64,000 nucleotides of DNA from Tausonia pullulans (taxonomy: Eukaryota > Basidiomycota > Tremellomycetes > Cystofilobasidiales > Mrakiaceae). How positions within the stretch are numbered: position 1 is the first letter of the stretch; the number at the start of each line of letters is the position of its first letter. Positions 1 to 64,000 of this stretch are shown one piece after another. The stretch lies in the NCBI GenBank assembly GCA_951802195.1, contig OX637628.1, positions 1,178,001-1,242,000 on the forward strand, given 5' to 3'. The notes below the pieces were generated by a model, which ran no database searches, was not told the origin of the DNA, and saw only the letters and a list, made by a program, of their open reading frames with translations. A program made the translations under genes and the position numbers.

Positions 1-99
1 GATGAAATGCAGTCAAGGCTTCATCCATTGATCATGAGACGCGCGTTCTAGAAGCTCAGCGTCTAGGCCGATCCAGGCGCCGGGTTGGGGCCCAGAAGT

Positions 100-260
100 C
101 TATTCGGCCGGGGCAGGGGCCGACAGGTCGTGAGAGACCCTGTCGTACACCTTCTCGAAATCAACCTGGATGAGGATCCCGGATATAAGATTCTCGTCGT
201 CGATGGCGAGCTGAAGGGCGGATATGCTGCGGCCAGATATGGGCTGACAGATTCTCACAG
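100..260 (-). mobile_element. LINE (non-LTR) reverse transcriptase fragment
   Basis: One minus-strand frame reads QPISGRSISALQLAIDDE followed by LIQVDFEKVYDRVSHDL and then a stop near 100. This matches the region before and including RT motif A of Tad1/L1-type LINEs (a GRSI segment, then the DFEKAYDRVSH core, here with V for A). Only about 48 codons are recognisable, and no endonuclease, YxDD motif or tail adjoins it, so it is a decayed scrap. The call rests on the motif alone. Family assignment within LINEs is inference. Confidence 0.7.
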
Positions 261-261
261 G

Positions 262-848
262 TGGAGCGAGAGGAGGTAGCGGTGGCGCCGGGGGAGAGAG
301 GGGGGGGGGGTGGGGGGGGGTGGTAAAGGGAACGTTCAGCCAGCCAAAGGTTCGCGTGGGCAGGCTGGAGAGGTCTCCGCGATTGGAGATCTGTATCGAA
401 CGTAGAGAAAAACGTCATTCCAGTAGTTCGTATCAGATTTGACTTCTTCGTACCGTGCCCAGAGGTAATCCTGCCATCTCGCAGGGAGAACTCTTTGGAG
501 CGTTTTGATGGGATACCACCATCTGCCTGGGATGAATCACTGCCCATTGTATGGGGCAAAGAACACATACCCAGCTTAGATTGGCGGGCCGAGGTCCTCT
601 AATGAACTCTGAACCCTCCAGGTGCTCGGAGCTCCGTTTTATAAGCCCTTGGGTCGAGGCTCATTGTATGGATGATCCGCTTGCGAATGCGGATCGATGC
701 GGGAAGCTCCGGTCTAAAGTGCACATCGCCAGCCCACTGAGCTCGCGCTTTGATCAGCCGGGATCGGAATAGCGTGAAGCCGAAGTCACCGAGGTCTCGA
801 GGCGTTCCCAGACGCTCACTGCTAACGTCTTTGTGTTCTGATATGTAG
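262..848. other. intergenic, no gene seen
   Basis: Contains an impure G-rich tract near 300-323. No frame resembles a known protein. Open frames on the minus strand here look like chance. Confidence 0.5.
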
Positions 849-1075
849 TTTTTTTTTTGTATTTAAGTCATGAGTTATACGTAGAGAACGAGGTGACCCT
901 ATGAGAGATGGCGAGTTGTAGCTAGATTGAGGGAAAGCGGACATGACCGAGCGCGAGGACGTCGACAGAGGCGCTGTGGGAAGAGGGTTGTTCGAAACCG
1001 GGGATGGTGGTTGGCCGAACGTCGTGGTAGGCGCCGTAAGAAAGGGGGTCGGTCGAACTACCAGGGATGAGTCTG
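849..1075 (-). mobile_element. poly(A)-ended retroposon tail module, degenerate copy
   Basis: Begins with T10 (849-858) followed by a segment that recurs at 12.8, 27.2, 43.1, 43.6 and 43.7 kb. Read on the minus strand, the module ends in ...CATGACTTAAATAC plus poly(A), the 3' end of a retroposed RNA. The distal part (about 985-1075) is a worn copy of the G-rich minisatellite seen at 43.8-44.1 kb, with GGTCGAAC and GGGATG blocks. No coding sequence is present. Confidence 0.7.
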
Positions 1076-1172
1076 AGGGAGTTGTAAACTGGGCACTCGA
1101 ATAAAGTTGTGGACCTGAACAAATTTGATTTTATAAATTTACGTGCAATCTTCCGTACATCAAGTCTTCATT

Positions 1173-1245
1173 GGGGGTTTAGCTCAGTTGGTAGAGCGTT
1201 CGCTTCGCATGTGAAAGGTCATGAGTTCAACTCTTATAGCCTCCA
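1173..1245 (+). tRNA. tRNA-Ala (CGC), no intron
   Basis: A full 73-nt cloverleaf. The acceptor GGGGGTT pairs with AGCCTCC (two G-U pairs) and the discriminator is A. D arm GCTC/GAGC. Anticodon stem TTCGC/GTGAA encloses loop TTCGCAT with anticodon CGC. T stem ATGAG/CTTAT encloses TTCAACT. A-box and B-box promoters are intact. A T4 Pol III terminator lies at 1252-1255. It decodes GCG alanine codons. Confidence 0.93.
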
Positions 1246-2273
1246 AATAACTTTTGTTGTGCGAGATACTCTCATCTTGAGCACTTGTGTTGCCCCATTT
1301 GGTAGCAACCCCTGTGACAGGCATTCCCCTTCCTGCTTCTTGTCCTTGCCGTCCATCATAGACACCTTCTCATCATTTCTGTCTCTGTGAGTGTTGTCAC
1401 ACCTGTCCATTGCGTCGTTCTGCATGGGAGTTACGACAAATTGAGCGAGCGTCAACCTTGATTTCTCGGCCCTCATCAAACGCGCATGCCTTCCACTATC
1501 TAGTGTGGCGAGGTGACATGACCTTGCGCGGCAGCGGTCATCTAGACCCTGCAGTAGTTCAGCCAGTCTGACTGCAGGAGCAATTGCTCGCGCAGCAGCG
1601 CACCGACTTCGACGAAGCCTCGAAGGCAGAGCACGAAAAGACATGCAATCTTACAACGTCCGCGAGCTCTACTACCTCTTCGGGCTCTTCTTGCCATCTC
1701 TTCAATCTCCTTTGCACTCCAATACTGCTTATGCGGCCTCCTGCTTCGCGTCTTGACTACCTGAGCCATATGAGTGGCCAGGGCTGGACGGAGCCGAACG
1801 CTGATTCGGCGTCTTTAGAAGAGAGCAGGGGAAGTAGCTGACGCCCAGCCAATTGTCCGGTCCCAGCGCTCAGTGTCCTGCCCCAGCCAGAAGATCGACA
1901 GTTTCGCTCAATCGAAAGGATTGGACTGCCAAGGATCGGGTCAAGTCTACTAAAACCAAAGCGTGGCCGCCAGATTGGACAACATATGGACCCACGAGGG
2001 TGCTTCGAAGAGACACAGGGCTGATGGTGCGCGAACAGCGTGCCTTAAAGCAAGAATCAAGATGTCGGACAAGCTCATGAATTGAAAATTCAAAGACGGT
2101 TCGCAGACCAAGAACGGATAAAACTTGACAGCGTGAGCCAGGAAGGCAGATTCGTCGAATGGATGGCGACAGATCATCGGTGGTGGTCGCCGTAAGCTCG
2201 CGAGGAGTGGAGAGAGAGGGAGGGCGCTCTTGGAGGCTGAGAAAGCAAAACGCCGGCGAGTTGGGCTTGGAAT

Positions 2274-2282
2274 TTATCTGAT
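2274..2282 (-). promoter_or_regulatory. iron-GATA site ATCAGATAA
   Basis: The minus strand reads ATCAGATAA, a perfect match to the ATCWGATAA site bound by fungal iron-responsive GATA repressors (SreA, Urbs1, Sre1 type). It lies about 790 bp before the start of the siderophore transporter. That this factor acts here is inference from gene function plus motif. Confidence 0.5.
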
Positions 2283-2968
2283 GATGAGATCAAACAACTC
2301 ACCCCACTTTGACGCCTCTCGTCCGCCCTTCCCAATCTGAAAGATTAGCCGTGTGGACCGTTCCTCGCTGCACGAACAAGGGACTCACGGGGGAGAAACA
2401 GCTTATATCCTCCTATGGCTGCTGACTGTGGCAGCAGTGCGAACTGTCGTCCAACTCCCGAGCGAGGACGATGCAGGCCCTTTGCCTGAAGGTCGGCCAA
2501 CACCGCCGGTTCCTCGTGCCGTTCCACAAACCCCAAACCCCAAAGCGCGTGCCAAGCCGCCAAGTGGATGAGAAACCTTGTAGTTTAATGACGGCAGAAA
2601 GAGGATGGAGCCGAGCAACACAGAGAAAGTAGGTTCGGAAGTGCTTTCAGGCCTCTGAGCGAGAATAGCAAGAGCAAGATCGGAGCAGCAGTGTGAGGTG
2701 GCTTGAATCACCGACCTGTCTCCTACGTCACGTCTGGCTCGTCTCGCAAGCATGTTAGATATATCTATGAGGTCGCCATCAAGCGCCTGAGCTAACGGGG
2801 AGATGAGTTTGTACTTTACCCATTGATGTACATGGGGCTCCAAACAAGACCCGAATAGTCATTGGTCCTCACCGCTACTTGCAAACAACTTCAGGCGAGT
2901 GGAGTGTCGCCTCTCTCACCTCCCCCTCCTTTTCATTTGCTTGGCAGCCGCAGCAATTTGGTGGTAAA

Positions 2969-2977
2969 GTATCTGAT
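2969..2977 (-). promoter_or_regulatory. near-consensus iron-GATA site ATCAGATAC
   Basis: The minus strand reads ATCAGATAC, 8 of 9 positions of ATCWGATAA, about 95 bp before the transporter start codon. Together with the perfect site further up it suggests iron-dependent repression. One mismatch lowers certainty. Confidence 0.4.
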
Positions 2978-3072
2978 TGCGCGAGATTTTTATGTCCGCT
3001 AAATTCCCTCCGAGGTTTCCTTCTGTCATCAACTCCATTCTCCCCCCTGCTCTCTTCCATCCTATCGTTACA

Positions 3073-6032
3073 ATGCCCACCTTCAAGCAATCCAGTTCGG
3101 ATGACCTTCACGACGAAAAGACCGCATCCCCTCTGGCATACCCTCCTAACCTCCTAGGGGATGAAAACCAGACGGCAGCGGTGGTAGATGATCCGGTCAT
3201 TCTGGCCAAGTCTCGAGGAGTCATCAAGGTGAGAGAGAAGGCCACCGCGATATTATTGATCGAGCCTTCTCTAATACATCGTCAAATAGATGGAGCTCCT
3301 CGTTTCACGCCTCAATATGCGCTACCTGATACTCCTCTACGGTTGCTTTGCCCTTCTCGCTTACACCATGGCGCTTGGTGAGTCGTCCTTTCCTTCAGGC
3401 GGTGAGAGAAGCATAAGCTGACTCGTCTTCGTCCTCTCCTCCTCCAGACCAGTATAGTAACAGGGCTTACCTCACCCAGGCCGTCTCGTGGGTTTGCTTG
3501 CTCTCACTTGTCGTCGTAGACGGCCTTGAACTTTATGCCACTCCCTTTTATTGCTTCTAGAGTATCGTTCGGGGCGCACGCCCTCCAGGCTACCATTGGT
3601 GTTATCAAGAGCGTCTGCCAAGCGTGAGAACCTGTCTTCCTACCACTCACAATTGAATTGTCGCGAACTGGAACCTTGTTCGTCCATCAACAGCATTTCC
3701 CAGCCGCCCATCGCCAAGGTGGCTGATGTCTTCGGTCGTGTCGAGGCGTGTACGTTGCTCACCCATCCCCTCGGTCTATCTTTGGTTTGGATTCTGACTC
3801 GATGAGTTGCAGACTGCATGTGTGTTTGCCTCTATGTCATCGGGTATATCATCGTCGCCTCCTCGCCCTCGCTCCTGGCGTATGCTATTGGCAACTCAAT
3901 ATACAGTGAGTTGGGGAGATTGCAAGCTTATGTTCTTCCTCTCCCTTCTTATTGGAAGACTGACAGGCACGCCCCTCAGTTCCTGGCATCACGGGACTCT
4001 TCCTTCTCCAAAACATCATTATCTCGGACATGTCCTCGCTTCGTAACCGTGTCTTCTGGTCGATTTTCCCCTCACTCCCTGGTACAATCAACGTATGGGT
4101 CTCAGGAGATATCACTTCTTCTTTCCTTGCCCATAGGTGAAGTGTTTATTTCCTGCCGCCTTTTCCCTGCAAAGATCTTATCACTGACTGCTTTTGACTC
4201 CCATCTAGTTCATGGAGATGGTAAGTGGACGGTCACTCTCCCGAGATATTCTGGGGCTCCTCCTCTGACCATATCCACGATCACTTGCATCAGGGGCATC
4301 GGCATGTTCTGCATCCTCATTCCGGTCATCGCCACCCCAATTATTCTCACTCTCTACATCCTCATGCGCGAGCAACCTTTTGACTCTGAAAACTGCGAGG
4401 AGCGGATTGTCATTCCCAAGGCCGTCGGGTCTTGGAAGGCCTCGACCATCTCGGTCTTCTGGCAGCTCGATCTTGTCGGTCTCGTCCTTCTTGTCGGCGG
4501 CTTCGGTCTCCTCCTCGTGACCATCACCATGGCGAATTCGAAGTCGACGACTTGGTCCTCTCGTGAGTGACCTGGGTTTCTCCAGGCGTCGGGCATTGAA
4601 AAACAGCAACTGATGTCCGGCCATCGTCGCCCCAGCACAATCCATCGCGATGCTCGTCGTCGGATGCGTCTCGACTATCGTCTTTGTCGCTTGGGAGAAG
4701 TATGGAGCCAAGCACCCTCTCATGCCATTCTATCTCTTTACCAACCGGACTGTGTTAGTTTCAAGTCAATGGCCGCTGCGGCCACTGTCGGCGCTGATAG
4801 GCCGGCCCATCCCCTTTTAGCATCGCCTGCATGATCATCGCGCTCCTTCACCCTCTCGCTGGTGGTGTTGCTGGGTACTTCCGTTCATCCTGGGGCGCTG
4901 CCACACACAGTCTAACACTGTCTTTCGGTCCCTCCAGTGGTTACCTGTACACTCAGCTCATTGTCGCTGGCAACCAATCGGTCAAGTCGGCCACCCGTCT
5001 TACGAACATCCCGTCTTTCGTTGGGACCCTTACCGCCTTTGCGATCGGTTTCCTGACGCGCTACACTCGTCGCCTCAAGCCCGTCATCATGATTGGCTTC
5101 CTCATTCAGATCCTTGGTCTTGGTGTGCCACTTTTCCCCTCTGCTGGTCACTGCAGGACTTAGCCTAATCTGTCCCTTCTCAACCAGGACTCATGACCCG
5201 CTACCGCCAGTCCAGCAACTCTCAAGTCGGTAGGTACACCGTGTCTTCGTCTTGCTTCTAAGAACTTGAGCTGATCGCCGTGTGTATAATTTCACTATCA
5301 CAGAGATCGCCATGGTCCAGCTTGTTCGTGGTCTCGGCTCGGGTTGCATCGGTTTCCCCGTCCAGGTTCGTCGCCTCTCTGATCGATCATCTTGATGGCT
5401 CTTTTGGCTGACGCATTGTCGTCGGATCTCAAGGCCGCGATCCAGTCCGCGGCAAAGCATGAGTACACGGCTGCTATCACCGCGACCTACCTTCTCGTTT
5501 GTGAGTAGGCCCTCCAGAACTTTTCGTCCCCGCAGAGCGCACGTTTGATCTAACTGTGAATTATCCCACTCTTCCAGACTACATGTCCGGAGGCATTGGA
5601 TCTTCCATCGGAGGCGGCATTTGGACCAATCTTGTAAGCAGGCCACTCTTTCTCCGCAACAAGGAGAGTAAAAAGCAGACGCTGATCGATCCTTCCCCTC
5701 GCCGCCAGGTCCCCAACAAAATCGACAGGTACATGAACAACGACACCCTTTCCACGTCGGCCTACAAGAACCCGATCGGCTTTGCCGCCAAATGGGCCTA
5801 CGGCACGCCAGAGCGCATGGCTGTCGCCCGGGCGCACGACGAGACGCAGAAGATCATGGTCACCGTCGCGGCTGCTATCGTCGCCTGCTCCTTCATCACC
5901 TCATGCTTCCTTGAGAACATTCGCCTCCCGGACAGCCAGTCTCGCCCAGAGGTCGAGGATGACAGTGAGGTCGCCCCCGTGCCGGTCCAGGCCGTATATG
6001 AGCGGGAGAAACCCAGGCGCCATGAAGACTAG
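3073..6032 (+). CDS. siderophore-iron transporter, major facilitator superfamily (SIT/ARN type)
   Basis: Plasma-membrane H+/Fe(III)-siderophore symporter of the MFS SIT family, taking up chelated iron. The spliced protein starts MPTFKQSSSDDLHDEK and has a hydrophilic N-terminus. Typical SIT blocks follow: RYLILLYGCFALLAYTMALDQ (first helix), PPIAKVADVFGRVEAY, YVIGYIIVASS, INVWVSGDITSSFLAH, WRWGIGMFCILIPVIATPI, then GYLYTQLIVAGNQSVKSATR, MVQLVRGLGSGCIGFPVQ and a C-terminal helix ending FLENIRLP before an acidic tail. At least a dozen short introns interrupt it. One junction near 4,870-4,937 could not be placed exactly. The start ATG at 3073 is the first in frame with the conserved reading. Two GATA sites upstream fit iron repression. 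No siderophore synthesis gene lies nearby, so it may import foreign siderophores. Confidence 0.9.
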
Positions 6033-6495
6033 ACAATAAGGACGACGGGTATATACTACCGGGGGAGAACACAAAAATAAGGGGCCGGGGAGCAGAATAG
6101 TTGGCCTTGGTAACGCCTTAGGTTATTCATTAATATTCACGACTACAGATAATATTCATTGCACCCACCGAGATGAAGAGGATTGCAATCACAGATGTCG
6201 TGCCTGAACTGCGCGCTTCATCTTTAAGTCGGCGACGACAGTTGTGCGCAGGTAATCGGCCGCAATTTCTTCGTCTTCTGGACTTCAGGTTCGAAAAAGA
6301 GGTTCTTCAGCTGGCTTGAAGGAATACTCGGCAATTGCAGAGTTGGAAATACGGATAATGTGATGTGAGGGACCGCAGGTTAGGTCCTCCGAGTGGCTCA
6401 GACTGGCCCAGGCGGAAGGCACAATCGAAACAGAGCGACGACGCGTTGAGCGAGAAACGCGGTCGACCTCAACCACCATCTCTCTCGCCACCAAC
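6033..6495. other. intergenic between siderophore transporter and NudC
   Basis: AT-richer 3' flank of the transporter (around 6,120-6,160), then the NudC promoter. No ORF or repeat of note. Confidence 0.5.
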
Positions 6496-7613
6496 ATGTC
6501 TGACCGAACCGCCCGGATTGCCGAATACGACAAGCTCTCCCCCGACGAGCAGGCCGCGCATGATCGCGAGGAGCGCATTCGAGAGTTGGCTGAGCAAGCG
6601 ACGCTCCCCTACCGATGGGACCAGGAGCTCGGGACGGTCACAGTCTCGTGGGACATGCCTCAGGGAACTCGGGCGAGGGATCTCGCTGTGACGATCAAAC
6701 GGACGAAGCTCTCGGTCAGTTTTTAGAACGCTAAATTGAGGCCTCGAGCGAGCGTTGATAGACAGACGTGCTGATCACGCGACGACGGAACCAGGCGGGA
6801 CTCAAGGGCAAGGAGCCAGTCTTTGCGGTCCGTCCAACATATGTTAAGGAGATATAGCAGTACTCTGAAGTCCCCTCTACGTTACCAGGGCGATCTCTTT
6901 GGCCCGGTCAAGGAGGAGGACTCGACGTGGTCTATCGGTTCGCGTCACCGCTCCTCTCGTCCGCCTCGTCTCTCTTGACCCTTTGGCTGACCGTCTTCTT
7001 TACCTCGGCCATTCAAGCGGACAACGTCCTCACAATTGAACTCACAAAGTCTGACTCGCAGCGATGGTGGCCGCACGTTCTTACGCACCACCCGAAGATC
7101 GACACGACCAAGCTCACACCAGAGAACTCCAAGCTGAGCGACCTGGACGGTGCGCCTTCTCCCTTCGGGTTCGCTCCTCATGCAGGCTGACAATTTTCTG
7201 TCCAGATGACATGCGTGGGGTTGTGGAGAAGATGATGGTACGTCGATGTCCTCTCGGTCACCTCCTCTCGCTGACGTCCGCGTTCCATTCCAGTTCGACA
7301 ACCAGCAGAAGGTGCGACAGGACTAGACGCCGACATCTCGCTCGTTACTGACGCATTACCTCCCTCTTCTAGCAAATGGGCAAGCCCACAAGCGACGAGT
7401 TGAAGAAGCAGGAGGTGCGGGCTCCCCTTCTCTCTCGATACAGTGACCTTCGCTTAGATGTTCCCTCTCATGCAGGCTCTCAGAAATTTTGCAAAGCAGG
7501 TAAGTAGTTAACCCACTCATGATCAGAATTGCTTAGAAAGCTAACATCCGACCCTTCTCTCTATCTCTCTCTAGCACCCGGACCTGGACCTCAGCAACGT
7601 CAAGATGGACTGA
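6496..7613 (+). CDS. nudC: NudC-type nuclear movement protein (CS/p23 domain)
   Basis: HSP90 co-chaperone-like protein needed for dynein-dependent nuclear migration in fungi. The N-terminal charged helix (MSDRTARIAEYDKLSPDEQ) leads into a CS domain with LPYRWDQELGTVTVSW, DLAVTIKRTKLS and DNVLTIELTKSDSQRWWPHV. The family hallmark follows: HHPKIDTTKLTPENSKLSDL, then VEKMMFDNQQKQMGKPTSDE, then a C-terminal HPDLDLSNVKMD. About seven short exons. ATG 6496 sits in a good context (CCAACATG). The order of blocks and the C-terminal motif match fungal NudC throughout. The next gene is convergent, ending about 150 bp downstream. Confidence 0.92.
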
Positions 7614-7761
7614 GGAAATGAATGCCATGATCCTTTTACGATTCTTTCCTAGGAGGGCAAGAGAAAGTCGTAATCTCGTTTCATCACTCATGGTCGTTTA
7701 CCAGTACCCTCAAGCCCTCCCTGCATGGTAAAGCCCTATCCACCTTTCACACTCGCAGCTA

Positions 7762-10700
7762 TCAGTAGGCTGAGTCGTGCCTCCCGGTGCCGTTCGTCGT
7801 TGTCAGCGGCGCGTGGCTCGAGTTATTGGCCGCTGGCGAAGTCCCTGCAGACGATCCGGCCGCGGACGACTGCTGTCTGTACGCGGCCGAAGAGACCTGG
7901 GCCTGGGCGCGGAGCGAATCAATGAGAGCCGAGTTGATGTGCGAGTTCGTGGAGGAGGGTGGGCGGCCATTGCTGCTGCTGCTGCTGCCGTATCCGTTGG
8001 TAGTAGCGGTGGAATACGGTACGGGTGAGGCGGAGGACATGGCCGTATGTGGAGAGGAGTGAAGCGGGAGGAGGCTGTTCAAGAAGGCTGTCGTTTCCGG
8101 AGGCGTCGCGGAATATTGGCCCACACCGGACCATGCTGGTAACCAAAGGAAACACGACAGAAACACAGGCATCAACCAACCTATTCTACAATGTGGCGAA
8201 AGGGCAGACCTTTCTGCCACTCCATCTAGAGGTGAGGTGCACTCGAATGCTCACCGTCCTGGTCCAGTCGCGGCCGCTTGTCACCCGCGCCCCCCGCCTG
8301 CGTCCGGTCGGTGTCCTCCGCTTCCAACCCTCGTTTCGATGACGATGCCGACGATCCCGCCGCCGCGGAGACCCAGACCGCAGGCGGCGGCGGCGGGTCG
8401 TCATCCTCGTCCGAGCTCAGCGTTAGGTCGATCGTCTCCTGAGGCGGCCTGACGGCTGATGGTGGTCCTGCCGATGTGCTCTGGCTACGGCTACTGCTCG
8501 ACGGGATGAGGGCGCTTCCTCGTTCTTCTCCTCCTCCTGACATCCTATAGCCGTCCTCATCCTCGTCCTCGCTATCGTCAAGGCTGAGGACCTGCTTCGC
8601 CTTGCCCTTCGCATCCACAGGTGTCGCCGTCCGAGCCGGGACGATCGTCACGGCCTTGGGTGGGTGAGCGGCAATCCACGCAGGCGAGCCATGTTTGCCG
8701 TCCGAGGTGTACCAGTCGCCGTTGGGCTCAACAAGGACCTCATCGATCGTATCAGGGCACGAGCGAATAATTGTCTCGGTGTATCTGCGAGAGAGACCAA
8801 AGTCAGCCAATGAACTGGCGGAATGCTTCAATGCGGCGACTCGACTCACTCGTCGACAAAGAGCTGAGTGACACCCAGAGGCCGCTCGCATACCGGACAA
8901 CTCCACGTTGGCGTCTGTTCGTTGATCTGAAACCATGAGTCGGCTTCGAAGCACTGGACGTGGTCGCACAAGACTGAGCGGACGGGCGTCGTCATCCGGA
9001 CGTAGGAAAGCTGGAGAGAAAGACGAGGAGGTATGGTGAACTTGAGAGGCACATCGTCGCGATGAGCGCGCGAGGACTCACGGGGCACATCAGCTTGACA
9101 GTCTGCGCCCCTAACTGGATCTCAGCGTCCTCGTTGTCCTGCTTCACTGAAGATCAAAAAGCGCGACATTTTCAGTCGAGTTCTCGTATCGTCTTCTGTC
9201 GCCCGGAGATCACACGCACTGGCATCGACGACCTGCTCGTTCGACCGCCGCGGCTGACGCTGAACGACTTTGACGAGCGTGTCGGGCCGAGTCTGCTCAA
9301 CAAGGCAGGCCTGCATGTAATATCTCTGGACCTGTGGATGGAAAATATCAGCACGCGGACTTCGGTCGACTCCCGCCCTGTCTCCCTATCGCACCTTGAA
9401 ATTCGGCTGCGTTGACGAGTTGACATGGACGAGCTCAATGGTGTTCCTTTCCCCGAGACGGACGAGTCCCGTCTCGCCCTGCTTGCCGCGCATGAGCGCC
9501 GCGGGAGGGCACGACCCTGGCTTCTTCTTCATGCCCTTGAGGTTGGCTGAGATAAGGACGCTGTTGACGCGGACTTCGGACGTCTGCGGGAATTCGACGG
9601 GAAGTCCGCCAATGGCTGCGGAGGTCGGACCCGTGGGAGTCCAGTGGGCCGCAGAGGTGCAGAAGAGACGGATGGCGTGAGTCGGGGCATCGGAGGTGGA
9701 GGTCGATGGTCGCGCGCTGGGATAAATGGTTGTCTCCCGTCAGTCCCGAGAATGGACGCAAGAGAAAAGGGAAGCCACGTACATCGAAGCCTCAACCAGG
9801 CGACGGTGCTCTGACGAAAGCTGGAAGTGCATGTACGCGGTTCTCCGATCCGTCGAGCTGTGGGATTCTACAGACGGACGGAGAGACGTCAGAATGACCC
9901 GCTCGGCTGCCTGGCTCGGATCGACTGGATGCTTCATCAGCACGTACCTGAAACGACCGTCATCTCTGAGACAGGAGCAATGACCCTGAAGAGAGGTGAT
10001 TCCTTCCACTTCGGGACTATGGTGGTGTTGCCGTAACCGTCAACCAAGCCCAGCACTCGCCGAGGATAGGCACAAGGGGGATAGGAAGGGGAGGATAAGA
10101 AAGTTCCGACGTACCAGGCTTGGGCCTCGCTACATAGCTGCTGCTACTGCTGCTGCTGCTCGCTTGGTGGTGCGTAGCATAGGGTGCCGGGGCTGGGACA
10201 TACGATGTCGAGAACGAGCTCCCCACTGTCGAGGTCGACCCTCCGTAGCCAGTGCTGCTCGAGTGCGAGTGTTGGTTGGGATAGGATGAAGACGGCTGGA
10301 ACTGGTAAGCTCGGTGGGCACCTGAGACGACGAGAACATGAGGAGAGCGCAGGTCAGCGAACGGATCAACGGTCCGAGGCGCGCGCAACAAGGGCGGCGT
10401 TGGTCGCGTGCGACCCGATGGTGGCGGGAGAGTTGGGACTGACTGGCAAGGCGGTTATATATTTCCTTGTATTTTATGAATCGGGGAAGGTCGTTCGTCG
10501 TCTTCCAGTGGCGGACGTGGACCGCGATTCTGAGTGAGGAGGAGAGAAAGGACGAAGACACTATTCAGTGCATGTGCCAGCCGACAGGCTGGGCCATCCG
10601 AGGGGCGAGAGAGGCAGCGACGCCAATTCTGCTCCCAGCTGGAGCTTCATATGTTCATACTTCTTTCTCGAGAATGAGAATAAATAGAAAGGGCGCTGGC

Positions 10701-11034
10701 CTGGGGAGGGACTGTCAAACGACAGACAGGCCCGTCCCGCCCAGCTCGCTCCACTCGACGCGACCGCCCGCTCGCCTCTATGTCAAGCAGACTCACCGCT
10801 CCCAAATTTCTGCTTTCAGCCCCTGCGTCGTCTTAATGTTGAGGCCCATCTCGGCGTTTAGGGCCCGAATGAGCTCCTGCATCTTGGCTATCGTCAGCGT
10901 CGGCCCGGCGACGAGGTAATTCTGGGTGTTCGGGCGAGAACGTCAGCCTTCTCGTTCAAGAGTGCGAGTGGGACAGGGCAACAGGGCGTGCGAACAGGGT
11001 GGTCGGCCCAGCGAGCGTCGGATGACGTGTCCAT
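7762..11034 (-). CDS. Siz/PIAS-type SUMO E3 ligase (SAP + PINIT region + SP-RING)
   Basis: Transfers SUMO from Ubc9 to nuclear targets. The N-terminus (proposed ATG at 11034, first intron with a weak GTTCGC donor) leads into a SAP-like helix pair containing LTIAKMQELIRALNAEMGLN and LKAEIWER. The middle exons (about 9.1-10.4 kb) should hold the PINIT domain but are finely split. The SP-RING is clear: VRSVLCDHVQCFEADSWF, then TWSCPVCERPLGVTQLFVDE, giving the C-x-H...C-x2-C metal ligands. After it come EVLVEPNGDWYTSDGK and two SUMO-interacting motifs, VLSLDDSEDEDED and IDLTLSSDEDDD, then a low-complexity Ser/Gly/Ala tail ending RHDSAY. Exon borders in the PINIT part are uncertain. The family call is firm because SP-RING and SIMs occur together. 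Confidence 0.87.
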
Positions 11035-11368
11035 GATGCTCGTGATTGTCCGAACGGGTGATTCAGTAGAGAGAAGAGCACGCGAACGGCTTGAGGCTTG
11101 GGCGTCTGGTATCGGCCTCGGAGGCGAGCGAAGGAGGAGAGAGAACAAGAGGTCGGCCTACCGCGCTCTCCGCTTCGGGTTCCCTTGGAGACAACCATAG
11201 GCCGTTCTTTCCTGGCTCAACATGGTCTGAAGTATTGAGCAGGCTATCTGATTGATCGACAAGACGCCCCATTTGTGAAAGAAGAGGAGAAATATTAAAA
11301 GTACGAAGTGATGGTGAGCTAGTTGCAGTAGCCGGAGGAAAATGATGACCCGCTATGAAGAGCTCAGG
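11035..11368. other. intergenic, 5' flank of the SUMO ligase gene
   Basis: No gene seen. Ends where repeat copy 1 begins. Confidence 0.5.
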
Positions 11369-11766
11369 CCAGCTTTCCAGCCGAATAAAACGACTGATCT
11401 CATCACTACTAGTGAAGTCTGATACGACCTAGCCCAAATAGGCGGCAAGGGTCCAGCCGCGCTCGACGAGTATCACCAACGAACGGCAGCCGAAACTGCG
11501 CGCCACGGGTGCGCCTCAAGCGCTCCCTGCCATCACACCTTCCCACTGCGTTGCCAGTCCCACGCACGTTGGATCCAAGGCAAAGAAAGAATGCCTCGGC
11601 GTGTCCTCACGTTTCGTTCAACCTGGGTCAGAAGAGGCGATGGCGGGGCAGATGAAGGGCGTGAGCTGAACCCATCCCTGCTCTCCTCCCCCCTCCTCTC
11701 GTCCGTCGCCCACTCTCGTCCGCCGCCCACTCTGGACCCAGCCAAAAGCCAAAAGCCAAAAAAAAC

Positions 11767-11841
11767 TACGAGTGACGCGCTCTACCACTGAGCTATCAGG
11801 GCCCAAGCCCCAAGCCAGGTTTGAACTGGCGACCTCATCAT
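11767..11841 (-). tRNA. permuted tRNA-Thr (CGT), copy 1
   Basis: On the minus strand the 3' half (position 38 to acceptor TTGGGGC) comes first, then 4 nt, then the 5' half (GCCCTGA to A37). The base sequence is identical to the copies at 26187 and 44828. A T8 run follows one base after the 5' half. The detailed structure is given under the copy at 44828-44902. No 3' half exists downstream of the 5' half, so it is not an ordinary intron-bearing tRNA. Confidence 0.75.
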
Positions 11842-12193
11842 ATCTGCAGGAGGGTTCATCCCAACACCGACAATCAAGCCGGCGTCGTCAACCCCCCACT
11901 CGAGTCTTCGACACCATCGGCGCCACATCGATCTAAGAACCATCTCCCGATGGATGGCCCGCTTGTTTCTTGACATGGCGCCCGCTAGACATCGGCTTAG
12001 CATCCGCTAGACATCCGCGAGACATCTGCCAGACATCCGTTAGACATCCGCTGCCGCCCTTGTGGCTTCACACGTCGATGAGGGTAGGGGCATAGCCGAC
12101 CGAGACCGCAAGCAAAAGGGAGGGAGAGACCCCGGCACCCGGAGTCCTCCCTCTCTCCCTCTCCCTCCGCAAAAGGAAGGACAGAGGCTGCCT

Positions 12194-12361
12194 CGAAGAT
12201 GGCAGGATTCGAACCTACGCGGCCAAAGGCCAACAGCTGACGATCTCCAGCCTGCTGCCCGTGCCCTCATCACTCCTCGGCGAGAGGGATGATCGAGGGC
12301 CGGGCGGGGCAGGGCGCGGTCGAGTTCGAAACTATCATCGTAACCACTTGATTACATCTCC
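12194..12361 (-). tRNA. tRNA-Ser (CGA) with 86-nt intron, copy 1
   Basis: Same class II cloverleaf as the copy at 44230-44397: acceptor GGAGATG/CATCTTC, anticodon CGA, variable arm GGCC-TTT-GGCC, T loop TTCGAAT. The intron lies between positions 37 and 38. A T4 terminator follows on the minus strand. It lies about 350 bp upstream of the permuted tRNA-Thr on the same strand. Confidence 0.88.
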
Positions 12362-12835
12362 AGAGCGGGTGAACCGGTGATAATGGAGGCTGCCACATAT
12401 GCCAAACAGGTCATCCAACCTAAAAGTCGCTTTATTTTGACACTGGCAGTCGAACACAAGGTGGATGGTAGACAGTGGCCAGATGGCTGGTACTGCTACC
12501 GGCGCCGCCATCGATCCCGGGTGAAAAGCAGTTCAGGGGTGGGGAAGTATGGTTAGACCATAGATCATTAGCCACCGCTCGACATAGCTGGTCATCTTGA
12601 CATGTACTTTTATATCTCCCTTACCCCGCCCCCCTCTTACCTCCTACATCTGTCATCTCCAATCAACGCTCTTTACCATGGACGTTTCACCTTTCTTCTG
12701 GGCCTATGTCCGTACCCATATTTTGCTTTCCTTCCACCTCTTCTTTCATTTTCGCTCTCCCTCTATCTAGCTATGAATCGCCATCTCTCACAGGGTTACC
12801 TCGTTGTTCACGTATCACTCATGACTTAAAAAAAA

Positions 12836-14860
12836 TATAAATTGATCGAAGTCTTTACTCAATCACATATCGAGTACAGGTGAAAACATCGAAGCGAGCA
12901 CCCAAGTGACTTTAAAAAAATTTGTATAAAAAAAGCAAAAACAAACCCAAATACAAATACAAATATAAAAAAAACTACTAATGGATTGCAGAGGAGCCTT
13001 CAGGAGTCGCGGCGCGCAGCGTAGCGACCAGTGGCGCAATCCGGCCTGTCATCAGGTTACGATGATCCACCTCATCTGGGCGATACATCACTTGCCCACA
13101 AACTTGGTTATCTCGAAGGCTCAGCCCGTCTCGTTTCGAAGAAAGGGGGACCCTCGTGATTGCGATGAGAAGGAATCTGTCGCGCGCGCGGCTGATTGCG
13201 GATGACGGGAAGACGCTCAAAGAGGAATCACCACCACCCCCTTTCGAGAGCTTCTGAATAATTACTCTTTCCCTTCCTTCCTCGGGCAAATGGCACCATG
13301 AGAGTCTAGGTGCGTGGACATCCCGCGTTCATTTGGTCCAGTTAAGGTGTAGTCAATTCAGAGAACCGCGTAAAGGCTAGCCTCTTCCCATGAAGAGCGA
13401 TGCATGGCCTTCCTGGCTTCCTGGCGGGTCGAGAGAGGAGGGTGGCGCGCGGTCACACTTCTTCGCCGCGGCGTTCTCACACTATTGATTGCTTGCTCTG
13501 CACAAAATATCTCAGGCAAGGCGAGCACAGGATTGACGACGTAGGGCTTCCTCAAACCCACGGCCTGCTCACGCTGACGAAGGTTGAGTCTAACGAAGTT
13601 GGTCGTCATCGAATGAGCAGCTCCGGCGCGCGGAGTTTGCGTGCATGTCTGCGCTTGCTCTAATTTCTCCTCTGTCCTCCGTCCTCGATTTGGTCATGCT
13701 TCTTCTTGGATCCAAATCTCTGACGGCTCTCTCCCTCTGTGATTCCAAAGAACCTCCTTCCTTGGCCAGCAGCGGGCTCGTCTGCCGGTGTTTGAGCCCG
13801 CTAAGCCCTCCTCGTCCAGCTGACGCTCTTCTTTCGCTCGTCTGCTCGCTTGCGAGCGAATAAACGAACTCGGAGCCGAGAGAGGAGTGGAAAGGGGGAG
13901 GATCAATGCTCTGACACTGTCACCCAATGAAAGATGGACCGGGCGGGGGGAAGAAAGCACGGAGGAAGGAACGAGGGGGAGCGACTAGCCGACATACGCA
14001 GCCGCTGCCGCCGCCTGCTGACATCATGCGCGCGCGCGAGGTGAACGAGGGGTGTGGCGACCTCTTCACTGACTGGTTGGCTCGCCTGCTCCGCCCCCCT
14101 GCCCGGCCGTCCGGCCGCCTGGATGACTGGAGTGGCCGGCAGTCGGGCCACGGCGGCGACGCTGGCTCTATCGTGGCGTGTGTTTGCATGTGCGAAACGA
14201 AACACTTGGGGGGGCTGGGTGCTGAAACACGGCAGGGCCCCGACCTCTCGGTGCGCCCCTCTCCCAGCGCTCTCCCTGGCGCAACCCGGCCCCTTCTTCC
14301 CCCCGTCTCCCCCCTGGGCCGCAGCGGTCCATTCTCAACTCCCTCTCGACCTGAACCGCAACTGTTCGTCGTCTCGTCGCTTGCTCCTTTTCCCTTTGTT
14401 CGCCAGTCCCAACGTCGACCCTTCTCTCACCATCCACTCCCCCTTCTCGCCGTGGTCTCACACGTTCATCGTCCCCCGCCCCGATACCGCCGGCGCCTCT
14501 CCCCCGCCTCCCTCCCCAGCCAGCCCAACGACGACAGCGTGCGCTGACCGTTGTCGCCATCCACCTCCCTCTCCCTCGCTTTCGGCCGATCTCTCTCTCC
14601 TTCCCTCCCTTCTCTTCCTTCACCTCTCTTCCCCGCTCTCCCGGCCCCCCATGCCGTGGCAGACACTCCCTGGTCGCCCGCCGCCGCTGCCTCCCCTCGC
14701 TCCTTCGTCGGTGGCCGCTGCTCTCCTTGGGTCCCCTCCCCTCGCTGAGCCCGACAAGCGGCCGCTCACCTTGCCAGCGCCTCTTCCGACGGCCAAGGCC
14801 TTCCATCCGAGTTCCGCCGCCGACGAAGAAGACACGAGCCGACGCGACAACCACCCGACG
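12836..14860. other. intergenic, long promoter-side region of the phosphatase gene
   Basis: 12,909-12,973 is A-rich with CAAATACAAATAC repeats, perhaps a second worn retroposon tail. 14,240-14,700 is very C/T-rich, typical of a basidiomycete core promoter and 5' leader. No supported gene. The long open frame from 14,054 is addressed under rejected items. Confidence 0.5.
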
Positions 14861-17800
14861 ATGGACACGGCGAACGGCGGGCAGAACGCGACGTGGTTGA
14901 CGCCTCGAGAGCGAGTAAGCAGCACCGCGAGTCAGAGCGACGCGCCGTCGCCTTCGTTCCTAGTGCCTTCCCCCCCTGTTCTCGACAGCATCACCCGCAC
15001 CCCTCCCCCGGGCTCCTTCGAGGTCGACCTTCAGCGTGAGTGGATCCTTGCGCGTCGGTCGCGCTGGCTGGATGGCTGCCGTCAACGAGCGAAGCCAGGG
15101 GTGCGGTCGGCTGGGCCGGCTGCTGCTCTAGGCGCGCTTTGGGTTTGTTCCTGCGCCTTCTCTTTGCCCTCGTCTACGCCCCCCTGCTGCCAGTGTTCTT
15201 CTTCTCGCCTCCCTCCACGGGCGCGTGCAATACCACGAAGGCTGCCATCGAACGGAGGAGGGAGAGCGCCTGTGCTGCTCGCGATGCTTTGGCTTCGGCG
15301 ATCGAGGGTGGTCTCGGAAGGCGGCGACCCTTGTTCTCTCTGTGTTCCATCCCCCTTTGTTGCTGCGCCGGCACGCCTCCTACACGCAACACTCTCTCCC
15401 TCTTCGGAAGGAGGACCGCGAGGCTCCATCGCCCAAGGCCCCTTCTCGCCTGCCTTTGTCCCCTTGGTCCCCGCCTCTTCATCCGACCGGGCGTCTATGC
15501 GACGCCTCGGCTCTCATCGTCGGCGAGCGGGCGGTGCCCCTGCGTTTCAGCAGCGAGCGGGCGGAGGCTCGCTCGGGCCTCTCTGTCAACGGAGGCGACC
15601 CGATCGACTCCTGCATGCCCTTTCATCCCCTTCTCCCCTTCTTTCCTCTTCTCCTCCTCTCTTCTTGTCGGGACGCCACGACGTCTTGTGGCCACTCGCT
15701 CCCGTGCCCTGGATCTGCTTGTGTAACCCCAATGCTTACCACCTCGCTCCTTCCCTCTTCCCTTCACCGTTGGTCCTCGGTCACCCGCCAGCCATGGACA
15801 TCGACGCTCCCAAGCCCTCGACGACGCTCCTCCGCCCCCCACGCGGCGGCGGGCCCTCTCTGGCGCCGGTAAGCACTCTCTCTCTCTCTCCCCTTGCGAT
15901 GATTACTGACCGCCCATCCCCTCTCTCCCGCGCGCGCATTCTATCCCCATCTCCTTCGCCAGGCGCCCAAGACGAAGCCCCCGCCACTCAAGCCCGGCCG
16001 CCCCCGACCTGCGGCCCTCCAGCTCCCTGTCTCCAGCACCTCCCGCAACCTCCACCTCTCGCCCTCAGCGCCGAACCTCCGCCTCTCCTCGACAGCGGCG
16101 ATTGCGCCACCTCCCTCTTGGGCATCTTCGCCGCCCCCCTCGCTTACGCTCGCCTCGGGAGGCAAGCATAGCCTCGGCAAGCGAAACGCCAAGGGTCTCT
16201 CCCTCTCCCTCGGACTGGGCTCGTCTTCGTCCTCAGGCTCAGGATCGTCTACCTCTGGCGGGTCGGAAGCCTCCTCCTCCTCGGGGCCAGGCATCCCCCG
16301 CTTCCTCTCCCCTTCCAACCCGACCAACGGCACGGGCGGAGGCCTCTACGGCCGCAACTCCACCAGTGGCGGCCTCCTCACGTCCATCCCTCCTCCCACA
16401 CCTTCGTCGTCCCACTTCGAGACGTCTTTCCGCCCTCACTATCAGCAACCGCCCGTCCGACCCTCGCTAATCTCCCTCCTCCCGACGAACGAGCGCGACC
16501 CCACAGATGCAGGGTCCTTCGCTTCCGGCGGAGGGACTCGCGCGTACGCCGAGGGTCCCATCGAGGTCATCCCGGGCCTCTACATTGGCAACGAGGAGAA
16601 CGCGAGGGATCTCGAGGGCCTCGCGAGGAGGGGGATCCGGAGAGTTGTCAATGTTGCCAAGGAGCTGGTTTATGACGAGCCGGAGCAGCCGTCGGCGGTG
16701 GACTTGGCGTTTGCAGCCAGTGGGGAGGGGAAGACGTCGTTCATAGGTGGGGGTGGGGGGCTGGCGTTGAGGCCTGCGGCGTCGACACCGAACTTAAAGC
16801 TCGCGGAGAGGGCAAGGTCCGTCTCGGGTGGTGGCGGTGGTGCTGCTGCTAGGCACGGGGCGGCGATTTTCAGAACCGTTGTTGTGCCTGGGAGGGAGGA
16901 TGGCAGTGTCGAGGAAGGGAGAGCAGATGGCGGGGTCATTGAGCAGCTCCATCTCCCGTGGTCGCATGGACAGGCGGACCTCGTGAGTGGCGAGGCGGGC
17001 TTCGTCAAGGCGGGAGACTGGGTTGCCGAGGGTCTTCTCCGATCAGAAGGCGTCATGGTCCAGTGAGTGCCGTCGTCATTCTCGAGTGTAGCAAGCGGTC
17101 ACTAAACACCCGCCTTCTAACTTCTCTCCTCCCCCCCCCCCCCATAGTTGCCAGTGTGGTATCTCGCGATCCGCGACGCTCGTCATCGCCATCGTCATGC
17201 GCTTCGCCGCCGAAGGAACCATGCCAACCCTCCTCGGCGGCGTCCGAGGGATGCACGACGCTTACGAGTTTGTCAAGCTCAAAAGTCCGTGGATCGGGCC
17301 TAACGTCTCGTGAGTCTGAGCGCCTCTTCGCTTCTTTCTTCACGTTCTGACTCTCGACCGCCCACACACAGTCTCATCTACCAACTCCTCGAGTGGGAAC
17401 GCTATCTTGCAACCCAGACGGCGCACCTCCCACACAACCAGCCGTCCGGTTCACACCTCGCGTCCTCATCGTGCTCTTCGCCCTCGTCCGTGACATCGCA
17501 CGCCCCTCGAGGGTTCTCTTCTTCAGAGGTCGAGTCCGAGGAGGAGTGGTCCCGCCGACGAGCGGAGCTCGAGGCGCTCGAGGAGGCGGAGGACATGGAC
17601 CGGCAGATGGAGGAGAGGATCAAGCGGACGAGAGCGACGGTGGGCGCTGTGGAGGCAGACCCCACTGCTGCATTGAATGCGGCTGCGGCTGTCACTGCCG
17701 CCCCCGGCTCTGCCTCATCGTCGCCCTGCTCATCCTTCCTAGACCTGGGGATCGGAGCCGGCAAACGGCCTTCGACGGCTTCTTCCTCGTCATCCTCGGC

Positions 17801-19586
17801 CTCTTCGACCGGTGGCATGGTCGTCGTCGGTGCCCCGCCGATGCCGATCAAGCGGAGGATCAGCGCAAGCAGCCTCGCGAGCGAGATCACCTTCGAGGAC
17901 GACGTCGATGCGGAGGAGGAGAAGGAAGACGAAGAAAAGGGCTGTGGGAGTAGAAGTAGCGAGCGGAGTGAGCAGGATGTTCTCAACACCCCGTTTTCCT
18001 CGACCCTGGCTGAGGCGATCTCCTATGCAGGGGGTGCCACTAGCATGGAGGTGGGCACGGAACCGATGGAAGGGGTCGTCGTCAACTCGGAGGAGGCAGA
18101 GGAGGAGCCACTGGGGTTCGGAGGACCGCCATCTGGGAGGGTGAAGCTCGGTCGGAGTGTTGGGAACAGCACTCTCAGCAGCGCTGGAGGAGGAGGTTCA
18201 GCTATCAGCGGAAGCCCCCTCGGGAGTCGAAGCCGAAAACGCTCGGCGACGATCAACTTTACGCCGTCGCTCGACCCGCTGCCTTCTTCGCCTGTTGATA
18301 CAGCGCTTCTGTCCCCGAACGCGACAGGCGATAGTGGCACCTCAACGGCCGCTCTTCAGAAGCAGCAGGATGCTGCGGCGGCGGCCGTCGTCGGTTCATC
18401 GTCGACGACGCGCCAGCGCTCCCAGACGCAGTCGCACCGTGTCCACCCTTATTCGTCGGCCTTGCCCTCTTCGCCTTCGACCGGGGGCTTGTCCCCCTCG
18501 CCTGGCTTCTCTCGGCTCCCGCTCCCTTCAACGTGGACGGCCCCGTCCTCTCCAGCAACGACCGTCAGCAGCTCGTCGGCTTCCTCCTCGCGGCGGTCGT
18601 CCCTCTCTGCCTCGACGTGCATTAGCAGCCTCGGCAGCATCGTCTCTCATAATCATCGACCTCCCCCGATCCTCCCTCCCCCGACCGAACCCCCTCGCTC
18701 GCTCCAGCAGCTCCTCTTCTTCCCGCCCTCCCCGAACCACTCGCTCGACCCTGCGACGCCGACGATGCGCCACTCGGTCTCAATGACGCTTGATTCGCCT
18801 GCGGCCATGCAACCGGTCTTTTTCTCCCTCGCTGCTCCGCCGCCACCTTCGGCCTCGTTGTCGTCGTCTGCCTCCTCGACGGAACAGAAGACTCCCACGG
18901 TTAGAGTGCCTCGACTCCGGTCGCTGCCCCCCGCGTTTGGCTCTCCCTCAGAGTCGACGGCGGCAGCAAACCAGCAGCCGCCTCTCTCATCTCAGTCGCC
19001 TCGTACGTCTCCGTTCGGAGGGTCCGGGTTCGGCTTCGGTGCCCACCAGTCGCCGAAGCAGCGCAAAGACGCTCATCGACGAGCCTTCTCAGTGGACGTC
19101 TCCCATCTTCCCGGCCAGCAATCTCAGCAGCAACAGTTGCCGCTACCAGCGCCGTCGTTTTTGATGTCGTTGTCGCAGCCGCAGCTGTCGTCGTTGGCAT
19201 CGACACCACCGGGTTCTTCCTCTTCTCCTTCCTCCTCCGGACCACCAGTATTTTTGAGCCTCGCCCAGTCGCCACCACGGTCAACGATGGCCTTCCCCTC
19301 GTCCTCTTCGCCAAGTGGCAGTAGTGGTACAACGACCCTCACGCCAGCGACTTCTCGCCTCGGCCGACGTCGACTCTCGTCCTCAAGCTCAATCAGCTCC
19401 ATCGACAGCATCACCTCGTCTGTCTGCAGCAATGCCAGCAGGGGAATCTCTCCAGCGCCGAGCACTCCGAGCGCCGTCGTCGTTAACACGTTCCACGCTC
19501 GGGGTGCGATTACCCGCTCAGCCTCGTCGTTGGTTTCGGCGGCCACTGCAGTTGCTGGTGGATCTTCTTCCTCTTCTTCGCGATGA
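14861..19586 (+). CDS. large dual-specificity (MAPK-type) protein phosphatase
   Basis: Removes phosphate from Tyr/Thr, most likely on MAP kinases (Msg5/Cpp1 group). Exons 14861-15868, 15963-17062, 17148-17309 and 17372-19586 give 1,494 aa. The catalytic domain begins EGPIEVIPGLYIGNEENARD. The loop HCQCGISRSATLVIA (about residues 703-717) has the full H-C-x5-R site with Cys and Arg intact, formed across the intron at 17063-17147. EFVKLKSPWIGPN and LIYQLLEWERYL finish the fold. Both flanks are Ser/Pro-rich and disordered. A patch near 17,590-17,640 (EDMDRQMEERIKRTR) is helical. An alternative start is MDIDAPKPST at 15794, which would drop 311 residues. The 14861-15793 part is open but could be leader or intron. 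Confidence 0.87.
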
Positions 19587-20245
19587 GGAGGAGGTAAGTC
19601 GCTTGCTCTTTCCTGTTCTCCATTTGCTTTCGACCTCTTAGTTTCTCTATCCTGTTGGGAACTCTCTGGCTCTTCCTTTCGACACGTCTTGGTCTATTTG
19701 TCTCTTTGTGCTTCTCGTCACGTTGCCTCTTGATCTTCGTTCTTCGCAACTTCTCTTCTCATTAATTGTTCGTCGTCGTTCCCTCTCGTCTTCTTCCATC
19801 TCCCGTCTCAAGACATTATACCTCTCTCTCTCTCTCACACGCTTTTTTCCCTTGGTCGTTCGTATATCTCTCTGTGCCAACTCTTTGCCTTCAGCTGCTC
19901 GCGTGCTCTCTCCTTTCGTTTGAGACCGGCTCTCTCTCATCCTGTTTTTTTTTTTCCTTTTTTTTTTTTGTTCCCTTTGTTGCATCTTCCTCGATGAACT
20001 TCTCGCTTCTTGAGATGAGGGAAGAGTCGATCGCCTAGGTGACCGACCTGTCTGCTTGAAAGAGGTGCGCACCCCCGCTTGTCGGCCTCGCCCGCTCGCA
20101 GACGACCGACCAGCTTCGCTCGCTCTCGCCTCCTCCGTCATCCATCCTCCACCATCCTCTCTCAGGCTCCTCACGGCCCTAAAGCCTCCCCCTCCCACCT
20201 TCTCTCTCGCCTTCGCCCCGTTTTCTCCTTCTCTCACTCATAGGC
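19587..20245. other. intergenic, pyrimidine-rich
   Basis: Nearly continuous C/T-rich DNA including T10 and T11 runs near 19,945-19,970: the 3' flank of the phosphatase gene and promoter of the next. No gene. Confidence 0.5.
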
Positions 20246-21098
20246 ATGGCTCGCGGCGGCGGACGAGGAGGCGGCGGCTCTGAACGCGACCGCGTCGACA
20301 GCCAGGACCGCTTCGGGAGCGACGCCAAGGGGCAGGCCAAGGCCGGCGGAGGAGGCCCGACGAAGAACCAACTCCGGGGCCTCTCATACATCGCCCCCAA
20401 GACGCCGGCGTTCCTCTCGGCGTTCAAGACCCAGCTGGCCGGGGGCGGGGGTGGGTCGGCGTCGGGCGATCCCTTCGATCCTCTCCCTCGGGGAGGGGGC
20501 GGGGGGAGGGCGCCTCTGCCTGGGGGGGAGAGGCAGACGAGCGAGGAGAGGGAAGCGGAGGCAAGGGACCAGGAAAGGGACGACGATGTTTGGGGGTTCG
20601 GGGAGGGCGACGAGGCGCCGAGTGTGGTTGTTCTGAAAGAGGGGAGGCACTTGAGTCAGGCGGATCTGGAGGATGAGCGAAGGGCTGGTGAGTCTGTGCA
20701 TCTCTTTTTTATTTGCTTTTCTCTCTCTCTCTATAGAGAGATAGAGAGAGCGCAGGGCGGTCTTCGAGCGACGATGACCAGGGCTGACAGACAGGGGCGC
20801 GTCTTCAAACGTCTGACGACACTTGACTCCCCTCGCCTTGACAGCCAAGGGCCTCCCACCCCTCCAGAGGAAGGCTACCCCGGACGCTGCTTCCTCGTCG
20901 ACATCAACATCAACAGCAGGCAAGACCGACTCCAAGCCAGGCGGTATTGCATCGGGACCCAAGTCGACAAAGCGCAAGGCCGTTGCCGTCGGAGGGGACG
21001 CGCCTGCCGCTTCCGCTGCTGCAGGATCGGGCAAGAAGGCGAAGAAGGAGAAGAAGCCCAAGGGGGCGCTGAGCTTCAACGAGGAGGAGGACGAGTAG
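20246..21098 (+). CDS. DUF4604 (KIAA1143-like) protein
   Basis: Two exons, 20246-20687 and 20845-21098, splice in frame to 231 aa. The N-terminus is Gly/Arg-rich. The conserved DUF4604 core follows: PTKNQLRGLSYIAPKTPAFL then SAFKTQLAG. Next come an acidic segment (DDVWGFGEGDEAPSVVVLKE), a Ser/Thr/Ala stretch and a Lys-rich tail (GKKAKKEKKPKGALSFNEEE) with a nuclear-localisation look. The family is small, conserved from fungi to animals and of unknown function. GALSFNEEE resembles its usual C-terminal motif. Gene structure is well supported; role unknown. Confidence 0.85.
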
Positions 21099-21548
21099 AA
21101 CGTGATCGCACGGCGTGTAAACGGATCAACCGGTGGCCTGCGCACAAACGCCGGCCGTCAGTCTGCCGAGTGACACAACTTGAGCAGTCTGTGAGAACCA
21201 AAATATCAAGTGTAACGCATTGGATTGGAAGTGAGACGGGTCTGCTAGATCGAGACATTGAAGTCCTGGAGGAGACAGATGAGATCATCACCCTTTGCCC
21301 CGGGGCGCGCACGCGTGTGCCCACAAGTCCACGGCGCTCGCCCAATATTGTGGTCACTCATCGCTCACGATGCAATTCATGAAATCTCGGCGAAAATCTG
21401 GATCTGATGAGATGGCGGACGACTGAGCCGACGCAGCCAAGCGCAGCGTCGATCTGGCTGCATCTACGCGACAAGCCCCAGCCCCTCGCTCGTTCACCCC
21501 TTGTCTTCCTGTCAACCAAGACGACATCCATCCATCCGCCCCTGTTCG
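21099..21548. other. intergenic
   Basis: No gene seen. Short spacer between two co-oriented genes. Confidence 0.5.
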
Positions 21549-22967
21549 ATGCCCGTCCACTCGTCCCCCCATCCCCAGCGGCACTCCTCGCCCCAACGTC
21601 GCCCTCCCCGCCGTCCCCCTCTCATCCTCAAGACGGACGACCAACGTCATCGAGCGACCCGCCCCACCTCGGCCGCCGCCTCCTCAGCGGCAGCCGCCGC
21701 CCACACCCTCGTCAACGCCGGCGGCCTCTCGGGCGTTGACATGCTGCGAGCCGCTCGCGAACCCTCGCCCTTCGATGCAGGCGTCTCCTCCACGCTTGAA
21801 GGCGACAGGCGGGTCCGCACCTCCCTCTCGCCTCTCCCTCCACCGGCGGTGGCGGACGTCGACGACGCGCGCAACGCCGAGAGCCCGCCTCCTCGTCCAC
21901 GCGGGAGGAAGACGGCATCGTCGGTCTTGTCCGTTCGCCCGAGAGCGTCATCGTCGGTCGCGCCAGCCAAGAAGGAGGTGGCTACTGTGAAGAGGGAGAG
22001 AGGTCGGCAGGTTATAGCCCAGGAAGCGCCGAAGACAATCTCGGTCAACGACCTCTTTGGGTTCAGGTGCGGCCAAAGGAAGGGAGAGAGGGAAGGAGGA
22101 TGAGAGGGGGGAGCACCTCGCTGACGACGACGACGACGACCTGTCTGTCATTCCCGTGCGACTTCCAGCGGAAGTCTTGCCGTCTCATCCCGGGCCAAAC
22201 GTGTGTCTCCATGTGTTCTATCTGCTTCGCGTTTCATGTCTGATGTCGGTCTCCCTCCCTTTCGTTCTTTCTCAGGCCCTAGCGCCGGCACCCTCCCGTC
22301 GTCGCCGCCGTCCTCCCAAGCCGGCCCCACCAGCACCCCCCGCCCTCGTCTTCGCCCTCCAACTCCTCCACCGCCTCCCGAGCCCATCCATCTCGACTCG
22401 CTGCTCTCGACCCCCTCGTCCGGCCGGGGTGGAGGCGAAGACGACCTCGACCTCGACGCCGAGGACGCGGCGATCGCGCGCATTATGAGGGCCGGTGGCC
22501 AGAAGAAGAAGGAGGGCTCGCAGCCTCCATCCAGGGTTCTCGCGGCGAAAAAGGAGAGGTCCCCTTCTGCTTCTGCTGCTGCGAAGAGGGATTCAAGAAG
22601 AACCCAGGCAAAGACTGAGGCGGATCGGAAGGGGAAGACAAAGACGACGGAGACGAAGCCAACCCCGACCTCGTCGGCGAGGAAACGACGCAGATCGTTG
22701 GCATCCTCTTCACCGCTGACAGTCTCTTCAGACCATGGCGAAGACTTGACGGATCCGATCAAGGAAGACTTCTCGGACGAGGAGGATCCTCCGCTGAAGA
22801 AGAAGCGACCCAAGCCGAAGGCACGGACAACCAGGACGGTGGAGGAGACGGAAGGGGACGTGATGAAGACGCCCACCGGTCGGGTGACTCGTTATGGGAG
22901 CGCCGTTACGCGATCCAAGGCATGTGCAGAGAGAATGAGAGATCTCAAGACGGATAGCGAAGGCTGA
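21549..22967 (+). CDS. uncharacterised basic/acidic nuclear-type protein
   Basis: Not recognised. Exons 21549-22066, 22169-22200 and 22276-22967 join in phase to 413 aa. The 32-nt middle exon rests on phase and splice consensus only. Features: Pro/Ser/Ala-rich N-terminus with VNAGGLSGVDMLRAAREPSP, a short conserved-looking KTISVNDLFGF, an acidic EDDLDLDAEDAAIARIMRAG followed by KKK, several KR-rich stretches (SARKRRRSL, PPLKKKRPKPKARTTR) that look like bipartite NLSs, and a C-terminal VMKTPTGRVTRYGSAVTRSK. It is mostly disordered. Composition suggests a chromatin or nucleolar protein; that is inference. Confidence 0.65.
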
Positions 22968-23504
22968 CGTTCTCCTCGCCATCATGTGATGGATGGAACG
23001 GCAGACGCTTTCTCAGATTCGCAAGACGTCACCCAAGACGATCAACCCTCGCACATCGAAGTCCACCGCTAGGCATAGGAGAGCTCCGGCACGTCCCTCA
23101 TTACTCCCAGCTTCCTCGGCGATTCCACGCTGAAGTCTTCGCGCACTTCTATCACTAGCCGTCTCCCTTTTCCCCCCGATCTACGCCCATCCTCGACATC
23201 ATCGAGGTCGCTCCGCCACCGAAAGCGGCTCATCCACTCTCCTCACTCGAGCTCACCCCGTCGCCTCCGACGCAGCAGCCAGCCTCGCAGGTCTCGTCCG
23301 GGGCAGACTCTGTGCACCTCTACGACTGAAACCATCCCTTCCCTGTCCCCCTTTCCTCCTCTTTCAGGACTCGTAAGACACGTCGGGATGATAACACGTT
23401 GATGCTTCTTCTTATAACGATCCTCGCTCGAGCACGAGTATGCTCTAACAGAGCGTCTTCTATAAATACACGCTCTCTTTCCATCTCTCGCTCTGTCCTC
23501 GTCA
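22968..23504. other. convergent intergenic region
   Basis: 3' flanks of two converging genes. A frame continuing through 23,320-23,505 on the minus strand lies past the phosphatase stop. No additional gene. Confidence 0.5.
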
Positions 23505-25174
23505 TCAGAGCCGAGCGCCAGACCCGGGACTTCCCGGCCGCCTCGATGCCGCCGTCGCGGCTTTGTTGAGCTCGTCCCGTATCTCGACGTGGACGTAGTG
23601 CTCCATGCCATCTGCAAGGCCGATGGGCTCGTCGACCTCGTGCTCGGTGCCGACTTCTCCAGGGTCCTAGAGCAGCCCGCTGTAGTCAGTGTTCGTCGGT
23701 GCACGCATGCAGAACTAAAGCAAAAAGAGGCTCGCTCACCTCTATGACCTCGCCGTTCGTTCCAAGCGTGACGTCCGCGAATGACCAGTTGCGCTCGACG
23801 CCCTTCTCGAGGAACCCAGCCTCTCCGTTCTTCTCGATCGACCAACCCTTCACCCCCTCTTCCGTGGGCCGCTTGTACACGCTATAACTCGCGCATCCAG
23901 CAGTGACCTCGAGTTCCGTATCCCCCGTGAGCGCCCTCCCAAGCGCAATGACGCTCGCCGCGTGTCCGACGAGCAAGATCGTCCGCGCCTCTGGGAACTC
24001 GGCTTCGATCCGCGGTACGAACGCCGAAATGAAGAGACGAGCGCGAGCGAGGAGAGCGGCGAGGGACTCGCCGGCTCGAGAAGGGTAGACAGTCGAGGTG
24101 TAAGTCGGGTGGAGGTCCGAGGGGGAGGGGAAGAGGGTGGTGAGGGTTGAGAGGGAGGGACGAGGGTGGAGTAGTCGGGGGGGACCAGGAGGGACCGGCG
24201 AGTACTGCACGTTGGGTTGTCGTCAGCTTGGAAAGAGATGAGTGCATAACACAAAGAGAGACAGAGCTACGCACCCACTCTCCGATGCCAAGCTCGACAC
24301 GGAGGGGGATCCCAATGGCGCGCGCGAGCGGGAGGGCCGTCTGGCAGCAGCGGTAGAAGCCCGAGGTGAAGATGAGGTCCGGCTTGGGCTGACGACGAAC
24401 GGGACAAGATAGAGTACGTCAGGGCGGGATGGACTGCAGGACAAGGATAGAGGAACCAGGAGGACGTACGACGTCGTCGGGAGGGTTGTTGAGGTGCTCC
24501 GCGAAGCGCTGGGCTTGCTCCTGAACACGAGTTGGGAACGTATGATCAGCCCAAAGCCATGAAGGGAGGTATCTCGGCATGGCTTGAAGAGGATAAGGGG
24601 GGCTGCCCGGCAGCGCAAGAGAACAGGCGCAAGCTTCCCCATCATCGATCGACCGGCATGAACCCTCCAACTCGACTGATGTCTTCTGCCCTACTAGCGG
24701 CAACGAGTCACTCCATCCCCCTCCCTCGCTTCCCAGCCTCCCTTCGGTCGGTTTAGATGCAGGCCAGCAATTCCGCCAGAACTTGCTGCATCCGCTTTCA
24801 CCTCGAGCAGCCTGCCCGCCCTCAACGCCCGTGTGCTCCTTCGGCTTATCGTCCCCCTCCCTCCGAAGTTGTCCTGTCAACGGAAAGAGAAACCACACCA
24901 CGCACAAGTCCGTAGCTCGCAAGCGGCGGGTCCCGGTTCATGCCCGTCGGGCTCGACCACGTCGGCGAGATCCAGTTCTGGCGGAAGCCATGCCGAGCGA
25001 TGATGATGGTCTGGAGATGGACGGAACGGGGAGGAGACGGAGCGAGGGAAGAGAGGGAAGCCGACGGGGCGGAGAGAACGAGCGGTCAGCCTTTGGGGGT
25101 TCTCGAAGACGCTTGCGACGTGGGCGAAGAGTGTTTGCTAGTGAGAGAAAGACTAAGCGGACCTCGAGGGGCAT
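23505..25174 (-). CDS. histidine phosphatase superfamily protein (Tfc7/tau55-like catalytic domain)
   Basis: Branch of the phosphoglycerate-mutase-fold phosphatases. A 12-nt first exon (25163-25174, MPLE) splices to 24906-25010, giving TIIIARHGFRQNWISPTW with the catalytic RHG motif. Later exons give EQAQRFAEHLNNPPDDV, then PKPDLIFTSGFYRCCQTALP with the expected Arg, GIPLRVELGIGEWYSPVPPG, and ARTILLVGHAASVIALGRAL with the second catalytic His. The last exon (23505-23666) ends SPGSGARL. About 300 aa. RHGFRxNW and GIGEW are typical of the domain fused to TFIIIC subunit Tfc7 in yeasts; here it stands alone, as in many fungi. The substrate is unknown. Confidence 0.85.
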
Positions 25175-25745
25175 GAGCGGAAGGGAGAGGGAGGGGGAGA
25201 GAAAGGAAGGAGGAGGCGAGGTGTGGTTGGGGGTAGGAGAGTGAGGGAGCTGTGACGAGTGTGCGGGGTTCGGCTCAGAGAGAACGAGCGAGCGGACGAG
25301 GCGAAGGGGCTCCGGGTCAGGCTGAGCCGGCGAAGGCTGCTCGGCTGACCCAGCAGACTTCGGGCGTGCCTGACCTGCAGGGATTCCATTTCCTTGCACA
25401 CAGCCGAGTTCGAGGCCATATGGAGAGAGCGTGGGTGTTTACCAACAACAGAAATTGGCAGAAGGCCGCTCAGCCACGCTCTCGTCAAGGACTTGAATGG
25501 GACGCAGACGACTACCAGATCCAGCCCATGACGGTGCACCAGTTTATCTCCCCTGCGAAGATCATCTAGAGCAAGCAACCTATCTTTCTCCTCAGAGTTC
25601 AATTAGTTGGTCTTCCGGGGCGAAGCTCGGCCCGTACATTATTAGAGCGTCCTCTGAAGCTGAATCAAGCCCCGCTACGACTGAGTCAGGGGTCAGTCGC
25701 TTGGTCAGGGGCATGGCTGGCAAAAGATGGCAAATTTCTGTTAAG
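25175..25745. other. intergenic before repeat copy 2
   Basis: Promoter side of the phosphatase gene. Purine-rich 25,180-25,310 on the plus strand (pyrimidine-rich in the gene's sense). No gene. Confidence 0.5.
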
Positions 25746-26186
25746 CAGGCACAACCAGCTTTCCAGCCGAATAAAACGACTGATCTCATCACTACTAGTG
25801 AGGTCTGATACGACCTAGCCCAAATAGGCGGCAAGGGTCCAGCCGCGCTCGACGAGTATCACCAACGAACGGCAGCCGAAACTGCGCGCCACGGGTGCGC
25901 CTCAAGCGCTCCCTGCCATCACACCTTCCCACTGCGTTGCCAGTCCCACGCACGTTGGATCCAAGGCAAAGAAAGAATGCCTCGGCGTGTCCTCACGTTT
26001 CGTTCAACCTGGGTCAGAAGAGGCGATGGCGGGGCAGATGAAGGGCGTGAGCTGAACCCATCCCTGCTCTCCTCCCCCCTCCTCTCGTCCGCGCCCACTC
26101 TCGTCCGCCGCCCACTCTCGCCCGCCGCCCACTCTCGCCCGCCGCCCATTCTGGACCCAGCCCAAAGCCAAAAGCCAGAAAAAAAC

Positions 26187-26261
26187 TACGAGTGACGCGC
26201 TCTACCACTGAGCTATCAGGGCCCAAGCCCCAAGCCAGGTTTGAACTGGCGACCTCATCAT
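26187..26261 (-). tRNA. permuted tRNA-Thr (CGT), copy 2
   Basis: Sequence identical to the copies at 11767 and 44828: 3' half, 4-nt spacer, 5' half, then a T7 run on the minus strand after one base. The same lack of a downstream 3' half excludes the standard gene order. Confidence 0.75.
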
Positions 26262-26613
26262 ATCTGCAGGAGGGTTCATCCCAACACCGACAATCAAGCC
26301 GGCGTCGTCAACCCCCCACTCGAGTCTTCGACACCATTGGCGCCACATCGATCTAAGAACCACCTCCCGATGGATGGCCCGCTTGTTTCTTGACATGGCG
26401 CCCGCTAGACATCGGCTTAGCATCCGCTAGACATCCGCGAGACATCTGCCAGACATCCGTTAGACATCCGCTGCCGCCCTTGTGGCTTCACACGTCGATG
26501 AGGGTAGGGGCATAGCCGACCGAGACCGCAAGCAAAAGGGAGGGAGAGACCCCGGCACCCGGAGTCCTCCCTCTCTCCCTCTCCCCCCGCAAAAGGAAGG
26601 ACAGAGGCTGCCT

Positions 26614-26781
26614 CGAAGATGGCAGGATTCGAACCTACGCGGCCAAAGGCCAACAGCTGACGATCTCCAGCCTGCTGCCCGTGCCCTCATCACTCCTCGG
26701 CGAGAGGGATGATCGAGGGCCGGGCGGGGCAGGGCGCGGTCGAGTTCGAAACTATCATCGTAACCACTTGATTACATCTCC
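26614..26781 (-). tRNA. tRNA-Ser (CGA) with 86-nt intron, copy 2
   Basis: Identical in all paired positions to copies 1 and 3. A T4 run follows the 3' end on the minus strand. It decodes UCG serine codons. Confidence 0.88.
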
Positions 26782-27571
26782 AGAGCGGGTGAACCGGTGA
26801 TATTGGAAGCTGCCGTGTGTGGGAATTACCATCTCCGGCGCGAAAGGGGAGTCTCCGCTCATCCCGGTGGTTCGACCAACCCCCCCCCCCCCCCTCTCAC
26901 GGCGCCCATCACGCCGTCCGGCCAACCATCCCCAGTGGTTCGACCAACCCCCCCCCCCCCCCCCTCTCACGGCGCCCATCACGCCGTCCGGCCAACCATC
27001 CCCAGTGGTTCGACCAACCCCCCCCCCCCCCCTCTCACGGCGCCCATCACGCCGTCCGGCCAACCATCCCCAGTGGTTCGGCCAACCCTCTTCCCACGGC
27101 GCCTCGCCCGACGTTCTCGCGCTCGGTCATGTCCGCTCTCCCTCTATCTAGCTACAACTCGCTATCTCTCATAGGGTTACCTCGTTCTCCACGTATAACT
27201 CATGACTTAAATACAAAAAAAAAAAAAAAAAACCGCTCTGACACCATCAGCATTCGTCATGGCGCCCCTCTCCAAACTTTCAACTGGAGATCGAGCATGT
27301 AACAAAAGGTGATACTTCTTTGTCCTTCGCATGATAACAAAAGTGAAGCATCGCGGGCTGAAGAGGCTAACGCCAAAGCCCATGTATCGACCAGCGAACG
27401 AAAGGTAGAGAGAGCCCTTCGCTCTCGCGCGCTCTTCCGATCTTCATTTACACCGGGGACGAATGAAAATACTCCTTATCAGAACATACAGAGTAATTCA
27501 AGAGAAGATGGCGGGTAAATGAGAATCTTGGGACGGGAAAGCGCCAGGTCGCTGTGGACGCTCATCGCAAG

Positions 27572-27584
27572 TTCCAGAGCCTTC
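27572..27584 (+). promoter_or_regulatory. heat-shock-element-like site upstream of HSP104
   Basis: Reads TTCCAGAGCCTTC, one base from the three-unit TTCnnGAAnnTTC element bound by HSF. It lies 148 bp before the HSP104 start codon. A looser TTC...GAA pair is at 27497-27506. HSP104 is a classic HSF target, so the match is credible but was not tested. Confidence 0.5.
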
Positions 27585-27669
27585 GCGGATACGACGCCGG
27601 CGGATTAGACTTTCCCGCGCGATGCTGGATGACGACGCCACGAGGCAAGCTAGCGCTTGAGTCGACCTC

Positions 27670-27675
27670 TATAAG
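27670..27675 (+). promoter_or_regulatory. TATA box of HSP104 (TATAAG)
   Basis: TATAAG 57-62 bp before the ATG, downstream of the HSE-like site, the arrangement usual for stress-induced fungal promoters. Confidence 0.5.
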
Positions 27676-27731
27676 TCACCTGCTTGCGTTGCCTCCTAAC
27701 CATCACCATCAGCACTCCTACCTCACGCATT

Positions 27732-30700
27732 ATGTCACAATTCGCACTCACCAGCCTTTCCGAAAAGGCAGTCTCCTCCGCTGCCCAGGTGCGTCGCTAG
27801 CCCTCGTTCTTCCTGCCCTGCCCTCCCCTCGACGGCGACAACCGACTGTTCGACATAACGGTACCCACTGACATCTCTTCCTCTAGCTCGCCCACTCCTA
27901 CGCATCCTCCCAAGTCTACCCGCTCCACCTCGCATACACCCTCCTCAGCGACCCGAACCAGACGCCCAACGCCAACGGCGATACGACCGGCGAGGCCCAG
28001 GGCCAGCAGTCGCTCCTATGGACTACCGTCGACCGATGCGGCGGCGACCCAGCCGCCCTGCGTTCATCGCTCCAGAAGGCCATTAACAAGTTACCCAAGC
28101 AGTCCCCTCCGCCACCGCAGGACGATGTCAGCATGGCCCCACTCATCCCCATCCTCCGGGCCGGCCAGGAAATGCAGAAGGTCCAAGTACGTCGTCTCCT
28201 TGCTCGTTCGGCCTGTCTCCCGCGAATCTTAAAGCAGCTGATGTGACCTTGTCTTCCGCGATCTCATTTTCACTCACCCACCCACAGAACGACTCGTACC
28301 TCTCCCCGCTCCACCTCATCCCGCCACTCCTCCAGCACCAATCAATTGCTCCTATCCTCGCCGCCCTCTCCCTCCCGGTCCAGCCGCTGCTTGACCAGCT
28401 CCAGGCCCTTCGGGCGGGCCGACGTGTCGACTCTAAGGACGCCGACAAAGGCGACGGCGAGGGAGGGGCCGGAGAGCATCTCAAGAAGTACTGTCAGGAT
28501 CTCACCAAGCTCGCCGAGGACGGCAAACTCGACCCAGTCATTGGACGTGACGACCAGATCCGAAGGGTGCGTAGTGTCCCACTCATCGCTTTGATTCGAC
28601 GAATATAGGACGCTGACAGCTTCCTTCATCTCACTTTCAGATGATCCGCATCCTCTGCCGCCGAACCAAGAACAACCCTGTCCTCATCGGAGAGCCTGGA
28701 GTCGGCAAGACGGCCGTCGTTGAGGGTCTCGCACAGCGGATCGTCCAGCGGGACGTTCCGTCCTCGCTCTTCGGGAAACTTTTCTCGCTCGACATGGGCT
28801 CGCTCATGGCGGGAGCCAAATACAAGGGCGAATACGAGGAACGTGTCAAGGGTGTCCTGACGTCAGTATCTCTCTCTTCTCTCTTATGTACTCCGTGCTG
28901 AGACGTCTTTCACTTGCTTCTACAGCGACATTGAAAAGTCTTCCGAGAACGGCGAGGGTATTATCCTCTTCATCGACGAGATGCATCTCGTTCGTCTCAT
29001 TTCCCCTCTTCGTCAAGGAAAAGCGCTCTGACCCTGTCTTTCCACTTCCAGATCATGGCCGGCCGCGGTAGCGACAGTGGAGGTATGGACGCCGCCAACC
29101 TCCTCAAGCCCCTGCTCGCCCGAGGCAAGCTCCGCTGTATTGGAGCGACGACGCTCTCCGAGTACCGCGAGTACATTGAGAAGGACGTAAGTAATTGATG
29201 TCTTCTATACATCACCTGCCGTGACTACAGAGACCTCGCTGAATTCTTCCCTCATCTCCAGGCTGCCTTCGAGCGTCGTTTCGCCCAGGTTCTCGTCTCT
29301 GAGCCCAGCGTCCCTGAAACTATCTCCATCCTTCGCGGAATCTCGGAGAAGTACGAGATTCACCACGGAGTTCGCATTCTGGATTCTGCGCTAGTTCTCG
29401 CTGCCCAACTGGCCAAGCAGTACCTCACTCAGCGCCGGCTGCCCGACTCGGCGATCGACCTGCTCGACGAGGCTGCCTCGTCTGTCAAGATCGCTCGTGA
29501 GACGAGGCCAGAGCAGCTCGACCTGCTCGAGCGGAGGCGTCTCGAGCTGGAGGTTGAGATCCACGCCCTCGGAGTGAGTCAGCCCTTCATTTGACCACAT
29601 GCCAATGCCAAGCTGACCTATTGTCGCCCAATCCTCATTACACAGCGCGAGAAGGACTCTGCCTCCAAGGAGCGCCTCGAAACCGCCCGCAAGGCCGTCC
29701 AGGATCTTGAGGACCAGATCGAGCCCCTCAAGGCTCAGTACGAGGCCGAGAAGTCGCGCGGCAACGAGATCAACTCTGTCCGGTCCAAGATCGACGAGCT
29801 CCGCGCCAAGGTGCTCGACGCTGAGCGCAGGGGCGACCTCGAGACCTCGGCCGACCTCAAGGTGGGTTTATTTTCCTACATCTCTCCCCTGGTTCAGGGT
29901 TCGTCGTTTGACATCATTTCCCTCTCCACCAGTTCTACGCCATCCCGGACCTCCAGAAGCGCCTCGTCCAACTCGAGGAGAAGAAGGCTCAGAAGGAGGC
30001 TGCCGGCGAGATGGAGAAGACCGACGTCGTTACCCCGGATGAAATTGCCGAGGTTGTCGCCCGCTGGACGGCCATCCCCGCCCAGCGGCTCATGACGACG
30101 GAGAAGCAGAAGCTCCTTCAAATGGAGAAGCTTCTCACCAAGTCCATCGTCGGTCAGCCCGAGGCCGTCAGGGCCGTCTCCAACGCCGTCCGCCTCAACC
30201 GCTCTGGACTTGGCAACGCCAACCGCCCGATCGCCTCGTTCCTCCTCTGCGGTCCCTCGGGAACCGGAAAGACCCTTCTCGCGAAGACACTCGCTGAGTT
30301 CATGTTCAACTCTGCCGAGGCCATGGTCCGAATTGATGCGTGAGTGGCGACACCTTGTCTTCATCCCTTCTTGTCACGCTCATCGCTGAACGGCGACCTT
30401 CCTCTCTCTATGCCCCCCTTTTCAATATCGGTGTCCCTTAGATCCGAGTACGCGGACCGTCACTCCACCGCCCGTCTCGTGGGCGCTCCTCCAGGCTACG
30501 TCGGCTACGACCAGGGTGGCCAGCTGACCGAGGCCGTCCGCCGCAAGCCATACACGCTTGTCCTCGTCGATGAGGTCGAGTGCGTCATGCTCTTGCCTTA
30601 GTCTCTCTTCTCTGGTCTCAAACTGACTGCTTCCACCCCCATCCGCTTGCCCCCCATAGGAAAGCCTCCCGCGAATTCGTGATGATCTTCCTCCAGATCC

Positions 30701-31472
30701 TCGACGAGGGCCGTCTCACTGACGGCAAGGGTCGCGTCGTCGACTTCAAGAACACCATCATTCTGTTCACGTCCAACCTCGGTGCTGCTTTCCTGAACGA
30801 GGTCGGCGAGGGCCCCATCCCGCCTGCGACTAAGAACCTCGTCACGGGCGCCGTCGCCGCCCACTTCCCTCCCGAGTTCATCGTAAGTGATACACATCAT
30901 TGCTCGCTTATGCATCTTCTGGTTACTGACGCATTCGCTACTTCTATTTGCGCCCTCCAGAACCGCCTGGATGAGACCATCATCTTCCGCGCCCTCTCCC
31001 GGTCTGACATGATTAAGGTCGTCGAGATCCGGCTCCGCGAGATTGAGCAGCGGCTCCGGGCCAACAAGAAGATCCGCATCGATATCGATCAGGCCGCCAA
31101 GGACTGGCTCGCGAGCGCCGGCTTCAACCCGCAGTACGGAGCGAGGCCACTCGCGAGGGTCATCCAGCAGGAGGTCCTCTTCCCGCTCTCGAAGGTGAGG
31201 CGGGGCTCTCTTTCGCTCTCACTTGCCTCTCTCCTAAGACTTCGATTGTTGACTGCCCGCCCTTCCTTCCATTACTTCCGTTACCACAGATGGTTCTCGA
31301 TGGCTCTGTTCGCGAAAACGAGACGGCCCAGATTACCGCCGACCCCGTTCGGAACCGGCTCGTCATCCAGCCGAATCACGAGGCCGAGGTTGAGTTCCTC
31401 GCCGACGAGGACACGGACATTGATGAGGACGAGGACGAGGCGGCCGAGATGGAAATTGAGGAGATGGACTGA
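27732..31472 (+). CDS. HSP104: HSP104 protein disaggregase (ClpB family, class I AAA+)
   Basis: Hexameric ATP-driven disaggregase that pulls polypeptides from aggregates with Hsp70/Hsp40. Start [19 protein letters not shown] (exon 27732-27788). Clp_N repeats follow ([35 protein letters not shown]). NBD1 has Walker A GEPGVGKT, pore loop KYKGEYEER and Walker [10 protein letters not shown]. The middle coiled coil spans roughly 29,640-30,000. NBD2 has Walker A GPSGTGKT, pore GYVGY in [15 protein letters not shown] and Walker [11 protein letters not shown], with [15 protein letters not shown] in the C-terminal small domain. The end is very acidic ([17 protein letters not shown]), as in fungal Hsp104. 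About a dozen introns. All catalytic motifs are intact. Confidence 0.96.
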
Positions 31473-32553
31473 GGAGGCACCAAGTGTGTGAGATTGCTCC
31501 TTACCTTACTTTTTTTTGTACAATTTATATGATTCAATGACTGGGTTTCTTATTACCTGACCTTTTGAGGGCTGAAAGGAACTTTGCCAAGGCCGGAGGA
31601 GAGAGAGTGCGGAGCCGGAACGAGGAGACAAGACGGCACTCGCCTCGCCTCTGTGCAACTAAACCGATGCCACCAAGACAATGTACAGCTCTGCTTCGCC
31701 TCTTCTCCCGTCCGTGTGAGAAACGCCAGAGTACTCTTAACGAAGATCATTACATCACTTCGCTCACAATCAATAGCGCGAGCGTGACCCTTTTCCCCCC
31801 ATTCCTTCGCATCCTTCCACACCCATGGCTGACCGACGACCCTCCTTCTTTCAATACCTCGATCTACTTTCTTCTCGGATCCCATTATAGCGACAGGAAC
31901 TGCACCGCAATTCTTAGGAGCGCCCCCGGGCTACGTCGACCACAATCAGGGCGGTCAGCTGACCGAGACCGACCGCCCCAAGCGGTGTGTATCAGCCTCA
32001 TCGTCGGGGTAGAATACGGTCCGACTTGTCTGGAGAGGACCCGACTGGGTTGTGCCTATGGTAGATATTCTAGTCCTCTCCTCGCGTTCTAGTCCCCAAA
32101 TGGAGGGGACTTGGGCAAGCCCGTGGGTCCGTCATCAGTCTTGCTCATGCGTCTCTCCGCCGTTCCATTGATCTCAGCGTTCCAGTATGTCACCATGCGA
32201 GTCTCCCGCAGTTTTTCGGCCCAAATTAGGGTGCGCATGCTGCGACGCACGCGCACGCTGCGTCGGAAGCTCCTCTTCGGGCGATGACGCATTTCGCTTT
32301 GGACAGGGGGTGCATGTTTGGCTTGCCCGCCTGCTCTTGCATTGCCTCGTCATGCAATGCATCATCCACCCACCTTCGAATGACCCCCGCTCGTTCGTTC
32401 CACTCCAACAACCACTTTCTACACTTACTCTCTCTCAAGCCCATCCCACCCTACCCCTAGCCGTGAGCCCTTGAACTCCCTCGTCTACAAGCGCCCTTAT
32501 CCCAACTCCGCACTGACACTTGGTAGACGCACCTCCTCTCTCCCCAGACAGCC
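31473..32553. other. intergenic with HSP104 relic
   Basis: 3' flank of HSP104, then the relic listed separately, then the promoter of the PalI-like gene. No other gene. Confidence 0.5.
31880..31985 (+). pseudogene. relic of an HSP104 NBD2 segment
   Basis: One frame reads HYSDRNCTAI, and after a shift of frame GAPPGYVDHNQGGQLTETDR. This aligns with the HSP104 stretch [11 protein letters not shown] / [20 protein letters not shown] encoded at 30,440-30,550 in the same window. The pore tyrosine of GYVGY is changed (GYVDH). Only about 35 codons remain and no exon borders are visible, so it is a broken local duplicate 400 bp past the parent gene, not a working exon. Confidence 0.75.
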
Positions 32554-33848
32554 ATGGCCCGCGCTGCTGTCCCTGGAGCGATCATCTCGCTCATCGCCTT
32601 CGTGCTTCTTCTTCTCTGCGCCCTTTCGACGCCAATCATCAAGCCTAGTGCGTGTGGTCACCTTGCGAACGAGTATTGGGCAGCACGGTACATCGGCTGA
32701 CGACGAATTATTTACACTCTTTCTCCCACCACTCTTTGCCAGTCTACTATCTCGAAGCGAGAGTCAATTCCAACCAAAATATTGGTACCAGCGTCACTGG
32801 CGACGTTAAGTTCGGCATCACGGGCTATTGCTCGAGTGGGGTCGGAGTCGAGTGCGTCTTGGATATAATCCTCCCTGGTCACTGCGCCGCGCCGCCAGGT
32901 CTGACTTGTGCTTCGTCTACACAGGTCGCTCATTGGCTCGAGCGCTCCGGTGGGTGACGGATGCTCGTCTCCGAAGATTGGCTACAACCCGAATCTCAAT
33001 GAGATCCTCGGCGTTAATATCATCAATGAAGACAAAACCAACATGGTCCGTCCGCCGTGAACCACGGGCTTGTTTTGTCGGGCCGTCCCTGACAACCTCA
33101 ACTCTTCACCTCACCCAGATCTTCAAGGCACTCACGGCGGTCACCTCTCTCGTCATTGCATGTGCGTTCGTTCGTCCTTGGGCCTTTATTTCCGACAGAT
33201 GAACTGACCTCCCTTCTGCTTCAGCCGCCTGCCTGGCGCTCCTTTGCTTCGTCTCGAGCCTCTTTGCCGTCATGTGCTCTTCTCGTTTCTGGGAGATTAT
33301 GTAAGCACTCCTTACCTTCCCTCCGCTATGCCTGATCGCTGATCATAGACTGCTTGCAGGTCCTTCATCTGGTCCCTCCTTGCCACCATCGTGACCTGGG
33401 CCTCATGGATCATCGTACGGTCCACTTTCATCTCTCGTTTCGCTTGGGATTTTCTAACATACCATTATCATCGCAGAACATCGTCATCTTCGCCCTGGCC
33501 AAGAAGCGCCTCGCCGACTACTCATCCAACACTCTCGGCGCGAGCTACGGTCCGGCTCTCTGGATGCACCTCGCCGGAGCCATCGTTCTTCTGTGAGCCC
33601 CTTAACTTGTTTCACCTTTCTTTTTTTTCCTCCCCATCGCTCAGCTTCTGATCTCATGCTCTTATCTCTCCTGTAGCGTCGCCGTTTGTTTCACGGGCTT
33701 TGGCATGTGCGGCACGTACAGCCGGGCCTCGAGGCGCGACCGTCGGGCGGCGGCGCACCAGCAGGATGCCGTCTACACCGAGAAGCCCATCGGCGCTAGG
33801 AGGCACTTCTGGCAGAGACGCCAGAAGGGGAACCTCGGGACGTACTAA
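32554..33848 (+). CDS. SUR7/PalI family membrane protein, paralogue 1
   Basis: Four-helix plasma-membrane protein of the SUR7/Rim9/PalI family (eisosome or ambient-pH signalling). Starts MARAAVPGAIISLIAFVLLL with TM1, then CALSTPIIK and an extracellular loop VYYLEARVNSNQNIG...FGITGYCSSGVGVE, standing where the family W-x2-GxWxxC-like motif sits, then CSSPKIGYNPNL. TM2 and TM3 follow (IFKALTAVTSLVIA; ALLCFVSSLFAVMCSSRFWE; SLLATIVTWASWII), then AKKRLADYSSN, TM4 LWMHLAGAIVLL and a basic tail ending RRQKGNLGTY. About seven exons. Which of Sur7, Fmp45 or PalI it corresponds to is not decided by sequence. A paralogue lies inverted at 45.6-47.0 kb. Confidence 0.85.
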
Positions 33849-34629
33849 ATACGTTGCGGTCCTCAGCTCGCTGCCTCCAGTAGCAGGTGGTAGTTCCTGA
33901 AAAAACCTGTTCGCTCGCACTAGCGAGATATAGCGTTTACTCTAGCTTAGTTTAGCTCGTGGTTCCGTCGTTCTCCTTCATTACTTTCACGACCCAATAT
34001 CTTAACGGCCCATTTGTCTCGCGGATCTCGCGTAAATGGGAACGACAGCGGGGAGAAGGCGGCGAGTCTGTCTCCCTCAGATGTCGAAGCCTCAACAGAA
34101 CCAACCACTCAACTCGACTTTCCCTCCCTCTCGGAGGAGACAGAGAAAGCGGACCGAGGGCACACAGCTGGTCGACCAACGACGGCTCTCACTCCCTTCT
34201 TCATCCGGCCGGCCTCTTCACTCGCCGCTGACAAAGTTGACATGCCCTCTCCTCTCTCCCCTTTCCATCGAGGGCCCACTGCGAAGCGCATGGCCCGGCC
34301 GTCTCAACGCGGCCAGCTTTCCCAAGACGTTCGCGTTCGTTCGTTCACTGATTGACTGACTGGCTGTCTGGCTGGACCAACCCAACCTCCCCCGTCCTTT
34401 TCGCATGAGCCAGCCATGACGGAAAGCCCTTTGCATAGGGGAGTAAAGGAAAGAGAAGGGAAAAGAGCATGATCTCAGGTTCTCCTTCTTTAAGCCTCCT
34501 CAGTGCGGAGACGAGCGCCGGCTGGAGAGAAGAAAGCACCAGGGGAACGAACGGGAGGGAGAGAGGGAGGGAGGAAGCGGTGGGCAAAAGTCAGCATCCG
34601 CTTCAGGGAAGGGGAGAGAGGGACCGAGA
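33849..34629. other. convergent intergenic region
   Basis: Between the PalI-like and eL32 3' ends. No gene or repeat supported. Confidence 0.5.
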
Positions 34630-35648
34630 TCATGGGTCTCTCGCGTCGATGGACGAACCGTTGGTGACCTTGACGCCGAGGACCTTGGCACGGGCGAGGA
34701 TCTCAATGCGCGACTTGGACGAGACGGCGTGGGCGATCTCGGCGGCGAAGCGGCCAGAGTGCATGAGGAGGAGGTCGATCTCCTTGGCGTTGTGGACGAG
34801 GAGGACCTTGTAACCCTGGGGGTTCATGTGGCGAGTGAGGCGGTTCGATCCGTAACTGGAGGTGGTCCGGACGAGCACAAAGAGAAGGGCGGCGGCGGGC
34901 GGAAGGGGAAGCAGGGGGCGAAGGCAGGCAGGCAGGTTCGCGCGTCAGTTCGAGGTCCGCCGGGCAAGAGCCCCCCAGAGGGAGCGCGGAGAGACAACTG
35001 ACCCGATCTTGGGCATCGGGGTCTGTCCAGCGAAACGACGGCGGACACGGTTGTCGATACCTGTGCGTGGGAGGGGCGGACGGGTGAGCAAGGGACGGGA
35101 GGGCGGACAGCTAGACCGAGTCGGGCCACGGGCGAGACGCACCTGAAAGTCATGACCCAGAGACCACACGGAAGGTCGGCACAAGACGATACATCTGTCA
35201 GTCCTCAAGATCTCCTTTCCTCTCCTACATCGGAGGAGGATGGGCCCTGGAAGCCCGCCAGAGAGAAGGAGAGCGCGGTCCACCAAAGCTGGCGGAGGGT
35301 CTGCTGCCCGTCTCCCTCTCTCTCCTCTGCACTGCGCGAGCTTCCTCCGACCAGGCCTTCCTCCTCCCTCCCTGAACGCGGCGGACGCACCCTTAGGCTT
35401 GCGCCAGGACTCCTTGACACCATGGTACCTGAAGAAAGGCAGCAGGAGAGCTCCATCAGTGATCCAGTTCCCAGCACGAACGCTCGGCGGGGCGGCAGAA
35501 GCAGCGGCGGAAGGCCCTGCTCCTGGCGACCGCGAGACACCAGCGCGCTGCTGCTGCTGCCGCGAGTCAAGAGTGGAACGCACCTGTCCGACTGGTGCCG
35601 CTTGAACTTCTGCGTACGCTTCTTGACGATGGGGACGTGAGCGGGCAT
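34630..35648 (-). CDS. RPL32: 60S ribosomal protein eL32
   Basis: Large-subunit ribosomal protein. Four exons (35584-35648, 35391-35428, 35003-35060, 34630-34855) splice exactly in phase to 128 aa, the usual length. Reads [20 protein letters not shown], then [70 protein letters not shown] and a C-terminal [13 protein letters not shown]. All are eL32 signatures. Introns are 155, 330 and 147 nt, concentrated in the 5' half as is common for fungal ribosomal protein genes. No snoRNA was recognised in them. Confidence 0.96.
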
Positions 35649-36673
35649 CTTCTGCTCGGGGGAAAGGAAGGATTGGCGGAGGGAGGGACGGGAATGGGAG
35701 ACGAGCAAGAGTCGAGGTTGGGTCCGAAGTCGGCGAGGACGGCAAGTTGCGACGAGAGCAGGGTTTTCCAGAGAGGAAGAGAGCAGAGAAACAGGGACAG
35801 ATCCAGACGGGGAGAGGGTCAGCTGAGCTTGCGTGCTGGCCTTTGCTGAATGCTGTCGTCTCACGAGGAGAAGGCGGGGGGAATCGGACGAACGAGAGGC
35901 GGGAGGTCGACAGAGAGAAAACTCAGAGGCGCCTGCCGAAAAAGCTGAGGGTCTTCGCCTCGCGCGGGCAGCGCGCCTGCAGGCGGGGGGGGGCAAGGAG
36001 CTGTGAGCGGCGTCGCGACTCAGCCTGGCTCAGAGGACCGTGCGGGCCGAGCGGGGTCGTCCATATCTCTGGGTCGACATCCGCTGGGAGCAAGGCAGTC
36101 TGGGCTGGGTGCCATGCTGGGCTGGCCGCCCCCACGAGATCACATGTCGGAAGGGGCGAGGAGCGTCCCGGTCACATCAGCCGCAGTCTCGCCACAGCCT
36201 CGCCACAGTCCCAGCATGGAAGCAGCAGCCTAGCGCCTGTTGTATCTTTCTTCATGTGCACCCTACCCGACAGGGTCATATTATCTCAAGACTCTGTCAT
36301 TAACGCGAAATTGGATCTTGATTCGGATCCAGGAAGCGTTCGCAGCTGCAATCATCGTCTGCTCATCACCTTCTGCTGACTCTCCGCTTCCTCCTATGTT
36401 CGTCGTAGCCATGGTCTTCTCAGGCTGAATCAGACACGGCCGATCTTCCTAAGCACAGGCTGTAGATCCACAACATCATCAATCACCCACGATCAACAAA
36501 CCCTCGATCCGAACCCGCTCAACTCTTTCGAGGTCCGTTCGTTTCGCAAGCGAGCGAAACCCGGAACGCATCGTCTCCCGATCGGCTCCTCCTCTCCTCC
36601 TCTCCTTCTTGTTGCCAAACGGCCACCACCTTTCATCTATCTCTATACCCCCTTCCGAGGATCTTTGTAACCC
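35649..36673. other. divergent promoter region of eL32 and SDHAF1
   Basis: About 1 kb shared between head-to-head genes. 35,660-35,990 is C/T-rich in the eL32 sense. No further gene supported. Confidence 0.5.
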
Positions 36674-37083
36674 ATGCCCGCCACAGCAACCGCCCGACCT
36701 CTCTCGGGCCTTCAACGCTCCGTCCTCAACCTCTACCGCCGGTGCGTCTCTTGTCTCTCTCACTCTCGCACGTCCGGCTCCGGGCTCTCGTTCCTAACCA
36801 GCTAGCTGATCTCTCCACTTCCCCTCCTCTCCTCCCCAGATCGATCCGCATGACGCGCACCAAGCCCGCAACCTCTCGGCCAGACTTCCTCCTCCTCATC
36901 CGACATTCGTTCCGGCACCCGAAGCTGACGTCGCGCGACGTTGCGGCCATCGAGCACCTTATCCGCAAGGGCGAGCGGACGATCGAGATGCTGGAGGGCT
37001 CGGGCGTGAGGAAAGTTGGGGTCACGGGGGAGATGAGGGAGTGGTGGGAGGGGCAGAGGTGGAGGGGCGGAGACGCAAAGTGA
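36674..37083 (+). CDS. SDHAF1: succinate dehydrogenase assembly factor 1 (LYR protein)
   Basis: Mitochondrial matrix chaperone that helps insert Fe-S clusters into the SDH iron-sulfur subunit. Exons 36674-36741 and 36840-37083 give 103 aa. The LYR signature is in SGLQRSVLNLYRRSIRM, split by the intron. Then SRPDFLLLIRHSFRHPKLT and VAAIEHLIRKGERTIEML, matching the FR-HP and RRGE-ML blocks of SDHAF1/Sdh6. The C-terminus is Gly/Trp/Arg-rich. Length is normal for the family. Confidence 0.92.
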
Positions 37084-37787
37084 GCGAGAGCAGCGAGGAG
37101 GAAGGAGGAGGGATCGAATCGACCGACCGACCGACTGACCGACCGAGCGAACGGAGTGTTGGCGACTTTGGTCGAGGGTCGGCGCGATGGCCTGTCTGAG
37201 GTCCCTAGATCAGGCGGGTGAAGGGAAGGGAGGAAGGGGCGGGCACGCAGTGGCTAGACAGGTGCGAAGGGAGGAGGAAGAGACGCACGTCGCCGAGACG
37301 ACCTGTCTGTCTCGTCTCTCGCCATCGAGGACTCGGACGAGCCGTCAACCTCCACGCCTGCACTCTTCTCTCCCGGCCTCGTCCTTCATTCCGCGATCTC
37401 CCCATCAGAGTTCCATCTGGAGGCTTGGGGTGGCCAGTCTCTTCGTCGAAGAGACAAGTCCGGCCGAGCCCGAAGAGAGGCTACTCGCGAAGGCTTAGTG
37501 TACATCACGGAGGAGGCGAGAGAGCCTTGATCGCATGTCGTCTTTTCTGTGGCAATTTCTCTGGCCTCAATTGATTTGGGTCGCTGTCCCCCCTCGCGTT
37601 CATGTTGAGTAGAAGGACTGGCGGCCAGAGGCGAACGCTACTGGACACCGTCGTGGCGCTAGCCCGCAGAATCCCGTCGGCCTTTCGTCCTCTTACAAGA
37701 TCATCATGAGCATGCCAATGGACCTCCTCTCGACCCATGCAGCTCCTCTGCCACGCTTGGTCCATGAGCGCTGCCGCCGCTCCCTAC
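37084..37787. other. convergent intergenic region
   Basis: Between SDHAF1 and CHZ1 3' ends. Contains short CGAC-type tandem repeats near 37,120-37,150. No gene. Confidence 0.5.
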
Positions 37788-38852
37788 TTACTGGTCGAAC
37801 GTCTTGTCGCCCTCGGCCTCCTCCTCCTCGTCCTCCTCCATGATGCCCTCGTTCAGGCCAGCCTTCTGGGCCGCTTCAGCGGACGCGTAGTCGACCGTCG
37901 ACCGGGTCGAGCGCCGGCTGCTTGTGATAATGAGCGAGGGGTCGATCTCGGAGAGGTCCTGGAGGGATAGTTTAGAGAAGGACGTCAGACCTCGAGGCGA
38001 GCACGCATCATCGCGAACTGGGATCCGACGCACCTCATCGAGGTCATCATCATCGTCGTCGTCATCGTCCTCCATGTCCTCGTCCTCGTCGTCCTCGTCC
38101 TCGTCCTCCTCGTCGTCATCGGCGAGCTCCTGTGATCGGTGAAAGGGCAGGGGTCAGCCTTCCGCTCGCTCTGACGCGTCGTGGGTCGGTCGGGTTGGAC
38201 GACCGGTTGGGGGGGTCTCCAATCATCATCTTGCTCTCTAAGAGCCAGCTTCTTCTCCTCCGACACCCAGAGTGAGAGCGCGAAGCAGAGAGGCGCCTAA
38301 CCACCAGGAGAGAAGCACCAGCGTCCCTCCCCCCTTGGAGGAACAAGGGATCGCGTGCGCAGCCCCCCCCCCCCCCCCCCCCCCCCCTCCCCCTCCTGAC
38401 CCGGCCTCTCGTTCTCTGCGACTCGGCCGGGTCCATCGACCCTTCCCCTCCCTCTCTCTCTCACGCATCGCACACCGCGTCGCGCCAACCCCAGGACGGA
38501 CCAGGCCCCACCGGGACGAACGGAGGGACTCGAGGAGGAGTGGGACTCACGACCTGCTTGCCCTTGCCCTTGCCCTTGTCGGCGCTGGAAGAGGTGACGT
38601 CCTCGACGGCCTTGTCGAGGGGCGGGGCCGCGCCGGTGCTGGTGGTGCCGGAGACGGCGGAGGTGTTCCTGTGAGGTTCGATGAGGGGGGGGGGGGGTGA
38701 GAGGGGGCGGAGGGGGATGGGGACGAAAGGGGGAGGGGAGACATGTGTGCAGACGGAGGGAGGGGTCAGCGACCAGCCGGGAGAAGGAGATTGGACACAG
38801 AGAGCGGGGAGGGGGGGGGGGGGGCAGCGACGCACTGGAGACCGTTGGACAT
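37788..38852 (-). CDS. CHZ1: histone H2A.Z-H2B chaperone CHZ1
   Basis: Nuclear chaperone delivering H2A.Z-H2B dimers to the SWR1 remodeller. The first exon encodes MSNGLQ. Later exons give NTSAVSGTTSTG, DKGKGKGKQ and a long Asp/Glu run (DDDEEDEDEDDEDED and following). The CHZ motif is DLSEIDPSLIITSSRRSTRS followed by TVDYASAEAAQKAGLNEG. The acid tail ends EGDKTFDQ. Order and composition match basidiomycete CHZ1. Introns hold unusual homopolymers: G25 in the sense strand at 38363-38387, plus C13-C14 tracts at about 38685-38697 and 38811-38824. Confidence 0.87.
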
Positions 38853-40936
38853 GGTGGCTGGTGAGGGTCGGGTGGTCGGGTGGAGATGTGGGAAGGAAGG
38901 GCGGTGGTCGTGGTTGACTGAACGGTCGTCCAACGTGTGGACTTGGCTGGCCCAAGGGGGAAAAGGTCGGCGCGTCGTCGCGCTTCCTCTCTCTAGAGCC
39001 AGCCGACTGGCAGACAGCACCGCCGAGGCTTCAGGCGGGCAGAGGGCACAGAGCAACGAGGCTCAGTCCATGGTCCTCCCGCTTCATACCACCTCATAGA
39101 GGGTCATCGAAGGAGCAGTCTCCCGGGCAATCATTTCGAGACTGTGTACGAATAGGGAGATGCCTCTTTGACCAAAGTCGATGTGCGTGTCAGGGACGAC
39201 GACACGCGCGCCACCTTCGCTGAGGGCGACAACCGCCAGACCGTCCGCACGGCTGGGTGCTGGGAACACGAGCCTCCGGCAGGGCATCTCCAGCCAGCCG
39301 TCTACTTGCAAGAGATAGCCTCGTCTCCGCCTCCTTCTTTCTGGCCAGGGCATCCAGCTGGACAATCACATGCGAGCCACGGGCGGCCCGACGCTGGCCG
39401 ACCGGCCAAATTCATGTCACGGTCCTGACTTGCAGAGTCCGAACCGTTGGACGGGGGGCATCGGTCCTCTCGTTGTCAACAGATCGGCGTCTTAGGCGGG
39501 CGCTACACAGCAAGGATGGCTCCCAGGGTGGGCGTGCAGAGCAGCAGCAAGGGCATTCATTCCAAGTGGACGCTGAGCGAGGGACAGTAGGTCACTAGCT
39601 GCCTTTCTGGAACAGCAGTAGCATCCGAGGGTCGAGCGAGGCAACTTTACGTCACAGGAGGGGGCTTCCTGAGATGAGAACACTATGACGGGGGTACAGG
39701 TTGGGCGCACGGGGGGGGGGAGGAGGGGCGTCGAGAAGGGCCCTTGTCTCAATTGGGCGGCACGAACGAGGGAAACCCTCTGTCCACACGAGCACGCCCG
39801 CTCTCACAAGACGGTCGTGTCAGATGGTCGGCGTCAAAGGAGAGGCCCGCTCGTCCCCTCACCCTCGGCGCCTCTCCTCCCCGGGCCCGGGAACGAGCCG
39901 GCGGCGAAGAGCAGGGCCAGAGGAGTGTGGGGAGAGAAGGGGAGACGAGGGGAGGGGGGAGCACGATGGGACCGAGTATGTCCGGGTGAGCCCGGGGCGA
40001 CGACGAGGTGGTGCGCTTGCGTCCTGAGGAAGAGGAAGCGAAGAGAAAACACATCGGGTGGTGAAGCCAAGAGGAGCCCGTCCCTGGAAGCGTCCGAGAG
40101 GGCTGAGCCAGCCATGCCTGGGACTGGATGGTGGTATGAGGGTCTCGAGTTGGCCGTGCCACCCATAGAGCCGCCGGTCCGAAGATTCCGAGGCAGAGCG
40201 CTGGCGGGGCTGGACGTCCCCCCATCCCTCGCCGCCCTCCTCCCGCTCGCCACCCGTGCGCTCTCGCTGCATCCTCGTACCGAGCGAGGGCTGTATCGCC
40301 CGGCGTCGAGAGATGGCCACGCCCGCTGCGAGAGCAAAGAACCGCCTTTGGGCAGAGGACTGGACCGGCCGAGCGGTGTGTGGGGGCGGAGACACTGCGC
40401 GCGGGGCTCTTTACCCTCTTCCGCGCCGCTGGGGGCCGACGTCTCGCGCTCTCGCTCCTCGCCCTCGGCCGCTCTTTCAAGGTAAAAATCGCCCTCTTCT
40501 CTTTGCCCCTCACCCCTCACCTTCTCCCCTTCCTGTGCGTCTCCCTGATCTCCCCCCTCCCTGCCTCCCACGCCCGCCGCTGGCGCTTTTGCACGCGACT
40601 CGGGCTGACCTTGTCTTCTGCCGCCTGCCTGTCTGCTTTTCCCTCGATCCCCCGCCCCTCGTCGTCCTCGCCGCCGAATCCGACGTCCGCTCGCTCGACG
40701 ATGCCGTTCCCGCCGTCCTCCTCCGACTCGCCGCCCTTCTCTGTCTCGCAACGTCCTCTCCGTGGCTTGGGTCCTTCCTGCCGACCAGGTCCGTCCCTTC
40801 CCGTCTCCGTGGGCGGCGCCGAAGACACCCGAGAAGCTCGCTCGAGCGTTCATCTCGGTCCTTTGAAACCGCCCGCGCTTCCTTTCTTCGCTCGAACGGC
40901 CGGGCTGACCTCGCCGCTTGCGCCTCTCAGTTCACC
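38853..40936. other. long intergenic region before the ADP/ATP carrier
   Basis: Apart from the doubtful gene at 39084-39570, no protein is recognised. 39,700-40,480 looks like promoter and 5' leader of the carrier gene. A 5'-UTR intron 40482-40930 (GTAAAA...CTCAG) ending six bases before the ATG is likely. Confidence 0.45.
39084..39570 (-). CDS. possible small multi-exon gene, unrecognised
   Basis: The minus strand has fragments that look coding: MNALAAALHAHPGSHP near 39,560, VDNERTDAPRPTVRTLQ near 39,450, LDALARKKEAETRLSLA near 39,330, and a longer AVVALSEGGARVVVPDTHI then DFGQRGISLFVHSLEM... to a stop at 39084. Plausible GT/AG pairs separate some of them but I could not join all in phase. 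No family is recognised. It may be chance. Confidence 0.25.
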
Positions 40937-42430
40937 ATGTCCGCTCCCGTTCAGGTCAAGAAGGCCAAGACGCCCAAGGAGTTCGCTCTGGACTTCATGA
41001 TGGGTGGTGTTTCCGCCGTGAGTGCTGCTAGCCGCCTCGCCTGGGGGGGGGCCTCTTCCGTAAATGGCGCCTTATCGCTGACGACTCTTGGCTGCATTCG
41101 CAACGCCCTTGCTCTTCTCCAGGCCGTCTCGAAGACTGCTGCCGCCCCCATCGAGCGCATCAAGCTCCTTGTCCAGAACCAGGGAGAGATGTGCGTGCCT
41201 TCCTCGCTGCCCTCGATCATGGGAGAAACGCGAGAAGGCCTTTCTGACCGGCGGCTTCTCACGCCTCTTCTTCCTTTCCCTTTAGGATCAAGCAGGGTCG
41301 CCTTGACAGGCCTTACGCCGGCATCGGTGACTGCTTCAAGCGCACCTACGCCGACGAGGGTCTTGCCTCCCTCTGGCGTGGAAACACCGCCAACGTCATC
41401 CGTTACTTCCCTACCCAGGCTCTTAACTGTGAGAAACCAGCCCCCTCGGCGTGCGACAAATGCCGCAGGGCCTCCTCTGACCCATGTTCCCGCCCCTGCT
41501 TCTTCAGTCGCCTTCAAGGACTACTTCAAGTCCCTCTTCGGCTTCAAGAAGTCTGAGGGTTACTGGACCTGGTTCGCCGGAAACATCGCTTCCGGTGGAG
41601 CCGCCGGAGCCTCGTCCCTCCTTTTCGTCTACTCGCTCGACTTCGCCCGTACCCGTCTCGCCAACGACAACAAGTCGACCAAGACCGGAGGTGCCCGCCA
41701 GTTCAACGGTCTCGTCGATGTTTACAGGCAGACGTACGTCTTGTTTTCTTTTTCTTTTCTTTTTTTCTCCCCCTCTCTTCCTTCGTTGTTGCGCGCGGCG
41801 GAAAGCTGACTTTTTCCTTCCGCGCTCCTCCACCCTTTCAGTCTCAAGACCGACGGTATTGCTGGTCTCTACCGTGGATTCGTCCCGTCCGTCGTTGGAA
41901 TCATCGTCTACCGTGGTCTCTACTTCGGTCTCTACGACTCCATCAAGCCCGTTGTTCTTGTCGGCCCCCTCGAGGGCAACTTCCTCGCTTCGTTCCTCCT
42001 CGGATGGACTGGTGAGACCCTTCCCTTCTCCGGGGATGACCTTTTCTTAATGGCAGCTGACATATTCACGTCCCCTTCTAGTTACCACCGGTGCTGGTCT
42101 CGCTTCTTACCCTCTCGACACCATCCGTCGTCGCATGATGATGACCTCGGGAGGCAAGGTCCACTACAAGTCGATGCTCGACGCCGGATCGCAGATCGTC
42201 AAGACCGAGGGTGTCAAGTCTCTCTTCAAGGGAGCTGGGTACGTCCACAAAGTCGCTCCCCAAGATGAGCCTCATGACGATGACGGCGGTCCTGACCTCC
42301 CATGTCGCTCCTTTTCCGCGTCTACAGTGCCAACGTTCTCCGTGGTGTTGCCGGAGCCGGAGTTCTCTCCCTCTACGACAAGATGCAGGAGCTCATGTTC
42401 GGCAAGGTCTACTCCGGTGGATCCGGTTAA
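40937..42430 (+). CDS. AAC: mitochondrial ADP/ATP carrier (adenine nucleotide translocase)
   Basis: Inner-membrane antiporter exchanging matrix ATP for cytosolic ADP. About seven exons. Starts [20 protein letters not shown]. Three mitochondrial-carrier repeats follow, with signatures [27 protein letters not shown] and [21 protein letters not shown] is diagnostic for the ADP/ATP carrier. Also [20 protein letters not shown] and [20 protein letters not shown], ending VYSGGSG. Length is about 310 aa, as expected. A long leader with a probable 5'-UTR intron precedes it. The family is unambiguous. Confidence 0.96.
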
Positions 42431-43075
42431 GAAGGGGAGGATTGCTTTTGTTTCCCTTCTTCCTAGTTCCTTTGTTCCAGAGATGGCATCGCCCTTCGTT
42501 AGAGCCCACGCGTGTCTGTCACGTCTCCGTCCACCTTTGTGCGAAAAGAAATCATCCACTGGAACGACAAGTGAAGAGAGACCGCTTCTGCCTCGCAGCC
42601 GCCGCCGAGAAGGGGCAGAGAAGCGTGTCGAAAAGGCCGGACTTGATGGGTCAGCTCAAACAGTCCATCACTCTCACCTTGCGGGTCATTTTCCTCGCTG
42701 GGCCAGACGAGCCAAGCCCCATCTATCCAGCTTGCATGCATTCATTGTCCGTCGTTTCTGTGCGCCATACCACGTGTCGAGCAATGGATGATCTGGGTCG
42801 TCATCGTCCTTGAAAGGATAGCTTGAGGTTGGACACGGCAGACAACCACAAGACCGACTCGACGGGGCGGCCGCGATGGAGTCTCGCCCTCGAGGGAGAC
42901 AGGGCGTCGTTGCGTTCGCAGCAAGTCAGGGCGACCTCGTCCAGGTCCGTCGCAGACTTCTCTTCGCCTCATCGAAAGCCTGCGCTGGCCCAGAGCGTTC
43001 GTTGAAACCCCGGGTTGTCTGTCTGTCAAGCCCCCCACCAAGATGGACCTGGATGTCAGGCGATTGTTTTTGATG
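42431..43075. other. 3' flank of the ADP/ATP carrier
   Basis: No gene seen. Ends at the T9 run of a retroposon tail module. Confidence 0.5.
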
Positions 43076-43382
43076 TTTTTTTTTGTATTTAAGTCATGAG
43101 TCATACGTAGAGAACGAAGTAACCCTATGAGAGATGGTGATTCGTAGCTAGATAGAGGGATAGCGAAAGTGAAAGTGGGGGTGGAAGGAAAACAAAAGAT
43201 GGGTTATGGACATAGGTCCATTGGAAAGCGTAAGATACTAAGATGACCAGCTAAGTCGAGTGGTGGCTATGGTCTATAGTCTAACCATACTTCCCCACCC
43301 CTGACCTGCTTTTCAACCCAGGATCGATGGCGGCACCGACAGCAGTGCCAGCCATTCACCTCGTACTCGACTGCCAGTGTGT
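43076..43382 (-). mobile_element. poly(A)-ended retroposon, solo copy
   Basis: T9 at 43076-43084, then the recurrent tail module (GTATTTAAGTCATGAG...), then a segment to 43382 that matches 12447-12835 inverted (GGTCAGGGGTGGGGAAGTATGG and neighbours). Minus-strand sense ends in poly(A). No coding capacity, so SINE-like or a 5'-truncated LINE. Diverged from the copy at 12.4 kb. Confidence 0.7.
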
Positions 43383-43550
43383 CTGGCGGATTGTGGACGC
43401 GATCTTGCGGATCTCCTCGTCCGTGACAGGGTCGAGGGCTGCGTCCTTGCTGTATCTCCGTCTCCGCACGAATCGCCATGTCCGGGCTACAAAGATGCAG
43501 TGGAAGAGGAAGACCGCCCTCGGCGGCGACGGTGTCGAGCAGACGAGCGG

Positions 43551-43633
43551 TTTTTTTTTTGTATTTAAGTCATGAGTTATACGTAGAGAACGAGGTAACC
43601 CTATGAGAGATATCGAGTAATAGCCAGATAGCG
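43551..43633 (-). mobile_element. truncated retroposon tail, abutting the next one
   Basis: T10 at 43551-43560 followed by about 73 bp of the tail module, then a second T10 (43634-43643) starts the tail of repeat copy 3. The tandem order suggests one tail landed at the end of another or recombined there. Confidence 0.65.
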
Positions 43634-43764
43634 TTTTTTTTTTGTATTTAAGTCATGAGTTATACGTAGAGAACGAGGTAACCCTATGAGAGATATCGAG
43701 TAGTAGCCAGATAGAGGGAGAGCGGACATGACCGAGCGCGAGAACGTCGGGCGAGGCGCCGTGG

Positions 43765-44155
43765 GAAGAGGGTTGGTCGAACCACTGGGGATGGTTGGCC
43801 GGACGGCGTGATGGGCGCCGTGAGAGGGGGGGGGGGGTTGGTCGAACCACTGGGGATGGTTGGCCGGACGGCGTGATGGGCGCCGTGAGAGGGGGGGGGG
43901 GGGGGTTGGTCGAACCACCGGGATGGTGGTTGGCCGGAAGGGGGTTGGTCGAACCACTGGGGATGGTTGGCCGGACGGCGTGATGGGCGCCGTGAGAAGG
44001 GGGAGGGGGGGTTGGTCGAACCACCGGGATGGTGGTTGGCCGGAAGGGGGTTGGTCGAACCACTGGGGATGGTTGGCCGGACGGCGTGATGGGCGCCGTG
44101 AGAGGGGGGGGGGGGGTGGGGGGGGTTGGTCGAACCACCGGGATGGTGGTTCGCG
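43765..44155. repeat. G-rich minisatellite with two alternating unit types
   Basis: A long unit (about 65 nt: TTGGTCGAACCACTGGGG... GGCGTGATGGGCGCCGTGAGA plus a G run) alternates with a short unit (about 41 nt: TTGGTCGAACCACCGGGATG... GGCCGGAAGGGGG). G runs differ in length from unit to unit (up to about 15). The same array, with fewer units, is at 26,865-27,090. Confidence 0.85.
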
Positions 44156-44229
44156 GTGGGCTTCCCGGTCCGGTTGGAGCATATGACTCTCCGCAGCCGA
44201 TGCACCCCCATCACCGGTTCACCCGCTCT

Positions 44230-44397
44230 GGAGATGTAATCAAGTGGTTACGATGATAGTTTCGAACTCGACCGCGCCCTGCCCCGCCCGGCCCTCGATC
44301 ATCCCTCTCGCCGAGGAGTGATGAGGGCACGGGCAGCAGGCTGGAGATCGTCAGCTGTTGGCCTTTGGCCGCGTAGGTTCGAATCCTGCCATCTTCG
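44230..44397 (+). tRNA. tRNA-Ser (CGA) with 86-nt intron, copy 3
   Basis: Class II tRNA. Acceptor GGAGATG (44230-44236) pairs with CATCTTC (44390-44396), 7 of 7; discriminator G. D stem ATC/GAT encloses AAGTGGTTAC. Anticodon stem ATAGT/GCTGT (with G-U pairs). Loop TTCGAA then, after the intron 44267-44352, A38; anticodon CGA at 44263-44265. Variable arm GGCC-TTT-GGCC. T arm GTAGG-TTCGAAT-CCTGC. The intron sits between 37 and 38, the standard site, and tRNA-Ser(CGA) often has an intron in fungi. A T4 terminator is at 44417-44420. A- and B-box promoters are good. Confidence 0.9.
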
Positions 44398-44620
44398 AGG
44401 CAGCCTCTGTCCTTCCTTTTGCGGGGGGAGAGGGAGAGAGGGAGAGAGGGAGAGACCCTGGCACCCGGAGTCCTCCCTCCCTTTTGCTTGCTGGCATCAG
44501 GAGTGTGTGGGGGGGGGGGGGGGGGGAACGGTGAGAGGCCGGCGGGAGGAAACATGCCGCGGTCTCGGTCGGCTATGCCCCCACCCTCATCGACGTGTGA
44601 AGCCACCAAAGGCGGCAGCG

Positions 44621-44686
44621 GATGTCTAACGGATGTCTGGCAGATGTCTAGCAGATGTCTCGCGGATGCTAAGCCGATGTCTAGCG
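44621..44686 (+). repeat. short tandem repeat of GATGTCT-type units
   Basis: Six imperfect 10-12-nt units (GGATGTCTAAC, GGATGTCTGGCA, GATGTCTAGCA and so on) between the two tRNA genes. Present with the same unit number in all three repeat copies, unlike the G-rich arrays. No function is evident. Confidence 0.7.
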
Positions 44687-44827
44687 GGCGCCATGTCAAG
44701 AAACAAGCGGGCCATCCATCGGGAGGTGGTTCTTAGATCGATGTGGCGCCAATGGTGTCGAAGACTCGAGTGGGGGGTTGACGACGCCGGCTTGATTGTC
44801 GGTGTTGGGATGAACCCTCCTGCAGAT

Positions 44828-44902
44828 ATGATGAGGTCGCCAGTTCAAACCTGGCTTGGGGCTTGGGCCCTGATAGCTCAGTGGTAGAGCGCGTCACTCG
44901 TA
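44828..44902 (+). tRNA. permuted tRNA-Thr (CGT), copy 3
   Basis: 3' half first: A38 (44828), anticodon stem TGATG, variable AGGTC, T arm GCCAG-TTCAAAC-CTGGC, acceptor TTGGGGC (to 44862). Then TTGG. Then the 5' half: acceptor GCCCTGA (from 44867), TA, D arm GCTC-AGTGGTA-GAGC, G26, anticodon stem CGTCA, loop C-T-CGT-A37 (to 44902). Joined at 37/38 the halves pair fully: acceptor 7 of 7, anticodon stem 5 of 5 (loop CTCGTAA, anticodon CGT). B box precedes A box. T7 at 44904-44910 would stop Pol III just past A37. The split is at the normal tRNA intron site, as in the permuted tRNA genes known from red and green microalgae. Maturation would need end joining by tRNA splicing enzymes plus RNase P and tRNase Z cuts in the 4-nt spacer. 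That it is expressed is inference. Confidence 0.78.
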
Positions 44903-44940
44903 GTTTTTTTCTGGCTTTTGGCTTTGGGCTGGGTCCAGAA

Positions 44941-45065
44941 TGGGCGGCGGGCGAGAGTGGGCGGCGGGCGAGAGTGGGCGGCGGGCGAGAGTGGGCGGCG
45001 GGCGAGAGTGGGCGGCGGGCGAGAGTGGGCGGCGGGCGAGAGTGGGCGGCGGACGAGAGTGGGCG
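44941..45065. repeat. 17-nt minisatellite (GGGCGGCGGGCGAGAGT)n
   Basis: Seven to eight units here, about four in copy 2 (26,090-26,155) and about two in copy 1 (11,700-11,735). Late units read GGACGAGAGT. The number change is the main length difference among the three repeat copies on this side. Confidence 0.85.
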
Positions 45066-45532
45066 CGGACGAGAGGAGGGGGGAGGAGAGCAGGGATGGG
45101 TTCAGCTCACGCCCTTCATCTGCCCCGCCATCGCCTCTTCTGACCCAGGTTGAACGAAACGTGAGGACACGCCGAGGCATTCTTTCTTTGCCTTGGATCC
45201 AACGTGCGTGGGACTGGCAACGCAGTGGGAAGGTGTGATGGCAGGGAGCGCTTGAGGCGCACCCGTGGCGCGCAGTTTCGGCTGCCGTTCGTTGGTGATA
45301 CTCGTCGAGCGCGGCTGGACCCTTGCCGCCTATTTGGGCTAGGTCGTATCAGACCTCACTAGTAGTGATGAGATCAGTCGTTTTATTCGGCTGGAAAGCT
45401 GGTTGTGCCTGTTTGAAAGCAGATACTGCTCTTCTTTGGCTCGTCAGCAGAGAGAAGGCGGTGGTTGCTCCGCACCAATAGACGAGTGAGGCCTTGCAGT
45501 GCTCGGAGAGTGCTCAGGCTACCCCAAAAAAT

Positions 45533-45540
<8 letters not shown>

Positions 45541-45583
<43 letters not shown>
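45541..45583 (+). repeat. (GA)n microsatellite
   Basis: About 21 GA dinucleotides between repeat copy 3 and the end of the second SUR7/PalI gene. It lies just past the stop codon of that gene in my model, so in its 3' flank. Confidence 0.9.
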
Positions 45584-45585
<2 letters not shown>

Positions 45586-45637
45586 ATAGTAAACAGAGAG
45601 AAGTACGCAGAATTATATCTTCGAGCGGGCAACCCAT

Positions 45638-47022
45638 TCACCTCCCTTGATACCTGCCGTCCTTCTCGCTCCTCCTCGACTTTCTCCGGTCTCGATATCT
45701 CCCAAACATCCCAAAGCACGTGAAGCAAGTGGCCAGCCTGATCATCATGGAGGCTCATCCCGTGAGCGGCATCCCGCCTCGTAGCACGTCGGGGAAACTG
45801 CACGCACAAGATGACTATGGCAGCCGACAAGTGGAGCCATAGCGCAGCGCCGGAGCTGACGGTGAGCAGGTCGGACGTACGGTCTTGGATCCGGCTCTTA
45901 GCGAGGAGCTCGACGACGATGTTCTGCAAAAGCAGAGAGAGGGTCAACGAGAAAGGGGTCGAGGTGGACAGAGATGGGAGGGATAGACAATGATCCAGGA
46001 GACCTTCAGCGATAGAGAGCAGGTGGATTCAGCCTCCTTGCGCAGTGCCAGAGAGATAGACGGTATCGTACCCATATGACAACGATGGCGAGAAGGGCCG
46101 AAAGGAAAGAACTGCACAAATGGATGTGAGCACATCGTGCGATCTCTCGCTTTCGGAAGTATTCGCAGTACGCACAGAGTCTCCCAGAGGCGAGAATTGC
46201 ATATTACAGCCAGTACTCCCGTGATGAGGCACAAGAAAGCGGTGCCCATGGCTGGGTCGAGGAAGAGGGTGGTCAGGTGGGGAGAGAAAAAGAAAAGAGG
46301 AGGAAGAGGAGCAGAGATAGGCTGCGACTGACAGGCGAGGACGAGCGCACAGGCGGCCTTATAGGCTGTAAAGATCTGGTGAGGGAGAATCAGTTCTCCC
46401 GAGCCAGATCTCAGCAGACCTCGCGTGACGAACGGACCTGGTCGACCTCTAGCGTCCTCCCAAGGATCGTCTCGACGATGAACCGCCCATCGGGATCCAG
46501 CAGAAATCCGAGCCTATTGGGCGAACACAGTTCTAGAGCGATGCTTCTGGGGATGGGGAGAAGGTCTTGGCTGAAGGATACGCGTCAGTACGCTCATGCT
46601 AGCGATTGCGACAGAACCCACGTCTGTTTCGAGGAGATGACGTACTCGAGGGAGAAACCGGTCGTGCACCAACCCCAGATGCCGAAGCGGATGCCTACGG
46701 AGCCCAGTCGTCCCGGACGGTCGATGTGGACCTTCAAGTAGTAGACTGACGGGCGGGAGAGTTGCGGGGAGGAAAAAGCAAGGTAGGCGGACGAGTCCGA
46801 TCGCGTTGGGTGTACGTTTAAAGGAGAGAGGGAGAGGACGTGTCGTTATCGTCAACCAAGCGCTCGAGCTTGCCCAGAGCAACCCATCTTGACGGAAAAG
46901 AGAGGATAAGAGGGGCGAAGAGGGCGCGTACTGGACTCGATGATGGGCGTTGAGAGCGAACAGAGGAGCAGGAGGACGAAGGCGATTAACGCGATGACCG
47001 CTCCAGGGAGGGCGGGTCGCAT
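45638..47022 (-). CDS. SUR7/PalI family membrane protein, paralogue 2
   Basis: Paralogue of the protein at 32554-33848. Starts MRPALPGAVIALIAFVLLLL then CSLSTPIIES, aligning residue for residue with TM1 of paralogue 1. The loop reads IYYLKVHIDRPGRLG...RFGIWGWCTTGFSLE (a clear GxWxxC-type motif), then CSPNRLGFLLDPDG. Helices follow: YKAACALVLAC, GTAFLCLITGVLAVICNSRL, SFLSALLAIVVIWV. Then NIVVELLAKSRIQDRTSDLL, TM4 LWLHLSAAIVIL, and a basic tail CFGMFGRYRDRRKSRRSEKD to a stop at 45638. Intron positions correspond to those of paralogue 1, so the pair arose by gene duplication. The gene ends about 230 bp from repeat copy 3. Confidence 0.82.
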
Positions 47023-47333
47023 GACCGGCGTATTTGGACAGCGAGATGGAGACTGTAGGTTGCACGCTGAGAGAAAGAATACAAGGAGGATGATGGTCGT
47101 TCTCAGCTGAATACGGTTGGGTGGCTTGCCGCGACTTAATCGCCCAGACAATCTCGCTCGCGCATGAGAGAAAAAAACACGGGTCGGAACCGAGCTGCCA
47201 GGGCTTGTGTGAACGCGAGATTCAGATAGACAAGTACCATTGTGTTAACATTCGATAATCTCTTCAGCTAGGAACCCCCAAAAAAATGAAAAAAAAAACC
47301 GGTTAAGAAATACTCTATCTACATAGGGCCTTT

Positions 47334-48675
47334 CTATAGCATCGCTGCAAGAGCCGCAGCGAGGACGACAACGCCAACGCTGCTCGCCTTGGCCGTCGGG
47401 AACGCTCCGCTCTTAGCGGCCTCCGAAGCAGCGGCAGAGGCCCCTGCCGCTGATGCGGTACCGTGTGAGTGGTCATGGGAACCGGTCATGGCACCAGAAG
47501 AAGAGCGAGGGGTGTAGTTCTTGAGCGTTGTTGACTGGACCGCGGCGGTGGGCATAAGGGAGACGGTCGCGGCGCCCTGCTCGACGGAGAAATAATTAGC
47601 CACGAGGAGAGTGAGGTTGGCGGAAGAAGCGTAGGCTAGAAAGCTGGAGGTAACCCGTGTTCAGTCGATAAGACGGCGCGCGAAAGGTGAGAAGGAGCCG
47701 GAGAGAACGACGCACTCGAAGGTGCCGACGGGGAGCGTTGCATCGAAGCCATCGGGAGCAGCAAAGTTCTCCGGCTGAAGGAAGGCCATTGAAACGTAGC
47801 TGGATGAGGGATGGGACATGTTCAGATGCAGGTTATCAAAGGTGGTAGAGAGAAAGGTTCACCGGTGGGCACCGGAGCCAGCGGGAGGGGCAGGACCAGC
47901 GTATGCCGTGATTGGGGCCACGGTCGAATCGAGGAGGACAGCGTGGTCGTCATTCTGGCCGTAGACTGGGAACAAAGGGGGAGAATGTAAGCGTCCTTTT
48001 GAATCCAGAATAAGCTAGACGAAAAGAGAGAAGCTCACTCAGGTTGTTCTCCAGATAGTGGCGAACGAACTGGCTGGGCAAGGAGGTTCCGGCCGAGCCA
48101 TTTCTACCAGAGCCAACGGGTCCGACGTCGACGATCATGACAGTATACTTGTGGGTTGTCACGTTCTGTGAAATCAGGTAGATCAATATCGAAGAGAAGT
48201 CCTCGACAGCACCAGTTCCATTCTCACGAAGGGGCCTCCGACGGTCGCCTCGCTCTCAGCCGTGCCCTTGATGGAGATGGAAGGCCGGGTCTGGGTCTCG
48301 GCGACGGTGAGATTTATTCCAGTGCTGAGGATTTTAGCGCCTGAGCCATCGGATCCAGGATAGCTCTGAATGAGCGTGCCCTGTGGTTTAAAGGTCGGGA
48401 GAATGGCCTGGATGTGAGGTATCGTGCTTCAGCGCGCTGGCATTCCGCCCAACAGCAGAGATTGCAGTGCAACGGCGTACAGGGACAATGTCGGCCGACT
48501 GGAACTGGGCGGTAACAAGCTCGACGGAGAGGGCCGAGGCGGCTGAAGAAGATACATGCCACGAGCGAGCGTAGCTGTCAGCACATCACTAACCGCGCGC
48601 CCTCTCATCCTACAACTAACGGTGGGCCAGAGCTTGGCGAGCAGCGAGAAGAAAGAGAGCAACAGGGGCAAGCAT
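47334..48675 (-). CDS. secreted PEBP (phosphatidylethanolamine-binding) family protein with GPI-type C-terminus
   Basis: Starts MLAPVALFLLAARQALAH, a signal peptide, then SVELVTAQFQSADIVPAILP and TFKPQGTLIQSYPGSDGSGA. The PEBP core follows: ILSTGINLTVAETQTRPSIS, YTVMIVDVGPVGSGRNGS, QFVRHYLENN, and YAGPAPPAGSGAHRYVSMAF (the conserved P-P-SG-HRYV block), then LQPENFAAPDGF and LLVANYFSVEQG. The end has a Ser/Ala-rich stalk and a hydrophobic tail (ASSVGVVVLAAALAAML) after small residues, the pattern of a GPI anchor signal. The usual DPD of PEBP is degenerate (VDVG). About six exons, with N-glycosylation sites (NLT, NGS). Cell-wall or surface location is inferred; the ligand is unknown. Confidence 0.85.
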
Positions 48676-50402
48676 TGGAACGAGAAAGAAAGCTAGGAGG
48701 GAGAAGAAAGTGATGTCGAAGTTAAGAATACAGCGAGAAGGGCCGGGATGTCCGCTTCTTTAAGGGCAAGGGCCCAGATTTCTTGCTCAATCAATTGTCA
48801 TGCCACCACACATGGATTCATGGCTTGGCGACCTGTTTCGGGAGACGAGTGCAAAAGATTTCGTTTGATCTCTGTAGCGGAGAAGCAGGAGGACGCCTCG
48901 AGTGCCAATACGCCTCGTACGCGCGAGACTTCCTGAGGCCTTTTATAATGCAGACGCGCCCTTTATGCTTCGTCGCTGCTCGACCTCTGTGGGCCTTGTA
49001 ATTCCTTCATAGTTTGAAGATGATACCTGGCTGAATGGATGTCTGACTATGAGGCCAGTCGGAGGAGCGGGAGATGGCGGGCGTGCCTGACAGACTGCGA
49101 GGGAGTCTCAGCGCGGCTATCAGGCAGCGTTCTGATTCTGCAATGTGCGATAGAGGATGAGCATAAGTATTTCCTGTTCGAGAGCATTACTGAAGTTTGG
49201 CGGAGATAGGGGTGGTGGTTGAGAGAGAATGGAGGGCCTGTCTCTCAGGCTCTCTAAATCGGCGTTCTCCGATCCTCGCCGCTCTTTCCTCTGCGCCTGC
49301 GTCATTTCCGCTCCCAACGACCAAAGTCCCTTTGCCATCAGGAACACGTCCGGAACCACTAATATGCCCCTCTCTGAACACTTCTTTTTGAACATGGCCG
49401 CTCGACGCTCGAACATTCCACAGCAGCGCGTCGCCCTCGTCGACTACATCAGGCCGACCCGCCCCGGACGACAGGCTTTAAGTGTGGTGGGACTCTGATG
49501 ATGAGTTCCTGCCCTTCCTTGGCCTCTCCTCTTTTTCAAACGAACCACCCCTCCATCCCGTTCTTCACACGCAAGACTTCCATCTTTCGCAATGCTGACG
49601 CCCCGTGGAGCAAGATTGACTTGGTTGATCTCGCCACGTCCGGGCTCGATCTCCCCAAGCCGTCGCCGAACGCGACGTGCGTTGCTCCGAGGAGGAGCTC
49701 CTCGCTTGGACCCATGCCCGGAGCTCGGCCGACAGTGGGATTGTGTCTAATGGGTGTGAGTCTGCGTGGCGTCTCTTGATGAAGACCTATCCATCCGTCT
49801 TTTGCTGTCCTTCATTGTCAGCGCTGCCGCCTTTGCCAAGAGGTGGCAGGTCTTCTCTCGAAATCAGCTCTCCTCGGCAGGTTCCTAGAAACTCGGAACA
49901 GCCTCAGCAGAGAGAAGCCCGGCGCGTGTATAAGTTCTCGAGCAGTCGTTTTGTGAATTCCTCGTCGTTCGGCCAGATATGCAGTAGTCCGCGAGGAAGA
50001 CTGTTGACTGATGATTGCAATCGAAAGAAGAGAGAATCATGTGTTGTTGAAGAGGTCCATCATGTGTCAAGCATGCTCATCAGCGTGCGCACTGATACAA
50101 CTTTCGGCTGCCACCAGCGTCCTCCAACAAGAAGGATTGAGAGGGCGCTCGAAACCATAACTGAGCTTAGAGCGAGGCGTGGTCGTCGACGCCGAACAAG
50201 GAGCGCTCAAACGGGACGCTTGGACAGACATCGTTGATATAGGACGGATGGGTATCAACGCAAGGTAGTAGGATATGTCATTGGGCAGTGAATCAATAGC
50301 CGCCTGGATCACAGGCGCAAAGGAGGAAGAGAAAGAGGAAGAGAAAGAGAAGAAAGGAAGAAGTGTAGGAAATGAAGTAAGAAGGCGACAAAGGAAGAAA
50401 CA
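48676..50402. other. intergenic with scattered open frames
   Basis: Promoter side of the PEBP gene, the uncertain ORF below, and the 3' side of the giant gene. 50,320-50,400 is purine-rich. Nothing else is supported. Confidence 0.4.
49395..49888 (+). CDS. possible small multi-exon gene, unrecognised
   Basis: ATG at 49395 opens MAARRSNIPQQRVALVDYIR then PTRPGRQAL. Further on, DVRCSEEELLAWTHARSSAD continues to SGIVSNG, and across a good GTGTGAG...TTGTCAG intron to AAAFAKRWQVFSRNQLSSAG and a stop near 49888. The middle part could not be spliced with confidence. An opposing minus-strand frame over 49120-49416 is equally open. No family is recognised; the C-terminal half looks helical. Confidence 0.35.
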
Positions 50403-53400
50403 TCACAAGAACGCTCCGGCACTCGAGAGCCGCTCGGCTGTCCGGAGTTCCTCTGTTTGGCGATATCACTTGTCAGTAAAAGCAGCGTACCATCGGCAAC
50501 AGCGAATTTTTACACTCACCCGCAGCCTTAACGATCTCTTCGTCTACCGTCCCCTTCTCCTCACCTGCGCGCATCCCCGTTCTCAGGCACCGAAGCGCCT
50601 TACTCGTCTTACCTCCACCGGGCTGCTTGTTGCTACCACCCCCAGCTCCGCCTGACGTCGAAGAAGAGAGCCAGCGCTCGATGTCGAGTAGGAGTGCCTC
50701 AAGGTGGGCGCCGTAGGTAAGGATGAGAGCTGAGCAGGTGGAGACGAGGAAGATGGTGAGGTCGGCGAAGATGGAGTGAAGGACGGAAGTGATGGTCTGT
50801 GCACGCGCAGAGACGGATATGTCAGGCTCTGGTAATGCCAGCATGTAACAGGTTCCTTAATTACCGAGGGAGGAAGGGAGAGCGATCGAAGAAGCAGCTG
50901 CTCCAAAGGCGGCCAGAGCAAACTCCAAACGACAGCCTCCTCGTCGCTTGTCGAGTCCACAGCCGAGCGGGCAAGAAGCAGCCAAAGCTTGGCGAACGCA
51001 AAGGCCGAGGAGAGGTGAATAACCGTGGGTTCGTCCAACTGGGATACAGAGCTGTATGGCAGACAATTGGAGAGAATCTGAGCGAAGGCAAACCCGGCAA
51101 AGGGCGCCAGGGCGAGAAGGCGGGCTTGCGCAGTCGCAAAAGTCGGGAGCGATGCGGAGCTGGAGGCCGGGTTAAGGGATGCGAGGGCGAGGGAGGACCA
51201 GAGGCGGACATAGCCCAATGAGTCTCGATCCTGTAGTCAAGCCCGGCGTAAGTTAATCAGCTGTCAATGCTCGGGGCACTCATAGTTGATTAACTGACCC
51301 CCTCGACCTGGCGGGCAAGGATGGTGTTGAGCACCACCGGGTTCACTGCATCAGCAACGAGTGTCAGGCGAGCGACGCCCATTAGGGCATCGAACGAGGC
51401 ACCGGAGTATTGGTAGCGAAGGTGAAGAAGGTGCTGGACTCCAAGGGTGCCAAGTTCCGTTAGGGCGGGAGCTTGCGGATTGATTGGCTCTTGGTCGGAG
51501 ACAGTAGCGACTTTTGAAACTGCGACCGCTGCTGTCTTCAAAATGACCTAAGAACATCCAAAATCGGGTCAGCCTATTCATTGCAAAGAGGGAAATGGAA
51601 AGGCGCACGGCTGTGAGCGACGCCAACGTCCGTGGAGTGACGCTGCTCCCCGAGGGGGCCAGTCCGACTACGGCTGCCTTCCAGACGACATCACTTAGGG
51701 CCGAATCCTCAGAAGCCTCAACGAGGCGGTCGAGCGTAGCCTCTGCGACGTCAAGATGGCCCAAGCACGTGATCCCAACGTGAACGACAGCAGCCGAGAG
51801 CACCTGTGGAAGGTTGAGCGAAACAAGTCAGGACCTGCCGCAGCATTAAGCGAAAATTGAAAGCAACTCACCGAGGCGTGCCTCTTGTTCTTGGCAAGTA
51901 AAGAAGCGGCTGTGCATAGCAGTGGGTTGGGGTCGAGATCGTTTTGGGACCAGTCTGAGACATGTGAGGCAAGCTTGAAAAGGGATGAAGAAACGTCTGC
52001 AGGTCCAAGAGAGTCAGTTGGAGTCTAAGCAGTGATAGAGCAAGCGGACACCTACCCTCAATGATGCTCCGTGGAAGGCGGTTGTGTTGGCATGTCCGAG
52101 CGTAGTCGTTCAGTGTCGAAAGGATGGGCGTGAAGGCAGGGCGTGGCGCCAGCGTGATCGATCCTAGAATGTCGATGTAGATCTGATGGGCCTCATCTTG
52201 GGAGAGGATCTGCTGAAGCGCTGAGACGACATCGAAGCAGTTCTCGCCATCGGACAGGGTTGAGGCATTCTGCAATGGGGGCGGGGCGGCTCAGCGAAAT
52301 GAACGCGGAGAGAGGAAAGGACGGGGGCACGCTCGCCTTGAAGAGCAGAAGCAGGACTCCCTTCTTGCCGAACCTGCCGATCACATGGAGATCAGCTGAG
52401 GCGAGGGAGTGCAGAATTTGAAGGCGACCCACTTTTGTAACGCCGCGTGCACAAAGGACCGAGCTTGCGTGACGACAGCATCAGCTGAAAGGAGCTTGAG
52501 GTCGAGCAAGTATTTGCACACAATAGTGATCAGACGTCTGAGGGAGGGCAAGGGATTCAGTTCCACCGCCCACAATCGACCTACTCAGCCGGCTCACGTG
52601 ATGATCTGAAGCCGGTGTCACTTTTGTCAGCGAAACAGGTCGAGTCTGAGGGTTCCAAGCAGACGCACCTTGGCCACGAGCCCATCTTCCCACTGGTCCA
52701 GCAGGATGCGGCACGTCGAGAGGATGATCTGCTGACAGTCGACGCTGCATGGAAACAGGAGAAGCGCCGTGGACGTCTTGAGTGCCTCCATCAACGGTGC
52801 CTCGAGATGGGCGAGCGTATAGGTGCTGAAGTTGTGCTGGAGGAGGGAGACAGATAATCAAGTGAGGACCTCTCCACGACGTTGAAGGTCGCAGATCGCT
52901 TGTCCCACCTTGTACGAGAGAATCATCAAGCATTCTAGCCATGACCTCTGTTCCAAGTAAGACATCTTTTCAAGCGCGATCTTGGATGTGAAAATCTTGA
53001 TGACCACATCGGCAAACGCCGAGCCCACGAGCTGGTTTGAAGGCTCGCTGTCGCTCAAGTACATCGCTGATGGTGGAAACTCAAGAGTCTTGGGCGAGTC
53101 CAGAACACGCTTGAGACCCGAGGCACACGCCAGGGCGACCGGCGAGAGCTGGTGCAGACCGCCGATCTCTATAGAGAAAGTCTTTCCGTCTCTGGCAGGG
53201 ACAATTTTTGCACCTTGAAAGCCGAGGACCGCGACGAGGTGGTATTTAAGCTTGAGCAAGGAGAATAGGTCGATGTACATGCCGTCGCCGATCCATCGAA
53301 GACTGAGGACGATGGTCTGAAGCTTGAGCAGTAAGGATGAGCGAGAAAAATCAGACGGGCAGCGAGCGAGCGGTGAACAGCAAGACTCTGGCACTGACTC

Positions 53401-56400
53401 GAAGCCGTTCGGTATCGGCGAGGGCTTTGACTGGGTCAATATCGTCCAAATCATCGAAGTTCTGCATTCCTCAAAAAGTCAGCTATTAATGCTGGCGAAT
53501 ACAAAGAGAAGAGCGACGCACGTAAATAGCAGATGTCCTGCCTCCAGTAGGTCCCTTGTGCGCCTCGATGTCGAACTCCTGTTCGAACAAAAGGTCACAG
53601 ACGACGCTCCATGAAAGGACTTCAGCGCAAATTAGTCAGTCAGGGCAGGGTTCACGATTGAGCGTTGCTGACTGACCCTGCCAGGAGGGGAAGTATGGCT
53701 GGAGAGTTATCAAAAAAGCCGCCAGCTCGATGCGCGAAGGGCAATCCGCTAAGCGAGGATGAAGGGAGGAAATCAGAAAATGAAGCTAACACAATGCCTT
53801 GAAATGATGTCTACCTCTACCTCGTTCGATATAAAGCTCGAAGCAGCCTTGCATTGTGTCAAAGTAGGCAGGCAGCAGAGAGTTTGCGAGAACCTTGGTT
53901 TTGGACCGCAGAATTTCCTGGAAGGTATACATGAAAGTCCGTCAGTCAAGTTCTTCAGTGAGTCTTTTGATAGATCCATGTTACCGACATCTCGGGGATC
54001 CCAAAGGCAGGAGAAGAAGCGAATAAGGACGGGGACGACGTTAGCGACCAGGTCTGAAGTTGGCTCAACAGTCGTTGTGTCGTTGAGCTCTACGATGACG
54101 AGGAACAAAGTGTCGAGTGTCGAAGACCTGCTTGGCTTGTCAGCGAGCTATTTGCCAAGAAAAGAGAGATGCTACAAGGCTGACTTTGTTTCAACCGCTG
54201 TCTCATCTTTGATGAAGATCTCGTCCAGTAGAGATCGCAGCGGGTCGGATCCGGCGCGAAGGACTTGGAGGAGGAGGACCATCCGCAAGCCAGACGAATC
54301 GTGTGCACGAGAGTCAAAGAGGCGCCAGGCACTGAGAACTGTGCATCAGCTCCTGAGCCCGGCGCATGATAAGGCAGACAGGCATACCTGGAGAAAAGCA
54401 GCGTTTGGTGCTCCTTCAAAAACGAACTTCGCTGCTTAACGAGAGTCGCCTTGGTAAGAAGACTGAGGAGGAATCGTCCCGGAAGAACCTCGAGCTTTGG
54501 GGAAGCGGCCTTCATGAGGACTTCTAAGGCTTCAAGGACGTCGAGCCGGAGGTCGAGGTTCCGGGTGATCACGGAGAAACGCGCCGCCGAGCGGGATGCA
54601 GCCACTCGGCTGAGACCAAAACCAAGTCAGAATATGCCCCAGAACCGCTAAGAAGACTTAGAAACACTGACCCGCTAACAAGAAGATCGTCGTCGAGCGA
54701 ACCAAAGCCGTCCGCAAGGACTTGATCGCGCGGGCAGCCGTACAAGAGCAAGAGCGATCCAAGAGTCTCCCGGACAAAGTTGAATCTGAAGAAAGAGAGA
54801 ATCAGCCTAGTTCTGCCTCAACTATGCTGAGCCGTACCCTCGGTCGCTCTCCACCTCGTCCACTTTGTGGAAGACATATTTTGCTCCATAGAGAACAAGC
54901 TGAGATACGATATCGATCTGGTCCTGCTTGCCCGGAGCGTCAAAGAAACACGATGCAAAGAGCGCTTCGGAGAGCTGGTATACGCTTTCCAAGGAGTTGT
55001 CGTTTTTGAAGACGAGATTGGCTGCCGTAGGACTCTGGATCAGTCAAAACCAGCTAGACCACAAGAGTCTAAACCCACCGAGTTCGTGGTAGTGCTGCGA
55101 CGGCACGCTCACTCCTGACTGAGCTAGGACCGTGATCCAGAGGACTGTCGCGTCCTCATCAGCGAAGCACTTCGGAACAGAACGAATGAAATGAACACTC
55201 ACGACCTCGTTGCTGGCCCTCCTTCCCAGCGCGCGAGACGTCCATGATAATGGCCCAGGGGTCTGTCGACGGCGGGAGCCCATTGATCCCGTTCCCTTGC
55301 AAGGTGAGACTGGCCTTCCGTGAGTGCAGTAGCAGGGGCGACTGACCAAAGAGGCGGTGCAGGGATGGGAAGGAGACGGGTTTCTAAGGAAGGCGCAGCC
55401 ATTAGTCTTCGGATGGCTGTGGACGAGAGCAGGCACATGCGTGTACCTTGGCCATCGATCTCACGCGGACCATATTGTCCAAGCTTGCGCCAAGTACCGC
55501 GGGGAGGATCGAAAAGACGACGTTCAGAGAAGCCAGTTTGGCGATATTTCTCAGCACAGCGTCTTGACTTTCGATGTCGAGCTGTGACTGGAAGGCAGTA
55601 ATAAGACTTCAGCACGCAGCTTGCTCAAGAGTCCTTGCAATGGTTGCGCACATTTGTAACGGCGGTGCTATCAGCACGATTCCGTCCGGCTGAACATGTA
55701 GATACGATCAAGGAAGCATATCTGCAAAGGGATGTTTCGAGGTCAGTTCACAGAGCCAAATTGAGCTGGTCAACGCAACTCAAGGCAACTCACAGCTCTG
55801 GATCGCAATCGTGCAACCCGAGGAGCCACATGACCGCATACTTGATTGAAAGCGTTCGCCTCGCCGACTTGTAATCGTTGAGCGAAAGCGGCCGAGCGCT
55901 CGCACTGCCTTGGTTGGGCCCTCGAGAGATGGCTGCGCGCATATACTCCTCTCCGGATGCGGCCGCATCGAGGGCCATCGGGGTGTAGTACTCCACGATC
56001 TCGGCGACGCCCGGCATGAGTCGATTGAGGGCAATGTAGTCCCTCGCGATGATGACGAGGACCGACTCCTGGGAGGATGGAATCTCGTCAGAAGCGTGCC
56101 ATGGGAGAGAAAACCACAAGTCCACAATGAACCTCGTTGAGCATCCAGGACAAGACAGCCCGAGCCAGACGCTCCATGACCCAGCTCTGACTGCTCCCGG
56201 ACGGGCGACACAGTCTTGCCATGAGATTGAGGGCCACTTCATTCTCTGATATTGAGAGAGAGGCGAGGCAGGCCTCGATCGCCCCCACAAGGCTCTCCAC
56301 CTGGAGAACGTTCGTGTCGACGCTGCGCGGGAGGAGAAACGAGACGGTGACGTCGGGTGGCTCGGGCGGGGCGATGCCATCAGGGCCGAGAAGGAAGAGG

Positions 56401-59138
56401 GACGCCTGATTGTCCTCACGCTGGACAAATCCGCATGTGTGCAGGTGGGCGAGGAGGGCCGAGGATGCAGAGGGGTGGGTGACGCCGAGGAGTGCAAGCC
56501 GTGTACGTAAAAGGCCGACAGAAGCTCGGCTAAGGTGAGCGGAGGAAGATGGTGGTGGCTCGAAGCGGGACGTTGAGCCCTGGAAGGGAAAAACCGAGAG
56601 ATGATCGCTGGTAGTGTTGAGACTTGAAGCCGGCGCCGTCGCAGTGACTCCGTTCGACCAAGATGGCAGGTCCGGGCTCTTGAGGAAGTTCGCAACGAGT
56701 GAGAGGAAGGATGTAGAGAAGAAGAAATGGTGGGCAAAATCGATCGGCTCAAGAGACGTCGCAAAGGATCCCTCAACCTCGAGCAATCCGAGAAGGGCAT
56801 CGGAACGGGCCAGCTCCTCATTGTGAAGCCGGGCCTCAAGAGCTTTGATGGCGTCGTCAAGCTCGAAGGAGGCTAGTCCCTCGCTGGGCTTGACCGTACG
56901 GTTCTCGCAACCCCGTTGGAGAAGCTCCAGCTGAATCTGCAGATTCGCGAGGACGATGGCGGCCTCTGCAAACGTGATCGACTCTGACCGTGCCAAGGTA
57001 AGAAAACTGGAGGCGTTACCTATGAACGTCTCGCGCAAACGGCCAAAGTCGATGTCGAAGGCATCCTCTGCGAGCTTGCGAGGGCGGCACCGTCCTAGCG
57101 ACCTCGCAGAGTTCCGTAGGCAGCTCGGATGGACGACGATAGAGCACGGCCCTGAGCAACCGTAAGCCTGCATGGTCGTACCCCACAGTGGGAGATTACA
57201 GACGCAACAGAGCGTGAGCGCAAACAGATTGACAAGCTGCAAGTGGTGCTCGCCAAGCCAGAGCTCGGTGCGCACGCTAAGTCCGGCCTCGACTTGATCC
57301 GTCCGACCCCTGCGGGCGCAGGGCACCTTGGAGAAGGTGAGAACAGCCGAAGGGGCCCTTAGCGGCACTATCGGGACCGAACGAGAGGAGTCTAATTGAT
57401 CGGAAAGTGAGGGCGGGGTTGAACTGGAGGAGCAGGTCGATATGAAGCGGGTCGTCACTGTGGACGAGCGAGGATGATAGCAGCCGTGGTGGCTGACGTC
57501 CTCGCAGAGTGTACACCGAAGACAGAAGCCTTCCACGATGGTTTCGCAAGTTTGGCAGAGTGAGCTGGGCGGGCGGGTGACCAACGACGACGACGAGGGG
57601 CAGGATGGCAAGGCGGGCAGGAGATGTGGGATAAAATGATGGTCGTGCAGTTCGAGGGCAGCCTGTCGGTTCATCTCGTATTGGTAGAGATCCTTTTCGT
57701 AAGTAATGACGGGGAAAGGTCGACCAATTCTACAAAGATCAGGAACAATGAGCTGTCAGGCATGAATCTGACGTCTGAGGATTTGAAACGCGGAAACCTA
57801 CGAGACATGGCCGATGCCCTTGGGCCAAAACGTCGTGAGGAGCGCAAGAGCGCCTGACCGAGCGGTCGATGAGCCGTGCGAGACGATAGAAAGAAGATCG
57901 AGATAGCAATCTGGTTTACGCTCGATGAGGAGGGAGAGCACGCGATGGACGCGGTAGACAATCGCGAGAAGGGGCGACTTGAGTGGGAGCGGGAAAATGT
58001 CGAGGATGTGGGCGAGGAGAGATGGTAAGAGCGAGGCGACCGTTTCGCGAGGTTCCAGAGAGACCGGCCGGTACGAATGGCTCGGAGATGTAGGGGAGAC
58101 GTGGTGGTGCCAACCGTTTCCACCCCCTCCCGGAGCCGCCGGGACGGTGGCGTCCGAGGAGATGACCTGGATCGCGGGACTGCCTGCGAGCGAGGCGCCT
58201 GATGCTCCCAAAAGAGCTGATGATGCCGTGTATGGTTTTGTGTCCTCCTCCAGACCGCCTCGTAGAACGTCCTCCCAGAAACGAAGGACACGCTCGCCCC
58301 AGAGACCGCCACCGTGGCCCTCTGGGCCGCCAAGACTGCCGAGAGCGAGCCCCGCCCAAACGCGCATCACAACCTCGCTGACCGATACTACGGTGGCTTC
58401 GTCGTTCCTCTCATGAGCCGAGGCGATGAGGAGCGTGGCGATGTCGAGAAGGGACGCCTGCAGCGCGAGCGGAGGGCGGTGCGGACGAGGCCGAGGCGTC
58501 GGGGCCAGAGCGTCGCGGGCGAAGAGAGAATCGAGGAGAGCGAGCAGTCGCGGCACGAGGAGGCTTGGGTCTTGGAGCAGCGCTGGGTGTGCCCGTCGAG
58601 ATGAGGGGGAGGCTGGAACTGGCGTCAAGGGCGCTTGGCTGAGAGATATAAGATTCGTTCAGTCGAGACGGCGCGCTGATGAACGGAGACATTCTACTCA
58701 CTCGCGGAAGATGCCCAAGTTCTCGCTCAGGATGAGAAGATCTCGAAGTTGTTCTACCAACTCTCCGGTCTCCTCCCGATCATCCTCCGCATCCCGAGCC
58801 CGCTGTTTGCCCTTGTCTTTAGCCCGGGAGCTGCCGCCTGTCGTCCTGGCCTCAGCGGCTAGCCCGAAGAGCCCGTCGCCGGCAACCGCGCGAGCCTCCA
58901 GCCGGCCAAGTAGATAGTCGAGGAGCTTGTACGTTTCCTGTAGGCCCCTCTGGATAGTCTTGGATGGGCGTTTCGGAGGCAGGTCGATGGGAGGCGGGAT
59001 AATGAGTGGTGGGGGACGACGTTGATGGACCGGGGACGACATGTCGACAGGGCTTGAGAGTGAGAGCGGGAAGGTGTCGAGTGAAGCGACGAGTTGGGTC
59101 GGAGGCTGATGCTCCCCCCGAGATATGTGTACCGCCAT
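50403..59138 (-). CDS. very large protein with paired cysteine clusters, possible UNC80-type scaffold
   Basis: More than 20 exons over 8.7 kb, about 2,500 aa. The proposed start MAVHISRGEHQPPTQ at 59138 leads to KTIQRGLQETYKLLDYLLGR. Helical, HEAT-like segments follow (LVPRLLALLDSLFARDAL; SLLPSLLAHILDIFPLPLKS; RSGALALLTTFWPKGIGHVS). About a third of the way in are two cysteine clusters: CQTCETIVEGFCLRCTLCED, then HHGCY, and later CCVCNLPLWGTTMQAYGCSG with HPSCL, resembling C1/PHD zinc modules. More helical repeats run to KALRCLRTGMRAGEEK and, over a last intron, ELRTAERLSSAGAFL. The layout recalls fungal proteins that I remember as related to the NALCN-channel scaffold UNC80; that link is a hypothesis. 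Many exon borders in 52-56 kb are not fixed. Confidence 0.6.
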
Positions 59139-59468
59139 GGCCTGATGCTGGAGTGAGGGTGTTGGTTGGCCGTCGGATGAGGGCGAAGGTCGAGGTGGAA
59201 AGAGTGGTCTCGGTCCATGCGGAGCGCTGCAAGGGATGCCCGACTCGCTCAAGAACAAATGAAGACTTGCTCCTTGAGACGAACTATGGATCCAAGAATA
59301 TATCCTTGAGACATATCGAGCTATGCACTAGGAACTAACGCTGCTGAAGGTGAAGGTACACGTCATAATTCGCGACAAGCAAGACGGCGATGGTTCAGGG
59401 CGCGGGATCGGGCTCGACGCGACTGTCCCTTCTTTGCGCCAACGTCCACTACCAACCCTCCACCCCTT

Positions 59469-61365
59469 ATGCCTAACCTCCAGCGCGTGAGCCTTGCTGA
59501 AGAGACTGCGCAAGCATCTTCGGCACCATCCCGGTCCAGCACACGCAGTAAGGGCAAGGCGCCCGCCAAGGCGAAGATCTCTGACGACGATGATGACGAG
59601 AACTCAGGCAGCGCGTCTCACTCGAGCGACGACATCGATGGCTCGGACTTTGAGGAGACCCGGCGCGCTGTGCAGGAGAAGAAACGTAAGACTCAAGGAA
59701 GGAAGGAGGAGGGATCCGGCTGGGGAAAGAAGGCCAAGCTCGATCTATCCACGGAGGACGACAACGAGGACGACGACTTGAGCGACGTGGAGGGGGAGGA
59801 TAGCAGCGACGGCGACGACGAAAAAGGCAGCACACAAAGCTCATCGTCGGTCAAGGCGGTCCGCAAGGTGGTGAAGGCGCCGACCACAGGTCATGGTAAG
59901 CTACAATGAGCCTAGGGTATGCTTCTAGACAGCTGATGTTGATCCGCCACTTGTTTGTCAGTCCCTGCGGGGAGGGTTTCGCAGAACACCTGTTTGTCGC
60001 TTTTCTCACAGATAGATCCGGCTCAACGCTGACATGAGTCCCCATTTTGCAGTCAACTTTCTGTTCGACCTGACGAAGCCAGAATGCAACGATCGCGAGT
60101 GGTACTGGGCCAACGAATCCCGCGTCCGGCTCGCCCAGAAGGAGTGGAACGCGTTCTGTGAGGAGTTCACCAACAAGCTCATGGAAATAGATACGGAGAT
60201 CCCTTACCTGCCACCCAAGGACATCGTTGTGAGTCATATACCCTGACGTTCAAGAAAACGGCCACTCTCGCCTCCCCCCCCCCCCCCCTCTTTGGTGCAA
60301 TGCTGATTCGAATGCACTCTCTGAAGCACCGGCTTGCGCGAGATATTCGGTTCTCCAACGACCAGACTCCATACAAAAAGAACCTTTCAGCCTCCTGGTC
60401 CCGCGGAGGTAGGAAGGGAATTTTTGCTCACTGTGATTAGTCCATGTATCTCTCGTTATACGGCGTATATACGCTGACGATCTTTTTGCACGCCAACAAG
60501 ACCATGTCATGATTATGCCGTCAAACCGCTCGATGTTCGCCGCCGGGGTCTGGGGGCCGGGCAAGGATGAGCTCGCCCTGATACGGTTTGTTCTCTCTGA
60601 GTGAAGAGTGAATAAACTGCCTCATCGAAGGCTGACACGAGCTGGGTCTGCCAACAGCACCTCGATCCTTCGTTCGTCCAAACCGCTCCGCAAGGTCCTC
60701 GCCAAGCCCGAGTTTGTGGCCGAGTTCGGCGAGCCAAAGCCGTTCCCAGCGGAGAAAAAGAAACCCAAGAAAAAGATGAAGAAGGGGGAGAACAGCAACG
60801 ATGACGATGATGAGAGGGACGACGATGAGAGCCAGCCGACGGAGAGGCGCCGCCGTCGGAGCGTCTTTGGTGGGGAGGATGCCCTCAAGGTCGCTCCCAA
60901 AGGCATGGACAAGAACCACCCTGATATTGAATTGCTCAAGGTGCGTGGACTCTCAGCTTCGCTGCCAGCTGGAGAGCCAGATGAGCTCTGACGCCCATGA
61001 AGCACCTGCCTCACAGCTTCGATCGGTTGCTGTAATCAAACAGTGAGCTTGTCTTACTCATAAATAGTATCTCTTGTACGGCCTACTGACGATTTTGCGA
61101 TCTGTCCTCGATCGTTTTAGCTATACCGACAAGGAGGTGCTCTCGCCCAAGTTCCAGGACGAGCTCATCCGCGTCGCCGAAATCGCGCGTCCTTTCGTTC
61201 ATCTGTGCGTATAGCTTTGTCTTCGTCGTCCAGTCGTCTCATGCAACTTGCTTACGATCTCCCTTGGATAGAATCAACTCTATGGTCGTGATACCTGCCG
61301 ACGGTATCAGCGATGCGACCGAATCGGGCGACGAGGATGAAACGACGGAAGGGGATAACGCCTAA
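59469..61365 (+). CDS. DUF2461 family protein with acidic/basic nuclear-type N-terminus
   Basis: The N-terminal exon encodes MPNLQRVSLAEETAQASSAP, a Lys/Arg patch (RSKGKAPAKAK) and long Asp/Glu/Ser runs with KKRKTQGRK, likely disordered and nuclear. The DUF2461 domain follows over several exons: FLFDLTKPECNDREWYWANE, RVRLAQKEWNAFCEEFTNKL, LPPKDIVHRLARDIRFSNDQ, TPYKKNLSASWSRGG, MFAAGVWGPGKDELALIR, KVLAKPEFVAEFG, HPDIELLKYTDKEVLSPKF. A C-terminal acidic tail ends TTEGDNA. The family is widespread in bacteria and fungi, without known function. A Lys/Asp-rich insert (KKKPKKKMKKG) interrupts the domain at 60,760-60,860. The giant gene's start is 330 bp away, head to head. Confidence 0.85.
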
Positions 61366-61646
61366 TCTTATTGAAAGAGGAGAGCTTGCCTGCTGGAGAT
61401 TCATCACCTGTATTTTCATACTCAGAAACAGAGTAGAACCAAGTTAAATTCGTCTCAATAGCTCTACAGACAAGAGAAGGGACGTCAGGCAGGATCTAAC
61501 GAGGAAAAGAAATTCGACAGCAGGGGGAGACCGAGCCTCACATGAGTAAAAGAAGAGAGACGATGGTTTGCAAAGGCGGACTAACCAAAGAAGATCTAAT
61601 ACAGGGCGAAAGGAGCAGAAAAAGGTCAAGCAGGTCGGGAACAAAG
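61366..61646. other. convergent intergenic
   Basis: Purine-rich on the plus strand. No gene. Confidence 0.4.
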
Positions 61647-61963
61647 CTAGACACCAGGCGAACGCGCAGGAGGGGAGAAAGATTCGAGTGGAGATACTAC
61701 TGAGAAGATCACGTTGAGGTCGGTCTTCTTGAACTCGGGCCCAATCTCGGCAGAAGAGATATCATCGAGCTCGGCGTCGATCTTAGCGTTGTTGTCAATC
61801 TCCAGATTGAGGGCGAAGGTGCCACGAGAGATGAAAGTGACAGCGAGAAGGATCACGCCAATGACTGTAAACTTTGGGGCGACACTTTGATGTCAGAGAT
61901 TGTGCGGACGCAACGGCTGTTAGAGGAGTGCCTCGCCGCATCCGAGCCCGACTAAATTTCATC
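61647..61963 (-). CDS. possible small secreted protein, unrecognised
   Basis: A 10-nt first exon (61954-61963) spliced over 61865-61953 to 61647-61864 gives 75 aa beginning MKFIIGVILLAVTFISRG, a signal-peptide-like stretch, then LNLEIDNNAKIDAELDDISS and EIGPEFKKTDLNVIF. There are no cysteines. The donor (GTCGGG) is weak and the tiny first exon rests on phase only, so the start may be wrong. No family is recognised. Confidence 0.3.
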
Positions 61964-62619
61964 TCTCCTCCGCTTACACAACCACCTGCTTAACCGACTT
62001 GCACGTTCAAAGTTGAACATGTGGTTTTGTGTCCGTCGTCTGGACCGGGTCTTAAGTGTTCAAAACATGTAATTGGTCGGCCTGCCCTCACAGAAGTCAA
62101 GATAAGGTCCAGCCGGCTCGACGAGTATCACCAACGGCAGTCGCCGCGTTATCGCTATACCCATGGGCTCACGGGCTAGCTAGGGTCCTGCAGCAGAATC
62201 AGGCGAAAATAAATCGTCTCCATAGTTTTCAAGAAACCGAAGACCAATCTCCGAGACCACCTCTTAATCACTGCCCGCTCTTGCTTGGCCTCTGCCGATG
62301 AGCGGCGTGTGGTCACTTGTGCGGCTCGTACACGATGACGGTCCTACGGTGCTGCTGCTAACTGGCTGATCCGAAGTTCTGGCCGATAGTAAGGCGAGGG
62401 GACAGAGAGAGAGGGCGTTCGGTGAATTTTGGAGGGCATTCGACAACGCGGCGCGCCTGCTCTCTCCTATTCTTTCAGCACAGCTCGGTGCGCTCTACTT
62501 ATCTAGATGGTGGAGCAGAAGCCTGCGACGATGGCCTTCATCTCATGCTGACACATTCGACATCATTGGGGGACACTGCCTCTTCCGAAGAGATCCATAT
62601 TACCACCGTTTCTCTCCAT
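61964..62619. other. intergenic with a repeat relic
   Basis: 62,104-62,147 matches the conserved flank of the tRNA-bearing repeat (GGTCCAGCCG-CTCGACGAGTATCACC), a fourth, heavily truncated trace. No tRNA sequence remains. Otherwise nothing. Confidence 0.5.
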
Positions 62620-64000
62620 CTACGCCTCAGCACTCTCCTCCTCGACCGCGTTAATCTCCCACTCGCCGCCGATGTCCCACCTACTTCCCGGCGCACACGC
62701 GCTGACGTACTTAGTGAATTTCATCACCTTGGCATCTCGCAGGACGAGCAGCAGCGAGTTGAAACTCGGCTGAATCGTCAGGAGTGGCGCTCCGTCGTCT
62801 TCGTCGTCGTCGCTGTCATCCTCGTGGTCTGCTGGAACGCCTCCGTTCGGGATAGCCGCGGCCGAGCTCGCAGCCTTTGCGGGCTTGGAGGCCTGGTAGA
62901 CTGCCGGGTCCTCTCCCTCGTCTGGAGGGGCCATGTAACACTGCAGAAGGAGAACAAGGCCGAAGTCAGCGCAGCCCAGTGGTGAACCCAGGCTTCTACG
63001 ACTCACCTCCCAACCACCGAACTTATCCCCGCCCTCTCGATCTTCCCATGCCTCTCCCGGGGTGAGACCAAGCCTCAGGTCTAGGTGGGCCTCCTCGTCA
63101 TCACCCCGGGCAAGCGTGTAGTCCAGCCCTGGCCGGAAACGACGAGCCTCAATCTTGTGCGCCAGCGGAACGAATGCAGTGAGGAGTGCCAGCCACGCCC
63201 GGAACGCCGACGAAGGAAAGACCTCGGTGAGGAGCGTGTGGAGTGTTGCCGTCGGTTCTTCCGTCGTCGGCGCCGCTGTTGGCGAAGGCACGAGATCGAG
63301 GTACCGCTGACGCGTGGAGGGGCCGACGACCTCCCAGCCGGTTGAGTTGGCAACTCCGGCATCCATGGGGGGGATGAGACCCGTTTCCTGGCGCTGCTTG
63401 TGTAAGAGGCCATCTTTCTGGTCCTGAGCGAGAAGCATCTCCTCAAGCGGACCCGCCACATCCGGATGAAGGAACTTGGCAAGCTGAAGAACTGACTGGT
63501 CGCCGAACTCGGCGGCGAGCGCTGAGAGCGTCTTCAGTTGCAAGTACTGTGGGTGGAGCCACGGCTTGAGGAAAGTGATGTCCTCGGCCGTCAGCGGTGT
63601 TTCGGGGAGGATGGGCGGGGCCTCGTAGGGTTGAGATCGAGAGGAGACGAGCTTCTGCGTCTGAGAAGAGAGGAGAGAGAGAGAGCATCAGGCCAGTGCT
63701 ACATGATCACCGGCAGCGTACACTCACAATCTGCTCAAGCGAGCTCTTCTCAGCGACACCCGTCTCCGGCTCATGTCCAAACTCGCCCTCGACAGGCTTG
63801 TGGAACCATCCGCTGATGCTAAGCCTCTCTTTGCCCTCCTGGACGACGACCTCCTCAACCGAGTGGTAGCTCTTCCCCGGCTGGACCTCGAAGAACACAA
63901 ACTGACCCCACCGCGGGTGAATGACCTTGGTCGGGACCACGTCCGAGCCGACCTCGTCCCGCCAGGTGGCGGCTGTCGCGGCGTCGCCCTGGTCTAGGGC
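62620..64000 (-). CDS. Tpa1/Ofd1-type prolyl 3,4-dihydroxylase, C-terminal part
   Basis: 2-oxoglutarate/Fe(II) oxygenase that hydroxylates ribosomal protein uS12 and, as Ofd1, controls sterol/hypoxia signalling in fission yeast. The gene enters from beyond 64000. The catalytic domain end shows [20 protein letters not shown] then [20 protein letters not shown], which holds the last metal-site His (the H of SYHS) and the R-x-S 2-oxoglutarate motif. The Ofd1 C-terminal domain follows: [92 protein letters not shown], then [20 protein letters not shown] and [19 protein letters not shown] 66-nt intron without stops (GTGAGT...CTGCAG) splits GGWE from CYMAPP. Confidence 0.92.

Follow-up and report, generated by a model that had tools for sequence, protein, structure and literature searches.

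Can a tRNA gene whose two halves stand in reversed order be a working gene in a fungus? The question is raised by positions 44828-44902 (+) of a stretch of 64,000 nucleotides (hereafter the window, C9:1178001-1242000) from chromosome 9 of Tausonia pullulans (OX637628.1, abbreviated C9; 1,325,692 bp), where, on one and the same strand, the 3' half of a tRNA-Thr(CGT) comes ahead of the 5' half. An earlier note, written from the letters alone, had read these positions as a circularly permuted tRNA-Thr(CGT) gene of a fungus. The host is indeed a fungus, the basidiomycete yeast T. pullulans (order Cystofilobasidiales; assembly gfTauPull1.1), and the reading itself now draws support from ten constrained copies, from terminators close behind A37 and from a further permuted threonine species. 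The genome searched for this purpose comprised 23,855,473 bases in 21 contigs.

The 3' half occupies 44828..44863 (+), from A38 (44828) to C72 (44862) and the discriminator U73 (44863), and holds the B box. It is followed by the remainder of the spacer, TGG (44864..44866, +), and then by the 5' half (44867..44902, +), which runs from G1 (44867) to A37 (44902), carries the anticodon CGT at 44899-44901 and holds the A box. A run of seven T (44904..44910, +), a Pol III-type terminator, starts one base past A37, while the leader ends in GAT (44825..44827, +), whose G at -3 could pair with C32 as an A-I pair. The complete letter order is A38-TGATG-AGGTC-GCCAG-TTCAAAC-CTGGC-TTGGGGC-U73, TGG, GCCCTGA-TA-GCTC-AGTGGTA-GAGC-G-CGTCA-CTCGTA37, G and seven T. 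What the earlier note had described is found letter for letter: the 3' half precedes the 5' half by 4 nt, now resolved into U73 plus three nucleotides; the B box comes before the A box; the T run begins one base after A37; and the split falls between A37 and A38, at the canonical intron site. Its stems stand as well, with seven acceptor pairs (GCCCTGA with TTGGGGC) of which two are wobble pairs, five anticodon-stem pairs (27-31 CGTCA with 39-43 TGATG) including G28-U42, and an intact T arm (GCCAG/CTGGC).

Together with the conserved tRNA letters, the two halves make one complete cloverleaf. When they are put back in normal order, ARAGORN calls tRNA-Thr(cgt) for all three sequence variants tried (3/3), and in genomic order it makes no call. 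Over the whole window, ARAGORN in default mode reports a tRNA-Ala alone, and the Rfam tRNA model at its gathering threshold finds the tRNA-Ala and three intron-containing tRNA-Ser(CGA), passing over the three permuted copies that the window contains. Judged from the letters, the arrangement is that of a single transcription unit, the terminator being absent between the halves and the T stretch following the 5' half. A minisatellite with a unit of about 17 bases (gggcggcgggcgagagt) lies directly downstream of this copy, at window positions 44950-45060; near 11767, the corresponding copy of the repeat contains fewer of these units.

A search of the genome with the 75-nt sequence (E <= 10) returned ten places, and because all ten match the permuted query over its full length, all are permuted. 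They are spread over four chromosomes and represent seven distinct loci by their flanks. Besides the 44828 copy, two of them lie in the window, at 26187..26261 (-) and 11767..11841 (-); both are identical to the 44828 copy over 75 nt, and all three window copies are inside one and the same repeat. The copies outside the window start at C9:1028105, C15:389188, C15:255761, C4:640810, C4:629993, C4:493034 and C11:310662. Weak Rfam matches of two permuted loci (L027 and L029) to YrlA, a Y RNA-like family, scored 22-25 bits against a cut-off of 69 and were discarded as chance.

Across these copies the gene is held nearly constant. Variation is confined to six of the 75 columns: two belong to the T-stem pair 49-65, three to the spacer beyond T73 and one to the D loop, so that the exon columns alone show variation at 3 of 72. 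The distance from C72 to G1 is 4 nt in 10/10 copies and always begins with T73; the other three spacer letters read TGG, TGC, CCT or AAA. The flanks of the seven distinct loci are unrelated, and strict conservation ends at A38 on one side and A37 on the other. Stem pairing is complete (100% of 105 cells, in five distinct rows), with either G-C or A-U at pair 49-65, depending on the copy; this covariation is weak support, as it is a single event whose score was reached by 51 of 500 shuffles. Downstream, a run of four or more T begins 1, 0, 8, 1, 4, 1 and 1 nt after A37 at the seven distinct loci, hence within 0-4 nt at six of them and at 8 nt at the seventh, while the chance that such a run starts 0-5 nt from a random point in the window sequence is 1.2%. 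A covariance model of tRNAs permuted at 37/38 gave the ten copies 77.5-81.0 bits, whereas the next best of 90 matches from 39 sources reached 27.9; three of the ten copies were included in its training, and two further copies are identical to one of those three.

Several of the copies have a tRNA neighbour. Beside the 44828 copy lies a tRNA-Ser(CGA) in normal order with an 86-nt anticodon-loop intron (44229..44398, +), and normal-order tRNA-Ser(CGA) genes also accompany the other two window copies (26613-26782 and 12193-12362, both -). Such an intron-bearing gene is found within 0.5 kb of six of the ten Thr(CGT) copies (the three in the window and those in the fetched stretches L026, L031 and L032), and in the stretches fetched around the other four ARAGORN reported no tRNA-Ser(CGA). 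The anticodon-loop introns of these genes measure 62-86 nt, and the Ser(CGA)/Thr(CGT) pair seems to travel together. Long introns occur in several T. pullulans tRNAs, including tRNA-Asp(GTC) genes with introns of 46 and 80 nt (L026:343-494; L039:1488-1606, -; L040:1447-1565), and the T stem of a tRNA-Ile(AAT) (L039:2465-2540, -) is seemingly mispaired, GCGGG against CCCTC.

A second species, tRNA-Thr(TGT), is permuted too. It is present at two loci outside the window, C9:854470-854586 (L106:71-187) and C11:569562-569681 (L107:73-192), with the 3' half upstream of the 5' half at both (2/2), a spacer of 45 or 48 nt after T73 and TTTT 9 nt after A37. The reordered halves, with correct boundaries, are called tRNA-Thr(tgt), and a covariance model that contains no Thr(TGT) sequence (R1) gives the two loci 46.9 and 46.7 bits, the best non-permuted match reaching 27.9. 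Between the loci, the halves are identical (0 of 73 columns differ, counting 72 tRNA positions and one leader base), whereas the spacer differs at 9 of 45 columns and has three gap columns (Fisher, 1e-4). Differences also amount to 19 of 195 letters in the 200 columns downstream and 32 of 75 letters in the 80 columns upstream; in the last 20 leader columns, 2 of 19 letters differ and there is one gap. Against normal function of the product speak a weak D arm, a single G where G18-G19 is usual and a U-U mismatch at 4-69.

The search for a conventional parent, which the earlier note had proposed among its checks, found none within the limits of DNA queries and two patterns for Thr(CGT). A normal-order Thr(CGT) query against the whole genome matched separate halves only, in the same ten permuted places, and a normal-order Thr(TGT) query matched only the two permuted places, as reversed halves. 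A pattern leading from CTCGTA to the B box gave 19 matches in the genome against 47 in a reversed control; ARAGORN, run on 12 of the 19, placed two within intron-containing tRNA-Asp and reported no tRNA-Thr. For threonine genes without an intron and with anticodon CGT or TGT, a fixed pattern matched 15 times in the genome and 17 times in the control, and Rfam (E <= 1) found no tRNA in the seven of these that looked most tRNA-like by eye. The Thr(TGT) pattern matched 27 times and its control 26 times; the 27 include the tRNA-Thr(TGT) of the mitochondrion and two matches that led to the permuted loci, while of the other 24, five fall in scanned stretches (four fetched, one in the window), at none of which a tRNA was reported. 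These searches, like the scoring of 63 of 897 tRNA candidates in the genome, were not exhaustive and could miss a diverged gene. The idea of a conventional tRNA with a chance repeat was discarded, the halves having been found in reversed order only. A scan of viral and prokaryotic sequence records for the half junction returned 0 matches, a result that says nothing on related fungi.

This inventory bears on decoding. The codon ACG can be read by the anticodons CGU or UGU, and both ACG-reading tRNAs, Thr(CGT) and Thr(TGT), appear to come from permuted genes only. If the inventory holds, at least one permuted gene must be functional, which is the strongest functional argument that we have. In four sampled open frames, ACG makes up 25 of 82 threonine codons, a count that possibly includes some intron letters: 9/16 in Ofd1, 7/21 in a part of ClpB, 9/20 in a DUF4604 protein and 0/25 in Hsp110. 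The Hsp110 open frame (L069:1504-2952) holds neither ACG nor ACA among its 25 threonine codons, which counts against the functional reading; set against the three ACG-using frames, it suggests that codon choice may follow tRNA supply. The remaining isoacceptor, Thr(AGT), is encoded in normal order and without intron at 20 places (from 25 matches); it shares with the permuted Thr(CGT) the anticodon stem (CGTCA/TGATG), the variable loop (AGGTC) and U73. Its acceptor and D arm differ from those of the permuted gene, for example in L073 and L078.

We thus regard the loci as functional circularly permuted tRNA-Thr(CGT) genes, processed via the splicing endonuclease, a ligase and a circle, with a probability of roughly 0.82. 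In the proposed pathway, whose outline the earlier note had given, Pol III would produce a short transcript consisting of a leader, the 3' half (38-73), the 3-nt spacer, the 5' half (1-37) and a U-tail. The anticodon stem would close this precursor, and the tiny spacer loop would cap its acceptor stem. The tRNA splicing endonuclease would cut before A38 and after A37, treating leader and trailer like the two ends of an intron, and a Trl1-type ligase would join A37 to A38 into a 75-nt circle, which RNase P and tRNase Z would open at the acceptor end before CCA is added. Transcription, the circular intermediate, the opening in the spacer, charging and translational use of the Thr(CGT) tRNA are all steps that we infer. 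The genome encodes candidates for the machinery, with two hits to the tRNA_int_endo domain (tRNA splicing endonuclease) and an RNA_lig_T4_1 domain (T4-type tRNA ligase) at 92 bits, and the pathway has precedent in algae according to PMC3978253.

How the endonuclease would recognise its sites is less apparent. A BHB formed by the Thr(CGT) leader with the anticodon loop and trailer gained no support, as constrained folds showed real leaders pairing no better than random or shuffled ones at all seven distinct loci (7/7; fractions for real versus random leaders from 0.23 to 0.81). The A-I pair likewise fails as a universal feature of Thr(CGT), with G at -3 at only four of the seven. In the absence of a convincing BHB, the endonuclease would have to rely on the tRNA body, or the ends would be trimmed before ligation. 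At the Thr(TGT) loci a BHB-like fold can be drawn, in which pairs form between leader AGCAC and trailer GUGCU, between UACA and U34-A37, and between G(-3) and C32. This predicted structure has a 4-bp anticodon-leader helix and an A-I pair, and leaves unpaired the 3 nt after A37 on one side and -2, -1 and A38 on the other. It is the unconstrained minimum-energy fold in L107 and lies within 0.1 kcal/mol of the minimum in L106; in these folds the spacer forms a hairpin of its own and a regular D arm is absent. The fold is suggestive only, because equally good energies were reached at the two loci by 8.4% and 12.7% of leaders drawn at random from the genome, and by 3.8% and 7.4% of leaders with shuffled letters.

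Among the seven distinct Thr(CGT) loci we found no consistent upstream TATA-like element: a 5-nt A/T run is missing from three of the seven 80-nt upstream stretches and has no fixed place in the other four, so an upstream TATA box was rejected. With the B box standing before the A box in a Pol III gene, this counts against the functional reading. As to origin, PMC3978253 describes a model in which an intron-containing gene is duplicated in tandem and the outer halves are then lost, and for the present genes this is plausible, if speculative. The eight letters with which the Thr(TGT) 5' half ends, CACTTGTA, occur again in the leader, six bases ahead of A38, and this second occurrence could be a remnant of an upstream 5' half. 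That reading is biased, because the locus was met via a pattern requiring CTTGTA there, and part of the CACTTGTA letters are also engaged in the junction fold.

Two other explanations carry some weight. The loci could yield functional tRNAs by another route, with trimming nucleases and a ligase, or halves acting in trans, in place of cleavage in cis by the splicing endonuclease. We consider this unlikely, though it draws on real features: the lack of a BHB above random in Thr(CGT), a Thr(CGT) trailer that reaches the T run after just a few nucleotides, which leaves little to pair with the leader, and a Thr(TGT) junction fold that is not beyond chance. What speaks for the endonuclease is that the split lies exactly at 37/38, that the Thr(TGT) fold combines the A-I pair and the 4-bp helix with 3-nt unpaired stretches at both cut sites, and that the yeast enzyme makes contact as well with the mature domain of the tRNA (PMC3978253), which a permuted precursor could form. 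As for halves in trans, the halves of each locus lie 3-4 nt (CGT) or 45-48 nt (TGT) apart before one T run, an order of letters that does not suggest separate units. The loci could instead be dead rearranged copies, pseudogenes or SINE-like tRNA retrocopies, dispersed and duplicated without function. tRNA-derived sequences disperse easily, which makes this conceivable, and it would fit that three of the ten copies share one repeat, that two more are duplicates of each other and that distinct copies carry different flanks. It is nonetheless improbable in our judgement: DNA queries and patterns found no intact parent, the exons are nearly invariant while spacer letters change, the sole stem substitution is compensated, terminators directly follow A37 at unrelated loci, and the second isoacceptor, Thr(TGT), is permuted as well, its identical halves standing amid diverged surroundings.

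The last two explanations are scarcely credible. In a misread tandem array, a normal intron-containing tRNA would contribute its 3' end and the next tRNA in line its 5' end, and arrays in some green algae do present this local order (PMC3978253). At each place in T. pullulans, however, the DNA search found exactly one 3' half and one 5' half; the alignment of the ten copies, which extends 60 nt upstream and 40 nt downstream, shows no second half, A37 has a T run behind it, and nowhere at Thr(CGT) does a 5' half precede a 3' half in one unit. An assembly artefact or algal contamination might be suspected because algae and an archaeon are the other known sources of permuted tRNAs. Against an artefact stand ten copies, distributed over four chromosomes in a chromosome-level HiFi assembly of QV 71.1 (PMC11803393), and against contamination the Ofd1 of the window, which matches basidiomycetes among named relatives, and the Hsp110 of the same genome, whose best named relative is Phaffia rhodozyma at 70%. 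PMC11803393 also gives a BUSCO completeness of only 29.9% against a k-mer completeness of 100% for this assembly, a mismatch that may point to unusual gene structure.

Seen against known cases, the functional permuted genes favoured here are familiar in kind and apparently new in host. The earlier note had given their range as red and green microalgae and an archaeon, to which a chlorarachniophyte nucleomorph and Auxenochlorella have to be added. Table 1 of PMC3978253 comprises 34 permuted genes from six algae and one archaeon, and those of Auxenochlorella were added later (PMC12636532). Closest are the type II genes (37/38) of Cyanidioschyzon merolae, among them Thr(CGT) and Thr(AGT) in Table 1 of PMC3978253, which resemble ours in the reversed halves, the 37/38 split, the single cloverleaf, the T stretch after the 5' half and the Thr(CGT) isoacceptor itself. 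In the same source, however, the C. merolae Thr(CGT) gene has a 31-bp spacer and one copy, whereas T. pullulans, a dikaryan fungus, has U73 plus 3 nt and ten copies. Further differences in T. pullulans are that an upstream TATA-like element was not seen consistently, that BHB pairing in Thr(CGT) does not exceed chance, and that permutation affects Thr(TGT) and spares Thr(AGT). The 37/38 junction, dominant where tabulated, is shared with the prasinophytes Ostreococcus and Micromonas, the nucleomorph of Bigelowiella natans and Auxenochlorella, but their permuted genes belong to photosynthetic lineages only and, among those listed in PMC3978253, mostly specify Ser, Leu, Cys and iMet. The short spacers of B. 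natans (5 bp) are the shortest eukaryotic ones in the table of that source, compared with 3-4 nt in T. pullulans Thr(CGT), U73 excluded or included. Thermofilum pendens, the archaeon, also combines reversed halves with very short spacers (1 and 7 bp), but its junction is at 59/60, with an extra intron at 37/38 and with an archaeal splicing enzyme and promoters. Finally, the split tRNA genes of Nanoarchaeum equitans (PMC4090602) share the 37/38 split and have a pairing of leader and trailer at the junction that recalls the predicted Thr(TGT) fold; their halves are separate transcripts, whereas those of T. pullulans, to judge from the order of letters, lie in one short unit with one terminator.

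The earlier note knew of no fungal precedent, and we too found no permuted fungal tRNA gene in the open-access literature, searched mostly by titles and abstract beginnings. The finding appears to add a new kingdom to a known gene type; the spacer is unusually short here and the copy number high. According to PMC3978253, eukaryotes with 37/38 introns could plausibly have permuted tRNA genes, and most do not. A conserved, multi-copy example in a relative of Phaffia and Mrakia that can be cultured means that the phenomenon reaches the opisthokonts, and that circularisation by Sen and Trl1, Pol III recruitment with the B box first and an origin by tandem duplication can be tested in a fungus. As ARAGORN and Rfam miss all three window copies, fungal tRNA inventories built with order-dependent models may lack whole isoacceptors. 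We lean slightly towards a broader reading, in which T. pullulans, and perhaps its whole order, decodes ACG entirely via permuted genes, so that the fungal Sen/Trl1 machinery would routinely make essential tRNAs from circles, in the case of Thr(CGT) with a 3-nt linker and without a recognisable BHB. If true, permuted genes would be within reach of any eukaryote with 37/38 splicing to evolve and multiply, and would not be an algal and archaeal peculiarity.
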